In this document: positions 1 through 64,000 of the stretch, in pieces | Layout of the letters: each line of letters starts with the position of its first letter | How positions within the stretch are numbered: position 1 is the stretch's first letter | Assembly (NCBI RefSeq): GCF_016234775.1 | Contig: NZ_JACRAH010000003.1 | Coordinates: 1-64,000, forward strand | Origin: Aquabacterium sp. | GTDB lineage: Bacteria > Pseudomonadota > Gammaproteobacteria > Burkholderiales > Burkholderiaceae_C | Length of the DNA stretch: 64,000 bases | Direction of reading: 5' to 3' | Translations under genes and position numbers: made by a program | Notes under the pieces: model-generated | Seen by the model: the letters and a program-made list of their open reading frames with translations, nothing else | The model's database searches: none | Told to the model about the DNA's origin: nothing

Positions 1-1152
1 CCCGCGCATGCGCGCGAGTCTTGCCTCTTCGAGCAAGCCCATGACGGTGGCCGAGCGAGGGCTGGCCACCATGTCGTGCAGTGCGCCTGAGTACAAGGGC
101 GTGCCCTTGCGCACAGGCTTCAAGAAGATGTCTTCGGCCAGTTCGACCATGCCAGGCATGACGGCCGAACCGCCTGTCAGCACGATGCCGGAAGACAGCA
201 ACTCTTCATATCCAGACTCGCGGATCACCTGATGGACCAGCGAGAAAATTTCTTCAACGCGAGGCTCGATCACGCCGGCCAGAGCCTGACGCGAGAGCAT
301 GCGTGGTGCGCGATCACCCAGGCCGGGCACTTCCACTTGTTCATTGGGATCAGCCAGCAGTTGCTTGGCCACACCGAAGTCCACCTTGATGTCTTCGGCG
401 TCCTTCGTGGGGGTGCGCAAGGCCATCGCGATGTCGCTGGTGATGAGGTCACCGGCAATCGGGATCACGGCGGTGTGGCGCACAGCGCCATCGGTGAAGA
501 TGGAGACGTCTGTCGTGCCAGCGCCGATATCGACCATGGCCACACCGAGCGACTTCTCGTCTTCGGTGAGCACGGCTGCAGAAGAAGCAGAGGGATTGAG
601 GACCAGCTGTTCGGCCTCCAAGCCGCAGCGACGAACACACTTGACGATGTTTTCAGCAGCGCTCTGGGCCCCGGTCACGATGTGCACCTTGACCTCGAGG
701 CGACCGCCAGACATGCCGATTGGCTCTTTGACCTCATGGCCGTCAATGATGAACTCTTGGGGCTCAACAAGCAATAGGCGTTGATCATTAGGGATGTTGA
801 TCGCCTTCGCTGTTTCCACCACACGTTGCACGTCGATGGGGGCCACTTCCTTGTCTCGCACGATGACCATGCCCGTGCTGTTCTGCCCTCGGATGTGGCT
901 ACCGGTGATGCCCGTCCACACACGACTGATCTTGCAATCGGCCATCAGCTCGGCCTCTTTCAAGGCTTGTTGAATGGACTGCACGGTGGCGTCGATGTTG
1001 ACGACCACGCCACGCTTGAGGCCGTGGCTTGGCGCCACGCCCAGACCTGCCAGCCGCAGGTCTCCACCGGGCATGACTTCGGCCACGACCGCCATCACTT
1101 TGGCGGTGCCGATGTCCAGCCCGACGACCAGATCCTTGTATTCCTTGGCCAT
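1..1152 (-). CDS. ftsA: Cell division protein FtsA (3' end outside window)
   Basis: Actin-like ATPase that tethers FtsZ rings to the inner membrane and recruits late divisome proteins. The ATG at 1152 opens a frame running uninterrupted to the left edge (384 codons). FtsA is usually about 410-430 residues, so the C-terminal membrane-targeting helix is probably off the window. The N-terminus reads MAKEYKDLVVGLDIGTAKV (phosphate-1 motif DIGT), and VDIGAGTTD, a phosphate-2-like motif, lies near residue 200. It lies 13 bp after ftsQ in the dcw order. Identification is by motifs plus synteny and is secure; the missing 3' end is the only limitation. Confidence 0.96.
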   Translation of the reverse strand, partial: MAKEYKDLVVGLDIGTAKVMAVVAEVMPGGDLRLAGLGVAPSHGLKRGVVVNIDATVQSIQQALKEAELMADCKISRVWTGITGSHIRGQNSTGMVIVRDKEVAPIDVQRVVETAKAINIPNDQRLLLVEPQEFIIDGHEVKEPIGMSGGRLEVKVHIVTGAQSAAENIVKCVRRCGLEAEQLVLNPSASSAAVLTEDEKSLGVAMVDIGAGTTDVSIFTDGAVRHTAVIPIAGDLITSDIAMALRTPTKDAEDIKVDFGVAKQLLADPNEQVEVPGLGDRAPRMLSRQALAGVIEPRVEEIFSLVHQVIRESGYEELLSSGIVLTGGSAVMPGMVELAEDIFLKPVRKGTPLYSGALHDMVASPRSATVMGLLEEARLARMRG

Positions 1153-1165
1153 GGTGTGTGTGGAT

Positions 1166-2062
1166 TTATCTGGTTGAAGACGAAGGTTTGTTGCTGGCCG
1201 GCGAGCCATGGGCAGGCACCGGTTTCGCAACGGCGGGTTTCTTGATCACAGGGGGCTTCTGGCCTTCCTGCAAGGTGGTCAGGCCGCGCAGCTTGACCGC
1301 GTAGCCTTCCGGATAACGCAAGTCGGCATGAGCCAGCGGTGCCGGGTATTGGTGCTTGAGTTCAGGCAGCGTGCGCACGAAGCGTTCGGTGCGCGCCACG
1401 ACTTCTTCCAGGCTGCCACGCCCGAGTTCGATCGTGGCGTCGTTGTCCATCTCGACGCTCCAGGAGCCGCGCTCGGTGAGCTTGAGCGTGTCGATCTCAC
1501 CCAGCGAGCTCATCACGGGTTGCAGGCGGTGCAGCATGTCGAGCATGGCCTTGGCCTCACCAGCGGTTGGGTTAGGCGGGGCTTCCAGCGTGGGCAGGTG
1601 CTCGTCTTCCACATCGCCCAGGTTGGCATCGAACACTTCGCCGTAGCTGTTGACCAACTGGTCTTCACGGTCTTCGTGATGCCAGTAAGCGGCAGGGCGA
1701 TGCTCTTCCAACACCACACGCAACTCGTTGGGCCACACGCGGCGCACAACAGCTTTGCGCACCCAGGGCACGGACTCGAAGATCTCGCGGCTGCGGTTGA
1801 GGTTGGCGTTGAAAAAGCCGCCATGCATGCGCGGCACGATGTTGGCGCGCACGGTGGCCACGTTGTTGCGCTGCAGGTCGCCCTCCAACTGCACCTTCTG
1901 CAGATTGAAGTAAGGCAGGCGCGTCAGCTTGGTGATGCCGGCAGCCAGCAACAGCCCGATCGCCACCACCAGCAAGGCGGAGGCGGCAGCGTTCATCCAG
2001 AGGACGTCTTGCGGCGTCTCTTGCGGTGCGCTGTAGCTGTTGAGGGCGGCGGCGGCCTGCAT
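1166..2062 (-). CDS. ftsQ: Cell division protein FtsQ
   Basis: Bitopic divisome protein that links cytoplasmic and periplasmic division proteins. The 298-residue product has a short cytoplasmic tail and one membrane segment (about residues 22-46). A POTRA domain follows (about 52-120, beginning YFNLQKVQLEGDL and including VPWVRKAVVRRVWPNELRV), then the FtsQ beta domain. The last 30 residues are a Lys/Pro/Ala/Ser-rich tail that looks disordered and is not part of the core fold. It lies between ddl (36 bp upstream) and ftsA, the standard order. Confidence 0.95.
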   Translation of the reverse strand: MQAAAALNSYSAPQETPQDVLWMNAAASALLVVAIGLLLAAGITKLTRLPYFNLQKVQLEGDLQRNNVATVRANIVPRMHGGFFNANLNRSREIFESVPWVRKAVVRRVWPNELRVVLEEHRPAAYWHHEDREDQLVNSYGEVFDANLGDVEDEHLPTLEAPPNPTAGEAKAMLDMLHRLQPVMSSLGEIDTLKLTERGSWSVEMDNDATIELGRGSLEEVVARTERFVRTLPELKHQYPAPLAHADLRYPEGYAVKLRGLTTLQEGQKPPVIKKPAVAKPVPAHGSPASNKPSSSTR

Positions 2063-2097
2063 GGCGATGTGGGCGGCTTTCTGTCTGTTGTGATCGA

Positions 2098-3069
2098 TTA
2101 GCGGACGCTGTCCAGGCTGGCCGAAGCCAGGAGGTGGACGCAGAGTTGTTCATAGCTCAAACCCGCCACCTTGGCGGACATGGGCACGAGCGAGTGGCCG
2201 GTCATGCCCGGCGAGGTGTTGATCTCCAGCAGGAAAGGCTGGCGGTCTGACTTGCGGATCATCACGTCTGCACGGGCCCAGCCCCGGCACCCCAGGGTCT
2301 TGAAGGCGCGGACGACTTCGCGCTGGATCTCGGCTTCCTCGTCGGCATCCAGACCACTCGGGCACAGGTAGCGCACCGTGTCGGTGAAGTACTTGTTCTG
2401 GTAGTCGTAGTTGCCGTCCGGCGCCTGTATGCGGATGATGGGCAAGGCCTTGGCTTCGCCGTCCACGATCAGGACCGGGCAGGTGCTTTCGTCACCATCG
2501 ATGAACTGCTCGCACAGCACTTCAGGATCGTGCTGGGCGGCAGCGGCATAAGCCGCTGCGCACTGGCTGGCGTCCGTCACCTTGGTCAGCCCAATCGAAG
2601 ATCCTTCGCGCGCAGGCTTGACGATCATCGGAGCACCCAAGGCGGTCAAGGCATGTACACACTCTTCGACGCTCGACACCATGCGCCACTCGGGTGTGGG
2701 CAAGCCTTCGAAACGCCAGATGCGCTTGGTCATGATCTTGTCCATGGCGATGCTGGATGCCATCACGCCGGAGCCGGTGTAGGGAATCTTGAGCAGCTCC
2801 AGCGCACCTTGCACGGTGCCATCTTCACCACCACGGCCATGCAGAGCGATGAAGCAGCGGTCCACCCCTTCGGCCTTGAGCTCCTGCAAGTTACGCTCGG
2901 CAGGGTCAAAGGCAAAGGCATTCACGCCTTGAGATTGCAAGGCCTGGAGCACGCCCGAGCCCGACATGATGGACACATCACGCTCGGCCGAGGTGCCACC
3001 GAACAGCACGGCCACCTTGCCCAGGCTGGCCGGATCGATACCGGGAGGTTGAAGGGACATCATGTTCAT
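2098..3069 (-). CDS. ddl: D-alanine--D-alanine ligase
   Basis: ATP-grasp ligase making D-Ala-D-Ala, the substrate of MurF. The motifs [21 protein letters not shown] and [15 protein letters not shown] are all present, and the product is 323 residues from this start. An upstream in-frame ATG at 3108 would overlap murC by 38 bp. The ATG at 3069 is preferred because it follows the murC stop directly (TGATATG) and has a GGAGG about 11 nt upstream. A further ATG at 3063 is possible. Translation is probably coupled to murC. Confidence 0.95.
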
Positions 3070-3070
3070 A

Positions 3071-4585
3071 TCAATTGCTCCCTCCGCCGCGCACATCGGT
3101 ATCACCAAGCGGACGCCGCAGATCCGGCTTTGCCGGGCTGCTGGCGGCGCCCCCTTGAGGGGGAGCGCCGAAGGCGCTTCGGGGGTGGTTCAAAATTTCT
3201 GCCGTCTTGCCGGCCACGGTGCCGATTGAACCGGCGCCCATGCAGATCACCACGTCGCCACCACGGGCGTTGCTGGCAATCGCTTGCGGCAACTCGGCCA
3301 CCTCGTCCACGAAAATCGGTTCCACCTTGCCGGCCACACGCACGGCACGGGTCAGGGCGCGGCCGTCGGCCGCCACGATGGGGGCTTCGCCTGCGGCATA
3401 CACCTCGGTCAGCAACACGGCATCGGCCGTACCCAGCACCTTGACGAAGTCTTCAAAGCAATCGCGGGTGCGGGTGTAGCGGTGCGGCTGGAAAGCCAGT
3501 ACCAGACGTTGGCCAGGGAAGGCACCACGCGCGGCGCTGATGACGGCGGCCATCTCGACAGGGTGATGACCGTAGTCGTCGATCAGCGTGGCCTGACCGC
3601 CGTCTGCGGTCTTGAATTCGCCATGGCGCTGGAAGCGGCGGCCCACACCCGTGAACTCGCCCAGCGCCTTGATGATGGGCTCGTCAGGCAACTCGATTTC
3701 GGTGGCCACGGCGATCGCCGCCAGGGCGTTGAGCACGTTGTGCACGCCAGGCAGGTTCAGGGTGACGGTGATGTCAGGCATGACCACACCATTGCGGCGC
3801 TGCACCACAAAGCGCATCTGGCCGCCCGCCAGGGCTTCCACGTTCACCGCGCGCACCTGCGCATCCTCGCCAAAGCCGTAGCTGATGACGGGGCGCGAGA
3901 TGAACGGGATGATGGAGCGCACGCCCGGGTCATCGGCGCACAGGATGGCCGAGCCGTAGAAAGGCATGCGGTGCAGGAAATCCACGAAGGCCTGCTTGAG
4001 CTTGGCGAAGTCGTGGCCGTAGGTGTCCATGTGGTCGGCGTCGATGTTCGTGACAACCGACAACACAGGCAGCAGGTTCAGGAAGGACGCGTCCGACTCG
4101 TCGGCCTCAACCACGATGTACTCGCCCTTGCCCAGTGCCGAGTTGGCGCCCGCGCTGTTGAGCTTGCCGCCGATCACGAAGGTCGGGTCCACGCCGGCTT
4201 CTGCCAGGATGGAGGTCACCAGCGACGTGGTCGTGGTCTTGCCGTGCGTGCCGGCAATGGCGATGCCCTTGCGCAGGCGCATCAGCTCGGCCAGCATGAC
4301 CGCACGAGGCACCACCGGGATGCGTTTGGCACGCGCCGCGATGACCTCGGGGTTGTCGCCCTTCACGGCCGTAGAGGTGACCACCGCTTCGGCTCCCTCG
4401 ATGTGCGCGGCGTCATGCCCAACATGGACATGGATGCCCAGCGACGCCAGGCGACGCGAGGTGGCGCTGTCAGACTGGTCTGAGCCGGAGACGGTGTAGC
4501 CCAGGTTGTGGAGGATCTCGGCGATCCCGCTCATGCCTGCACCACCGATGCCGACGAAGTGGATGTGTTTGACGGCGTGCTTCAT
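3071..4585 (-). CDS. murC: UDP-N-acetylmuramate--L-alanine ligase MurC with repeat-derived tail
   Basis: First amino-acid-adding enzyme of the muropeptide pathway (cytoplasmic, ATP-dependent). It has the Rossmann start [12 protein letters not shown], the P-loop GTHGKTTTT with Lys116, and the late motif [11 protein letters not shown]. The family core ends near [11 protein letters not shown]. Here about 43 more residues, rich in Gly/Ala/Pro/Arg, are encoded by a palindromic intergenic-type repeat at 3112-3190. The start overlaps the murG stop as ATGA (4 bp). The tail is probably non-catalytic. Confidence 0.96.
3112..3190. repeat. Palindromic GC-rich repeat inside the murC 3' end
   Basis: Contains consecutive perfect hairpins, including CCCCC-TTGA-GGGGG and AGCGCC-GAA-GGCGCT, a layout seen in intergenic palindromic repeats of Burkholderiales. 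Here it is read in frame as the last residues of MurC instead of lying between genes. Other copies elsewhere in the genome cannot be checked from this window. A related but different hairpin block lies at 5720-5775. Confidence 0.6.
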
Positions 4586-5691
4586 GGGGACGCCTTTGCT
4601 TTGGTTTGAGGTTTCACGTTTTGCTCGATGGCGTCGGCCACAGCGGCAGCCGATTGCAGACGGGCCAGACCGCGGGCCTTGATGGCCATCGCAGCCAGGC
4701 CGGTGCGGTTGAGCGACTGGATCAGCTCGGCCAGCTTGGCGGGATTGAGTTCAGCTTGCGGCAGGTGAATGGCCGCGCCGTTGTCGGCCATGTACTGGGC
4801 GTTGTCACGCTGGTGGGCCGTGGTCGACACCACCAGCGGCACCAGGATGCTGGGCACGCCAGCAGCGCACAACTCGCTCACGGTGATGGCACCTGCGCGA
4901 CCGATGATCACGTCGCACTCGGCCAGGCGCTGCGGCATGTTGTTGATGAAGGGCAGGACTTCGGCGTCCTTGCCGGGTGTCAGACCAGCCTTGGCGTAGT
5001 CGGCCTTGACGGTTTCGAAGTTGGCCATGCCGGTCTGGTGCGTGATCAGCGGGCGCTGCTCGGGTGGGAGCATGGCCAGCGCGGCAGGCACGGCATCATT
5101 GAGGGACTTGGCGCCCAGGCTGCCACCCACGATCAACACGCGCAGCGGGCCACTGCGGTTGGCAAAGCGCTCGCTCGGGTGGGCGATGGCTTCGATGTCG
5201 GCTCGCACGGGGTTGCCGGTCACACGGGCCACCTTGTGTTGCGCAGCGGGGCCGTCAAAGCCACAGGCCAGCACATCAGCGATGGGCAACAAGGCGCGGT
5301 TGCTGAGCAACATGGCCGCGTCGGCATTGACCAGCACCAGGGGCAGGCCACGTGCCACGCCCATCAGGCCACCAGGGAAGCACACATAACCGCCCATGCC
5401 CAGCACGGCATCGGCCTGGCGGGTCTTCAGGATCTTGAAGCAGTCGGCAAAGGCTTTGAGCAGGCGCACGCCACCAAACAGCGTGTCCTTCATGTTCTTG
5501 CCGCGCAGGCCGTTGAAGGCGATCGCATCCATGGGGATGCCGGTGGGCGGCACCAGGCGGTTTTCCATGCCACCGGTTGTGCCCAGCCAGCTCACGGTCC
5601 AGCCGCGGCGCTTCATTTCATCGGCCACGGCCAGGCCGGGCATGATGTGACCGCCGGTACCGGCAGCCATGATGACGAGGTGACGCGTCAT
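4582..5691 (-). CDS. murG: UDP-N-acetylglucosamine--lipid I GlcNAc transferase MurG
   Basis: Peripheral membrane GT-B glycosyltransferase converting lipid I to lipid II on the inner face of the membrane. The N-terminus has the Gly-rich lipid-binding loop [13 protein letters not shown]. The donor-site region [23 protein letters not shown] is recognisable as two halves, [12 protein letters not shown] and GVPSILVPL. At 369 residues it is of normal length. The start ATG at 5691 overlaps the stop of a 32-codon ORF (ATGA), and its own end overlaps murC in the same way. Confidence 0.97.
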
Positions 5692-5786
5692 GACTGCCCC
5701 TCGTGCGCGGCGTACCGCACCCGATCCCCCGAGGGGATCAAGCCCGGCTTGGGGCGGCCCGGCGCTCGGGCTTGCTGCGCGATCAT
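5688..5786 (-). CDS. 32-residue ORF coupled to murG
   Basis: Unrecognised mini-ORF beginning [15 protein letters not shown], rich in Arg, Pro and Gly. Its ATG (5786) overlaps the stop of the 53-codon ORF upstream (ATGA), and its own TGA overlaps the murG ATG (ATGA). The start has a strong GGAGG six to seven bases upstream. The middle of the ORF is hairpin repeat (5723-5750), so the peptide may have no function. Translating it would carry ribosomes to murG, which has no obvious ribosome site of its own in this stretch. Whether it is expressed is inference. Confidence 0.35.
   Translation of the reverse strand: MIAQQARAPGRPKPGLIPSGDRVRYAAHEGQS
5720..5775. repeat. Hairpin-rich repeat between ftsW and murG
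   Basis: Perfect inverted repeats GATCCCC-CGA-GGGGATC (5723-5739) and AAGCC-C-GGCTT (5740-5750), with a further CGGGCTT that can pair with the AAGCCCG. It resembles in style the repeat within murC, and it is contained in the 32-codon ORF. Confidence 0.5.
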
Positions 5787-5818
5787 GCTCGACCTCCTCT
5801 CATGAGTTGGCGGTTTTG
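5780..5818. repeat. Direct repeat copy B of the ftsW 3' end
   Basis: A 39-bp segment matching 5938-5976 at 31 of 39 positions, exactly 158 bp away. On the minus strand both copies encode [10 protein letters not shown]-stop, and both embed a GGAGG and an ATGA start/stop overlap. Copy A is the true end of ftsW; copy B is the end of the 53-codon ORF. Confidence 0.7.
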
Positions 5819-5944
5819 GCTCCGGCACGTGCGCGCCGCGCACTTCACATCGCAGGGCGATGTGAGCCTGCACCGGAATCGCCCACCATTGCGCTCAACG
5901 CGCAATGTGGCGATGCCGCCGTGGAACGTCGTCACCGCCATCAT
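5783..5944 (-). CDS. 53-residue ORF ending in a copy of the FtsW C-terminus
   Basis: Starts [10 protein letters not shown] at an ATG overlapping the ftsW stop (ATGA), and ends [12 protein letters not shown]. The last ten residues equal the last ten of FtsW, followed by the same ATGA junction to the next ORF. The frame passes through three perfect hairpins (5829-5843, 5845-5865, 5887-5907). It contains four Cys but no recognisable domain. It could be a decayed duplication that happens to stay open or a real coupling peptide; the exact stop/start overlaps at both ends favour translation. Confidence 0.35.
5829..5907. repeat. Three consecutive perfect hairpins between ftsW and murG
   Basis: GTGCGCG-C-CGCGCAC (5829-5843), TCACATCGC-AGG-GCGATGTGA (5845-5865) and CATTGCGC-TCAAC-GCGCAATG (5887-5907). 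All arms are perfect. They lie between the two direct-repeat copies and could slow or stabilise the message inside the dcw transcript. No T-run follows any of them, so they are not intrinsic terminators. Confidence 0.7.
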
Positions 5945-7230
5945 GCGCGGCCTCCGCGCATGAGTTGGCGATTCTCAATGTCCACACGCAGGCAGATGGC
6001 CAGCGCAATGCAGTTGAGCATCACGCCCGAACCGCCGAAACTCATCAAAGGCAAGGTCAGCCCCTTGGTGGGCAGCACGCCCAGATTCACGCCCATGTTG
6101 ATGAAGGCCTGACCACCCATCCACACCGCCACGCCTTGCGCGACCAGACCGGCAAACACACGGTCCAGCGCGATGGCCTGGCGGCCGATGTTGAACAGGC
6201 GCACCACCAGCCAGAAGAAGGCCATGATCACGATGGCCACACCGATGAAGCCCAGTTCTTCGCCGATCACGGCCAGCAGGAAGTCGGTGTGGGCTTCGGG
6301 CAGGTAGTGCAGCTTTTCCAGGCTGGAGCCCAGGCCTTCGCCAAAGATTTCGCCACGGCCAAAGGCGATCAGCGAGTGCGTCAGCTGGTAGGCCTTGCCC
6401 AGGGCGTTCTTTTCCGACCAGGGATCGAGGTACGCGAAGATTCGTTCACGGCGCCATGGGCTGAGCGACACCATCAAGGTGAAGGCGCCCAGCAGCACGG
6501 CCGTGATCAGGAAGAACATGCGGCCGTTCACGCCACCCAGGAAAAGGATGGCCATGGCGATGGTCGCGATCACCATGAAGGCGCCCATGTCGGGCTCGGC
6601 CAGCAGCAACAGGCCCACCACACCCACCGCCACGGCCATCGGCGCCACGGCGCGGAAGAAGTGCTCCTTCACGTCCATCTTGCGGACCATGTAGTCGGCC
6701 GCGTACAGCGTGATGGCCAGCTTGGCCAACTCGGACGGCTGGAAGTTCATGATGCCCAGCGGCAACCAGCGCCGCGCGCCGTACACCACCTTGCCCACGT
6801 GCGGGATCAGCACCAGGATCAGCAGGATCAGTGAGACCACAAACAGCCAGGGCGCCATCTTTTCCCAGGTGGCCATCGGAATCTGTGTGACCACGGCCGC
6901 GACACAGACCGCGATGATGATGGACACCAGGTGGCGGGTGAAAAAGTAGGTCGGCGTGTAATTGGCAAAGCGTGGGCTGTCCGGCAAGGCGATGGTGGCC
7001 GAGTAGACCATCACCAGCCCCATGCACAGCAAGGCAACCGTCAACCACACCAGAGGCTGGTCAAACCCCATGACCCTGGAGGGCTGCGAGGATGTGACGT
7101 TGACGAAGTCGCGCACAGGCAGCGGGCCGTTGGCATCGCCATCGCCGCGCTGGCCCAACAGACCACGCAGCTTGCCGATCAGGCTCAAGCCTGTAGCTGA
7201 AACTTTTGCTTGAACGGTAGCGTCGCTCAT
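5941..7230 (-). CDS. ftsW: Lipid II polymerase FtsW (SEDS family)
   Basis: Ten-helix SEDS-family septal peptidoglycan glycosyltransferase that partners with FtsI. The 429 residues include multiple hydrophobic segments and the SEDS loop [20 protein letters not shown] cytoplasmic N-terminal stretch of about 50 residues precedes the first helix. The start overlaps the murD stop (ATGA at 7227-7230). The C-terminal peptide [10 protein letters not shown] is duplicated downstream in a small ORF. Confidence 0.97.
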
Positions 7231-9047
7231 GCGATGTCTCCTCGTTCATGGATCAACTCCTGCACGGTGTTGACGAACACCTCGGCGCGGTGGCCGTAGT
7301 TGCGGAACATGTCCAGGCTGGCGCACGCCGGGCTCAACAACACGGCATCACCTTGCTGCGCCTGCTCGAAGCACCAGCGGGTCGCAGCTTCCAGGCTGTC
7401 ATGGCGCTGCATGGGCAGCTTGTCGCCGCCGGGTGTCAGCACATCGGCCAGTGATGCTTCAATGGCCTGCGCGTCACGACCGATCAAGGCCACGGCGCGG
7501 GCATAGCGGCCGACCGGGTCGGCCAGGGGCGCGAAGTCCTGGCCCTTGCCATCACCGCCCAGGATCACCACCAGCTTGCCACCCGACAGATCGGAGCCCA
7601 GACCTTGCAGGGCTGCCACAGTGGCCCCCACATTGGTGCCCTTGCTGTCGTCGATCGCGTCAATGCCACCCACGGTGGCGACATGCTCGACACGATGCGG
7701 CTCACCGCGGTATTCGCGCAGACCATGCAGCATTGGCGCCAGGGGGCAACCAATCGCCGTGGCCAGCGCCAAAGCGGCCAGGGCATTCGACGCGTTGTGG
7801 CGGCCGCGAATACGCAGTGCGTCAGCAGGCATCAGGCGTTGCAGCACGATCTCGACTTCTTCGCCCTTCTTGAGTTTGATCGTCGGGTCGACTTCACGGG
7901 CACGCATCAGCCAGGCCATGCCGGCTTCGGTCACCAGGCCGAAGTCGCCAGGGCGACGTGGTGCGTCCAGGCCAAAGTACACGACATCGCGGTACACGGT
8001 CTTCGCTGGGCGCCCACGCACACCGGACTTGATGACCTCGGGTGGTGGCACCATGTCCACCACGACGGGGTCATCGCGGTTGATCACCATGATGCCGTTC
8101 TTGCCGAAGATGCGGGCCTTGGCTGCCGCATACGCCGCCATGCTGCCGTGCCAGTCCAGGTGATCTTGCGTGATGTTGAGCACCACGGCCGCATCCGGCG
8201 CAAAGTTGCTCACGCCATCAAGCTGGAAGCTCGACAACTCCAGCACCCAGGCCTCGGGCAAAACTTCAAAGGTGGGCGCTGCCGGCGGCGGCGGTGCCAA
8301 TTCGATCAGGGGTGCATCCGCATCGTCTGATAGTGGCGTGACGGGCGGCTCGGCATCCTCGGGTTGGTCGACGTCTGTTGGTTCTGCCTCGGGCTGCGCC
8401 TCGTCGATGGCATCGACGTGTGAGTCCACTTCAACCGGTGTGTCCAGCACGGCATCAGCGGGTTGCGAAACCGGCTCCGGCTCGACCGCCAACACAGCAA
8501 CGTCATCACCATCAGCCTCTTCAAGCAAAGGCTGTGGCTCCTGCTCCAGCGCGATGCGCAAGGTGTCGAGCAAGGTCGGGCCGATGTTGCCAGCCAGCCC
8601 CACACGCAAGCCGGCGCGTTCGATCAGCTTGGCCGTGAGCGAGGTGGTGGTGGTCTTGCCGTTGGTGCCGGTGATGGCCACCACCTTGGGCGCATAACCC
8701 ATGTCGGTCTTGAGATCGGCCAGCGCCGTGGCGAACAGCGACAGCTCCCCGCGCACCGGAATGCCCAGTTCATCCGCCCTGGCCATCAAGGCCGACACAT
8801 CGGGGGCATTGGGCATCAGGCCGGGGCTCTTGAGCACCAGGTTGACGCCATCCAGCAAGGCCACATCCAGCCCGTGATGCAGCGTGGCGGCTGGCACATC
8901 GTTGCGCAGCGTCGCAGCCTGTGGCGGGTTGGCGCGCGTATCGGCCACACGCACCGTCGCACCGCACCGGGCGCACCAGCGCGCCATGGCCAGGCCCGAG
9001 TCACCCAGACCCAGGATCAGCACGGTGAGATCACGTAAGTAATGCAT
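7227..9047 (-). CDS. murD: UDP-N-acetylmuramoylalanine--D-glutamate ligase MurD with acidic insertion
   Basis: Adds D-Glu to UDP-MurNAc-L-Ala in the cytoplasm. It has the P-loop GTNGKTTTT with Lys131, then GLAGNIG, ELSSFQL (270-276), the [11 protein letters not shown] region and the late [20 protein letters not shown] block. Most MurD proteins have about 440-500 residues; this one has 606. About 95 residues (roughly 169-263), very rich in Asp, Glu, Pro and Ala, lie between GNIG and ELSSFQL in the central ATPase domain. The start is at 9047, and the gene overlaps ftsW by 4 bp. Confidence 0.95.
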
Positions 9048-9072
9048 GGTTGGCTAGGATTCGATATCGCGA

Positions 9073-10251
9073 TCAACGCAGCTTGAGGGTGGACAGGCCC
9101 AGCAGGCACAGCAGCATGGTGATGATCCAGAAGCGGACCACGACCTGCGTCTCTTTCCAGCCGGATTTTTCGAAGTGGTGATGCAGAGGAGCCATCAGCA
9201 AAATACGACGACCTTCGCCGTATTTCTTCTTCGTATATTTGAAGTAGCTCACCTGCACCATCACTGACAAGGCTTCCAGAACAAAGACCCCGCCCATCAA
9301 GGCCAGCACGATCTCTTGCCGCACGATGACCGCGATGGTTCCCAGCGCACCGCCAAGTGCGAGGGCCCCCACGTCGCCCATGAAGACCTGGGCGGGGTAA
9401 GCGTTGAACCAGAGGAAGGCAAGCCCCGCTCCGGCAAGGGCCGCGCAGAACACCAGCAGCTCCCCTGCGCCCGGAATGTGCGGCAGCAGCAGGTACTTGG
9501 CGAACACGGCGTTGCCCGTGACATAACAGAAGATGCCCAGCGAGGCCGACACCATCACCACCGGCATGATGGCCAGGCCATCAAGGCCATCGGTGAGGTT
9601 CACGGCATTGCTGGTGCCCACGATCACGATGTAGGTCAGCACCATGAAGCCCCACACACCCAGCGGGTAGCTCATGGTCTTGAAGAAGGGCACGATCAGG
9701 TCGGCCTTGGGTGGCAGATCGTTGGAGAAGCCCGACTGGATCCAGCGGAAGAACAGCTCGATCACGCGCAGGTTGTTGGTCTCCGACACGCTGAAGGCCA
9801 GGTAGATGGCCGCAATCAGACCGACGATGGATTGCCAGAAATACTTCTCTCGCGAAGGCATGCCCTCGGGGTCCTTGAGTACCACCTTGCGCCAGTCATC
9901 GACCCAGCCAATGGCGCCAAAGCCCGTGGTCACGATCATCACGATCCACACGAAGCGGTTGGCCCAGTCGAACCACAACAAGGTGGACAAGCCAATGGCC
10001 AGCAAGATCAGCACGCCACCCATGGTGGGCGTACCACGCTTGGTCAGGTGGGTCTCCATGCCGTACTCGCGGATGGGCTGGCCAATCTTGAGCTCGGTGA
10101 GCTTGCGGATCACATAGGGGCCCAGAAACAGCCCGATCAGCAAAGCCGTCATGGCCGCCATGACCGAGCGGAAGGTCAAGTACTGGAAGACACGCAAGAA
10201 ACCCCACTCGGGGTGCAGCCCTTGAAGCCACAGCGCAAAACTAAGCAGCAT
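9073..10251 (-). CDS. mraY: Phospho-N-acetylmuramoyl-pentapeptide-transferase MraY
   Basis: Polytopic inner-membrane enzyme forming lipid I from UDP-MurNAc-pentapeptide and undecaprenyl phosphate. Family hallmarks are YLTFRSVMA near the N-terminus, [26 protein letters not shown], and the C-terminal [14 protein letters not shown]. An upstream ATG (10272) exists, but the start at 10251 matches the family N-terminus ([10 protein letters not shown]). It also has GGAGG five bases upstream, inside the end of murEF, with an overlap of 11 bp. The product is 392 residues. Confidence 0.97.
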
Positions 10252-13222
10252 GGGCACCTCCCACCTGAGCACTCAGGACAGCGACAACTTGTTCCATCTT
10301 CATGAAGCGTGAACCCTTGACCAGCACCGAGGCCGCAGCCGGGGCCTGATTCAAGGTAGGCAGCGCAGCGACGATGTCGGCCGCACTGCTGAAATGACGG
10401 GCCGTCTGCCCTTGATGCCCGCCGTAAGCCTGCGCTGCATGCGCGCACAACTCACCGGCCGTCCAGACATGTTCGATGCCGCGTTCGCGGGCATAGGCAC
10501 CGACTTCCGCGTGGAAGGCCGGGCCTTGTGTCCCGACCTCACCCATGTCGCCCAGCACCAGCCAGCGCGGCGCAGGCAGGCCGGCCAGCATGTCGATGGC
10601 GGCACGCACGGAATCGGGGTTCGCGTTGTAGCTGTCGTCCACCAGCGTGACCGGGCGGCCTTCGATGCTGACGCAGCGCAGTTGAGAACGCCCCTTGACG
10701 GGCTCGAAGGCTTCCAGGCCTTGCGCGATCATGGGCAAGGGCACCCCGGCACCCAATGCAGCAGCAGTGGAGGCCAGGGCGTTGCGCACGTTGTGCGCAC
10801 CAGCCATCTTCAGGTTCACGAGGGCTGCGCCTTGTGCCGTGCTGATCTCGATCACCCAATGAGGCGTGGGCTCGGCCATCCAGGTGGCACGACCTGTGAC
10901 GGCAGCCGCACCCTGCGTGGCGAAATCGAACTTGGGATAACCGTTGGCCTGCTCGCGCCAGATGGCGGCGAACTCATCATCGGCCGGGAACACGGCCACA
11001 CCGCTGCGCGACAGGGCTTGCAGCACGCTGCCGTTTTCGCGGGCCACGGCCTCGACCGTGTGCATGAACTCCTGGTGCTCGCGCTGGGCATTGTTGACCA
11101 GGCCCACAGTGGGCGCGGCAATCGCGGCCAGCTGAGCGATCTCGCCAGGGTGGTTCATGCCCAGCTCGACCACGGCGCAACGATGCTGGCCTTCGCGCAA
11201 GCGCAACAAGGTCAGGGGCACACCGATCTCGTTGTTGAAATTGCCCTGTGTGGCCAGCGAGGCCTCTGGTGCGCCCTGCGACACCACCCAGGCTTTCAAG
11301 ATCGACGCGATCATCTGCGTGACCGTGGTCTTGCCATTGCTGCCGGTCACGCCGATCAGCGGGATGTCGAAACGCGCACGCCAGCCGGACGCCAGCCAGC
11401 CCAGGGCGGCACGCGTGTCGGGCACGATCAGGCCAGGCAGACCGCAGGTGTCCACACCGTGCTGGGCCAGCACGGCCACGGCACCGGCGGCCTTGGCCTG
11501 CGGCAGGAAATCATGCGCATCAAAACGCTCGCCACGCAAAGCGACGAACAGATCGCCAGGCTGCACGGTGCGGGTATCGGTGTGCACGCGGGCAATCGGT
11601 GTAGCCGGGTCACCCGACAACACCGAACCCGGCAGCAACTCATGGGCCAGGCCCAGGGTCATCATCATGGGAATAACTTGGCTTGGGACGGCGGGCGCGC
11701 GGCGCTTGAGCGCGGCTGCTGCCTCGTCCACATCTGAAAAAGGTGTCTTGACGCCAGCCACGTCTTGCGTGGCTTCATGGCCTTTGCCGGCGATCAGCAC
11801 CACGTCACAGGCATCTGCCTGTTCAAGTACGTGCGCAATGGCGGCATGACGGTCTTCGATCACATCGACCGTGTCTCGTCCGGCCACGCCGGCCAGGATC
11901 TGAGACAGGATGAAAGCGGGAGGCTCGCTGCGCGGGTTGTCGCTGGTGAGCACCACGCGGTCGGCATGCTGTTCGGCCATGGCCCCCATCAGCGGGCGCT
12001 TGATCGGATCGCGGTCACCGCCGCATCCGAACACGCACCACAGGCGACCGCCGCGCGCTTCAGCCACAGGGCGCAGTGCCTGCAGGGCCTTGTGCAAGGC
12101 ATCCGGCGTGTGGGCGTAGTCCACTACCACCGTGGGCAGCTCGACCTGCGGGTTGGGCGAGGCCACGATCTGCATGCGACCCGGCACGGGCTGCAAGCCA
12201 CTGCACACGCGGGCCGCATCGACCAGGGGCACGTCCAGCGCACGCAAGGCACCCACGACGGCCAGCAGGTTGGACACGTTGAAGGTGCCGATGACCGGCG
12301 CATGCACGGTGGCTCGGCCGATCTCGTGCGACAAGGCCTCATCGCGTTCAATCAGGTCAAACACGATGCCTTGCTGCTGATAGCGAATGTGGGCGGCCTG
12401 CAGCCGGACCACATCCTGCAAGCCGTAAGACCAGCAAGCCAGACGACGACCGCGTGCGTGATCCTGCAGCGCATGGCCCATGGGGTCATCGAGATTCAGC
12501 ACGGCGGCTTGCAGTCCTGGCCAGTCGAACAGACGGCGCTTGGCCTGCCAGTAAGCTTCCATGCTGCCGTGATAGTCGAGGTGGTCCTGCGTGAAGTTGG
12601 TGAACTGGGCCACCTTCACATGCGTGGCATGCAGGCGCAATTCTTCGATGCCGATGGACGAGGCCTCGATGGCGGCGGCTTTCAGGCCTTGATCCACGAA
12701 GTCGCGGAAGGTGGCGTGCAGGGTGATCGGGTCGGGCGTGGTCAGACCTGTGGGCTTGAACTCGCCGGAGCCCACCTGACCAACGCCCAGCGTGCCGATG
12801 ACGCCGCAACCGCGGCCCAAAGCCGTCAGGGCCTGAGCCGTCCACCACGATGTGGAGGTCTTGCCGTTGGTGCCTGTCACAGCCACCACATCCAGTTCGG
12901 CGCTGGGCTCTGCATAGAAGCCGTGCGCGATCTCGGCGCTGCGGGCTTTCAGGCCAGGCAAAGCGGCCACACGGGCATCGGCGAAGGCAAAGGCCTGCAC
13001 ACCATCGGCTTCGACCAGGCAGGCGCGTGCGCCGTCTTTCAAGGCTTGCTCGACAAAGGCGCGACCATCACGCGCCGCACCGGGCCAGGCGATGAAGCAC
13101 ACACCCTCGGCAGCCAGCGCCCTCACCTGGCGGCTGTCCACCGTCAGGCTGGTGATGCCCCACTGGCGCAGCCAGCTCAGGGCTTCGTCTGTACTGCGCA
13201 GGTGCAAAGTGGTCTGGCTCAT
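10241..13222 (-). CDS. murEF: Fused MurE-MurF ligase
   Basis: One 993-residue chain carrying two consecutive muropeptide ligases. Residues 1-518 are MurE, with P-loop GTNGKTS (Lys121) and the meso-diaminopimelate signature DNPRSEP. Residues 519-993 are MurF, with P-loop GSNGKTT (Lys631) and [10 protein letters not shown]. The junction reads [19 protein letters not shown]. The Met triplet at 519-521 is probably the ancestral MurF start, but no stop and no clear ribosome site separates the halves. It follows the ftsI stop with no gap. MurE/MurF fusions are known in Burkholderiales. Confidence 0.96.
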
Positions 13223-15166
13223 TTAAAAGCTCTCCACTTCTGCAGGCTCGCTCGCGATGATCTGCGGCTGGACTTCCATGTCAGGCAGCACGCCCAGACG
13301 ATGCAGCGTCTGCTGCACAACCTGACTGAATACCGGCGCCGCCACTTCGCCACCGTAGTACACACCGTTGCCTGGCTCATCGACCATCACGGCCACCACG
13401 ATGCGCGGCCTGCTGATGGGCGCAATGCCCACAAACCAGGCGCGATACTTGTTGCCGGCATAGCCCTTGCCTTCTTGCTTGTGTGCCGTGCCCGTCTTGC
13501 CGCCCACGCTGTAGCCCTGGGTCTGGGCCTTGGGGGCCGTGCCGCCAGGGCCGGTGGCCAGGCTCAGCATCTTGCGCACTGCACGAGCCGTCTCCGGCGA
13601 GATCACGCGCGTACCACGCAAGGGCAGCAGATCATCGGCACCGTGCGTCACCGTGTCATCCACAGACGCCGAAACCGCCTGCGGGCGCAAGGCGGTCTTG
13701 AAGGCCAGCACGGGCCGTTCGGCATCGGTTTTCGCCACTCTGCGGCCAGGCTCCCGGTCGTCACCGACTGCCTCCCGCTTGAGCAGCGAAATCGGGATCA
13801 ATTCGCCATCGCTGGCGAAGATCGTATAAGCGTGCGCCAACTGGAACAAGCTGGCCGACAGGCCATAGCCATAACTCATCGTGACTTGCTCGATACGGCG
13901 CCAGGACTTGTAGGGCCGCAGCCGCCCGGTCACCACGCCAGGAAAGCCAATCTGCGGCTTCTGGCCCAGGCCCACGGCTGTGTACATCTCCCACATCTCG
14001 CGAGGCTGCATCTGCAAGGCCATCTTGGCCGTGCCCACGTTGCTGGATTTCTGAATGACCTCTTCAACCGTCAGGTCACCGTGCGGATGGGCATCGGAAA
14101 TGGTCGAGCCATCAATGGTGAGGCGGCCGGGTGCCGTAGAGATGATGGTGTCGGGCTTGACGCGACGCGTCTCCAGCGCCAGCGAAGCGATGATGGGCTT
14201 CATGGTCGACCCGGGCTCGAAGGTATCGGTCAGCGCGCGATTGCGCAACTGAGCCCCGGTAAGGTTACGGCGATCATCCGGCTTGTAGCTGGGCACATTG
14301 GCCAGCGCCAGCACCTCGCCCGTCACGGCATCCAGCACCACCACGCTGCCCGCCTTGGCCTTGTGCAGCGCCACGGCATCACGAATGCGCTGGTAGGCAT
14401 AGAACTGCACCTTGGCATCGATCGACAGGCGGATGGCCTGACCATCTTCCGCCGGCACCAGATCCCCCACAGACTCGACCACGCGCCCCAGACGATCCTT
14501 GATCACATGGCGCGCACCATCACGCCCCGCCAGTTGCTGCTGATAGGCCAGCTCGATGCCCTCCTGGCCCTCATCTTCGATGTTGGTGAAACCCACGATG
14601 TGGGCAGCGGCTTCGCCTTCAGGGTACTGGCGCTTGGATTCGCGCAACTCATAGATGCCCTTGATCTTGAGCGCCGCCACTTTCTCGGCCACCGCATCGT
14701 CCACCTTGCGACGCAACCACACGAAGTTGGGGCTGGAAGCCAGACGTTTTTGCAGATCCACCAAGGGCATGCCCAGCAACTTGGCCAGGGCGCGCAACTC
14801 ATTGGTCGAGGCGTCCATGTCTTTGGGGATGGCCCACAGGGACGGCACCGGCACGCTGGACGCCAGCATCTCGCCATTGCGATCCAGGATACGCCCACGG
14901 CTGGCCTGCAACTCGATGCGACGCTCGTAGCGGCTGGCGCCTTGCTGCAGGTAGAAGTCGTTGTGAACGATCTGGATCCAGGCGGCACGACCAATCAACA
15001 CGGCAAAACCCAGGCCGATGCCGCCGATCAGGAGCTTGACGCGCCAGGGTGGTGTGCGCGAGGCCAGCAGCGGGCTGGTGGCATAGCGCACCGTGGGCAT
15101 GGCGCCTGCGCCCTGGCGACGCGGCTGGCCGCGCACCTTGCGAAACAGATCGCCCAGGCGGCTCAT
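13223..15166 (-). CDS. ftsI: Septal peptidoglycan transpeptidase FtsI (PBP3)
   Basis: Class B penicillin-binding protein that cross-links septal murein with FtsW. After a cytoplasmic tail and one membrane segment (about 44-64) come the PBP dimer domain (ASRGRILDRNG) and the transpeptidase domain. The active-site motif is STMK (Ser320, Lys323), followed by SSN and KTGT. At 647 residues it is slightly longer than the E. coli protein. The start overlaps ftsL by 4 bp. Confidence 0.97.
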   Translation of the reverse strand: MSRLGDLFRKVRGQPRRQGAGAMPTVRYATSPLLASRTPPWRVKLLIGGIGLGFAVLIGRAAWIQIVHNDFYLQQGASRYERRIELQASRGRILDRNGEMLASSVPVPSLWAIPKDMDASTNELRALAKLLGMPLVDLQKRLASSPNFVWLRRKVDDAVAEKVAALKIKGIYELRESKRQYPEGEAAAHIVGFTNIEDEGQEGIELAYQQQLAGRDGARHVIKDRLGRVVESVGDLVPAEDGQAIRLSIDAKVQFYAYQRIRDAVALHKAKAGSVVVLDAVTGEVLALANVPSYKPDDRRNLTGAQLRNRALTDTFEPGSTMKPIIASLALETRRVKPDTIISTAPGRLTIDGSTISDAHPHGDLTVEEVIQKSSNVGTAKMALQMQPREMWEMYTAVGLGQKPQIGFPGVVTGRLRPYKSWRRIEQVTMSYGYGLSASLFQLAHAYTIFASDGELIPISLLKREAVGDDREPGRRVAKTDAERPVLAFKTALRPQAVSASVDDTVTHGADDLLPLRGTRVISPETARAVRKMLSLATGPGGTAPKAQTQGYSVGGKTGTAHKQEGKGYAGNKYRAWFVGIAPISRPRIVVAVMVDEPGNGVYYGGEVAAPVFSQVVQQTLHRLGVLPDMEVQPQIIASEPAEVESF

Positions 15167-15468
15167 GGTTGAGCTCCCTGGTTGGCCGCAGCCACACCGG
15201 ATGCAGACGTGCTCACATAGTGCGTCACAGCCGGGCTGTTGTTGAACATGCGCAGCTTTTCGCGCGCGAGCTTTTCAACACGCAGCGGCGTGGCCTGCGC
15301 GCGCTTGTCCAGTTGCAGGCGCTCGAAATCAATCTGCAATTCGTGCGATTGCGATTGCGCTTTCTCCAGCTCGACAAACAAACGGCGCGACTCATAGCTG
15401 GTGCGGACGAGCCAGAAGCAGCTCAGCAGCAACACGACGGCCAGCAGGATGTTGAGGCGCGCCATCAT
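15163..15468 (-). CDS. ftsL: Cell division protein FtsL
   Basis: Small bitopic divisome protein forming the FtsQ-FtsL-FtsB complex. The 101 residues have an N-terminal membrane helix (about 5-22) followed by a heptad-like coiled-coil stretch (about 28-75). Identification rests on size, topology and its position between rsmH and ftsI, with 4-bp overlaps on both sides. Confidence 0.93.
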
Positions 15469-16547
15469 CGACGACCTCCCTTCCCGCCGGCTTTGGCAAC
15501 CGGCTTGCTGCCAGGCTTGCCACCACCCGACCGCGAGCCCTTGGCCTTGCCACCCTTGACCGGGCCAGAAGCCGGCGCCTCGGACCAGGGCACATTGGTG
15601 CGCTCGGCCACACGCAGCACGGCCGAACGCGAGCGAGGATTACCCAACACCTCCCCGACTGACGGCTTGATGCGCGCGATGGCATCCAGCATCAAGGGTT
15701 TGGGCTGTGCGAACGGCACACGGCGATCAACTTCCTCGCGACTGTGCTTCGCGATGAAGGTCTTGACGATGCGGTCTTCCAGCGAATGGAAGCTGATGAC
15801 CGAGAGGCGTCCGCCGGGCAGCAAGGTGGTCAAGGCAGACTCCAGCGCGTCTTCCAGCTCACCGAGCTCACGGTTGACGTGAATCCGAAGAGCCTGGAAG
15901 GTTCGGGTAGCGGGGTCTTGCCCGGCTTCACGGGTTTTGACCGTACGAGCCACGACCGCCGACAGCTCGGCGGTGGTTCGCACAGGGTGACCTTCATCGC
16001 GGCGAGCGACAAGCGCCTTTGCAATGGGCCAAGCAAACCGTTCTTCGCCGTAGTCACGGATGACCTCCGCGATCTCGTCCGCCGAGGCGTGCGCCAGGTA
16101 GTCGGCTGCGCTTTCGCCTTGCGTCGTGTCCATGCGCATGTCCAGCGGCGCATCGAAGCGGAAGCTGAAGCCACGCGCGGGGTTGTCGATCTGCGGCGAC
16201 GACACACCAATGTCCATCAGCAGCCCGTGCACGCCGGGCAAGCCCAGATCGGCCACCACCTCGGCCCACGACGAGAACGGCGCGTGCACGATCTGAAAGC
16301 GCGGATCGTTGATGGCGTTGGGGCCTTGCGTGGCGTGGGCAATCGCCTCCGGATCGCGATCCAGCGCGATCAGGCGAGCCTGCGGCCCCAGCTTCGACAA
16401 CAGCAGACGCGAGTGCCCGCCACGCCCGAAGGTGGCATCCACGTAGACGCCCTGAGGGTGCGGACCGACGGCCGGATCCCACAAACCCTCGACCGCCTCG
16501 TGCAGCAGGACAGTTTGATGCTGCCAAGGTGTGACTCCTTCCTGCAT
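15465..16547 (-). CDS. rsmH: 16S rRNA m4C1402 N4-methyltransferase RsmH
   Basis: SAM-dependent methyltransferase modifying C1402 of 16S rRNA. It has [13 protein letters not shown]-like sequence at the N-terminus, the SAM loop [15 protein letters not shown], the [11 protein letters not shown] motif and the C-terminal HSLEDRIVK motif. The C-terminus has an extra Gly/Lys-rich basic tail of about 30 residues ([15 protein letters not shown]). The frame stays open upstream to 16631, but the ATG at 16547 lies 4 nt after the mraZ stop and fits the family. Confidence 0.95.
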
Positions 16548-16551
16548 CGCG

Positions 16552-16989
16552 TCAGAAGGTGAAGTCTTGAAGGGCCTCAGGCATGGGCTGAGCCATGACC
16601 GCGGCTTCGTGCTCGGCGTACTTCTGGGCATCCCACAACTCGAAGTGGCTGCCCATGCCCAGCAGCATCACCTCCTTGGTGAGGCCGGCTGCGGCACGCA
16701 GTTCAGGCGAGATCAGGACGCGCGCGGCGCTGTCGATCTCGACGTCCATGGCATTGCCCAGAAAGATCCGCTTCCAGCCTGCTGCCGACATGGGCAGCGC
16801 GGCAACCTTGTCGCGGAAGGTTTCCCACGCGGGGCGCGGGAACACCATCAGGCAGCCATCAGGGTTCTTGGTGATGGTCAACTGGCCTGCGCAAAGAGCT
16901 TGCAAAGCGTCACGATGGCGCGAAGGGACGGCCATGCGCCCCTTTGCGTCCAGCGACAACGCTGATGCTCCTTGGAAGACGAGACTCAC
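16552..16989 (-). CDS. mraZ: MraZ, transcriptional repressor of the dcw cluster
   Basis: AbrB-like DNA-binding protein that represses its own operon by binding repeated GTGGG boxes upstream. Two DXXXR motifs are present (DAKGR and its second-repeat counterpart). The GTG at 16989 gives 145 residues starting [13 protein letters not shown]; a GTG at 17001 is also in frame. The GGGG of the overlapping operator may serve as the ribosome site. It is the first gene of the cluster. Confidence 0.93.
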
Positions 16990-17048
16990 ACAAAACCCCA
17001 CGAATTTGCACTAAATCCCACTTTACCTGATCCGCACCCCCAAAACAA
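16987..17048 (-). promoter_or_regulatory. mraZ promoter with MraZ operator
   Basis: On the minus strand GTG triplets begin at 17021, 17011, 17001 and 16991, exactly 10 bp apart; two of them extend to GTGGG. This is the arrangement bound by MraZ. A candidate sigma-70 promoter overlaps: TTGTTT (17048-17043), 17-bp spacer, TAAAGT (17025-17020). Transcription would then start near 17013, leaving a very short leader. The operator reaches the GTG start codon. Operator confidence is higher than that of the exact promoter hexamers. Confidence 0.65.
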
Positions 17049-17210
17049 GGGAAAAGCGAAAAAAAGTTCAATGAAATCAAAGACTTAGATGCGATTCGAA
17101 TGGAAAAATGCAGAAAAAAAGTCCTTATAAATCAAGGACCTGCAAAGGGGTGTGGAAGTGGAAAATGAGGAGTACCCCCCATTGGGGCTGGGATATTCCC
17201 GATCTGATTT
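17049..17210. other. AT-richer non-coding stretch upstream of mraZ
   Basis: No gene seen. It has several A-runs and a short inverted repeat GTCCTT-N7-AAGGAC near 17119-17137. The GGGATATTCCC palindrome lies near 17190. It may hold upstream activating elements for the dcw promoter; nothing firmer can be said. Confidence 0.3.
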
Positions 17211-17267
17211 ACAAAGCGCAAGGGCCAGCCGACCGGGTGCGAACACCAGGCCGACCGGCCCTTGCGC
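17211..17267 (-). terminator. Long hairpin terminator after the PEP-CTERM gene
   Basis: Read as minus-strand RNA, 17267-17216 folds into a 19-bp stem: an outer perfect arm GCGCAAGGGCC, then eight more pairs counting G-U. One mismatch separates it from an apical GGUG-UUCG-CACC hairpin. UUUGU follows (17215-17211). It lies about 41 nt past the stop of the PEP-CTERM gene, insulating it from the dcw promoter. The U-tract is short, so termination may be partial. Confidence 0.7.
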
Positions 17268-17308
17268 CAGTCAGGAAGCGAATTGTGACAGGTGGATCAG
17301 GCTGGCAG

Positions 17309-18286
17309 TCAGCCCTTGCGCACCCGGCGGAGTCGGGCCGCCAGCAAACCACCACCCAGCAGCCACATGGCGAAGGTGGACGCCTCCGGCACCGCCGCAG
17401 TCGATACCCCGATGATCACGGGCCCCAGATCCCACCCGATGTAGGTGTAGCCTTTGACCTTGCCGTCAATCACATCCGCCAGGGACTGCCCCAGCAGATC
17501 GCCATTGAAGCTGAACTGGTCCGTGCGCACAAAGCCCAGGTCATAGTTGAACACCTGAACCGTATTGGCCCCCTCCAGAAAATACAGCCGCCCCTCTTCG
17601 TAGCCGATCAGGTTGCCAACCTTGCTTTGCAAGGAAGCGCCACTCCAGCCCGCCGGGCCCGTGGTGAAGCCTGTCTTCTTGGAATCGAACTCCAGCGTGC
17701 CCGTCGGGTAGTTGTAGTAACTCAAGGTGCCATCGGCATCCAACCACAGGGAGTTGTCATCGCCCATGGCCAGCAGATTGTTGTTGCCCAACAGATTCTG
17801 GCCAGCCTGAGGGCCGCCGGTCAACGTCAAGGGAAACACGGCACGATCCACATAGGTGATCGGCTTGTCGATATAGAAGTCCGCCCAGTAGTTCTTGTTA
17901 CCCACCTTCGGATCGACAAAATTGATGTCCCAGTCCTCTGACATGTCCCGCGCACGGGTCAGATTGGTGGAGTTGCCAATCACATTCGGGGAGGTGATCA
18001 GGGCCGTCCACAGGTTGTTGCTGGTGGCCTGGTTGTTGCCGTCGCCAACGACCACCCCTGGGAACATGCTGTAGAGCTGCGCGTGAGGGCGCACGTCATA
18101 ACCCTTGGCCGGATACCACTCTTCAGGATAGACCGTCACGCCACCAGTTGTCGTGTAGCGATCTTCTTCCTGCCAGCGAGATGCCTGCGTCCAGTTGTAG
18201 GTCGTGGCGTGCGCCTGCAAGGCACCCGACGTGGTCAGCGCGACCAGCGCCACCGCACGCCACATTCCAACTTTCTTCTTGATCAT
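17309..18286 (-). CDS. PEP-CTERM-anchored secreted protein, paralog of the neighbouring DUF6701 protein N-terminus
   Basis: 325-residue exported protein of unknown function. It has a signal peptide (about residues 1-28, MIKKKVG to QAHA). A globular ectodomain of about 265 residues follows, and then a C-terminal PEP-CTERM tail with VPEAS, a hydrophobic segment and RRVRKG. Such tails are recognised by exosortase/archaeosortase systems in biofilm-forming Gram-negatives; no exosortase is in the window. The ectodomain aligns with residues about 30-300 of the product of 19821-23105: shared SEDW, LSYY, LIGYEE, LYFL.GANT and GYTYIGWD.GP. The start at 18286 has GGAG about six bases upstream, better than the ATG at 18307. 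Confidence 0.85.
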   Translation of the reverse strand: MIKKKVGMWRAVALVALTTSGALQAHATTYNWTQASRWQEEDRYTTTGGVTVYPEEWYPAKGYDVRPHAQLYSMFPGVVVGDGNNQATSNNLWTALITSPNVIGNSTNLTRARDMSEDWDINFVDPKVGNKNYWADFYIDKPITYVDRAVFPLTLTGGPQAGQNLLGNNNLLAMGDDNSLWLDADGTLSYYNYPTGTLEFDSKKTGFTTGPAGWSGASLQSKVGNLIGYEEGRLYFLEGANTVQVFNYDLGFVRTDQFSFNGDLLGQSLADVIDGKVKGYTYIGWDLGPVIIGVSTAAVPEASTFAMWLLGGGLLAARLRRVRKG

Positions 18287-18814
18287 GAAATACTCCATTC
18301 CAACCATTCAAACTACCTGGCCAACAATATCAATCCACCGAACGGAAAATCAATCCGATCAAATGTCAAAACAAATTCAGTTAATTGAAACGCAAAGGCA
18401 CCGCTGCCGCATTCAAAATCACCGACCAGGATTCACCGAACGCCATTTAAATCCTTCGACCAACTGGCGCAACACACCAACAAGCATTCAACGGATTTCG
18501 TTCAAAACACGTCAGCCGCTCAAGCTCATCAGGCACACCCAGATGGTACGGACGACGAAGGGCCTCGCCTTGACATACCCTGCCCAACCCAGGCAGCCAA
18601 TATCAAACCGGTTTGAATCCGTTAATTAATGCCACACCCCTCCCCCAAGCGCGGGGCAGTAGTTACACCTAGCTCGGAACTACTAGAATGGCAACGCGAA
18701 ATCTGTCGGCTTGTTTACACTTCATGCGCGGAATTCGGCAATATTTGCGAACCACAGTCGCACCTGAATTACCTATATCCGCCCAAGTTTGACATTGACT
18801 GCCAATAATCAAGA
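18287..18814. other. AT-rich divergent intergenic region
   Basis: About 530 bp with no convincing ORF, clearly richer in A/T than its surroundings. It lies between the PEP-CTERM gene (minus) and the AraC-type regulator (plus), so it should hold both promoters. A minus-strand TTGACA is at 18369-18364 and a plus-strand TTGACA at 18789-18794, but neither has a good -10 at normal spacing. It contains the 14-bp palindrome annotated separately and TTAATTAA at 18622-18629. Confidence 0.5.
18603..18616. promoter_or_regulatory. 14-bp perfect palindrome, candidate operator
   Basis: TCAAACCGGTTTGA is a perfect inverted repeat with no spacer, between two divergent genes and about 200 bp before the AraC-type regulator. 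The shape suits a dimeric regulator. AraC proteins more often use direct repeats, so the binder could be something else. Confidence 0.35.
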
Positions 18815-19840
18815 ATGACCCACGCCACGATCTACGTTGCCGGCACCGCTGCCAGCCTGTTGCTCGACTACATGGATCAAGCCGGAACGACGCTGCCCGC
18901 ATTCCGGCAACGCCTCGAAGAGCTGAAAGCGTCGCCGCGCATGCCCATCGCGACCTGGTGGGAGATCCTGGCCGAGTTGCAGCGCGCCCATCCGGTCGAG
19001 ACACTGGGTCTTGCCATTGGCGCTCGGACACAGGCGCACCACATCGGCATGCTGGGCTATCTCGCCATCTACAGCGACACCCTGGTGCAAGCCCTCACCC
19101 GCTTCAGCCGTTTCCAGCGTCTGCTGCACAACATGGCACCCAGCAAGGTCTACGTGGAAGACGACGACCTGATCGTCTGGTGGGACCCCGCTGCGGGCAC
19201 TTCCTCCCTGCTGTCGGACCAGGTGCTGGTTGCCGGCCTGATCACGCTGATCCGGCGGCATGGCGGTGAGCCCAACGTCACACCACACCTCGTCGAGTTC
19301 CCTCAACCACGGCCTGCGGACACATCGGCCTATGAGGCGTTCTTCAATTGCCCTGTGGTGTTCGGGCGCCAGGCCCTGACGGTGCGCCTGCCAGCCCAGC
19401 ACATGAATCTGCCGGTCAGCACACGCGACCCTCACCTCATGAGCCTGCTGGAGCGACAGGCTGAGGCGATGCTGCAGGAACTGCCAGATCGCGACGCACT
19501 GCTCAAGCAACTGCGACACCACATCTCCATGTCGCTGCAGGACGGCACACCCGAGTTCGCAGACGTGGCCGCACGCATGGGCATGGCCGAACGCACGCTG
19601 TACCGCTACCTGCAAGAGCGCGGCTTGCGCTACAAGGTCATCCTCAACGAACTGCGCTTCCAGCTCGCCAGCGATTACATGCAGGACCCCAAGCTGTCGC
19701 TGCCCGAAATCGCGCTGCTGCTGGGTTACGCCGAGCAGAGTGCCTTCTCGCGCGCATTCAAGGAGTGGTCAGGCGAAACACCGGCCAGCTACCGGCGCGC
19801 CCGTGCAGGCAGCAAGCCCGTCAGTACAACTCGCGCGTGA
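18815..19840 (+). CDS. AraC-family transcriptional regulator
   Basis: 341 residues. The N-terminal about 200 residues resemble the arabinose-binding-like domain of OruR/ArgR-type AraC regulators (WWEILAELQRAHP and ETLGLAIG regions). The C-terminal domain is a double helix-turn-helix: FADVAARMGMAERTLYRYLQ, then LPEIALLLGYAEQSAFSRAF and the PASYRR ending. It sits between two genes for paralogous surface proteins, so it probably regulates one or both, in response to an unknown ligand. Its last 20 bp overlap the tail of the convergent large gene. Confidence 0.88.
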   Translation: MTHATIYVAGTAASLLLDYMDQAGTTLPAFRQRLEELKASPRMPIATWWEILAELQRAHPVETLGLAIGARTQAHHIGMLGYLAIYSDTLVQALTRFSRFQRLLHNMAPSKVYVEDDDLIVWWDPAAGTSSLLSDQVLVAGLITLIRRHGGEPNVTPHLVEFPQPRPADTSAYEAFFNCPVVFGRQALTVRLPAQHMNLPVSTRDPHLMSLLERQAEAMLQELPDRDALLKQLRHHISMSLQDGTPEFADVAARMGMAERTLYRYLQERGLRYKVILNELRFQLASDYMQDPKLSLPEIALLLGYAEQSAFSRAFKEWSGETPASYRRARAGSKPVSTTRA

Positions 19841-22800
19841 ACACCACTTTCCTGGACTCGGGCGCGTACACACCAAACGTGGCCCTTGCAGAGGGATCGC
19901 GATCGTAGGTGGTGAGCCCGGCACACGCATTGGCCGAGCCGTTCTGCGCACGCAGCCAGGTCTTGCCCGCGCCGGTTGAGCTGGGGTGGCTGGCCAGGCA
20001 GGATTGATCCGTCATGCTGGCACCGAGGTTGATGGCGAAGTCGACACTGCCTGTGCCATTGGCGCTGGGTGCGCTCAAGGTCAAGGTGCCGTTGCCACTC
20101 AGGATGGAGATGGCTGATGGCGTGGTGGTCCAGGATGAGGTGGTCGCCCCCTTGCTGTCCACATAGTTGCTGCGCACCACCGAGGCAGCCGGGATGGTCG
20201 TACAACTGTCATCGCCGTTGACAACCCAGGTGCGACCATTCCAGTACTGCGCTTGCACGGGAACGGTCAGGCTGCTCTTTTCAGAGCCGAAGGCGTTAGA
20301 GATCTTGATGCGTCCGCTGCGAACCGAGACCGCCTGCTCGGAACCAGCACTGGAGGACACGCCTGCACTGTCGGTTGCCCGAATAACGAGGGAAGCGGGC
20401 GTCGTGAGCTTGTTGGCAAAGGTGAAGGCCGGCAAGGAGGCAGAACCGGACGAGAAGGTGGCGACACCGCTGACGAAATCACTGGCCAACACGGAAGAAG
20501 GCGACAAGGCACCGGCCGGCCCCACCGCAGACAGGGTCACCGCCTTGGCATAGTTGGGTGTCGTGTTGCCCGTTCCGTCATAGTTGACGGTGACGCCCCC
20601 AGTTGCATTGGCCGCCGTCACCGTAAGCGCATCCAGCGGCTGACCGCTATAGAGAAAGCTGCCGCAAGCCAGGCCACGCGTGACATCAAAGTGATGCGGC
20701 ACGAACGGGCCCACCGCACCTGCGCCGCCCGAGCTGCCAGACACGGTCAACCCTGATCCGAGATAGCTGCCACTTACCAGCGACGCCGAGAGATCCCCCA
20801 CACCCACCTCCGACCATGCCAGGTCATTGACCGTGATGACACCCAGATTGAAGCTTGACGACGAGATGTAGGGCGAGCTACCGGATGTGCCGCTGCCGGT
20901 CAGCACGCCCGCCGATGAGTTCGGACCTGTAGGGCGATACTTGTTCCATCCCAGGCGCACATAGTCCGTGGTGGCGGCCGTTTCCTTGCCGAAGTTGGGC
21001 GCGGCGGCCCCAGCACTGTTGCGTGCCGTGATCGTCGCGGCAAAGGCATTGCCCGCCACAAGGGGTGAGGCCGTGACACCACTGATACCAAAGGAGGCGG
21101 GCGACGCAATGAAGGAGCCTGTGCCCGACATGCTCAAACCCGCATCCGCCCCTGCGCCGCTATAGCTGGCCGTCAAGGACACCTGCCCGACGTCCGCGTA
21201 CAGCAGACTGGTCGTGGCCATGCCTGTGGCATCAAAGCTCAGGCTGAGGTTGGCGCCAGCACCATCGCAAGCAGACGCGGCACTGCCACCCGCATTCAAA
21301 GCCGCGCCAGCCATCCGCACAGGCAAGGTGCCGCTGGTTGGATTGCTGTAGGCACACTTGACATTGATGGTCTTGCTGACACTGGCGAACGCTGGCACGC
21401 ACGACGTCGCGCTGGTACCTTGCTTGACAGCCGTCACCGTCATCGCGGCCGAGGTTTCCGAGACGTGATGAGGCACCGACAACAGCAGCCCTGCGGTGTT
21501 CACGCTGTAGTTGCACGAGCCCCCACTGGACGCCGCCGCGCCCAGGCCGCAATACAGGGAAGGAGCGCCTGACGGCGTCATCGTCAAGCCGCTCACCCCC
21601 ACCGTCACATAACCGGAGGCTGGCACCACCGTCACCTGCGCGCTGACCGTCGTGCTGCTGGCGCCCCCGCTGATGCTGAACGCATTGGTCGATGACGGTT
21701 TGACCGTGGCCCCTGCGCCAGACAAGATCAGGTTCCCTGACACCGAGCCCGTGAACGCGCCCGAGCACGCGGCATCTGCACACGCCACGATGGTGAAGGT
21801 GGTGGGCGTGCAGGTCATGCCGGCACTGCTGCTGGTGGTCACCGCCAGATGATGCAGGGGCGCGACGACCGACATGTTGCAGGACGAGACACTGGTCGCC
21901 GTCACGCCAAATCCGCAATAGAGAGAGGGCGAGCCAGCTGGCACGACGGACATGCCGGACAAGGACGCGGTCACGTAGCCCGCCACCGGCGCTGTCGAAA
22001 CGGTCTGTGAGGTGCTGACCGAGGAACTGCCCGAGGCGATGCTGAACGCCACGTTGGTGCCATCCGACATCATCAGGTAGCCACTGACACCACGCGTGTA
22101 CAGCGCACTGCAATCCGAAGTGGCGCACGCCTTGAGTGTGAAACTGATGGCCCCGCCTGCCAAAGCCGAACCAGATGCAGACGTGACCTCGACATGGTCC
22201 AGCGGGCGCAGGGCGGTCACGCCAATGACGATGGGGCCGGCATCCCAACCGATGTAGGTGTAGCCCGGGATCTTGTTGTCAACCAGGTCGCCCAGCGAGT
22301 AGCCAGAAAGCTCGTGACCCAGGACGACCGTATCCGTGCGCGACCAGGTCATGTTCCGGTTGTAGACATGCAGGGTGTTGGCCCCCACCAGGAAGTACAG
22401 ATTGAACTCTTCGTAGCCAATGAGGTATTGCAGCTTGCTGGCCACGGTCTGCCCTGCGAAGGCCCCGCCCGAGAAGGTGGTGGCCGTCGGGTTGTACTCC
22501 AGCAGTCCGCCGACGCCATACCAGTAGTAACTCAAGGAGCCATCGTCGTCCAACATGACAAAGCGCTTGTCACCAAATGCCAGCAGTTGGCTGTTGCCCA
22601 ACACGGACTCGCCACTGTGCGGCCCGCCAGACAAAGAGATGGGATAGACCAGGCGCAAGACCGATGGATCGCCCCACAACCAGGATGCGCCGAAGTACTG
22701 ATTGGCGTACCAGTTGAAATAAAAGTTGTAGCTGGCGTTGTTGGGATCGACGTAATCGATGATCCAGTCCTCCGACAGGTCCTTGGCACGAACCAATGTG

Positions 22801-23105
22801 CTGGAACTGCTGAGGATGTAATTGGACTCGATCAGCGCCTTCCACAGGTTGTCGCAGGTCTGCTTGATGTTGCCCGCCACGACCGCGCCTGGAAAGATGA
22901 TGCTCGTCTGCTGCGGCGGACAGACGTCGTACTGATTGAAATTGCCGAACTCTTCGGGGTAAACGACCGCCCCTGCGGACGAATAGCGCCCCCATTCGTT
23001 CCACCGTGCAGCAAAGGTGTAGTTGCCAGCGTAGTGGTAAGCATGAGCCACCCCACTAAACAACAAGATGAGCACGCAGATCAACCGCCCCAACCGCAAC
23101 AGCAC
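19821..23105 (-). CDS. Large secreted DUF6701/MshQ-like protein with PEP-CTERM-paralog head
   Basis: 1094 residues. Signal peptide about 1-22 (GTG start, LICVLILLFSGVAHA). Residues about 30-300 are a domain homologous to the ectodomain of the PEP-CTERM protein at 17309-18286. Residues about 305-530 hold two Cys-containing Ig-like repeats (CATSDC and CADAAC starts, each ending SPSLYCG- or APSLYCG-like). From about 660 to the end it matches the DUF6701 region of MSHA-pilus MshQ-like proteins (SGRIKISNAFGSE, ARATFGVY, VVFTRELY). No membrane anchor is seen. No other MSHA genes are in the window. Inference: a surface or pilus-tip adhesin-like protein. Confidence 0.85.
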   Translation of the reverse strand: MLLRLGRLICVLILLFSGVAHAYHYAGNYTFAARWNEWGRYSSAGAVVYPEEFGNFNQYDVCPPQQTSIIFPGAVVAGNIKQTCDNLWKALIESNYILSSSSTLVRAKDLSEDWIIDYVDPNNASYNFYFNWYANQYFGASWLWGDPSVLRLVYPISLSGGPHSGESVLGNSQLLAFGDKRFVMLDDDGSLSYYWYGVGGLLEYNPTATTFSGGAFAGQTVASKLQYLIGYEEFNLYFLVGANTLHVYNRNMTWSRTDTVVLGHELSGYSLGDLVDNKIPGYTYIGWDAGPIVIGVTALRPLDHVEVTSASGSALAGGAISFTLKACATSDCSALYTRGVSGYLMMSDGTNVAFSIASGSSSVSTSQTVSTAPVAGYVTASLSGMSVVPAGSPSLYCGFGVTATSVSSCNMSVVAPLHHLAVTTSSSAGMTCTPTTFTIVACADAACSGAFTGSVSGNLILSGAGATVKPSSTNAFSISGGASSTTVSAQVTVVPASGYVTVGVSGLTMTPSGAPSLYCGLGAAASSGGSCNYSVNTAGLLLSVPHHVSETSAAMTVTAVKQGTSATSCVPAFASVSKTINVKCAYSNPTSGTLPVRMAGAALNAGGSAASACDGAGANLSLSFDATGMATTSLLYADVGQVSLTASYSGAGADAGLSMSGTGSFIASPASFGISGVTASPLVAGNAFAATITARNSAGAAAPNFGKETAATTDYVRLGWNKYRPTGPNSSAGVLTGSGTSGSSPYISSSSFNLGVITVNDLAWSEVGVGDLSASLVSGSYLGSGLTVSGSSGGAGAVGPFVPHHFDVTRGLACGSFLYSGQPLDALTVTAANATGGVTVNYDGTGNTTPNYAKAVTLSAVGPAGALSPSSVLASDFVSGVATFSSGSASLPAFTFANKLTTPASLVIRATDSAGVSSSAGSEQAVSVRSGRIKISNAFGSEKSSLTVPVQAQYWNGRTWVVNGDDSCTTIPAASVVRSNYVDSKGATTSSWTTTPSAISILSGNGTLTLSAPSANGTGSVDFAINLGASMTDQSCLASHPSSTGAGKTWLRAQNGSANACAGLTTYDRDPSARATFGVYAPESRKVVFTRELY

Positions 23106-23334
23106 ATGGCCCCCAAGTCATGCTGTCATACCCAAAGCGGGCATGGTTATCCAACATGAGGAACATGTTCGTTGCCTGCAGCAATCCTGTCTTGCCCGCC
23201 TTGCCCACAATTTGACAAAACCTGCCGCCATCACCAATTTGACATGCCGAAAAGCCCATGAAGAACGCACGCACGCCCAACCCCTGAACGCGGGAGTCGT
23301 ACCCGAATTCCGTGACATGGATCAACGAAAGTCA

Positions 23335-23364
23335 TTGCGAATCGTTCGCATTTAGACTTAGAAT
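23335..23364 (+). promoter_or_regulatory. feo promoter with candidate Fur box
   Basis: The perfect inverted repeat TGCGAA-TCG-TTCGCA (23336-23350) is followed by TTTAGA, resembling Fur boxes of Proteobacteria. It overlaps TTGCGA (23335-23340) and, after 18 bp, TAGAAT (23359-23364), a fair sigma-70 promoter. A start site about seven bases further falls on the feoA ATG. Iron-bound Fur would block this promoter. Confidence 0.6.
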
Positions 23365-23370
23365 GGGCTC

Positions 23371-23652
23371 ATGGAATCGCCACGCCACCCTCATCACAGC
23401 ACGTCGCCGGCCACCACGCTGGACAAGCTGCCCGTGCGGGCGGTGGCGACGATCAAGGGCATCAAAGCCGGCCATCACGATGGCGGGGCACTCAAGCGGC
23501 GCCTGATGGAGTTGGGCTTCGTGCCTGGCGAGCGCGTCCAGGTACTGCGTCGCATCTTTTTTGGCCGCGGGCCGCTGGCGGTGCGGGTGGGCACCAGCAC
23601 CTTCGCCATGCGCAAGCTGGAATCCTCCTTGATTGAAGTCGTGCTGGCCTGA
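23371..23652 (+). CDS. feoA: Ferrous iron transport protein A
   Basis: Small SH3-like cytoplasmic partner of FeoB. The core is about residues 17-93 (LDKLPVRAVATIKGI, LKRRLMELGFVPGE, FGRGPLAVRVG). The N-terminal 16 residues are His/Pro/Ser-rich and not part of the fold. The gene is 59 bp upstream of feoB. The predicted transcription start coincides with the ATG, so the message may be leaderless; otherwise a GTG around residue 23 could serve. Confidence 0.92.
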   Translation: MESPRHPHHSTSPATTLDKLPVRAVATIKGIKAGHHDGGALKRRLMELGFVPGERVQVLRRIFFGRGPLAVRVGTSTFAMRKLESSLIEVVLA

Positions 23653-23711
23653 TCGCCCGCATCCATTTCACGAGCCCCCCACACACCCCACGACCAGCAG
23701 GAGTTGACCTC

Positions 23712-25601
23712 ATGGCGGCAGCGACACCCGAAGTGTCATCCACTCCGCTGATCGCGCTGGTCGGCAACCCCAACTGCGGCAAAACCGCCCTGTTCAACCG
23801 CCTGACAGGCGCCAAACAGAAGGTTGGCAATTACGCCGGCGTCACGGTGGAGCGCAAGGAAGGCCAGTTTGTCTCGCCAGCCGGCCAGAGCTGGCGCCTG
23901 CTGGACTTGCCTGGCGCCTACAGCCTGCTGGCAGCCACCCCGGATGAAGCCATCACCCGCGATGTGATCGCCGGTGTGCGCGCCGGTGAATCTGCGCCCG
24001 TCGGCCTGGTCTGCGTGGTGGACGCCACCAACCTGCGCCTGAACCTGCGCATGGTGCTGGAGTTGCAGACCCTGGGTGTGCCCATGGTGCTGGCCATCAA
24101 CATGATGGACCTGGCCACCAAGCGCGGCATCCACATTGATACCGCGAAGCTGCAGCAGGAGTTGGGCATCCCCGTGATCGAGGCCGTGGCCGTGCGCACG
24201 GGTGGCGAGCGCGCCCTGCTTGATCAGTTGGACAAGCTGGACTGGGGCAAGCTGCCCAAGCCCTCTGCACCGCGCCCGATGGAGCGCATCGCCCAGGCTT
24301 CTGTCGAAGAAACCCACAAGCGCGTCGGCCAGTTGCTGGCCTCTTGCGTGACCATGCCTGAAAACGGCTCCCGGCTGACCGCCGTGCTGGACCGCTATGT
24401 GCTGCATCCGGTCATGGGCCCGCTGATCCTGACCGGCTTGATGTTCCTGGTGTTCCAGGCCGTATTCACCTGGGCCGCCGCGCCCATGGAATGGATCGAT
24501 GGCGCCATGGGCCAGATCGGTGATCTGGTGAAGGCGCATATGCCAGACGGCATGCTGCGCAGCCTGCTGGTGGATGGCGTGATTGGCGGTGCGGGTAGCG
24601 TGCTGGTCTTCCTGCCTCAGATCTTGATCCTGTTCGGCTTCATCCTGGCACTGGAAGACTCGGGGTACCTGCCGCGCGCGGCCTTCCTGCTGGACCGCAT
24701 CATGGGCAGCGTGGGTCTGTCCGGCCGCGCCTTCATCCCGCTGCTGTCGAGTTTTGCCTGTGCCATCCCCGGCATCATGGCCACCCGCACCATCGCCGAT
24801 CCGCGTGACCGCATCGTCACCATCCTGATCGCTCCCCTGATGACCTGCTCGGCGCGCCTGCCGGTCTATGCGCTGCTGATCGCGGCCTTCATCCCCGAGC
24901 GCACGGTGGGCGGCATCTTCAATCTGCAAGGGCTGGTGCTGTTTGCGCTGTACATGGCCGGCATCCTCTCAGCGATGCTGGTGGCACTGGTGCTCAAGAA
25001 GTTCATGAAACAGGGCGGCGCTCAGCCCCTGCTGATGGAATTGCCGGATTACCACGTACCGCTTCTGCGCAACCTGGCCCTGGGGCTGTGGGAGCGCGCC
25101 AGCATCTTCATCAAGAGCGTGGGCACCATCATCTTGTCGCTGATGATCGTGCTGTGGTTCCTGTCGAACTTCCCCTCGCCACCTGATGGCGCCACAGGCC
25201 CGGCCATTCAATACAGCCTGGCCGGTATGGCCGGGCGTGCACTGGAGGTGGTCTTCGCTCCCATTGGTTTTACCTGGCAGATCTGCATCGCGCTGGTGCC
25301 CGGCATGGCAGCGCGTGAAGTGGCTGTGGCTGCGCTGGGCACGGTCTATTCGATGTCCCAGACGGGTGATGAGTTGAGCAGCGCGCTGCAAGGCCTCATC
25401 GGGCATGCATGGTCCTTGCCGACAGCCCTGTCGCTGATGACCTGGTATGTGTACGCACCACAATGCCTGTCCACGCTGATCGTCACACGGCGAGAAACCA
25501 ATGGCTGGCGTGTGCCGATGATCATGCTGGGCTATATGTTTGCCCTGGCGTATGCTGCTTCGTACGCGGTTTATCACCTGACCATCAACTGGGGACTCTG
25601 A
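23712..25601 (+). CDS. feoB: Fe(II) transporter FeoB
   Basis: Inner-membrane ferrous iron permease with a cytoplasmic G-protein domain. G1 is GNPNCGKTALFN, G3 is DLPGAYSLL, and G4 is the divergent NMMD. About eight hydrophobic segments follow from residue about 230, with the two Gate regions (GFILALEDSGYLPRAAFLLD, SSFACAIPGIMATR). The 629 residues lack the longer C-terminal part seen in E. coli FeoB (773). The third gene of the operon follows 2 bp after the stop. Confidence 0.96.
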   Translation: MAAATPEVSSTPLIALVGNPNCGKTALFNRLTGAKQKVGNYAGVTVERKEGQFVSPAGQSWRLLDLPGAYSLLAATPDEAITRDVIAGVRAGESAPVGLVCVVDATNLRLNLRMVLELQTLGVPMVLAINMMDLATKRGIHIDTAKLQQELGIPVIEAVAVRTGGERALLDQLDKLDWGKLPKPSAPRPMERIAQASVEETHKRVGQLLASCVTMPENGSRLTAVLDRYVLHPVMGPLILTGLMFLVFQAVFTWAAAPMEWIDGAMGQIGDLVKAHMPDGMLRSLLVDGVIGGAGSVLVFLPQILILFGFILALEDSGYLPRAAFLLDRIMGSVGLSGRAFIPLLSSFACAIPGIMATRTIADPRDRIVTILIAPLMTCSARLPVYALLIAAFIPERTVGGIFNLQGLVLFALYMAGILSAMLVALVLKKFMKQGGAQPLLMELPDYHVPLLRNLALGLWERASIFIKSVGTIILSLMIVLWFLSNFPSPPDGATGPAIQYSLAGMAGRALEVVFAPIGFTWQICIALVPGMAAREVAVAALGTVYSMSQTGDELSSALQGLIGHAWSLPTALSLMTWYVYAPQCLSTLIVTRRETNGWRVPMIMLGYMFALAYAASYAVYHLTINWGL

Positions 25602-25603
25602 TC

Positions 25604-25858
25604 ATGCGTGCGGATTGGCAAAGCCTCACCACCCTGGGCATCGGCCTGATGGCGGTAGCCTTTCTGATGCGGCGCTGGTGGCCAGGGTTCAAAAGCCTGT
25701 TTGGCAGCCCCACTGTTGCGGCGTCACCCAACTTGACCGCGTGCGGCACCACCCTCACGTCGTCGACGTCGTGTGGCAGCGGGTGCGGCAACTGCGGCCA
25801 CAGCGCCGCCCCGAGCAAGGATCACCGCATCCACATCGTGGCGCGAGATCAGGCCTGA
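25604..25858 (+). CDS. Small Cys-rich membrane protein encoded after feoB
   Basis: 84 residues: a membrane helix near the N-terminus (LTTLGIGLMAVAFLM), then RRWWPGF, and a Cys-rich tail CGSGCGNCG. Position and shape match the FeoB-associated Cys-rich small proteins that replace FeoC in many bacteria. It is not homologous to the winged-helix FeoC as far as can be seen. The Cys cluster might sense or relay iron; this is inference. The ATG is 2 bp past the feoB stop. Confidence 0.75.
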   Translation: MRADWQSLTTLGIGLMAVAFLMRRWWPGFKSLFGSPTVAASPNLTACGTTLTSSTSCGSGCGNCGHSAAPSKDHRIHIVARDQA

Positions 25859-26017
25859 GTCGCCCCACGCGGCCTCCCTGAGCGCCGTCCTGGGGTTTTT
25901 GTCCCCCATGGTCGAGGGATGGGGCCCCCCTGTGCCGGGGATGGCCCCACCGCCCCCTGCTTCCTACACTCGAACCATTCAGAAATATTTCAGGCACTCC
26001 CTGTCATTGGTCAACCC

Positions 26018-26257
26018 ATGCGCCCGCTGTTCGCCATCGCGCCTCTTGCCTTGCTGCTGGCACTCATCGGCCCCACGCCGAACGAAGCCAATCAGGCTCT
26101 TGCTGCATTCAGAGACCGCTTCCTGACGCCCCAGACGCCACAGCACGTGGATTCCGGCCATGAACTGGCCACGGCCAAGCCCAGTCTGTCTGGCAACGTC
26201 AGCACCTTCAGTGCCACGCACAAGAACGGCATGATCGAGGCCAGCTTCCATCACTGA
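26018..26257 (+). CDS. Small putative secreted protein
   Basis: 79 residues beginning MRPLFAIAPLALLLALIG, a plausible signal peptide, followed by a hydrophilic stretch without recognisable domain, rich in Ser, Thr, His and Ala. It lies alone between the feo operon and the TPP riboswitch. There is no strong ribosome site. It may be a real orphan gene or chance; not recognised. Confidence 0.4.
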   Translation: MRPLFAIAPLALLLALIGPTPNEANQALAAFRDRFLTPQTPQHVDSGHELATAKPSLSGNVSTFSATHKNGMIEASFHH

Positions 26258-26323
26258 TCGCTGATTGCCCTTATTTCCTGACAGACATTCCGCCACCCCC
26301 TCGCTTGCGCTTACACTCTGCGC

Positions 26324-26420
26324 TGCTCCGGGGTGTGCCTCACGTGAATCGTGCTGGCGCTGAGATGGAATACCGAACCCGCTGAACTTGATCCGGCTCA
26401 TACCGGCGAAAGAAGAGCTG
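26324..26420 (+). promoter_or_regulatory. TPP riboswitch (THI element)
   Basis: The conserved segments are in order: GGGGTG near the 5' side, GCGCTGAGATGG, an ACCC, then GCTGAACTTGATCCGG and the CATACCGGCGAAAG region. GCTC (26325-26328) and GAGC (26415-26418) can close the P1 stem. It sits 150 bp before thiC, the commonest location. Thiamin diphosphate binding is expected to lower expression of the whole thi operon, probably by hiding the thiC ribosome site (no clear terminator hairpin with T-run was seen). Confidence 0.93.
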
Positions 26421-26486
26421 TACCTGATGCGAGTGGTCCGCCCTCGCCCCTGCTGTCCACCATACGTGGATGGGTCTGGGGCCTGA

Positions 26487-28472
<1,986 letters not shown>

Positions 28473-28474
28473 TC

Positions 28475-29632
28475 ATGTGCAGCGCACACCATGCGGGAGA
28501 CCGCAAGCTGAAGATCGGCATAGCAGGGGCGGGCCTGCTGGGCCGGCTGGTGGCCTGGACCCTGGCCCACCAAGGCCACCAGGTCAGTGTGTTCGACCCC
28601 GCCCCGGGCCCGCAACCAGCCTATGACGGGCACGGCGCAGCCGGCTTCACCGCGGCCGGCATGCTCAGCCCGCTGGCTGAACTGGAGTCGGCCGAGCCTG
28701 ACGTGGCCGAGCGCGGCTGGCACTCGATCACACGCTGGGAACAGATCACTGGTGCGCTCGCACGGCGTACCTACAAGCCGCCTTATTTCGCTCAACGCGG
28801 CAGCCTCATGGTGGCGCACGGCACCGATTTGGGCGCGGCGCGGCGCGTATTGAGCCGGCTGGACGACGGGCTGCAAAACCCGACGCGGCGCACCACGGCC
28901 ACGCACCGCCAACCGGAAGCCTTGAGCGCCGGGCAGTTGCGACAGGTCGAGCCCTGCCTGCATGGCAGCGCCGGGCCCCTGCATGCCTGGATGCTGCATG
29001 GCGAAGGCCACATCGACACGGTGCGCACGCTGCAATGCCTGTTTGAGGATGCCCCTCATGTGCAGTGGCACTGGGCGCAACCGGTCAAGCACGTCAGCCC
29101 GCACCGGCTGGACGTGGCTGGCTGCCACAACCATCAGGCCGATCACTTCGACTGGGTCTTCGATCTGCGCGGCACGGGTGCCAAACCCGATGCCCCCGTG
29201 CGTGGCGTGCGAGGTGAGGTCGTGTGGCTGCACGCGCCGGGCGTCGATCTGCAACGCCCCGTGCGGCTGCTGCACCCACGCCATCGCGTCTACATCGTGC
29301 CCCGGCCAGGCGACATGGTGCTGATCGGCGCCAGCGAAATCGAAAGCGAGGACCGCTCGCCCATGTCGCTGCGATCGGCCGTCGAGCTGATGGCCGCCGC
29401 GCACAGCGTGATCCCAGCGCTGGCAGAGGCGCGCATCCTGCGCATGGACGTGAACCTGCGGCCCGCCCTGCCCGACCATCGCCCCGAGATCCACATCGAA
29501 CCCGGCATGGTGCGCATCAACGGCCTGTACCGCCACGGCTGGTTGCTGGGCCCGTCTCTGGTCGATGAGGCCTTGGCGTGCATCGGCCTTGCCAGCACGA
29601 CGGCCTGCGATGACCCAGCCATGGCCATCTGA
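28475..29632 (+). CDS. thiO: FAD-dependent glycine oxidase ThiO
   Basis: Oxidises glycine to iminoglycine (dehydroglycine) for the thiazole branch. It has an N-terminal dinucleotide-binding motif GIAGAGLLGRLVAW, then DAO-family blocks (AAGMLSPLAE, VRGEVVWLHAPG, RPALPDHRPEI, GLYRHGWLLGPSL). 385 residues. The ATG is 2 bp past the thiC stop. Placement between thiC and thiS supports ThiO rather than another DAO-family oxidase. Confidence 0.93.
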   Translation: MCSAHHAGDRKLKIGIAGAGLLGRLVAWTLAHQGHQVSVFDPAPGPQPAYDGHGAAGFTAAGMLSPLAELESAEPDVAERGWHSITRWEQITGALARRTYKPPYFAQRGSLMVAHGTDLGAARRVLSRLDDGLQNPTRRTTATHRQPEALSAGQLRQVEPCLHGSAGPLHAWMLHGEGHIDTVRTLQCLFEDAPHVQWHWAQPVKHVSPHRLDVAGCHNHQADHFDWVFDLRGTGAKPDAPVRGVRGEVVWLHAPGVDLQRPVRLLHPRHRVYIVPRPGDMVLIGASEIESEDRSPMSLRSAVELMAAAHSVIPALAEARILRMDVNLRPALPDHRPEIHIEPGMVRINGLYRHGWLLGPSLVDEALACIGLASTTACDDPAMAI

Positions 29633-29640
29633 TTGCCCCC

Positions 29641-29883
29641 ATGAACATCGCTGCAACTCCAGCACATCTCATCACCGTGCACACGGACCAAGGCCCGCTG
29701 AGCCTGCCACCAGGCAGCACCCTGAGCGACGCCCTGGCGCACTTGCTGCCGCTGTTGAACAAACCAGCCGAACAGGTGGCCACGGCCGTCAACGGCGAGT
29801 TCGTGGCACGTGGTGCGCGCACCGCGCACCTGCTGCAAGACGGCGACGCCGTGCTGTGCTTTTCCCCCATCACCGGCGGATAG
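29641..29883 (+). CDS. thiS: Sulfur carrier protein ThiS
   Basis: Ubiquitin-like carrier whose C-terminal Gly is thiocarboxylated to deliver sulfur to ThiG. 80 residues ending FSPITGG, the diagnostic C-terminus, with VATAVNGEFV in the middle. It starts 8 bp after thiO without a clear ribosome site, so coupling is likely. Confidence 0.95.
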   Translation: MNIAATPAHLITVHTDQGPLSLPPGSTLSDALAHLLPLLNKPAEQVATAVNGEFVARGARTAHLLQDGDAVLCFSPITGG

Positions 29884-29911
29884 ATGCCCCAAGCTCACAA
29901 GGAGACCTGAC

Positions 29912-30712
29912 ATGACAGACACCTGGCAGATTGGTGACACCCCCCTGCGCAGCCGCTTCCTGCTGGGCACGGCAGGCTACCCTTCGCCACAGGTGCTGCG
30001 CGAAGCCATCGACGCCTCCGGCTCGCAAGTGCTCACGCTGGGCCTCAAGCGCACGCTGGCCGTGCCGGGCAGTGGCGACAACGGCTTCGTGCAGATCATC
30101 CGGGACACGGCCAGAGAACGTGGCGCCCATCTGCTGCCCAATACTGCCGGCTGCCGCAGCGCACGCGAGGCGATCAACTTGGCCTACATGGCACGCGAGC
30201 TGCTGGGCACGCACTGGATCAAGCTGGAAGTCGTGGGCGATGAACAGACGCTGCAGCCCGACCCGTTCGAGCTGGTAGAGGCCTCACGTCAGTTGATCAG
30301 CGATGGCTTCGAGGTGCTGCCCTATTGCACCGATGACCTGGTCAGCGCACAGCGCCTGGTGGACGCTGGTTGCCGCATCCTCATGCCATGGGCTGCGCCG
30401 ATTGGATCTGGTCTTGGCCTGCTCAACCCCTGGGCGCTGCGCACCTTGCGCGCCCGCCTGCCACACATCACCTTGATCGTCGATGCTGGCCTGGGTGCCC
30501 CCTCACACGCCGCGGCCGCGATGGAGCTGGGCATGGATGCCGTGCTGTTGAATTCGGCGGTATCGCAATCTGGCAACCCGGTGGCCATGGCAGGCGCCTT
30601 TGCCCATGCGGTGCAAGGTGGCCGCGCTGGATTCCAGGCCGGCCTGATGGCCACGAGTGACGTCGCCGTGGCCACCACGCCGGTGGGCGGTCAACCCTTC
30701 GTGCTGATTTAG
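29912..30712 (+). CDS. thiG: Thiazole synthase ThiG
   Basis: Assembles the thiazole phosphate ring from DXP, iminoglycine and ThiS-thiocarboxylate. TIM barrel with the catalytic Schiff-base lysine in WIKLEV (Lys104), plus LLPNTAGC, the phosphate-site PIGSG and IVDAGLG. 266 residues from an ATG with AAGGAG eight bases upstream. Confidence 0.96.
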   Translation: MTDTWQIGDTPLRSRFLLGTAGYPSPQVLREAIDASGSQVLTLGLKRTLAVPGSGDNGFVQIIRDTARERGAHLLPNTAGCRSAREAINLAYMARELLGTHWIKLEVVGDEQTLQPDPFELVEASRQLISDGFEVLPYCTDDLVSAQRLVDAGCRILMPWAAPIGSGLGLLNPWALRTLRARLPHITLIVDAGLGAPSHAAAAMELGMDAVLLNSAVSQSGNPVAMAGAFAHAVQGGRAGFQAGLMATSDVAVATTPVGGQPFVLI

Positions 30713-30736
30713 CCCCCCTACGCGCTTCGACCACGG

Positions 30737-32359
30737 ATGTTTTTGACGATGACTGATACTTCGCCTCTCCCTGTCATTTGGAGCATCGCCGGCCATGACA
30801 GCGGTGGTGGTGCCGGCCTGAGTGCCGACCAGCGCGCTGCCGACGCCATGGGCGTGCATCTGTGCCCCGTGGTGGCCAGTGTCACGGCCCAGAACTCGAC
30901 GGGTGTTCAGGCGGTCTATCCGCTGTCACCCTCCCAACTCGACGCCCAACTCAAGGCCCTGGCACAAGACATGCCGCCAGCAGCCATCAAGACCGGCCTG
31001 CTGGGTGATGCCGTGCTGATCGAAGTGGTCGCCGGCTGGGTCAGGCAACTGCGCGAACGTACACCTGATCTGCCCCTGGTCGTCGACCCGGTGCTGGGCG
31101 CATCGGCCGGTGGCGCCGCTTTCTGCAATGACGAGATTCTGTGGGCGTACCGGCGCCATCTGCTGCCACTGGCCACACTGATCACCCCCAACCGGGCTGA
31201 GGCCTGCCGCCTGCTGGGGCGGCCTGGCCGCCACGATGGCCCCCAGCACGATCAGCCTGATCTGGCACTGCGTCTGCGCGAGCTTGGCGCGCGCAACGTG
31301 GTCATCACGGGCGGCGATGCCCCCTCACCTGACTGGGCCCTGGACTGGATGGATGCAGCGCCCCATGCGCACGGCTGGCTGTGCAACCGCCGCGTGGCAA
31401 CACGTCATCACCATGGCAGTGGCTGCACGTTCGCGGCGGCGGCAACCAGCGCGCTGGCACTGGGGCATGTGTGCGCGGACGCCATCGTGCTGGCCAAGAT
31501 GGTCACCACACAGGCGCTGCAACGGGCACATGTGGCCGGAGAAGGCCCTGGCCCTGTGATGGCGTCGTCCGGACAGGCTCTGGGCCCCTTGCCCTGGCTG
31601 GGCATAGGTCGCGCATTGCCATGGCAACTCACGCATGGCGATGGCACGGACACCCCCTTGTTCAAACCGTTCGAGCCCCCCGCAGACGGCCTTTACGGCA
31701 TCCTGCCCGACAGCGAGCGCCTGAGCGCTGCGGCGGACGCAGGCCTGCAATGCCTGCAATTGCGTCACAAGACCCTTGAAGGCGCGGCGGCACACATGAG
31801 CGCCAGCGCACACGCCTGCGCCCAACACGGTGCCCTGTTATTCATCAATGACCACTGGCAGCAGGCTTTGAGCATGCCAGTTCAGCCCGGGCTGCGGCTC
31901 GGCATCCACCTCGGGCAGGAAGACCTGCTGGCACTCGACGAATCGGGGTGCCAGCCCTTGCTGAATGCACGCGAGCGCGTCGTGCTGGGCCTGAGCTCCC
32001 ACAGCCCCTGGGAGTTGGCGCGTGCGGCAGGCTGCGGCGCCAGCCTGATTGCCTGCGGCCCGGTGCTGCCCACGAGCACCAAGGACATGCCCTGGGTGCC
32101 CCAGGGCGCGGACAACCTGCAATGGTGGGTCGCGCACAGCCCGGCCCCGGTCGTCGCCATTGGCGGCTTGCTGACACCGCAAGACGTCGCCCGATTTGCG
32201 GCGAGTGGTGCCGCTGCCTTGTGCTTGGTGCGCGGCCTGGGCGACAGTGCTGAGGCCATGCGCGCGACCCTGCCCGTTTTGCGCCAGGCGGCAAGCAAAG
32301 GGCGGATTCGCGTTTCCCCGCCATCAGATCGACTCCAGCTACCGCACCCTGTGCTGTAG
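30737..32359 (+). CDS. thiDE: Fused HMP-P kinase / thiamin phosphate synthase (ThiD-ThiE)
   Basis: 540 residues joining two consecutive steps. Residues about 12-275 are ThiD (SIAGHDSGGGAGL, AIKTGLLG, VDPVLGAS, HHHGSGCTF). Residues about 318-520 are ThiE (CLQLRHKTLEG, LFINDHWQQAL, GIHLGQEDL, GPVLPTSTKD, VVAIGGL). A linker of about 40 residues lies between. The ThiE HxTxTK-type motif is slightly divergent. The fusion would channel HMP-PP to coupling. A second start (ATG six codons in) is possible. Last gene of the operon. Confidence 0.93.
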   Translation: MFLTMTDTSPLPVIWSIAGHDSGGGAGLSADQRAADAMGVHLCPVVASVTAQNSTGVQAVYPLSPSQLDAQLKALAQDMPPAAIKTGLLGDAVLIEVVAGWVRQLRERTPDLPLVVDPVLGASAGGAAFCNDEILWAYRRHLLPLATLITPNRAEACRLLGRPGRHDGPQHDQPDLALRLRELGARNVVITGGDAPSPDWALDWMDAAPHAHGWLCNRRVATRHHHGSGCTFAAAATSALALGHVCADAIVLAKMVTTQALQRAHVAGEGPGPVMASSGQALGPLPWLGIGRALPWQLTHGDGTDTPLFKPFEPPADGLYGILPDSERLSAAADAGLQCLQLRHKTLEGAAAHMSASAHACAQHGALLFINDHWQQALSMPVQPGLRLGIHLGQEDLLALDESGCQPLLNARERVVLGLSSHSPWELARAAGCGASLIACGPVLPTSTKDMPWVPQGADNLQWWVAHSPAPVVAIGGLLTPQDVARFAASGAAALCLVRGLGDSAEAMRATLPVLRQAASKGRIRVSPPSDRLQLPHPVL

Positions 32360-32446
32360 TTGCGCAACGAGATGCACGCTTAAGGTCCGCTTGCTTTTCA
32401 TCGCCTGGCCTTTCTGATAGCTTTGGCGCACCCCCATGGTGCAAAC

Positions 32447-34327
32447 ATGGAGATTGCACCCAGTAGCGAAGAAACACCACAAATGACGCCAGCATCGGTC
32501 CGTCGCCCACCTGCATGGCGCCTGTACTTGTATGTACTGGCGCCGTCCGTGGTGGTCGTGACCCTGGCTGGCGCGTTGGCCATCACGAGCGTCACGCTGC
32601 TGGGGGCTGTTCGCGCCTATGTGGGCGGCGAGAGCCTGTGGTCCAAGGCGCGCAACGAGGCTGTGCAGCACCTGCGCGACTACGCCGCCAGCCATGACCC
32701 GATCGACTACGCCCTGTTCGAACAGGCGCTGCGGGTCCCGCTGGGCGATCGACGTGCCCGCGAAGGCATGAGCAGCCACTCGCTGGACACGGCAGCCATC
32801 CAGCAGGCGTTTCGGGAGGGCGGCAACCACCCGGATGACATCGACGGCATGATCACCCTGTTTCGCCATTTCGGCAGCCGCGATCTGTTCAAGGACTCGC
32901 TGGCGGCCTGGGAAGAAGGAGATCGCCTGATCGCGCAACTGCAGGCCAAAGGGCAGGCTTTGCGCATGGCCGTGATGCGGGGCTCGGCTCCCGCAGACAT
33001 GCGCGCCATCCTGCAAGATATCCGTGAGATCAACACGGCCCTGTTCCAATCCGAGATCCGATTCAGCGCCAACTTGGCCCGTGCCTCCCGCGTCACGGAG
33101 AACCTGTTGACAGGATCCACGCTGCTGGCCATGGCCGCACTGTCCCTCGCGGGGTACGTGATCATGCGGCGCGGCCTGATGCGCCAACATCGCTATCAGC
33201 AAACGCTCTCTCGGGCCAACCGCAAGCTGGAACTGGCCGTGCTGGGCGCCAGAATGGGCTTGTTCGAACTGAGCGCAGATGGCGGCATCGTGACGCTGGA
33301 TGCCCACGCAGCCGCGTTGTACGGCCTGGCGGAACGCGCCATCACGCTGCCGGGGCGGGAGCTCATGGCGCGTGTGGTGCCACAGGACCGAAGCCTGGCT
33401 GAACAGGCCGTGAAAGCGGCCCTGGCTGGCGAGGATCTGTTTCGCCTGACCCTGCGTGTCATGGTGCCAGGCCAGTTGCAGCCTCGCTACCTGGAAACCA
33501 TCGGCAGCCTGCCTGATCAGGACGCAGATCCCGCCTTGCGACTCATCGGCGTCGTGCGGGATGTGACCCAGGAGCAGCACCAGCAGCAGCTGTCCGTCGA
33601 GCGCGATGCCGCGGAAAAAGTCGCGCATTCGCAGCGCCAGTTCCTGTCACGGCTCAGCCATGAGTTGCGCACCCCGCTCAACGCCATCCTGGGCTTTGCC
33701 CAACTGTTGTCCATGGACCGACAACATGCCCTGCCCCCTACCCAGCAAAAGCAGGTCGAATGGATTCTGGATTCTGGACAGCAGTTGCTCAAGCTGGTCG
33801 AAGACGTGCTGGATCTCAGCAAGGTGGAAGCTGGCGAGATCGGCATCAACCCGAGTCCGACAGAACTGTCAGGCGTCGTGCATGCCAGCCTGGTCCTGGT
33901 AGAAGCGGCCTTGCAGCGTTACGAGGTCACCGTCGTCAACCGCATTGCAGCGCAACGCTTTCATGTCATGGTGGACAGTTGCCGCCTTCAGCAGGTGCTG
34001 GTCAACTTGCTGAGCAATGGCTGCAAATACAACCGGCCTGGCGGCCACATCACCCTGGATGCCGTTGAGGAAGCCGATCAGATCTGCCTCGTGATCGCAG
34101 ACAACGGCGTGGGCCTTGCACCGGAAGACGCCGCAGAGCTCTTTCACCCCTTCAGGCGCGTCCAGGCCATGTCCGCCAAAGTGGAGGGCTCCGGGCTAGG
34201 CCTGTACATCGTCAAGCAACTGGTGGAGCGCATGGGCGGCAGCGTGACGGTCTCCAGTGAACTGAATGTGGGCTCGCGCTTCACTGTGCGCCTGCCCAAG
34301 GCGCCTTCGCCGTCAATGACTGCTTGA
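32447..34327 (+). CDS. Membrane sensor histidine kinase with PAS domain
   Basis: 626 residues from the ATG at 32447. First membrane segment about 27-48, an extracytoplasmic helical region, second segment about 220-240, PAS-like domain about 255-380. HisKA follows with SRLSHELRTPLN (His405), then the HATPase domain with N box NLLSNGCKYNRPGG, DNGVGL and GSGLGLYIV. No receiver domain, and no response regulator next door. A TTG at 32423 is in frame but less likely. The 3' end overlaps the convergent DUF1857 gene by 15 bp. Signal unknown. Confidence 0.9.
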   Translation: MEIAPSSEETPQMTPASVRRPPAWRLYLYVLAPSVVVVTLAGALAITSVTLLGAVRAYVGGESLWSKARNEAVQHLRDYAASHDPIDYALFEQALRVPLGDRRAREGMSSHSLDTAAIQQAFREGGNHPDDIDGMITLFRHFGSRDLFKDSLAAWEEGDRLIAQLQAKGQALRMAVMRGSAPADMRAILQDIREINTALFQSEIRFSANLARASRVTENLLTGSTLLAMAALSLAGYVIMRRGLMRQHRYQQTLSRANRKLELAVLGARMGLFELSADGGIVTLDAHAAALYGLAERAITLPGRELMARVVPQDRSLAEQAVKAALAGEDLFRLTLRVMVPGQLQPRYLETIGSLPDQDADPALRLIGVVRDVTQEQHQQQLSVERDAAEKVAHSQRQFLSRLSHELRTPLNAILGFAQLLSMDRQHALPPTQQKQVEWILDSGQQLLKLVEDVLDLSKVEAGEIGINPSPTELSGVVHASLVLVEAALQRYEVTVVNRIAAQRFHVMVDSCRLQQVLVNLLSNGCKYNRPGGHITLDAVEEADQICLVIADNGVGLAPEDAAELFHPFRRVQAMSAKVEGSGLGLYIVKQLVERMGGSVTVSSELNVGSRFTVRLPKAPSPSMTA

Positions 34328-34798
34328 GGCGAATTCGCCGTTGTCCAGCCACTCGCGCAGGCTGCGCACCATGTCCCGGTCGTTGTGCAGCCAGGCGTTG
34401 TGGCGGTAGTCGTTGTAGTAGACCTCTTCGGCCGTCTGCTCGCCCATGGCCACGTAAACGAAGCGCAGCACCATCTGGTGAGGCTGCGGCTCTTCGATGC
34501 TGATCGTCAGACGGATGGGCGCGGTCTCGCCATGCGGCTCGGGCGTGAACTGCATGCTCTGCTGAAGCACCGTGTGAACTTCATCCTTGAACGCGTGCTG
34601 ACCGAACTTCAGCGTGCGGCTGAAAACGCCCGGCGTCGTTTCCTGCCAGTCACACGATTCCGGGCCATTGGGAAAGCGCTGCGGCGTCTGGACGCGCGCC
34701 ATCAGGCCACGCCACAACTGCTCGCGCGTGAAAACGGACACCACCGTCTGCACGGCGACCTTGGGTGAATTGATCTCGATGAGGTGTTCAAAACGCAT
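34313..34798 (-). CDS. DUF1857 / AtaL-like SRPBCC protein
   Basis: 161 residues, beginning MRFEHLIEIN and containing FTREQLWRGLM, the family opening of AtaL-like (DUF1857) proteins of the START/SRPBCC fold, which have a hydrophobic ligand cavity. Biochemical role unknown. It is divergent from bioB and convergent with the kinase gene. Confidence 0.8.
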   Translation of the reverse strand: MRFEHLIEINSPKVAVQTVVSVFTREQLWRGLMARVQTPQRFPNGPESCDWQETTPGVFSRTLKFGQHAFKDEVHTVLQQSMQFTPEPHGETAPIRLTISIEEPQPHQMVLRFVYVAMGEQTAEEVYYNDYRHNAWLHNDRDMVRSLREWLDNGEFASSSH

Positions 34799-34938
34799 GG
34801 CGCGAGCTTACATTGACGCAAAAGAACTTTACGTCATCAGGCTGATTTCAACGTCACCCATGTCATGCGCACGGCAGACTACACTCGCATCTGCTTGCTC
34901 CGTCAACTCATGCCGCGCCCGGGCGCGGTCGTCAGTCC

Positions 34939-36024
34939 ATGTCTTCTCAGTGCTCGACCCCCTCTTCGACTGAATCCAAGCCGATCCAGATCGTCCCCAA
35001 GAAGGCCATCCTCAACAGCCACGGCTGTGGCGGCGACTGCACCGATCCGGACGGGCTGGACGCGCGTTGGCCTCGCGCCAAGGTGCTGGAACTGCTGAAC
35101 CTGCCCTTCAACGATCTACTGTGGCAGGCCCAGCAGGTGCACCGCGCCCACTGGGATGCCAACGAAATCGAGCACGCCACGCTGCTGTCGGTCAAGACCG
35201 GCGGCTGCCCTGAAGACTGCGGCTATTGCCCGCAATCGGCCTCGCATGACACCGGCGTGGAAGCCAGCAAGCTGATGTCGCCCGACGAGGTGCGTGAAGC
35301 CGTGGTCGCCGCGCGCGATGCCGGCGCCAGCCGCTTCTGCATGGGTGCGGCCTGGCGCGCCCCGAAAGACCGCGACATCGAAAAAGTGGCCGAGCTGATC
35401 GGCGTGATCAAGGACGAAGGCCTGGAGGCCTGCTGCACCCTGGGCATGCTGACCGACACGCAAGCCAAGTCCCTCAAGGATGCGGGCCTGGATTACTACA
35501 ACCACAACCTCGACACCGCACCCGAGCTGTACGGCGACATCATCTCCACCCGTGATCTGCAGGATCGCCTGGACACCCTGGGCCACGTGCGCAGCGCCAA
35601 TATCAAGGTTTGCAGCGGGGGCATTGTGGGCATGGGCGAAACCCGCGAGGGCCGCGCCGGCCTGATCGCCCAGCTTGCCAACCTGCCCACCTACCCCGAA
35701 TCCGTGCCCATCAACGATCTGGTGCGCGTGCCCGGCACGCCTCTGGCCGACACGCCGCCGCTGGATCCGCTGGAGTTCGTGCGCACCATCGCCGTGGCCC
35801 GCATCACCATGCCCAAGGCCCGTGTGCGTCTCTCGGCGGGCCGCCAGGCCATGAGCGAAGCCGTGCAAGCCCTGTGCTTCCTGGCTGGGGCGAACTCCAT
35901 CTTCTACGGCGACAAGCTGCTGACCACCGGCAACCCGGCGTTCGACAATGACCAGGCCTTGCTCAAGAAGCTGGGCTTGCGCAGTGGCAAGGCCGTGACA
36001 GCCCGGGTTGACGCGAGCAACTGA
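34939..36024 (+). CDS. bioB: Biotin synthase
   Basis: Radical SAM enzyme inserting sulfur into dethiobiotin. The CxxxCxxC motif is CPEDCGYC (Cys90, Cys94, Cys97), with CCTLGML, YNHNLDT and the late RLSAGR block. 361 residues, with an N-terminal extension of about 40 residues containing an extra HGCGGDC pair. No other bio genes are adjacent, so the pathway is dispersed. The downstream acyl-CoA carboxylase would be one user of biotin. Confidence 0.97.
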
Positions 36025-36108
36025 CATCGGGTTGAACCCTAGCGCAGCGTATCGGGCACAGGACGCCATAATCCCGTGATCCCCTTTCCACAGGGGAGGA
36101 GCACATGG

Positions 36109-39036
<2,928 letters not shown>

Positions 39037-39144
39037 AGCGGCAATTTGCACGCGAAATGCTGCACTACTCCGCTTATTCATTCCTTGCCCTGAGCGAGCC
39101 AAAGGCGTAGCGTTGTCGGATACCAAAAACACCACGACAACGCC

Positions 39145-40383
39145 ATGGACAAATCCTCGATTGCATCCCGCAAGACGACAGACCCATCAGTCGGCAAGAC
39201 CGCCGGCAAGGCCAGGCCGGCCGGCACCCGCACTGCGGGCAAGACGTCCGGCAAGGTGGCCCGGACAGCCAGCGCCACAAGCCGTGAAGCACCACGGCGG
39301 GCCAGCAAAGGGGATGTGATCACCGCCAGCACGCGCCAGCGCATCGAGGCCGTGGTGACCAGGCAAGCCACCGAAGGGGCGCAGCAGGCCAAAGTGGCCG
39401 CCTTGCACGACATCGTCCGCCAGACCCCACCGGACGATCTCGCCCAAGCCCTGGATGCCGTGCTCAAGGGCGCAGCCCCAGACGACGCCGCGGTGTTGCG
39501 CGCGGCGCTGATGGGCAAGCTGGAAAGCACGGCCCCAAAAGGCAACCCCGACGATGAACTGGCCCCGCACTGGCGCGACGCCACCACCTACCCGTACAAG
39601 AACCTCATGGTGCGCAAGAACTATGAGAAGCAGAAGTACCGTCTGCAGGTGGAGTTGCTCAAGCTGCAGGCCTGGGTGAAAGCCACCGGCGCCAAGGTCG
39701 TGATCCTGTTTGAAGGGCGCGATGCGGCCGGCAAGGGCGGCACGATCAAGCGCATGATGGAACACCTCAACCCTCGTGGTGCACGCGTTGTGGCCTTGGA
39801 AAAACCCAGCGATGTCGAGAAAGGCCAGTGGTACTTCCAGCGCTATGTGCAGCACCTGCCCACGGCCGGCGAGATCGTGCTGTTCGACCGCAGTTGGTAC
39901 AACCGCGCCGGCGTCGAACACGTGATGGGCTTTTGCACGCCCGAGGAATACCGCGAGTTCATGCGCCAGGCACCCGAGTTCGAACGCAATCTGGTGCGCT
40001 CAGGCGTGCACCTGATCAAGTTCTGGTTCTCGGTGAGCCGCAAGGAGCAGCGCCGCCGCTTCAAGGAGCGCGAGACGCATCCGCTCAAGCAGTGGAAGCT
40101 CTCGCCCATCGACCTGGCCTCGCTCGACAAGTGGGACAGCTACACGCATGCCAAGGAAGCGATGTTCTTCCACACCGACACGGCCGACGCACCGTGGACC
40201 GTGATCAAGAGCGATTGCAAGAAGCGCGCACGCCTCAATGGCATGCGCTATCTGCTGCACAAGCTGCCCTATGCCAACAAGGACCTGAGCAACGTGCCGC
40301 AACCCGATCCGCTGCTGGTGGGGCGCGCCAACGTGGTTTATGAGCGGGGAGAGACGCCAGCCGTGGCGCACGACGAGAATTGA
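39145..40383 (+). CDS. ppk2: Polyphosphate kinase 2 (PPK2 class I-like)
   Basis: Transfers phosphate between polyphosphate and nucleotides, usually making NTP from NDP. Walker A EGRDAAGKGG (Lys197), FDRSWYNRAGVE, and the lid region RRRFKERETHPLKQWKLSP. The catalytic part is about residues 140-400. The first about 55 residues are a Lys/Arg/Thr/Ala/Gly-rich basic tail. Isolated gene, 108 bp after the hybrid kinase. Confidence 0.93.
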   Translation: MDKSSIASRKTTDPSVGKTAGKARPAGTRTAGKTSGKVARTASATSREAPRRASKGDVITASTRQRIEAVVTRQATEGAQQAKVAALHDIVRQTPPDDLAQALDAVLKGAAPDDAAVLRAALMGKLESTAPKGNPDDELAPHWRDATTYPYKNLMVRKNYEKQKYRLQVELLKLQAWVKATGAKVVILFEGRDAAGKGGTIKRMMEHLNPRGARVVALEKPSDVEKGQWYFQRYVQHLPTAGEIVLFDRSWYNRAGVEHVMGFCTPEEYREFMRQAPEFERNLVRSGVHLIKFWFSVSRKEQRRRFKERETHPLKQWKLSPIDLASLDKWDSYTHAKEAMFFHTDTADAPWTVIKSDCKKRARLNGMRYLLHKLPYANKDLSNVPQPDPLLVGRANVVYERGETPAVAHDEN

Positions 40384-40392
40384 TCGGCGCGG

Positions 40393-40890
40393 TCAGTTGC
40401 GTTTTTTGGGCACCCAGGCCCAGATCATTTCGCACTGGATGGGTTCCTGACCGGACTCGTCCGTGATGGTCACGGGCACGGTCACCTCACCCTTGTCCTG
40501 CGTGAGGATCTGCTGGATCTGTTCGGGGCGCAATTGCGCCACGGCCTTCATGTCGCCCACCGAGCGCTTGAGGTAATCCACCTTCAGCGTCTTGATCAGG
40601 GGCAACTTGTCGTCGGGCACGTTCATGCCCACGCAAAAGCCCGTGGCCGTTTCAGCCAGCAAGGCCATGGCCGCGGCATGCACGCCCTTGATGTGGTTGC
40701 GCACCTTGCGACGGTTGCGGATGCTGACCACCACGCGCGCGTTGCTGATCTCTTCGAAGCGCAGGCTGGCCGTGCCCACCAATGGCACCACATTGCCCAG
40801 GATGAAGCTGGTCAGCCAGGGGCTCAGGTTGCCAGGCAGGCCCTGAAGCTTGGCGACGGTGCGGCTGAGTTGGTTGGGCTTGCTGCTCAT
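40393..40890 (-). CDS. DUF4442 hotdog-fold protein
   Basis: 165 residues related to hotdog-fold thioesterases of the DUF4442 type (RRKVRNHIKGVHAAAMALLAE helix region, KVDYLKR). Substrate unknown. It is convergent with ppk2, 9 bp apart, and is followed 38 bp before the DUF1501 gene end, so it does not belong to that operon by strand order alone. Confidence 0.78.
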   Translation of the reverse strand: MSSKPNQLSRTVAKLQGLPGNLSPWLTSFILGNVVPLVGTASLRFEEISNARVVVSIRNRRKVRNHIKGVHAAAMALLAETATGFCVGMNVPDDKLPLIKTLKVDYLKRSVGDMKAVAQLRPEQIQQILTQDKGEVTVPVTITDESGQEPIQCEMIWAWVPKKRN

Positions 40891-40928
40891 GCGGACTCCA
40901 TGTGAACTGGGGTCGCATGGTAGCGGAT

Positions 40929-42341
40929 TCAGAGCGCCTGGGGCGCCGTTGGAAGCAGAAGACTAGCCAGAACTTGTGGGTCAAATGATGACAGATGGGG
41001 GGCGATCAATGCACGTTGATCAACGCCACTCACGCCCATCCAGTTCGCCAATGCGCCTGCCAACTGGTCCACAGCCATCGTAGGCAGCAAGCGGCCCTGG
41101 CCGATGTCCTGCGCGCCGTTGAGCCCTGCGTCAGGTAGCGCACCGTAGAAGCGCCCGCCTTGCACGGCCCCACCCAGCACCAGGTGATGGCTGCCCCAGC
41201 CGTGGTCCGACCCATCGCCATTGCTGCTGAGCGTGCGCCCGAAATCGCTGGCCGTGAAGGTGGTGACACGATCGGCCACGCCCAGTTCGTTGGTGGCATC
41301 GGCAAAGCTCTTGAGCGCATCGGCCACCTGGCCGAGCAAGACCGGATGCTGGCTACCCAGGTTGTCGTGCAGATCAAAGCCGCCCAGCATCACGAAGAAC
41401 ACCTGCCGGCTCAAGCCCAACTGGCCGCGGGCCGCCACCATGCGCGCCACCATCTTCAACTGCGCAGCCAGGCGATTGCCTGCCGTGAAAGACGTGCTCA
41501 TGGGCTGCACCCCGGCCAATGCGGCGCTGAGCTCGGCCTGGGCCTCCACGGCACGGCTCATGGTGCGCGCGTGCATCTGCGCCATCACATGCGTGCTGCC
41601 AGGCTGGGTCACCACACGCCTGAACAGCTCGGAACATGCGGCCGATCCGTACATCAGGCCATCGGCTGCCCGCAAAGGCGCAGGCCCCGCCAGATCCAGC
41701 GTGTAGGGCGTGCTTTGATCACCCGACAGGAACACCGCATTGCCCGCCATGTTCACGCAGGTGAAAGCGGCCTTGCCATTGCCCGACATGAACAGATCAC
41801 CCATGCGCCCGCCCCAGCCCGATTGCGCCCCCTCATGCGCATGCGACTGCCAGACCGATTGCTGGTCATTGTGCGAAAACAGCTTGGGCGGCAAAGGCAA
41901 ACGACGGGCGCGAAAATCGTCGAGCGTGGTGGGCTGAACCAGCGGGCCGATGTTGAGCAAGACCGCCAGCTTGCCCATGTCGAAGTAAGGCTTGATCGGG
42001 GCCAGTGCCGGAGCCAGGGCCATCTGCCGGGCATCGGGCAAGGCTTGCGCTGGCGTGAGCGCGGTGGCCTGCAAACTGGCTTGCGTCACGGCCAGTGTAG
42101 GCCGTGCCGCGCTGTAGCGCAGGTAGCTGGGCGTATCGAAGGGGATCAGGGTGTTGGCCTGGTCATTGCCCCCTTGCAGGAACACGCACACCAGCGCCTT
42201 GTAATCATTGCTGGATGACGAAGCCGCCGCCGCATCGGCCATGGCCGCGAGATTGAAGGCCCACGGTGCGGCAGACCCCAGCATGGACAGGGCACCTGCG
42301 CGGCGAAGGAAAGCACGGCGACTCGAATGGATGGCAGACAT
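40929..42341 (-). CDS. Tat-exported DUF1501 protein, copy 1
   Basis: 470 residues with a twin-arginine signal (RRAFLRR, then a hydrophobic stretch to about residue 40). The DUF1501 body follows, related to the alkaline phosphatase/sulfatase superfamily: VCVFLQGGNDQANTLIP, FSHNDQQSVWQSH, FTASDFGRTLSSNGDGSDHG and WGSHHLVLGG. Function unknown. It sits 13 bp after a DUF1800 gene. It is homologous to copy 2 at 44140-45558, with a 53-bp stretch (41212-41264) differing by one base from 44408-44460. Confidence 0.92.
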   Translation of the reverse strand: MSAIHSSRRAFLRRAGALSMLGSAAPWAFNLAAMADAAAASSSSNDYKALVCVFLQGGNDQANTLIPFDTPSYLRYSAARPTLAVTQASLQATALTPAQALPDARQMALAPALAPIKPYFDMGKLAVLLNIGPLVQPTTLDDFRARRLPLPPKLFSHNDQQSVWQSHAHEGAQSGWGGRMGDLFMSGNGKAAFTCVNMAGNAVFLSGDQSTPYTLDLAGPAPLRAADGLMYGSAACSELFRRVVTQPGSTHVMAQMHARTMSRAVEAQAELSAALAGVQPMSTSFTAGNRLAAQLKMVARMVAARGQLGLSRQVFFVMLGGFDLHDNLGSQHPVLLGQVADALKSFADATNELGVADRVTTFTASDFGRTLSSNGDGSDHGWGSHHLVLGGAVQGGRFYGALPDAGLNGAQDIGQGRLLPTMAVDQLAGALANWMGVSGVDQRALIAPHLSSFDPQVLASLLLPTAPQAL

Positions 42342-42354
42342 GTCCAGCGCTTTC

Positions 42355-44034
42355 TCAGACTTGAACCAGGTACTCGGGCGAGCACAGCACGATCAGCATC
42401 GCCGTGATCACGCGCCGCAAGGCACCATCGCTCTGGCTCATGGGCAAGGTGGTGATGGCGGTCACCAGATCGGAGACCAGCCCAGCCGACAAGGCCCGCC
42501 CCGTGAACACGAGGTTGATGCGGTCGACCAGCGCCGCCGGATCGCTGGCCAATGGCAGCCAATCAGCGTAGTCGGGTTTCACACCAGCCGCGCCAAAGGG
42601 CAGCACCTGAAACATGAAGTTGGCGTAGCCGATCACCGTGCACTCATCGGTGATCTGGAACTCGGGGGCTACCAGCCCTTGTTGCGCCAGGGCCGACTGC
42701 GGCGGCACATACGCAGGCCGAAAGAAGTTGAACACCGACGGTGATCGCATCGGGCTTTGCCCCAGCCTGTCGGAGGCGGACAAGTCACCCACGTTCCACA
42801 GGCCATCGGTACATTGCGGCCGCACCACGCGCGCCCACTGCAGGAAACGCAGCACGGGCTCACGCAACTTGCCTGTGACGTCGCTGCTCATGGGCGACAA
42901 GCCCAGTCGCACCTCGACATCCAGCAAGATGGTACGGATCACGGCTTTCATGTCGCCCCGCACACCCTGCCCGTTGTCCTGGAACACCGCGGCCACGCGA
43001 CCCACGTAATCCGCGCTCGGGTTGCTGCTGGTCAGGCGCTGGATGAGCCGGCGCGCCACGAAGGGCGCCGCATTGGGGTGCTGGCAGATGGTATCCAGCG
43101 CCATCTTCAAGGCCTGCTCACCCGGCGTGCTGCCGGCAATGGTGGTACCCAGAAAGGTCTTGTCTGCTGCGCTGTGGGCGGCCTGATTGAAGACCATGGC
43201 GCGCTGCGTGTAGGCGGGGCTGCTGGCATCGAAGCGATCGAAGTCCCAGCCAGTGAACACGCGCGCCAGGCCGGTGATGTCATCGTTGCCATACGTTTCG
43301 GTCGCCTGCCCGTTGGCGCCCAGTTGGGGCGTGCCGTCAGGCTGCAATTGCACCAGGCCGATGGTGAACAGCTGCAGCAACTCGCGCGCAAAGTTCTCAT
43401 CGGGCCGGCGGCCCAAGGCATCCTCCTTGCTGCTGCCGCGCATGCTGAGGTACACACCCATGGCCGGGCTCAAGGTGATGCGCTCGATCAGCGTGCGGAA
43501 GTTGCCGAAGCACTCGGCCTCCAGCAGATCCCAGTAGGCGGCACACGCGAACTGCCCCCAGGGCACCGGCATGTTGCGCACCGACACGACGAAGATCTCG
43601 GAGAGCGCCAGCACCACGCGCTGGCGCAAGGTGTCCGGGCTGTTGAGCAGGCGAGACCAGATGGCGTTGTCGATGCCGACATCGGTGGACTTGTACTGTG
43701 CGGCACCGAAGCCCTTGGCCATCATCCAGCCCCAAAGTGAATCGGAGGCCGGCATGGCGAACTGCTGATCCAGCCAGGCATCCCAGCCCAGTTGCGTCAG
43801 TTGATCGATGTCCTGGGGGGTGGCCGCCAGGGTGGCCTGCCCCAGAAAGCGTGCGGCGCTGTCGGGCATGGGCGGCGGCAGCTGATCCGGCGTGCAGGCG
43901 GACAAGCTCGCCACAGCCAGTACAGCACGGGTCAGCCCCGTGGACGCAGATCGCAGCGAGGCTGCTTGCACGCCAGCGGGCAAGGACTCGCCGGACGGCG
44001 ATGCCGATTCAAACCGACCGCATTGCACATCCAT
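42355..44034 (-). CDS. DUF1800 lipoprotein, copy 1
   Basis: 559 residues. A hydrophobic segment ends in LSAC (lipobox-like, about residues 44-47), then the DUF1800 domain: ARFLGQATLAATPQDI, FALSEIFVVS-like LALSEIFVVSVRNMP, GRRPDENFARELLQLFTIGL, RRLIQRL and LREPVLRF. Family members are exported and almost always paired with DUF1501; biochemical role unknown. Its first about 30 residues before the signal are unusual; a GTG about 21 codons in could be the real start. Confidence 0.9.
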   Translation of the reverse strand: MDVQCGRFESASPSGESLPAGVQAASLRSASTGLTRAVLAVASLSACTPDQLPPPMPDSAARFLGQATLAATPQDIDQLTQLGWDAWLDQQFAMPASDSLWGWMMAKGFGAAQYKSTDVGIDNAIWSRLLNSPDTLRQRVVLALSEIFVVSVRNMPVPWGQFACAAYWDLLEAECFGNFRTLIERITLSPAMGVYLSMRGSSKEDALGRRPDENFARELLQLFTIGLVQLQPDGTPQLGANGQATETYGNDDITGLARVFTGWDFDRFDASSPAYTQRAMVFNQAAHSAADKTFLGTTIAGSTPGEQALKMALDTICQHPNAAPFVARRLIQRLTSSNPSADYVGRVAAVFQDNGQGVRGDMKAVIRTILLDVEVRLGLSPMSSDVTGKLREPVLRFLQWARVVRPQCTDGLWNVGDLSASDRLGQSPMRSPSVFNFFRPAYVPPQSALAQQGLVAPEFQITDECTVIGYANFMFQVLPFGAAGVKPDYADWLPLASDPAALVDRINLVFTGRALSAGLVSDLVTAITTLPMSQSDGALRRVITAMLIVLCSPEYLVQV

Positions 44035-44139
44035 TAGCCGATCCCCGCTTCACATTCAAAGCCGCGAATCTACGCACATTCGGTCTGCTTGTGCGGCTCA
44101 ACTCGTCTCAAGCCGCAAACAAGCGCAACCGAATGTTGA

Positions 44140-45558
44140 TCAAAATAGATTGGCCGATGGCGACGCGCCAGGGAATTTGGCCAGATGCGGTGCGATCTGT
44201 TGCAAAGCCTTGGGGTCTGTTACGCCCATCCAACCTGCCAGGGAAGCCGCCAGATGATCGACCGACATCGTGGGCAACAAGCGCCCCTGGCCGATGTTGT
44301 GCGCGCCGGTTTCGTGGTCGGACACGTCCGGCCATTCGCCGTAGAAGCGCCCACCTTGCACCGCGCCGCCCATCACCAGATGGTGACTGCCCCACCCGTG
44401 GTCCGAACCATCGCCATTGCTGCTGAGCGTGCGCCCGAAATCGCTGGCGGTGAAGGTGGTTACCTGCTTGCTCATGCCCAGATCGGTGTTGAACTGCAAC
44501 AGGGCGTCACCCAGCTTGCTCAGCAGATCCTGATGCTGCGTGCTCAGGTTGTCGTGCATGTCAAAGCCACCCAGAGACACGAAGAAAACCTGGCGCTTGA
44601 CACCCCCGTTGCCCCCCAGCTTTTGCTGCGCCGCGATGATGCGGGCAACCGTGTTGAGCTGATAAGCCAGCGGATTGTTGCCACCAGGCGCCAGGGCCTC
44701 AGGCTTGCTCACCTGATCCAGTTGGGCTCGCAGCAACTCATTGGTGACGATGGCACGGCTCATGATCGCACTGTGCTCCTTGGCCAGCCTGTGCACACTG
44801 GGCTCTTCGGTCTGAGCCAGCTTGAGGAAGGCATCGGTGCAGGCCTGAGAACCAAACACATTGGCCGCCGTCTTTGCCAGCAAGGCATCGGGGCCGTGCG
44901 GATTGACCATGAACTGCTCGGCCTGCGCACCAGCCACGAAGACGGTGTTGCCCGACAGGTTCACACAAGTCAACGATGTGGCCGCATTGCTGGCCAACCA
45001 GGCATCGCCGATCAAACCGCCCCACCCCACGGTAGCGCCCTCTGCCGAATAAGACTGCCAGACCGACTGCTGGTCATTGTGCGAAAACAGCTTTGGAGGC
45101 AGGTCGACGCTACGCGACAGGAACTGCTCGCGACTCGTTGGCTCAACCAGGGGCCCGATGTTGAGCAGCACGGCCAGGCGCTTGTCCTCGTTGAACAGCT
45201 TGCTCAGCTTGCTCAAGCCTGGCGCCAGAGCCAGTTGCCGCCCGTTGAGCCCAGCCGATGTAGAGGGCGTCAAGTGGCTCTGCGCCATCTGGTCCAAGGG
45301 CAAGGCCAGCCCGCCTCGCAGACGCGCGTACAGCTGGTAGCCGGCATCGTCAACCGGCACGATGGTGTTGCCCTGGTCATTGCCGCCTTGCAGGAACACG
45401 CAGACCAGCGCCTTGTAGTCATCGGTCTGATCGGCTTGCGCGGCGGCGGCCTCGGCGAGTGCGGCCAGGTTCATGGCCCAAGGCACCGTCAGGGCGCCCA
45501 TTGAAAGGGCACCGCTGCGACGCAAAAAGCCACGGCGATTCAGCTTGTCATGGTTCAT
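44140..45558 (-). CDS. Tat-exported DUF1501 protein, copy 2
   Basis: 472 residues with a Tat signal (NRRGFLRRSGALSMG). The signature blocks match copy 1: VCVFLQGGNDQGNTIVP, FSHNDQQSVWQSY, FTASDFGRTLSSNGDGSDHG. Sixteen bp after the second DUF1800 gene. A 105-bp gap separates it from copy 1 of DUF1800, so all four genes may form one transcript. Confidence 0.92.
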   Translation of the reverse strand: MNHDKLNRRGFLRRSGALSMGALTVPWAMNLAALAEAAAAQADQTDDYKALVCVFLQGGNDQGNTIVPVDDAGYQLYARLRGGLALPLDQMAQSHLTPSTSAGLNGRQLALAPGLSKLSKLFNEDKRLAVLLNIGPLVEPTSREQFLSRSVDLPPKLFSHNDQQSVWQSYSAEGATVGWGGLIGDAWLASNAATSLTCVNLSGNTVFVAGAQAEQFMVNPHGPDALLAKTAANVFGSQACTDAFLKLAQTEEPSVHRLAKEHSAIMSRAIVTNELLRAQLDQVSKPEALAPGGNNPLAYQLNTVARIIAAQQKLGGNGGVKRQVFFVSLGGFDMHDNLSTQHQDLLSKLGDALLQFNTDLGMSKQVTTFTASDFGRTLSSNGDGSDHGWGSHHLVMGGAVQGGRFYGEWPDVSDHETGAHNIGQGRLLPTMSVDHLAASLAGWMGVTDPKALQQIAPHLAKFPGASPSANLF

Positions 45559-45574
45559 GGTGGGATGGTCTTTC

Positions 45575-47374
45575 TCAACGTTGAACCATGTAGTCAGGCG
45601 AGGTCAGCATCAGGAAGAACGCTGCCTTCACGCGCACGGTCAGATCTGCATCCGTGACCGCGGGCAGGCTCTGGATGGCGTTCACGATCACGTCCACGGT
45701 CACCTGGGCCAGCGCCCTGCCCGTGAGCACCAGGTTCAACTGGTCAACCAGTTGCTTCGCATCCGGTGCGTAGACCAGCCAATCCTGGTAGTCCACGGCG
45801 ATGTTCACTTCGGGTGCGCCACCCATGTGTCGCAGCATGAAGTTGGCATAGCCAATGACCGTGGACTCGTCGGTGATCTGGAACTCCGGCGCCACGAAGC
45901 CATCGGCATTCACCCCTGATTTCAAGGGCACATAGCCAGGCCGGAAGAAGTTGAACACCGATGGCGAGCGCAAGGGGCTTTGCCCCAGGCGATCGGAAGC
46001 GGACAGGTCCCCCACGCCCCACAGGCCGTCGGTTGACTTCATACGGGCCAGACGGCCCCATTGCACGAAGCGCAGCATGGGCTCGCGCAACTTGGAGCGT
46101 CGCACGGCCGCATTGCCAGTCAGTGGATCACGCGCCAGGGGATCGGTCAGCACCGCCGTGATCACCGCCTTGAGATCGCCTCCCGTGTCCTTGAACACCT
46201 GGGCTACGCGTGACACATGCAAGGGCTCGGGATTGCTGCTCACCAGGCGCTGGATGAGCTGCTTCGAAATAAACGGTGCCACATTGGGGTGTGCGCAGAT
46301 GCCATCAAGCACCTGCTTGAGCTCGTCGGCCGGTGTGGCCGCACCAGCCTTCACCTCAATGGCATAGGGCTTGCCAGCGAAGATGGTCTTGGCTGTTGCA
46401 TCGTGCAGGTCGCCATGCGCCACCATGGGCCTGGCGGTGTAGTCAGGCGTGGTGTCGGCGTCATAGGCGGGCACGCGGAGCGAATCCATGTCCCAGCCTG
46501 TCATCACCTTGGCCAGCTGGGTGATGTCGTCGTTCGTGTAGGTTTCAATCGACTGACCTCGACCATCCTTGGCCAGCGTGCCATCCTGGTTGAGCATGTA
46601 CAGCCCGATCGTGAACAGCTGCAGCAGTTCGCGCGCATAGTTTTCATCGGGGCGTCGGCCCGAAGTGTCATCACCCTTGCGGCTACCTCTCATGCTCAGG
46701 TAGACCCCCATGGCAGGCGACAAGGTGACGGCCTCGATCAACTGCCGGAAGGTGCCAAAGCAGTGCGACTCCAGCAGATCCCAGTACGCCAGACAGGCGA
46801 ACTGCCCCCACGGAATCGGCATGTTGCGGATCGACACCACGAAGATCTCGGACAAGGCCAGCGTCACACGCTGACGCAGCACGTCATCAGCGGTGAACAA
46901 GCGGAACCACAGCACATTGTCCAGACCGTAGTCGGAGCCCTGGTAGAGCTTGAACGAGCTTGTCAGGCGCAGGTCATGGCCCAGCTGCCAGGCGGTTCTG
47001 TCTTCTGGCCGGCTGGCGTTCGCGTTGCGCGCAGGCTTGGCGAACTGGGCATTCAACCAGGCGCGGTAATCCAGCTTGCCAGCCACCAGCGCGGAAATGT
47101 CATCTGGGGTGGCGCACAAGCCGGCCTGAGACAGGAAGCGCGATGCGGCATCCTCATCGGTCAACGGCACCGCTGGCTCGCCCGTAGATGGATCGGCGGG
47201 AGAGGGATCAGGAGAGGGTGCGGTCGGGGCTGGGTTGCCACCGCCACCACCGCACCCCGTCAAAGACGCGCTGACCGCCACCACGGCCGCTGCCCCCACC
47301 CAAGCATTCAATGGCGACGCCGCGCCCGCCGATGCATCCAGCTGCACCGGGCCGTTCTCCCTGATATCGCTCAT
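45575..47374 (-). CDS. DUF1800 lipoprotein, copy 2
   Basis: 599 residues. The hydrophobic segment ends in the lipobox LTGC, followed by a Gly-run and a Pro/Ser/Asp-rich linker to about residue 75. The DUF1800 domain then runs ASRFLSQAGLCATPDDI, LALSEIFVVSIRNMP, GRRPDENYARELLQLFTIGL, KQLIQRLVSSNP and KLREPMLRF. First gene of the duplicated cluster. Likely anchored to the outer membrane and facing the Tat-exported partner. Confidence 0.92.
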   Translation of the reverse strand: MSDIRENGPVQLDASAGAASPLNAWVGAAAVVAVSASLTGCGGGGGNPAPTAPSPDPSPADPSTGEPAVPLTDEDAASRFLSQAGLCATPDDISALVAGKLDYRAWLNAQFAKPARNANASRPEDRTAWQLGHDLRLTSSFKLYQGSDYGLDNVLWFRLFTADDVLRQRVTLALSEIFVVSIRNMPIPWGQFACLAYWDLLESHCFGTFRQLIEAVTLSPAMGVYLSMRGSRKGDDTSGRRPDENYARELLQLFTIGLYMLNQDGTLAKDGRGQSIETYTNDDITQLAKVMTGWDMDSLRVPAYDADTTPDYTARPMVAHGDLHDATAKTIFAGKPYAIEVKAGAATPADELKQVLDGICAHPNVAPFISKQLIQRLVSSNPEPLHVSRVAQVFKDTGGDLKAVITAVLTDPLARDPLTGNAAVRRSKLREPMLRFVQWGRLARMKSTDGLWGVGDLSASDRLGQSPLRSPSVFNFFRPGYVPLKSGVNADGFVAPEFQITDESTVIGYANFMLRHMGGAPEVNIAVDYQDWLVYAPDAKQLVDQLNLVLTGRALAQVTVDVIVNAIQSLPAVTDADLTVRVKAAFFLMLTSPDYMVQR

Positions 47375-47487
47375 CGTTGTCGCTTCCCTGTTCGATCAGG
47401 CGCGACTCTAGCGGATTCAAACGGGCGCTTCAATGACTTGTCCGCAAAGCCCCGCCCCCTGATTGAGGCCTGCATCAGGATGCAAAA

Positions 47488-50400
47488 TCACCAGGCATCC
47501 ACAAAGGGGCGTTTGCGACCATCGCGCGGCGCCACGGGCGGCATGGCCGCCAGCCCTCGCACCAGCCAGCGACGGGTGTCTGCGGGGTCGATCACGTCAT
47601 CGAGCTCCAGGTGCGCGGCCATGTTCAAGGCCTTGCCTTTCTGATAGGCCGCCGCCACCAAGCCATCGAACAGCTGTTGACGCTGTACCGGGTCTTCGAT
47701 GGCATCGAGCTGCTTGCTGAAGCCCAAGCGCACCGCGCCTTCAAAGCCCATGGGGCCGAACTCGCCGGTGGGCCAGGCCACGGTGAAGTCCGGTGCCAAC
47801 AGGCTGCCCGCCGTCATGGCCTGCGCGCCCAGGCCGTAGCCCTTGCGCAGCACCACGGTGAAGTAAGGCACGGTGATGCTGGCCGCCGCCAGGAACATGC
47901 GCGAGAAATGCCGCACCGTGGCCGTCTTCTCGGCATCGGGCCCGACCATGAAGCCCGGGGTATCGCACAGGACGATCAGCGGGATGTCATAGGCATCGCA
48001 CAGCTGCATGAAGCGCGCGGCCTTGTCGGCGCCGGGCGCATCGATGGCGCCGCCCAGGTGGCGCGGATCGTTGGCGATCAGGCCCACCGGGCGACCTTCG
48101 ATACGAGCCAGCGCCGTGATCATGCCCGGCGCAAAGTCGCGACGCAGCTCCAGCACGGAGCCGGTGTCGCACACGGTGTGGATCACGTCGCGCACGTCAT
48201 AGACGCGGGTGCGCTTTTCGGGCACCACGTGGCGCAAGCTGCGCTGATCGGCACAGTGCCAGTCGGTGGTGCGGCCCTGGAAGTAGCCGATGTACTGCTT
48301 CGCCACCCGGGCGGCGTCCTGCTCATCATCCACCACGATGTCGATGACGCCATTGGGCGCCTGCATGCTCACAGGGCCCACCTCTTCGGGTGCAAACTTG
48401 CCCAGGCCGCCGCCTTCGATCATCGCAGGCCCGGCCATGCCGATGGTGGTGTCTCGGGTGGCGATGATGACGTCACAGCAGCCGGCCAGTGAGGCGTTGC
48501 CGGCAAAGCAGCGGCCATTGACGATGGCGATCGTGGGCGCCTGACCGCTGAGGCGAGCCAGACCCAGGAAGGTCATGTTGTCCAGCAGGCTGACACCGGG
48601 GTATTCATCATTGGGCCGGCCGCCACCCCCTTCTGCCCACAGGATCAAAGGCAACTGACGCTGCAAGGCCAGGTGCAGCATGCGGTCGGTCTTCTTGTGG
48701 TTGATGATGCCTTGCGTGCCGGCAAACACGGTGTAGTCGTAAGCCAGCACCATGCAGCGGCCGGCCTGCTCGCCAAACTGATCGGCATTGACCGTGCCCA
48801 GGCCGGCGATCAGACCATCTGCCGGGCTGCGCTGGATCAGCTCGGCCTCCTTGTGGCGGATGCGTTGCGAAGCCAGGGCCAGTGCGCCATATTCAATGAA
48901 GCTGCCCTCGTCCAGGAAATCGGCCACGTTCTCACGCGCTGTACGGTGCCCCTTGGCATGCCGCTTGGCCACGGCATCAGGGCGGCGTTCATCCACCGTG
49001 ACAGCATGCCGCTCGATGACCTCGGCCAGATCGGGCCTGATGTGATCGGGGTCGAGTGCCTGTTCGCCAGACGCATGTGCCTGGCCATCGTCGGCAGAAG
49101 GATCGATGGCCAGCAAGGCTTGCCCTTCGTTGACCACGGTCCCGACTTCGGTCAGCACGGCCTCCACGCGGCCACCTTGCGTGGCCAGGATCTCGAACTC
49201 CATCTTCATGGCCTCGATCACCGCCAGCTTCTGGCCACTGCGCACCACCTCACCGGGCTGCACCAGCAGACTGACCAGGGAGCCGGGCACATGGGCCTTC
49301 ACGGCCACGCAGCCCTCAGGCAACGCGGCCCCGCCTGCGGCACCGGCCTGTGGATCGGCGTGCCAGGCATGTTGCAGCTCACGAGGGCGAGGCTGCTGAC
49401 TGGTCGCCTGAAGCAGGCTGCCCACATGCAAGGCCAGCCAGCGTGTGCTGACCTGATAAGCCAGCAGATCCGCATGCGCCAGCAAGGCCTGGGCAAACGC
49501 GATGTTGTGGTCCACGCCATCCAGACGAAACTCAGCCAGGGCACGGCGCGTGCGCTGCAAGGCGGCATCGAACCCTTGCGGGTGATGCACGATGACCTTG
49601 GCCAGCAAGGTGTCAAAGCCCGGGTGCGGCTGCATGCCGGCATGGCCGCAACCATCCACCCGGATGCCCGGGCCGGCCGGCGGTTCGTAAGCGCGGATGG
49701 TGCCGCCAGCCGGCAGGGCCTTGCCATCGGGGCCCATGCGCTCCACGTTGATGCGCACCTGAATGGCCGCTCCACGCGGGCGGGCGATATCGGCCTGCTG
49801 CACCTGCAAGTCGGCCAGAGTCGCCCCCTGGGCCAGGCGCAACTGCGTCTGCACCAGATCCAGGCCGGTGACGGTTTCGGTCACGGTGTGCTCGACCTGC
49901 AGGCGCGGGTTGGCCTCCATGAAGTAGAAGGTGCTCGATCCTGGGTGGTCCAGGTCCAGCAGGAACTCGAAGGTGCACAGGCCACGCAGCTTCACGGCTT
50001 GCGCCATCGTCACGGCGGCATCCAGCAAGTGCTGGCGCAAGGCGGGATCCAGATTAGGTGCCGGCGCGATTTCCACCAGCTTCTGGTGGTTGCGCTGCAC
50101 GGTGCAATCACGCTCCCATGCATGGCTGACGGCGCCTGTGCCATCGCCCATCACCTGCACCTCGATGTGGCGAGCTCGCAGCACCAGTTGCTCGATGTAC
50201 AGATCGCCACGCCCGAAAGCGGCCTGCGCTTCAGCCTGGCAGCGCTCGAAACTGGGCGTAATGTCTTCAGGCTTGTCGACGATGCGCATGCCCCGGCCAC
50301 CACCGCCCGCCAGCGCCTTGATCATCACGGCGGCATGGCCCTGGGCCGCTAGCTGTTGATAGAAGGCCTGCGCCTGGCTCAAGGTGATGGCACTGTCGAT

Positions 50401-50811
50401 GCCCTCGGTGACCGGCACCTTGCAACGGCGCGCCAGCGCACGGGCCTGGGCCTTGTCACCCAGTAAATCGAGCACCTCGGGCGCAGGGCCCACAAAGGTC
50501 AGGCCGGCTGCGGCACAGGCGCGCGCAAAGTCGGCGTTCTCACTCAACAGGCCGTAGCCAGGGTGCACATGGGTACAACCCTGGGCCAGCGCGGCGGCCA
50601 CCACCTGCTCGATGTGCAGGTAAGCCGGCACGCCCTTGCCCGGCAAGACCTGCACCGCATCCATGTGACTGGCATGAAGGGCATCGTGTTCATCCTGCGC
50701 GACCAGCCCAACGGTGCGCCAACCCAGCTCGAAGGCGGCTCGGGCAATGCGGATGGCGATCTCGCCGCGGTTGGCGATCAGAACAGCGGGCTGGGCAGCA
50801 GATTCAAGCAT
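47488..50811 (-). CDS. Single-chain biotin-dependent acyl-CoA carboxylase
   Basis: 1107 residues holding every carboxylase part. Biotin carboxylase is about 1-450 (IANRGEIAIRIARAA, ALAGGGGRGMRIV, FYFMEANPRLQVEH). A biotin carrier domain has EAMKM (biotinyl Lys536). The carboxyltransferase is about 610-1107 (GRCFAGNASLAGCCDVI, LCDTPGFMVG). Such fused chains belong to the long-chain/short-chain acyl-CoA carboxylase type rather than to bacterial acetyl-CoA carboxylase, which is split. The acyl substrate cannot be told from sequence. It stands 102 bp after metE on the same strand. Confidence 0.9.
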   Translation of the reverse strand: MLESAAQPAVLIANRGEIAIRIARAAFELGWRTVGLVAQDEHDALHASHMDAVQVLPGKGVPAYLHIEQVVAAALAQGCTHVHPGYGLLSENADFARACAAAGLTFVGPAPEVLDLLGDKAQARALARRCKVPVTEGIDSAITLSQAQAFYQQLAAQGHAAVMIKALAGGGGRGMRIVDKPEDITPSFERCQAEAQAAFGRGDLYIEQLVLRARHIEVQVMGDGTGAVSHAWERDCTVQRNHQKLVEIAPAPNLDPALRQHLLDAAVTMAQAVKLRGLCTFEFLLDLDHPGSSTFYFMEANPRLQVEHTVTETVTGLDLVQTQLRLAQGATLADLQVQQADIARPRGAAIQVRINVERMGPDGKALPAGGTIRAYEPPAGPGIRVDGCGHAGMQPHPGFDTLLAKVIVHHPQGFDAALQRTRRALAEFRLDGVDHNIAFAQALLAHADLLAYQVSTRWLALHVGSLLQATSQQPRPRELQHAWHADPQAGAAGGAALPEGCVAVKAHVPGSLVSLLVQPGEVVRSGQKLAVIEAMKMEFEILATQGGRVEAVLTEVGTVVNEGQALLAIDPSADDGQAHASGEQALDPDHIRPDLAEVIERHAVTVDERRPDAVAKRHAKGHRTARENVADFLDEGSFIEYGALALASQRIRHKEAELIQRSPADGLIAGLGTVNADQFGEQAGRCMVLAYDYTVFAGTQGIINHKKTDRMLHLALQRQLPLILWAEGGGGRPNDEYPGVSLLDNMTFLGLARLSGQAPTIAIVNGRCFAGNASLAGCCDVIIATRDTTIGMAGPAMIEGGGLGKFAPEEVGPVSMQAPNGVIDIVVDDEQDAARVAKQYIGYFQGRTTDWHCADQRSLRHVVPEKRTRVYDVRDVIHTVCDTGSVLELRRDFAPGMITALARIEGRPVGLIANDPRHLGGAIDAPGADKAARFMQLCDAYDIPLIVLCDTPGFMVGPDAEKTATVRHFSRMFLAAASITVPYFTVVLRKGYGLGAQAMTAGSLLAPDFTVAWPTGEFGPMGFEGAVRLGFSKQLDAIEDPVQRQQLFDGLVAAAYQKGKALNMAAHLELDDVIDPADTRRWLVRGLAAMPPVAPRDGRKRPFVDAW

Positions 50812-50913
50812 GGTGGCGTACTGTGAACAGGCAGAGATCGGGAAGACCTCGATCCTATCCGCTTCACGCCACCCATCACATACACCGCATGCATGCGCAT
50901 GTATGCACGGCGC

Positions 50914-53196
50914 TCATGCCTGAGCCAGCCGCTGCCTCATGCGCTGTGCGGCCTGCACCATGTTGCCCAGCGCGGCTTCGGTCTCGGGCCATCCACGGGT
51001 CTTCAAGCCGCAGTCCGGGTTGACCCACAGGCGCTCGGGCGGGATCACCTCACAGGCTCGCTCCAGCAACTTGAGCATGGCGTCAACGCCTGGCACACGT
51101 GGCGAGTGGATGTCGTACACGCCCGGCCCGATCTCATTGGGGTAGCGGAACTCGCCGAAGCCATCGAGCAGCTCCATGGCCGAGCGCGAGGTCTCGATGG
51201 TGATCACGTCGGCATCCATCGCTGCAATGGCGGGCAGGATGTCATTGAACTCCGAGTAGCACATGTGGGTGTGAATCTGGGTGTCATCACGCACACAGGC
51301 CGCCGAGATCTGGAAAGCGCGAACAGCCCAATCCAGATAGCGTGGCCAGTCGGCCTGGCGCAAGGGCAGGCCTTCACGGAACGCGGGCTCGTCGATCTGG
51401 ATGATGCGGATGCCGGCCTTTTCCAGATCGGCCACCTCGTCGCGGATGGCCAATGCCAGTTGCAAGGCCGTGGTTTCTCTTGGCTGATCATCGCGCACGA
51501 AGGACCATTGCAGCATCGTGACCGGGCCTGTGAGCATGCCCTTCATCAGCTTGCCTGTGAGCGACTGGGCATACCGCGTGGTCTCCACCGTCATGGCTTC
51601 CGGGCGGAACACATCGCCATAGATGATGGGGGGCTTGACGCAGCGCGAGCCGTAGCTTTGCACCCAGCCGTTGTCGGTGAAGGCATAGCCCCACAGCTGC
51701 TCGCCAAAGTACTCGACCATGTCATTGCGTTCGGCTTCGCCATGCACCAGCACGTCGATGTCCAGCGCCTCCTGCTTGCGCACGGCCAGCTCGATCTCGG
51801 CGCGGATGGCGCCCAGATAGTCCAGGGCGCTCAGTTCGCCACGCTTGTGTCGCGCACGCAGTTGCCGGATGCCGGCGGTTTGCGGGAAGGAACCGATGGT
51901 GGTGGTGGGCAGCAGCGGCAGCTGCAGGCTGTCGCGCTGTACGGCAATGCGTTGCACGAAGGGGCTCTGGCGTTGCGCCATTTCCGGCGTCACCTTGCGC
52001 AAGCGTCGTTGCACCAGCTCATGCGTGACGCGGCCGGACTGGCGTCGGGATGACTGGGCTGCATCACTGGCTTGCAAAGCCGGCGCGATGGCCTGCTCGC
52101 CGTGGTTGAGTCCCTGTGCAAGGTCCGCTGTTTCCTGCAGTTTCTCGGTGGCAAAGGCCAGCCATGAGCGGATCTCGGCGTCGAGCTTGTCCTCGCTTTG
52201 CAGCGACACAGGTACGTGCTGAAGCGAACAAGATGGGGCAATCCACAATCGATCGCCCAGTCGGGCATGCAGGGGCTGCAAACTCGCCAGGGTCACGCGC
52301 AGATCGTTGCGCCAGATGTTGCGCCCATCGATCACCCCTGCGGACAACACGGCGCGCTCAGGCAAGGCGGCCAACCAGGCATCGAGCTGCTGCGGCGCCC
52401 GCACCAGGTCGATGTGGAAGCCTTGAACCGGCAGCTGGCAGGCCAGCAAGGCATGGTTGGCTGCGGTGTCAAAGTAGGTCGCCAACAGGATCTTGAGATC
52501 GGTGTCGGCCAGTTCGTCGTAAGCAGGCTGATAAGCGGCGAGCCAGTTGGCGGGCAGGTCCAGGCACAACGCAGGCTCGTCGATCTGCACCCATTCCACG
52601 CCGCGCTGACGCAGGGCCGACAGCAGACCTTGATAAGCCTTGATCACTCGTGGCAAAAGGCTCAGGCGATCAAAGCCCGCAGGGCCCCCCGGGCACTTGG
52701 AAAGCCACAGATAGCTGACCGGCCCCAGCAGAACAGGTTTGACCCTCAAGCCCAATGCGCGGGCTTCATCGACCTCTTCCAGCAACCAGTTGACGCCACC
52801 GTCGAACCCCGTTTGCGGGCCCAGCTCGGGCACCAGATAGTGGTAGTTGGTGTCGAACCACTTGGTCATCTCCATGGCGGGCTGAGCGGCGTTGCCTCGC
52901 GCCAGCTCGAAGTACTGCCTGAGGCTCAAGGTACGCGCATCGAAGCCAAAGCGGGCGGGCAAGGCCCCCAGCGCCGCCGACAAGGTCAGCGTCTGGTCGT
53001 ACCAGGCGAAATCGCCCACGGTGACGAAGTCCAGGCCGGCGGCCTGTTGAGCCTGCCAATGCCGCTGCCGCAAGCGTTTGCCGACATCCCGCAAAGCGGC
53101 CTCATCGATGTCACCGCGCCAGAATGCCTCTTGCGCGAACTTGAGTTCACGTTGCGCACCAATGCGCGGAAAGCCCAGTATGTGTGTGCGAGCCAT
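50914..53196 (-). CDS. metE: Cobalamin-independent methionine synthase
   Basis: Transfers methyl from 5-methyltetrahydropteroyltri-L-glutamate to homocysteine. 760 residues, normal length. The N-terminal half begins [16 protein letters not shown], and the catalytic half carries the zinc ligands in HTHMCYSEF and [11 protein letters not shown]. No metR lies next door, but a MetR-like box is upstream at 53280-53298. No cobalamin riboswitch was seen in the 122-bp leader. Confidence 0.97.
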
Positions 53197-53279
53197 GCTT
53201 CGCCTTCTTCCAAGTTGTCTGAATGCGCCGCAGTGTGCGGACTCGACAACATTGAATCAAGCGACATGTTTTCACTCGA

Positions 53280-53298
53280 ACATGAATGAAATTCATGT
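53280..53298. promoter_or_regulatory. MetR-type palindrome upstream of metE
   Basis: ACATGAAT-GAA-ATTCATGT is a perfect 19-bp inverted repeat containing TGAA-N5-TTCA, the LysR-type MetR consensus. It is about 85 bp upstream of the metE start. A second, overlapping repeat CATGTT-N8-AACATG (53265-53284) shares one arm. A homocysteine-responsive regulator is the likely binder. Confidence 0.55.
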
Positions 53299-53318
53299 CG
53301 AGCAAGGAGCAGCAAGCG

Positions 53319-53564
53319 CTACAGCCTGGCCAGGGCCTGACGGATGCGTTCGACGGTCTGGTCGATGGGCGCGCGGCTCGACACGTCCAGACCCAGCGAA
53401 CGGGCGATCTGGTTGACGATGGCCGGGTTGAGCGGCAAGCCCCCTTTATCGACTGCGGCAATCAACTGCCGGGCGCGCAACACTTCGGGTAGGCCGTCCT
53501 GAGGGCCGTGCCGCCACTGCAGCCACTTGCGCTGAAACCAGGCGGACCAGGGCAAGGCCATCAT
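53319..53564 (-). CDS. Conserved small hypothetical protein
   Basis: 81 residues from the ATG at 53564, which has GGAG six bases upstream; the frame is open to 53627 but with an unlikely Cys-rich start. It begins MMALPWSAWFQRKWLQWRHG and continues with an amphipathic helical C-terminus (ARSLGLDVSSRAP and the IRQALARL end). No known domain. It lies upstream of and co-oriented with metE. Confidence 0.6.
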   Translation of the reverse strand: MMALPWSAWFQRKWLQWRHGPQDGLPEVLRARQLIAAVDKGGLPLNPAIVNQIARSLGLDVSSRAPIDQTVERIRQALARL

Positions 53565-53710
53565 GCCGGGCTCCGGCAAAAGACAGGCGCAGGCCGAGCC
53601 ATCGGGCTCGCAAGCGGGCAGGCACAAGGCAAGGTGAGGGGCATGGTGGGCATGATGGGGCTCTGAACGGTATATCGGCTGTCATCCCCAGGGCTTGAGT
53701 GCCCGGCGCA

Positions 53711-54079
53711 TCAACCCAAATCGAATTGCGCCCGCAAGGCCTCGCAGAAAGCGGAAGATCCACTGATCGACAAGGTCACAGTGTAACGAGGCGCCCCCGC
53801 CTGCTCTGTTTGCGTCCGCACACGGCCCGTAAGGGGGTCGAACACAGGGTGCTCGTTGACCGTGAATTCCTGCTGGGCCTGCAGGTCATGGTGCCACGCG
53901 AAGCCCTCATCCACCGGGCCACACTCATGGCCGAATTGTCGGGCAGCCCATGCCAGCACCTGCTCGACCTCCGCATACACCGCACCCACCTGTGCGGCAC
54001 TGACCGAGGCCATGGCGTCGAAGGTGCCCACCTCTTGCGTGTCTTCGCTGTAGTCAAAATCGAGATACTTCAGGATCAT
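53711..54079 (-). CDS. Conserved hypothetical protein
   Basis: 122 residues from ATG 54079 (frame open to 54118). It starts MILKYLDFDYSEDTQEVGTF and ends FCEALRAQFDLG, with a beta-strand pattern PRYTVTLSISGS near the end. It resembles uncharacterised proteins seen in Burkholderiales, from memory only; no function can be given. Divergent from the YceI gene, with an 8-bp inverted repeat CATTGTGC/GCACAATG at 54116-54123 and 54166-54173 between them. Confidence 0.6.
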   Translation of the reverse strand: MILKYLDFDYSEDTQEVGTFDAMASVSAAQVGAVYAEVEQVLAWAARQFGHECGPVDEGFAWHHDLQAQQEFTVNEHPVFDPLTGRVRTQTEQAGAPRYTVTLSISGSSAFCEALRAQFDLG

Positions 54080-54242
54080 GGGGTGTACTGGAACCATCGT
54101 GGCTGCGCATGCTGGCATTGTGCAGCCATCAGCCGGAGCCGGCCGAGTGCATCGCTACCGGCGAGGCACAATGATCTCGCCACGTACGCCCGTACCGGTG
54201 CGGACCCCTTCAACGTCAACCCACCTTCAAGCGGAACCCATC

Positions 54243-54818
54243 ATGAAGCATCACTTCGCCCTTTTTTGCCTGGCAGCCTGTACGGGCGCAGCACAGGCCG
54301 CACCGGTTTCCTATGTGATCGATCCCAGTCACACGTTTCCCAGCTTTGAGGCGGACCACATGGGCGGCGTGTCGGTCTGGCGCGGCAAGTTCAACAAGTC
54401 CTCGGGCAAGGTGGTGATGGACCGTGCGGCGTCCAGCGGCGAAGTCGAAATCGTGATCGACATGGACAGCATCGATTACGGCTTTGACCTGATGAACACC
54501 AAGGCCAAAAGCGCAGAGCTGTTTGACACCGCACGCTTTCCGCAATCGGTCTACAAAGGCAAGCTGGAGGGCTTCGTGAATGGCGGCCCCACCAAGGTGT
54601 CGGGCGTGTTGAGCATGCACGGCGTGACCAGGCCGCTGACGCTGCAGATCAACTCGTTCAAGTGCATCCCTCACCCCATGCTCAAGCGCGAGTTGTGCGG
54701 GGCCGATGCCCTGGCCACCTTGAACCGCGCCGACTATGGCATTGACGCTGGCAAACCCTGGGGCTTCAGCATGGACGTGACGCTGCGCATCCAGGTGGAA
54801 GCCGTGGCCGCCGAGTAA
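54243..54818 (+). CDS. YceI-family periplasmic lipid-binding protein
   Basis: 191 residues: signal peptide about 1-20 (HHFALFCLAACTGAAQA), then the YceI lipocalin-like barrel (YVIDPSHTFPSFEADHMGG, DTARFPQSVYKG, VSGVLSMHGVTRPL). YceI proteins bind isoprenoids or amphiphiles in the periplasm. The start has GGA nine bases upstream. Single gene. Confidence 0.9.
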   Translation: MKHHFALFCLAACTGAAQAAPVSYVIDPSHTFPSFEADHMGGVSVWRGKFNKSSGKVVMDRAASSGEVEIVIDMDSIDYGFDLMNTKAKSAELFDTARFPQSVYKGKLEGFVNGGPTKVSGVLSMHGVTRPLTLQINSFKCIPHPMLKRELCGADALATLNRADYGIDAGKPWGFSMDVTLRIQVEAVAAE

Positions 54819-54840
54819 TCGGCGCCTGATGCGCTGAAGA

Positions 54841-55731
54841 TCAGGCCGACAACTCGGCCACACGGGCCTTGAGCCGGAGGTTCTCGGCCTGCAGGTCCTG
54901 CAGGATGCGCTGCAGGCGGGCGATGAACTGCTGGTCCGTCTCGTCCGGTTGCTGGTTGGCCAGAAACGGCTTGGAAGGCGCAGGTTCTTCGCCTTCCTGA
55001 GCCGCCTCGCCTGACTCCAGCATGGCACCCACGGCCGCCGCACGCGCCTGGGCCTTGGCCTCGCGGATCTGCTTGGCCGCCTGGCGCAATTCCTTCTTGC
55101 CACCCGCCGCTGCAGCCACCTGCTCGTCAACCGGCAGGGTGGCCACGATGGCGGCGGCATTGATCGAGATGTCGCCGGCCTTCACGGCGGCGACCAGCTC
55201 AGGGGCGGCGGTCTTCTGGATCTTCTCGATCTGGCTGATGGTCGTGGCGCTGATGCGGGCGGCCTTGGCCAGGGCTTCGCGGCTGGTCAAAGGCTCGGTG
55301 GTTTTGGCCGCGGCCACTTGGTCAGTCTGGGTCGCCTCATCGGCCACAGGCGCGGCCGTTGAAGCAACGGCGGCGTCCGGCTGTGTCTGGGCCTGCGTCT
55401 GTTGAGCGCGCGCGCTGAGGATGTCCTTCTTGCGCAAGGCCAGCACGCCGCGCTGGAAGTCCGACACGCTGCGGCGCCCCAGATGCTGGTCGATCATCCA
55501 CAGGTGCACATCCTCCATGGACTTGAAGGCCGGATGCTGGATGGTCTGAAAGGGGATGCCATGCTTCTGGCAGATGCCATAGCGGTTGTGGCCATCCACC
55601 AGCACCTCGCCCCACAGCACCAGGGCATCGCGACAACCCTCAGCCAGGATGCTGCGCTCCAGCGCTTCGTGTTCTTCCGGCGTGAGCGGGTCGATATAGG
55701 CACGCAGTTCTTCGAGGACCGTGATGTTCAT
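54841..55731 (-). CDS. Chromosomal ParB/Srx-fold DNA-binding-like protein
   Basis: 296 residues. The N-terminal ParB/sulfiredoxin-like domain (about 1-90) has VLVDGHNRYGICQKHGIPF and IDQHLGRRSV. A helix-turn-helix-like stretch is ALAKAARISATTISQIEKI (about 155-173). The C-terminal Ala/Gln-rich helical part ends in a leucine-rich coiled coil (LQDLQAENLRLKARVAEL). No parA or parS-like repeats nearby, so partition is unlikely; a regulator is more plausible. Also seen in plasmid-type proteins. Confidence 0.8.
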   Translation of the reverse strand: MNITVLEELRAYIDPLTPEEHEALERSILAEGCRDALVLWGEVLVDGHNRYGICQKHGIPFQTIQHPAFKSMEDVHLWMIDQHLGRRSVSDFQRGVLALRKKDILSARAQQTQAQTQPDAAVASTAAPVADEATQTDQVAAAKTTEPLTSREALAKAARISATTISQIEKIQKTAAPELVAAVKAGDISINAAAIVATLPVDEQVAAAAGGKKELRQAAKQIREAKAQARAAAVGAMLESGEAAQEGEEPAPSKPFLANQQPDETDQQFIARLQRILQDLQAENLRLKARVAELSA

Positions 55732-55775
55732 GACAAGTGGGCGGGGTACTGCTGAGGATCGGGAGGGCGCCCGGC

Positions 55776-55805
55776 AAAAAAAGATGGCGCCACGAGGGGC
55801 GCCAT
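55776..55805 (-). terminator. Intrinsic terminator after the acyl-CoA dehydrogenase pair
   Basis: On the minus strand, ATGGCGCC-N6-GGCGCCAT (55805-55784) is a perfect 8-bp stem. One C then TTTTTTT (55782-55776) follows. A textbook rho-independent terminator about 70 nt after the stop at 55878. Confidence 0.9.
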
Positions 55806-55877
55806 TCTAAGTGGCCGGTGCGGGCGCCTTGCGGGCGCGCCTTCACCGATCGACGTGAAACCTGATCAGACGGCTGC

Positions 55878-57092
55878 TTACTTGAGCTCCGCCGACGATT
55901 TGCCCAGCAGACGACGGGCAATGATCAGCAACTGGATCTGCTGCGTGCCTTCGAAGATGTCGAGGATCTTGGCGTCACGCGACCACTTCTCGAGCAAAGC
56001 GGTTTCGGTGTAGCCGATGCTGCCTGCAAGCTCCACACACTTGAGCGCCACCTCCACACAGGTGCGACCGGCCTTGGCCTTGGCCAGCGAGGCCTCCAGC
56101 GAGTTGGGGCGCGCGTTGTCGGCCATCCAGGCCGCCTGCATGGTCAGCAGGCGTGCCGCTTCGTAATCCGACTGCATGCGGATGTAATCGGCCACGGCTG
56201 CGGGCTGGCGGGCTACCGGCTTGGCGTAATCAACGGCCATGCCACAGTCTTTGAGGATCTTGCCCATCTCTTCGATGCAGGCGCGCGTCAGGCCCACGGC
56301 CATGGCGGCCACCAGGGGGCGCGTGTTGTCGAAGGTCTGCATGACCCCGGCAAAGCTTTTCTCCGGGTTGATGGACGGATCGCCCATCAGGTTCTCCTTG
56401 GGCACACGGCAATCCTTGAGCAGGAAGGCGGCTGTATCAGAGGCACGGATGCCCAGCTTGTGCTCCAGGCGCACCAGCTCGAAACCGGGGGTGCCTTTTT
56501 CCACCACGAAGGACTTGATGGCGGCACGGCCCAGGCTCTTGTCCAGCGTGGCCCAGACCACCACCAGATCGGCGCGGTCGCCCGAGGTCACGTAGATCTT
56601 TTCGCCGTTGAGCACGTAGTGGTCACCATCCAGCCGGGCCGTGGTGCGGATGGCGGCGGAATCGGAGCCGCAACCCGGCTCGGTGATGGCCATGGCGGCC
56701 CAGCGCCCCTTGAAGCGCTTGAGCTGCTCGTCGTTGGCCACCGAGGCGATCGCCGAGTTGCCCAGGCCCTGGCGTGGCATGGACAACAACATGCCGACAT
56801 CGCCCCAGCACAACTCCATGATGGACAGGGCCGTGGACAAGTTGGTGCCGTTGCGGTTGCCCTGCGACTGGTCATTGGCGTCACGGCGCACGCCGGTGGC
56901 ACCCGTGCCCCCCACTTCGCTGTTGCCTTCGTTCATGCCGTCGATCACGGCGGCCAGCATGTCGAGCTCGACAGGACGCTCGTGCTCGGCCTGATCGTAT
57001 TTGCGCGAAATGGGGCGCAGCACCTCGGCGGCGGTTTCATGGGCCTGGCGCACCAGGGGTTTGAACTTGCGTGGAACTTCAAGATGGATCAT
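55878..57092 (-). CDS. Acyl-CoA dehydrogenase (full length)
   Basis: 404 residues of the FAD acyl-CoA dehydrogenase fold: N-terminal helical domain, ITEPGCGSDSAAIRT (FAD/substrate loop), YVTSGDRADLVVV, LAGSIGYTETALLEKWSRDAKIL and the catalytic-type DIFEGTQQI (Glu381). Probably oxidises an acyl-CoA to enoyl-CoA with electrons passed to ETF. It is 35 bp after the second dehydrogenase, same operon, with the terminator downstream. Confidence 0.93.
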   Translation of the reverse strand: MIHLEVPRKFKPLVRQAHETAAEVLRPISRKYDQAEHERPVELDMLAAVIDGMNEGNSEVGGTGATGVRRDANDQSQGNRNGTNLSTALSIMELCWGDVGMLLSMPRQGLGNSAIASVANDEQLKRFKGRWAAMAITEPGCGSDSAAIRTTARLDGDHYVLNGEKIYVTSGDRADLVVVWATLDKSLGRAAIKSFVVEKGTPGFELVRLEHKLGIRASDTAAFLLKDCRVPKENLMGDPSINPEKSFAGVMQTFDNTRPLVAAMAVGLTRACIEEMGKILKDCGMAVDYAKPVARQPAAVADYIRMQSDYEAARLLTMQAAWMADNARPNSLEASLAKAKAGRTCVEVALKCVELAGSIGYTETALLEKWSRDAKILDIFEGTQQIQLLIIARRLLGKSSAELK

Positions 57093-57127
57093 GGGTATGT
57101 CTCGCTAAGGTAGGCAGTAGTCGGGGC

Positions 57128-58438
57128 TTACAACAGCAGCCCACCTTCCATGAGTGCAACTGAACGCAAATCACGGTACCAACGCTCCACCGGGTGCTCC
57201 TTGACGAAACCATGCCCGCCCAGCAACTGCACGCCATCGCTGCCGATCTGCATGCCTTTGTCGGCGCACAGGCGGCGCGCCAGGGCCACAGCCTGACCGA
57301 ACTCTTCATCGGCGTCGATCAGACTGGCTGCGCGCCATGTCAGCAGGCGCATGCCACCCAGCTCGATGGCCATGTTGGACACGGCGAAGGCCACGGACTG
57401 ACGATGGCTGATGGGTTCACCAAACGCCTCGCGCTCGTTCACGTAGGGCACGATGTAATCCAGCACGGCCTTGGCACAACCGGTACCCAGCGCGCACCAG
57501 GCCAGGCGGCTCAACTGGATGCATTCCTCGTACACGGCCGCGCTGCCCTCACCCAGCAGGTTGCCAGCCGGCACCGACACCAATTCCAGGCGCAAGCGTG
57601 CGGCACCAGCCGCGCGCAGGCCCATGCTGCGGTCTTCCTCCACCGACAAGCCCTTGCTGGACGACTCGACCAGGAACAAGGCCGGGCCGGTGCCCTCCAG
57701 GTGGGCCGCCACGACGAACAGCTCGGCCGACTTGGCCAGTGGCACCATGGCCTTCACGCCGGACAGCACAAAGCCACCACCGGAGCGCGTGGCACGGGTC
57801 TGCAAGACGAAAGGATCGAACAGGGCAACAGGCTCTTGCACGGCCAGCGCAGCAGCAGGAGGTTTCTCGCCTGCAAAGTCAGCCAGATAACGTGCTTGCT
57901 GATCTGCGTTACCCCACAGCACCAGGGCGGTGCTCACGGCCGATGGCGCCAGCGCGGCGAAGGCCAGGCCCATGTCACCCTCGGCCATGGCTTCCGCGAT
58001 CAAGGCATTGGTCACGGCCGAACGCTCGGCGCCCATGCCCCCCAGCGACTCGGGGATGCCCAGCGCCGTGAACCCCAGCTCGGCGCACTGCGCCAGCAAG
58101 GCGTCGGGGGCGGCGTAAGCGGTATCGGCGGCCGACGCGGCGGGGCGCAGTTGCTCCATGGCGAAGGTGCGTGCCGCATCCTGCAAGGCGCTCTGGTCGT
58201 CGCTGGGCGTCAGGTCAAACAGATCCCCGCCCCCGCCGCTCTTGGGCAGGCGCTGCGGAGAACCCAGGTTCTTGACCGCCTTGAAGGCGCGGTTGGCCGC
58301 CGTGACCGTCTTGAAACCGGCCTTTGTACCGTGATAGAGCACTTTTTCGGTAGGTTTGCGCAAGTTGAGCTTGTCAAGTTGGCGATTGGCCGCCATGCGG
58401 CTCAAAGAACGCAGGCCGAGACGTGTGAGCGAGGTCAT
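57128..58438 (-). CDS. Acyl-CoA dehydrogenase-like protein with short C-terminus
   Basis: 436 residues from ATG 58438 (frame open to 58483). An unusual basic N-terminal extension of about 60 residues (KPTEKVLYHGTKAGFKTV, AANRAFK) precedes the ACAD fold, which has LGIPESLGGMGAER, NEREAFGEPISHRQSVAF and LLGGHGFVKEHPVERWYRDLR. The chain stops right after VALMEGGLLL. The Glu is kept (Glu431), but the helix that follows EGT in normal dehydrogenases is missing. Likely partner of the adjacent full-length enzyme. Confidence 0.85.
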   Translation of the reverse strand: MTSLTRLGLRSLSRMAANRQLDKLNLRKPTEKVLYHGTKAGFKTVTAANRAFKAVKNLGSPQRLPKSGGGGDLFDLTPSDDQSALQDAARTFAMEQLRPAASAADTAYAAPDALLAQCAELGFTALGIPESLGGMGAERSAVTNALIAEAMAEGDMGLAFAALAPSAVSTALVLWGNADQQARYLADFAGEKPPAAALAVQEPVALFDPFVLQTRATRSGGGFVLSGVKAMVPLAKSAELFVVAAHLEGTGPALFLVESSSKGLSVEEDRSMGLRAAGAARLRLELVSVPAGNLLGEGSAAVYEECIQLSRLAWCALGTGCAKAVLDYIVPYVNEREAFGEPISHRQSVAFAVSNMAIELGGMRLLTWRAASLIDADEEFGQAVALARRLCADKGMQIGSDGVQLLGGHGFVKEHPVERWYRDLRSVALMEGGLLL

Positions 58439-58644
58439 GGGTTGGATAAGATGCCGGATGTGAATGGATGATCTGGCGGCCATCTTGCCGAAAGCCCGCC
58501 GCCAGGACTTGCCTTTACGCGCCAGTCCAGTTGACCGGCCTTGCCAGACAGCACAACAACGCCTGCGAATGGCGCCACAGGAGTACCCCCGCTTTGCCGC
58601 CCAGGACGCCAGATCCCAACGCTTCAGCCTTGCGCAGCTGGCTG

Positions 58645-59631
58645 ATGGCCGCTAAAAGTGCGGTCGAACAGCGTGGCGTGGATGCCAACGCCCTATTGCA
58701 GCAGGTCGGCCTGGACCTGTCCAGCGCCACAGACCCCATGGCGCGCTTTCCCGCCCACCTGGGCCTGGCCTTCTGGCAGAAAGCCCTGGCACAGATCGAC
58801 GACGAGCTGATCGGCATGGAAGTGGCGCTGCAGCAGTTCATGCCCCTGAACTTCAACGCCCTGGGCTACGCCCTGATGGCCTCGGAGAACCTGGGCCAGA
58901 TGTACCTGCGCCTGTCCCGCTACGCCCACATCGTGACGGACGCCGCCGACATCCGCTTCGAGGTGGACGAAGGCGCCGGCCGCCTGAGCATCAGCGGCGA
59001 CACCACCTTGCTGGGAACCGTCGACGACGCCACACGCTGGAGCATCTTCGACTACGCCGTGCTGACCGTGGTGCGCGGCTCACGCCTGCTGTACGGCCGC
59101 GATTTCATGCCCCTGGAGATCCGACTGCAGCGCCGCCAGCCCAAGGCGCACGCCAAACTCGAGAAGGTGCTGCGCTGCGTGCCCATCTACGGCAGCGACA
59201 CCAACACGCTGGTGGTGGACCTGGCCACGCTGAACAAGCCGCTGTCGTTTGCCAATCTGGATGTCGTCAAGGCCAGCGAGACCATGCTGGACCGCTATCA
59301 GTCCAACATCAGCGAGCGCCCGTTGAAAGAGCAGCTGGCCACCGTCTTCAAGGAACTGCTGCCCAGCGGTGAGCCGCGCCAGGAAGACGTGGCAGAACGC
59401 CTGGCCATCACGCTGCGTACCTTGCAGCGTCGCCTGAGCGAAGAGCAGACCTGCTACCGCGATGTGCTCAACGACACCCGCCATCAACTCGCCTTGAGCT
59501 ACCTGGCGGGCGAGCAGTACTCGATTGGCGAGGTGGCCTTCCTGCTGGGCTTCTCCGAGGTCAGCGCCTTCACCCGCGCCTTCAAGCGCTGGACAGGCAC
59601 CTCGCCCCGGGAATGGCGCAATCAGGCCTGA
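58645..59631 (+). CDS. AraC-family transcriptional regulator near acyl-CoA dehydrogenases
   Basis: About 329 residues from ATG 58645; the frame is open to 58468, and a TTG at 58630 would restore the helix LRSWL seen at family N-termini. Arabinose-binding-like ligand domain, then the HTH pair: VAERLAITLRTLQRRLSEE and IGEVAFLLGFSEVSAFTRAF, ending PREWR. Divergent from the dehydrogenase pair, so it probably controls them. Ligand unknown, perhaps an acyl derivative. Confidence 0.85.
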   Translation: MAAKSAVEQRGVDANALLQQVGLDLSSATDPMARFPAHLGLAFWQKALAQIDDELIGMEVALQQFMPLNFNALGYALMASENLGQMYLRLSRYAHIVTDAADIRFEVDEGAGRLSISGDTTLLGTVDDATRWSIFDYAVLTVVRGSRLLYGRDFMPLEIRLQRRQPKAHAKLEKVLRCVPIYGSDTNTLVVDLATLNKPLSFANLDVVKASETMLDRYQSNISERPLKEQLATVFKELLPSGEPRQEDVAERLAITLRTLQRRLSEEQTCYRDVLNDTRHQLALSYLAGEQYSIGEVAFLLGFSEVSAFTRAFKRWTGTSPREWRNQA

Positions 59632-59643
59632 ACCATCCGTGGC

Positions 59644-62600
59644 TCAGATCACCACGGCAGGGTCCAGCCCCTCGAAATGCGAGACCAGGTCGGCAGGCTG
59701 CAGTTGCGCCCACTCCTCAATGGCGACGGGCTTGCCAAACAGATAGCCTTGATAGCACGTGCAGCCATGCCTGGCCAGGAAGGCCAGTTGCTCCCTGGTT
59801 TCCACGCCCTCTGCCACAGCCTGCATGCCCAGCGAGGCGCTCATGGCCAGAATGGCCCTCACGATGGCCGCATCACTGGGATCGGTAGTGACATCTCGCA
59901 CGAATGACTGATCGATCTTCACCTGGTCCAGTGGCAGGCGCTTGAGGTAGGAGAGCGAGGAAAAGCCGGTCCCGAAATCGTCCAGCGAGAAGGTCACGCC
60001 CAGCGCCTTGATCTGCAACATGCGCTCGATGACCTCGTCCACATTGTCCAGCACCACGCTTTCCGTGAGTTCGATTTTCAGCCGAGCCGGATTCACCTCG
60101 TACAGCGCCAACTTGTCGCGCACGACCTTGACGAAGTCCGGTTGCCGGAACTGCCGGGCGCTCACGTTGACAGCCAGCACCAGGTCAGCCGTACCAGCCT
60201 GAGTTGCCCATGCCTGCAACTGCGCGCAGGCGGCCTCCAGGACCCACGTACCGATCGGCACGATCAGACCTGTTTCCTCTGCCACAGGAATGAACTGCGC
60301 GGGCGAGACGGGGCGCTGACCATGGGGGAACCAGCGCAACAAGGCTTCAGCCCCCACCAGCCGGCCAGCCTGGTTGATCTGCGGCTGATAGAACAGCCTG
60401 AATTCCTTGTTTTGCAGGCCCTGGTGCATGGCGGCTTCCATGGCCGAGTACGACTCGATCATGGCCTGCATCTCCGGGCTGAAGAACCGCGCCATGTTAC
60501 GCCCGGCCCCCTTGGCCTGGTAGAGCGCCACATCGGCCTGCTTGAGCAATTCGTCAATGGTCAGATCCTGGCCCTTGAACAGCACCACGCCTAGGCTGCA
60601 GGTCGTGCGGAATCCCCGGCCACCAGTGGACACATTGAATGGCACCTCGAATGCCGCGCGGATCTTTTCGGCCACCACTTCTGCATGCGTGGCCGCCGAG
60701 ACTTCATCCGCCCCCAGCCCCTCGATCAGCACGACAAACTCGTCGCCACCAAACCGTGCCACCGTGTCTTCCTGCCTCACGCAAGCCTGAAGCCGGGAGG
60801 CAGCCTCCACCAGCAACCGATCACCTGCGTCATGGCCTTGTGTGTCATTGAGCGTCTTGAAGTTGTCCAGGTCCAGCATCATGATGGCGCCCAGTTCGCG
60901 GCTGCGACGGCTCACGGCCAAGGCCTGCCCCAGGCGGTCGGACGCCAGCCGACGATTGGGCAGGCGGGTCAACTCGTCGTAGAAGGCCAGCCACTGGATC
61001 TTCTGCTCGGCCAAGCGGCGAGCAGAAATGTCTCGCACGATGCCCTGGATGCAAGGCCGACCGTCAAGGTCCATCACGCTCAACCACACCTCGGCGGGAA
61101 AGACCTTGCCATTGTCCAGTCGACGATGCAACCATTCGAACCGGAGGTCACCCTCGCGCAACGTCCGATCAAGGTATTCCTGCGCCAGCGCTTGCGAATC
61201 GCGGCCATCTTCCTGCGTGGGTGGCGACATCTCCACGCCTGGCCGCTTGCCCATGAACACCTGCTTGCTCGGGCATCCAAACAGATCCAGTGCGGCCTGG
61301 TTGCACTCGATCATGCCCTCGGGGCCCACCACCATGATCGCATCGCTGATGGAGTCGTAGAGCTTGCGAAACTTGGTCTCCGATCGCTGCATCACCGCCT
61401 GCTGGCGTTTTTGCTCGGTGATCTCCTGCGCCGTCCCGATCATCCGACTGACCTTGCCGTGCTCGTCCAGCATGACGCGGGCAATGGACCTGACGTCATG
61501 GAGGCTGCCGTCCGGCCATATCACCCTGTATTCGCTGATGAAGGAGGACTTCTGGCGAAGGGCACGCGTCACATCGGCTTCGGCCTGATCAAAGTCTTCC
61601 GGGTGAATGGCCTGGCGATAGATGTCCCGACGGGGTGCCTGCTGATGCGGCTCCAGACCCCACACACGCCAATATTGATCGCTCCACCACAGTTGGTCGT
61701 TGACGATGTCCCATTCGACACTGCCCAACAAGGCCACCCTCTGGGCCTCGTTGAGCCGGTCCTCGCTGCGCCTCAGGGTGAGCTCAATGTCCTCCCGTTC
61801 TGCGTGCATCGCGCCAATCATCAAACCCGTCAGCATGGTGACGGCCATGTAGCTCCACAAGAGAAACAGGCCTGTCTGCACGTCTGCCAGATGGAAGGTG
61901 CCCAGACTCAAACCGGTCCCCACAGCGGCCAGCACGGAGAAGCCGAAGCCAGCCAGCGCCGCTCCCAGGCGGTGGAAACGCATCGCAGCCCAGGCTGCCA
62001 GCGGCAGGGTCAGGAACGCCATGGGCAGCGACCGATTGGGCGAATCGTAGTCATGCAGGAAGGCGAACCAGGCGGCCACGCCGGCCAGCAAGGCCCAGAC
62101 CAGGCACTCGCGCGCCCTGCCTCGCAAGGCCTTCCATGCCAAACGAGAGCTCAGCAGCAGCACCGGTGCAGCCAGGAACACGCCAACCGTGTCGCCCATC
62201 CACCACGATGTCCAAGCCGAGGGCAGCGCCGTCACGGGCACCAGCCCTGCCAGATACAGACAAAGCACGCCACCGCTCGCAGAGACCAGCATGCCGGATG
62301 CGGCTGCCAGCAAGAAGGTCAGCACATGTCGCCGTTGGGCGAACTGCCCGTCAAAATGCAGTCGGTTGAAGATCCAGGCAGCGCAGAGCGGTGCCAAGGT
62401 GTTGCCAACCGCGATGCCGGCCGACAACCAGAAGGGTGAAGCCACGCTCCAGTTGACCAGGAAGGCCGCAACATAGACGGCCGGCCACATCTGCCATCCC
62501 CAACGGAACAAGGCCGCCACGGCCATGCCTGAAGGCAGCCACACCAAGGTGATGTGGGACTCCGCATACGGCATTTGCAGCCCCAGCCACCCTGAGCACA

Positions 62601-62676
62601 CATACGCCAGCAAGAGCACGAGGCCTTTCTGCCACATGCTCCACATCTCGCCCCGGTTCGGTGCTGTTACAGGCAT
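59644..62676 (-). CDS. MASE1-PAS-GGDEF-EAL cyclic di-GMP turnover protein
   Basis: About 1010 residues. An eight-helix membrane sensor of MASE1 type (about 1-300) is followed by PAS domains (about 320-570). GGDEF carries the intact motif FGGDEF, and EAL has EALLRW and the loop DDFGTGFSSLSYLK. Both synthesis and hydrolysis motifs look complete, so it may be bifunctional. Start ATG 62676 has GAGGAGG just upstream; the frame stays open to 63033 but with non-protein-like sequence. Convergent with the AraC gene, 12 bp apart. Confidence 0.92.
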   Translation of the reverse strand: MPVTAPNRGEMWSMWQKGLVLLLAYVCSGWLGLQMPYAESHITLVWLPSGMAVAALFRWGWQMWPAVYVAAFLVNWSVASPFWLSAGIAVGNTLAPLCAAWIFNRLHFDGQFAQRRHVLTFLLAAASGMLVSASGGVLCLYLAGLVPVTALPSAWTSWWMGDTVGVFLAAPVLLLSSRLAWKALRGRARECLVWALLAGVAAWFAFLHDYDSPNRSLPMAFLTLPLAAWAAMRFHRLGAALAGFGFSVLAAVGTGLSLGTFHLADVQTGLFLLWSYMAVTMLTGLMIGAMHAEREDIELTLRRSEDRLNEAQRVALLGSVEWDIVNDQLWWSDQYWRVWGLEPHQQAPRRDIYRQAIHPEDFDQAEADVTRALRQKSSFISEYRVIWPDGSLHDVRSIARVMLDEHGKVSRMIGTAQEITEQKRQQAVMQRSETKFRKLYDSISDAIMVVGPEGMIECNQAALDLFGCPSKQVFMGKRPGVEMSPPTQEDGRDSQALAQEYLDRTLREGDLRFEWLHRRLDNGKVFPAEVWLSVMDLDGRPCIQGIVRDISARRLAEQKIQWLAFYDELTRLPNRRLASDRLGQALAVSRRSRELGAIMMLDLDNFKTLNDTQGHDAGDRLLVEAASRLQACVRQEDTVARFGGDEFVVLIEGLGADEVSAATHAEVVAEKIRAAFEVPFNVSTGGRGFRTTCSLGVVLFKGQDLTIDELLKQADVALYQAKGAGRNMARFFSPEMQAMIESYSAMEAAMHQGLQNKEFRLFYQPQINQAGRLVGAEALLRWFPHGQRPVSPAQFIPVAEETGLIVPIGTWVLEAACAQLQAWATQAGTADLVLAVNVSARQFRQPDFVKVVRDKLALYEVNPARLKIELTESVVLDNVDEVIERMLQIKALGVTFSLDDFGTGFSSLSYLKRLPLDQVKIDQSFVRDVTTDPSDAAIVRAILAMSASLGMQAVAEGVETREQLAFLARHGCTCYQGYLFGKPVAIEEWAQLQPADLVSHFEGLDPAVVI

Positions 62677-62839
62677 TGCCTCCTCGGCATTTTTGTCACC
62701 CCACAAGGGGTCGTACTGAGTTTGGCAGTCTACGTCTCTGGCCTGACGACAAAAGCCGGAAAAAGCCCACCCAGTCCGGCGCTGCAGCACAGACCGGCCT
62801 CTACACTGTCGCCCTGCATTCGCGCCACCCCATTTCGCC

Positions 62840-63901
62840 ATGCGCATTGAAGACATCCGCCAGCGCCTGCACACGCTGGGCGCCAAACCCATCCACATCC
62901 AGCGCGTGCTGCGCCTGTGGTCGCAAGCCTTGCCCCAGGAAGGCGGCAAGCGCCGCCCTGAAGACTTCCTGCCGCTCGAAGTGCGCGAAGGCCTGCCCGC
63001 CGTGCTGGCCGACATCGAGGGCCTGGCCCGCATCCGCTCGGAACACCCTGGCGAAGACGGCTCCGCGCGCCTGCTGGTGGCGCTGGCCGACGGGCAAACG
63101 GTCGAGAGCGTGCTGCTGCCCCGCGGCGGCCTGTGCGTGTCATCTCAAGTGGGTTGCGCCGTGGGCTGCGTGTTCTGCATGACGGGCAAGGAAGGCCTGC
63201 TGCGCCAACTGGGCAGCGCCGAAATCGTGGCCCAGGTGGCCCTGGCCCGCACGCGCCGCAAGGTCAACAAGGTCGTGTTCATGGGCATGGGGGAGCCTTC
63301 GCACAACCTGGACAACGTGCTCGAAGCGATCGACTTGCTGGGCACCATCGGCAACATCGGCCACAAGAGCCTGGTCTTCTCGACCGTGGGCGACCCGCGC
63401 GCCTTCGATCGCCTGCAAGGCCTGGAAATGGGCCGCGTCAGGCCAGCGCTAGCCCTGTCGCTGCACACCACCAAGGCCGAACTGCGCGCGCAGTTGCTGC
63501 CCCGCGCCCCGCGCATGACACCCGAAGAACTGGTGGAGCGCGCCGAGGTGTACGCCCGCCAGACCGACTACCCGATCCAGTACCAGTGGACGCTGATCGA
63601 AGGCGTGAACGACAACGAAGAAGAGATCGAAGGCATCGTGCGCCTGCTCAAGGGCAAGTACGCGCTGATGAACATGATCCCCTACAACACGGTGGACGAG
63701 CTCGACTTCAAGCGCCCCACATGGGAACGCGCCGCCGAGATCGCCCGCACCCTGCATCGCCGCGGCATCCTGACCAAACTGAGGCAATCAGCCGGGCAGG
63801 ATGTGGATGGGGGGTGTGGGCAGTTGCGGGCGCGAGATTTGAACGGTGCCAACCAACCGCGCCCTGTGCGTATCATCAGGCCTGCGGTGCCGCCAGCCTG
63901 A
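62840..63901 (+). CDS. RlmN/Cfr-family radical SAM RNA methyltransferase
   Basis: 353 residues with CAVGCVFC (Cys106, Cys110, Cys113), MGMGEPSHN, the SAM-site FSTVGD and the C-terminal SAGQDVDGGCGQL, whose Cys matches the methyl-transfer cysteine of the family. Probable C2-adenine methylation of 23S rRNA or tRNA. It is shorter and more divergent than canonical RlmN, so it may be a second paralog; not enough evidence to assign rlmN. Divergent from the GGDEF-EAL gene. Confidence 0.82.
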   Translation: MRIEDIRQRLHTLGAKPIHIQRVLRLWSQALPQEGGKRRPEDFLPLEVREGLPAVLADIEGLARIRSEHPGEDGSARLLVALADGQTVESVLLPRGGLCVSSQVGCAVGCVFCMTGKEGLLRQLGSAEIVAQVALARTRRKVNKVVFMGMGEPSHNLDNVLEAIDLLGTIGNIGHKSLVFSTVGDPRAFDRLQGLEMGRVRPALALSLHTTKAELRAQLLPRAPRMTPEELVERAEVYARQTDYPIQYQWTLIEGVNDNEEEIEGIVRLLKGKYALMNMIPYNTVDELDFKRPTWERAAEIARTLHRRGILTKLRQSAGQDVDGGCGQLRARDLNGANQPRPVRIIRPAVPPA

Positions 63902-64000
63902 ACTGCGCCACATACCAATCCAGGCACCCCGGATTGGCCATCGCATCCTTGTTGACCACCTTGGCCAGCGGCTGCCCCAGGAACACCTTCTTGATCGGCA
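63876..64000 (-). CDS. Unknown gene, 3' end only
   Basis: The last 41 codons of a minus-strand gene continuing beyond the right edge, reading VFLGQPLAKVVNKDAMANPG and ending WYVAQFRLAAPQA. Codons are strongly GC3-biased and protein-like, supporting a real frame. It overlaps the convergent radical SAM gene by 26 bp. Function not recognised. Confidence 0.5.
   Translation of the reverse strand, partial: PIKKVFLGQPLAKVVNKDAMANPGCLDWYVAQFRLAAPQA

Follow-up and report, generated by a model that had tools for sequence, protein, structure and literature searches.

A putative AraC regulon deploying an Aquabacterium extracellular module in several formats, among them the head of a DUF6701 protein

Comparison of upstream regions around an AraC-family regulator in a 64,000-nucleotide stretch of an Aquabacterium genome (hereafter the window), and at related loci of the genus, outlined an operator-like motif, GGCAG-N4-TGTCAA, in front of genes encoding an extracellular domain that is undescribed. 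On these sequence comparisons, the motif and the araC orthologue are tightly coupled across genomes, which is the strongest new result of the analysis, and the sites beside the shared-domain genes suggest one dedicated AraC regulator as their joint controller. The explanation we propose, to which we give an even chance, is that a small AraC regulon puts to use a single extracellular module, specific to Aquabacterium, in several formats, and that one of these, a giant DUF6701 protein, acts as an accessory pilus adhesin.

Results

Three genes encoding two surface proteins and a regulator

The genes lie between mraZ and feoA/feoB (flanking genes named by eye) in a genome of 4.27 Mb and 68 contigs (G000). 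All three open reading frames of the initial annotation were recovered, and its PEP-CTERM, DUF6701 and AraC identifications were backed by Pfam (PF07589, PF20419 and PF12625 plus PF12833, respectively). The first gene encodes a PEP-CTERM-tailed protein of 332 aa (P0001; 17309..18307, minus strand), in which a signal peptide, recognized by eye, is followed by the shared domain (17396..18205, minus strand) and by a sorting tail at residues 305-328 (17324..17395, minus strand; 25.1 bits against a cut-off of 20.7). The AraC-family regulator (P0003, 341 aa; 18815..19840, plus strand) matches PF12625 (9.9e-28) and PF12833 (3.5e-19), and so has the effector domain and the C-terminal double HTH (HTH_18) of AraC/XylS regulators. 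Its gene forms a divergent pair with the PEP-CTERM gene and a convergent one with that of the giant (P0002, 1094 aa; 19821..23105, minus strand), the 3' end of which it overlaps by 20 bases.

The giant carries the shared domain as its N-terminal head (22215..23024, minus strand), with a Cys pair. Two tandem repeats of about 116 residues each, 43% identical to each other (21516..22214, minus strand; residues 298-530), precede the DUF6701 body (19830..21527, minus strand; residues 527-1092; E=6e-93), and the match to DUF6701 spans positions 9-576 of the 577 in the profile, indicating a full-length domain; a further search placed the body at the same position. The repeats had been described as Ig-like; they are real, but no Ig family matched them in the Pfam search, and the label is hence unproven. 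The PEP-CTERM tail, DUF6701 and AraC domains passed all Pfam cut-offs except for HTH_AraC, which scored 26.3 against 26.6 bits. The regulator reached no named NCBIfam equivalog, the best being QhpR with 189 bits against a cut-off of 250, and the window genome presents four matches over cut-off to the exosortase family PF09721. Elsewhere in the window, two tandem paralogues (40929-42284 and 44140-45558, both on the minus strand), 53% identical, each adjoin a second long gene (42355-43869 and 45575-47170), defining a two-gene unit that has apparently been duplicated.

An extracellular domain shared by the two surface proteins

The paralogy proposed between the PEP-CTERM ectodomain and the head of the giant was confirmed by BLASTP, which aligned the two proteins with 137 of 328 residues identical (42%; 234 bits, E=1e-73) and in which the common motifs listed beforehand (SEDW, LSYY and others) are visible. 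The shared domain comprises about 265 residues, with a local alignment score of 608; none of 1000 shuffles scored higher than 73. The duplication behind the two window copies is old, since nucleotide identity over their aligned codons is just 58%.

Searches with the shared head yielded no over-threshold match in Pfam, NCBIfam or PHROGs. A phage origin was rejected on the PHROGs result (E=0.07 at best), and plasmid carriage on the absence of any plasmid match. No solved chain matched the domain by phmmer, and none did so by profile at E below 0.9. Among the Foldseek and VIA-align matches listed, obtained with a seven-row alignment for the fold, the rows placeable by name were beta-propellers, and the nearest known proteins of this kind are small propellers (glutaminyl cyclase, olfactomedin domains). 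Profile self-comparison of the domain for internal repeats gave nothing significant (best off-diagonal probability 0.2-1.3%), and for this reason blades are not claimed from sequence. The shared module would probably be a small beta-propeller, with families outside the VIA-align listing also possible.

Three formats within Aquabacterium

A profile of 18 rows defined 18 copies of the domain in 9 of 42 Aquabacterium genomes, each with an E-value of 3.5e-115 or better, and two weak matches in G019 (E of 0.17 and 0.85). The weaker of these is a PEP-CTERM protein (L039 9107-9991) located upstream of an untailed gene and its neighbor p228, a protein described below. A single-sequence search detected the domain in 9 of 100 relatives, all from the same genus. 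In the family sample it was found in 2 of 399 genomes, both again from the genus, and in the order (1/300) and phylum (1/398) samples in the window genome itself; these searches are samples, and a wider spread of the domain is possible. Of 19 candidates from a pattern scan across 84,980 species genomes, five loci were confirmed. The possibility, considered in the initial annotation, that the domain belongs to a widespread known family was not borne out: it has no family in Pfam or NCBIfam and, within the samples searched, it was found in Aquabacterium alone.

The 18 copies divide into six PEP-CTERM-tailed, six DUF6701-fused and six untailed secreted proteins. The idea of a single domain displayed in two ways thus stands in that the anchors differ, but the untailed secreted copies make three modes and constitute an addition to the two formats noted before. 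In a maximum-likelihood tree each format forms one group (support 100/99, 99/97 and 100/98), a term preferred here to clade because the tree was midpoint-rooted. The fusion and the tail are therefore each consistent with a single origin. Local tandem duplication as the source of the two window copies was rejected, given that the formats form separate genus-wide groups. Estimates of dN/dS in seven pairs (tailed copies, 0.05-0.08; giant heads, 0.15-0.20; untailed copies, 0.15) indicate purifying selection on all the copies compared. Five of the six giant heads have a pair of Cys residues, at columns 39 and 62 of the alignment, that is found in none of the 12 other copies.

All six untailed genes have as a neighbor a gene for p228, a secreted-looking protein of 210-240 aa, which lies directly upstream on the same strand in five cases and is divergent in the other. 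The p228 copies tested had no NCBIfam match, and p228 was rejected as a unique marker, its family being present in 40 of the 42 genomes of the genus. Members of this genus-wide family often occur in tandem pairs (e.g. G000:C66:17450-19160). In G027 a broken PEP-CTERM gene shows a weak link to p228 (22 bits), on which no argument is built here, and a PEP-CTERM protein of G007 (L115 4160-4921), encoded near the 59% araC orthologue, has a last third that appears p228-like by eye, with no significant match to the p228 profile.

An operator-like motif upstream of the shared-domain genes

The GGCAG-N4-TGTCAA motif was drawn from the comparison of upstream regions, and matches were allowed up to one mismatch. 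In the window it lies upstream of all three genes, with four sites in 4.7 kb. Two of these sites, GGCAGGGTATGTCAA (18570..18584, minus strand; exact) and GGCAGCCAATATCAA (18592..18606, plus strand; one mismatch), are the halves of an inverted pair. A third, GGCAGTCAATGTCAA (18789..18803, minus strand; exact), lies 11 bases before the araC start codon, and the fourth, GGCAGGTTTTGTCAA (23212..23226, minus strand; exact), is found 107-121 bases upstream of the start codon of the giant. These are the only matches in the window, confined to the intergenic region between the PEP-CTERM gene and araC and to the giant promoter. Four matches per window are not unusual (shuffle mean 1.88, with 13 of 100 shuffles reaching four); their placement is. 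The inverted pair, with its 7-base spacer, is kept in G000, G027 and G002, and in G027 and G002 the araC-proximal site occurs twice in direct orientation, at a distance of 20 bases.

Genome-wide, the 4.27 Mb contain eight exact matches, comprising the three intergenic ones described here, four inside genes and one intergenic elsewhere, against two for a reversed-pattern control. The motif could in principle belong to a different regulator or reflect common promoter elements, with araC merely nearby. Such a reading would draw on the TGTCAA contained in the exact sites, on the araC-adjacent site, which could be a promoter element, and on the size of the araC family, with 11-44 first-look candidates per genome. 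We consider it very improbable: with just eight exact matches the motif is no general promoter element, the inverted pair and the 20-base direct repeat are conserved, and the motif follows this particular orthologue across genomes, unlinked genes included. Upstream searches for RpoN-like sites found none with nine or more of ten positions (at most 8/10 in any of 11 regions), and RpoN control of the kind described for PepA was rejected on this basis.

Coupling of the motif to the araC orthologue

Orthologues of the regulator (at least 44%) were identified in G000, G002, G027, G018, G007 and G016, that is, in six of the nine domain genomes and in none of the 33 others, and the next-best araC relatives, at 39% or less, occur in both kinds of genome. 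G033 adds a broken araC copy (L034 8518-9517, over two frames), and the association between araC orthologue and domain has a Fisher p-value of 1.3e-6 when this copy is counted and of 1.6e-5 without it. The PEP promoter of this genome, which keeps a single domain copy, lacks the motif.

Where the araC orthologue reaches at least 59%, as it does in five genomes, the motif precedes nine of nine domain genes or operons, six of these promoters having been in view when the pattern was chosen. In the other four domain genomes it precedes none of nine, two of the motif-less regions being gaps in likely operons (G016, G041 SOL), with a two-mismatch site in G016. Permuted motifs (400) reached at most two of the nine promoters, and 18 of the 23 motif matches in 273 kb of domain loci fall in these promoters. 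The three promoters unseen at the time of choosing (G002 SOL operon, G007 SOL and G007 giant) all match at one mismatch, the chance for each being about 4-5 in 300 by shuffles. Furthermore, two motif-bearing units, the G002 SOL operon and the G007 giant, are located on a contig other than that of araC. The G027 giant is also on another contig, but one that abuts araC.

The PEP-CTERM gene and araC are divergent neighbors in G000, G002, G016 and G033; in G027 two pieces of another PEP-CTERM-type gene lie between them, and in G041 the PEP-CTERM gene and araC are not divergent neighbors. Convergent orientation of the regulator gene and the giant is seen in G000 and G018. In G027 araC runs off the end of one contig, and the giant's contig terminates in DNA that encodes, on the opposite strand, an AraC C-terminus (residues 307-340 at 76%, with a single in-frame stop close to where the contig ends). 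The trio is thus adjacent in two of nine genomes (G000, and G027 across two contig ends); in the others the giant is missing or unlinked.

The regulator-linked locus put forward in the initial annotation therefore holds for regulation, with the regulator very likely controlling the shared-domain genes and the motif coupled to the araC orthologue, but not for gene order, the adjacent trio not being widely conserved. This arrangement bears on the alternative that chance duplications and fusions scattered a lineage-specific secreted domain, the formats and the regulator having no joint role. Its patchy presence in 9/42 genomes, the scarcity of adjacent trios and the single copy with a broken araC in G033 fit such scatter. 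Against it stand the well-supported grouping of each format, the purifying selection on all copies compared and the way in which the motif follows araC (9/9 versus 0/9), and we regard this alternative as improbable.

DUF6701 as a scaffold and its relation to pili

DUF6701 was detected in 24 of the 42 genomes of the genus, comprising all nine with the domain and 15 of the 33 others (Fisher p=0.003, among related genomes that are not independent). Compared by their last 450 residues, 44 DUF6701 open reading frames (one of them a fragment) make up a single similarity group; by their first 260 residues they fall into five groups (20, 11, 6, 3 and 3, plus the fragment), the window head class being the group of six. 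As judged by these similarity groups, DUF6701 is a constant body that carries five unrelated head classes in the genus. We take the DUF6701 family to be MshQ of MSHA pili, from gene neighborhood alone.

A homologue of MSHA-type pilins or minor pilins was present within 8 kb of 35 of the 38 other DUF6701 genes, but near no gene of the six that carry this head (Fisher 1.2e-5; some of the stretches fetched were short, G027:C159 being the shortest). The MSHA-type pilus locus of the window genome (L044, G000:C50, 178-13707) consists of three pilin-like genes and a PilB/GspE-type ATPase followed by two DUF6701 genes, and both of these giants carry a different head class. The ATPase contains an MshE-related c-di-GMP motif (76 bits, cut-off 38).

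These neighborhoods are relevant to a second form of the regulon, in which AraC controls the genes and the orphan giant acts on the cell surface or within the matrix, no pilus being involved. The lack of pilin genes near all six giants with this head speaks for it, as do three other DUF6701 genes that also lack pilin neighbors. It is countered by the presence of another DUF6701 gene in all nine domain genomes (in G027, just a fragment of 137 aa where a contig ends) and by the otherwise pilus-linked nature of DUF6701 in the genus. A role independent of pili is possible, if on the unlikely side.

Discussion

Under the explanation proposed here, of an AraC regulon with a pilus-borne giant, a signal, probably a small molecule bound at the Arabinose_bd-type N-terminal domain, would lead AraC to activate the genes preceded by the motif, which on sequence grounds comprise the PEP-CTERM gene, its own gene, the giant and unlinked copies in relatives. 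The site adjoining the araC start codon would let AraC limit itself. An exosortase would sort the PEP-CTERM copy to the cell surface or matrix, and the DUF6701 copy may act as an accessory adhesin on the MSHA-like pilus of c-di-GMP type whose genes lie in another part of the genome, with its head taking the place of the heads on the two DUF6701 proteins of the pilus locus. In every format the module would bind one and the same ligand, for example a polymer of the matrix or the surface of a substrate. The shared-domain system would probably help cells adhere.

A more ambitious reading, which we rate as unlikely and put forward tentatively, is that one dedicated AraC regulator jointly deploys a matched set of a single recognition module, borne on the pilus, fixed at the surface or matrix and freely secreted. 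This would be a modular adhesion system whose conserved unit is the head and not the scaffold. If so, the set would provide a grapple in the form of a retractile, c-di-GMP-gated pilus, a docking site at the surface or matrix and a soluble linker, all for one ligand; head-to-head contact between kin cells would be the alternative within that reading.

In Vibrio cholerae, MshQ is described as a putative adhesin; its loss reduces MSHA at the surface, with retraction kept (PMC7096442). In Vibrio fischeri, mshQ exchange is reported to affect squid colonization (PMC4094467). The literature covered also included two Shewanella papers (PMC7439477, PMC10520059). The giant resembles MshQ in its full DUF6701 body and in that the two other copies of its genome lie in an MSHA-type pilus locus; it differs in that its gene lies apart from pilin genes, next to an araC of its own, and in that its head is common to non-pilus proteins. 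In text searches of 5.39 million papers the word DUF6701 was not found, nor were MshQ and LamG together.

The nearest printed idea found is the accessorizing of pilus tips with PilY1 variants, on which the authors of work on Myxococcus xanthus speculate (PMC9109919, PMC13190605). These PilY1 paralogues have a constant C-terminal part, different N-terminal modules and different regulation (PMC9109919, PMC13190605). DUF6701 proteins likewise pair a constant C-terminal part with varied heads, but belong to another protein family and another pilus type. PilY1 control is attributed to the HsfBA phosphorelay, and in the abstracts no surface protein is named that carries such a head on its own. For the tailed format, the closest parallel is PepA of Aquincola tertiaricarbonis, from a related bacterial group, a PEP-CTERM protein reported to act in flocculation or aggregation and in exopolymer binding (PMC9850573). 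P0001 is also a PEP-CTERM protein, but has no match to the PepA model NF033554, and PepA is described there as under RpoN control. Literature searches combining PEP-CTERM with the AraC family gave two papers with unrelated titles, and with Aquabacterium a single one, on a mosquito metagenome.

The finding adds an undescribed extracellular domain and presents DUF6701 (MshQ-type) proteins as head-swapping scaffolds in the manner of PilY1. The system may serve as a model for how a bacterium could coordinate a binding module that is pilus-borne in one version, surface-fixed in another and secreted in a third, and would offer a handle on what an MshQ-type head binds.
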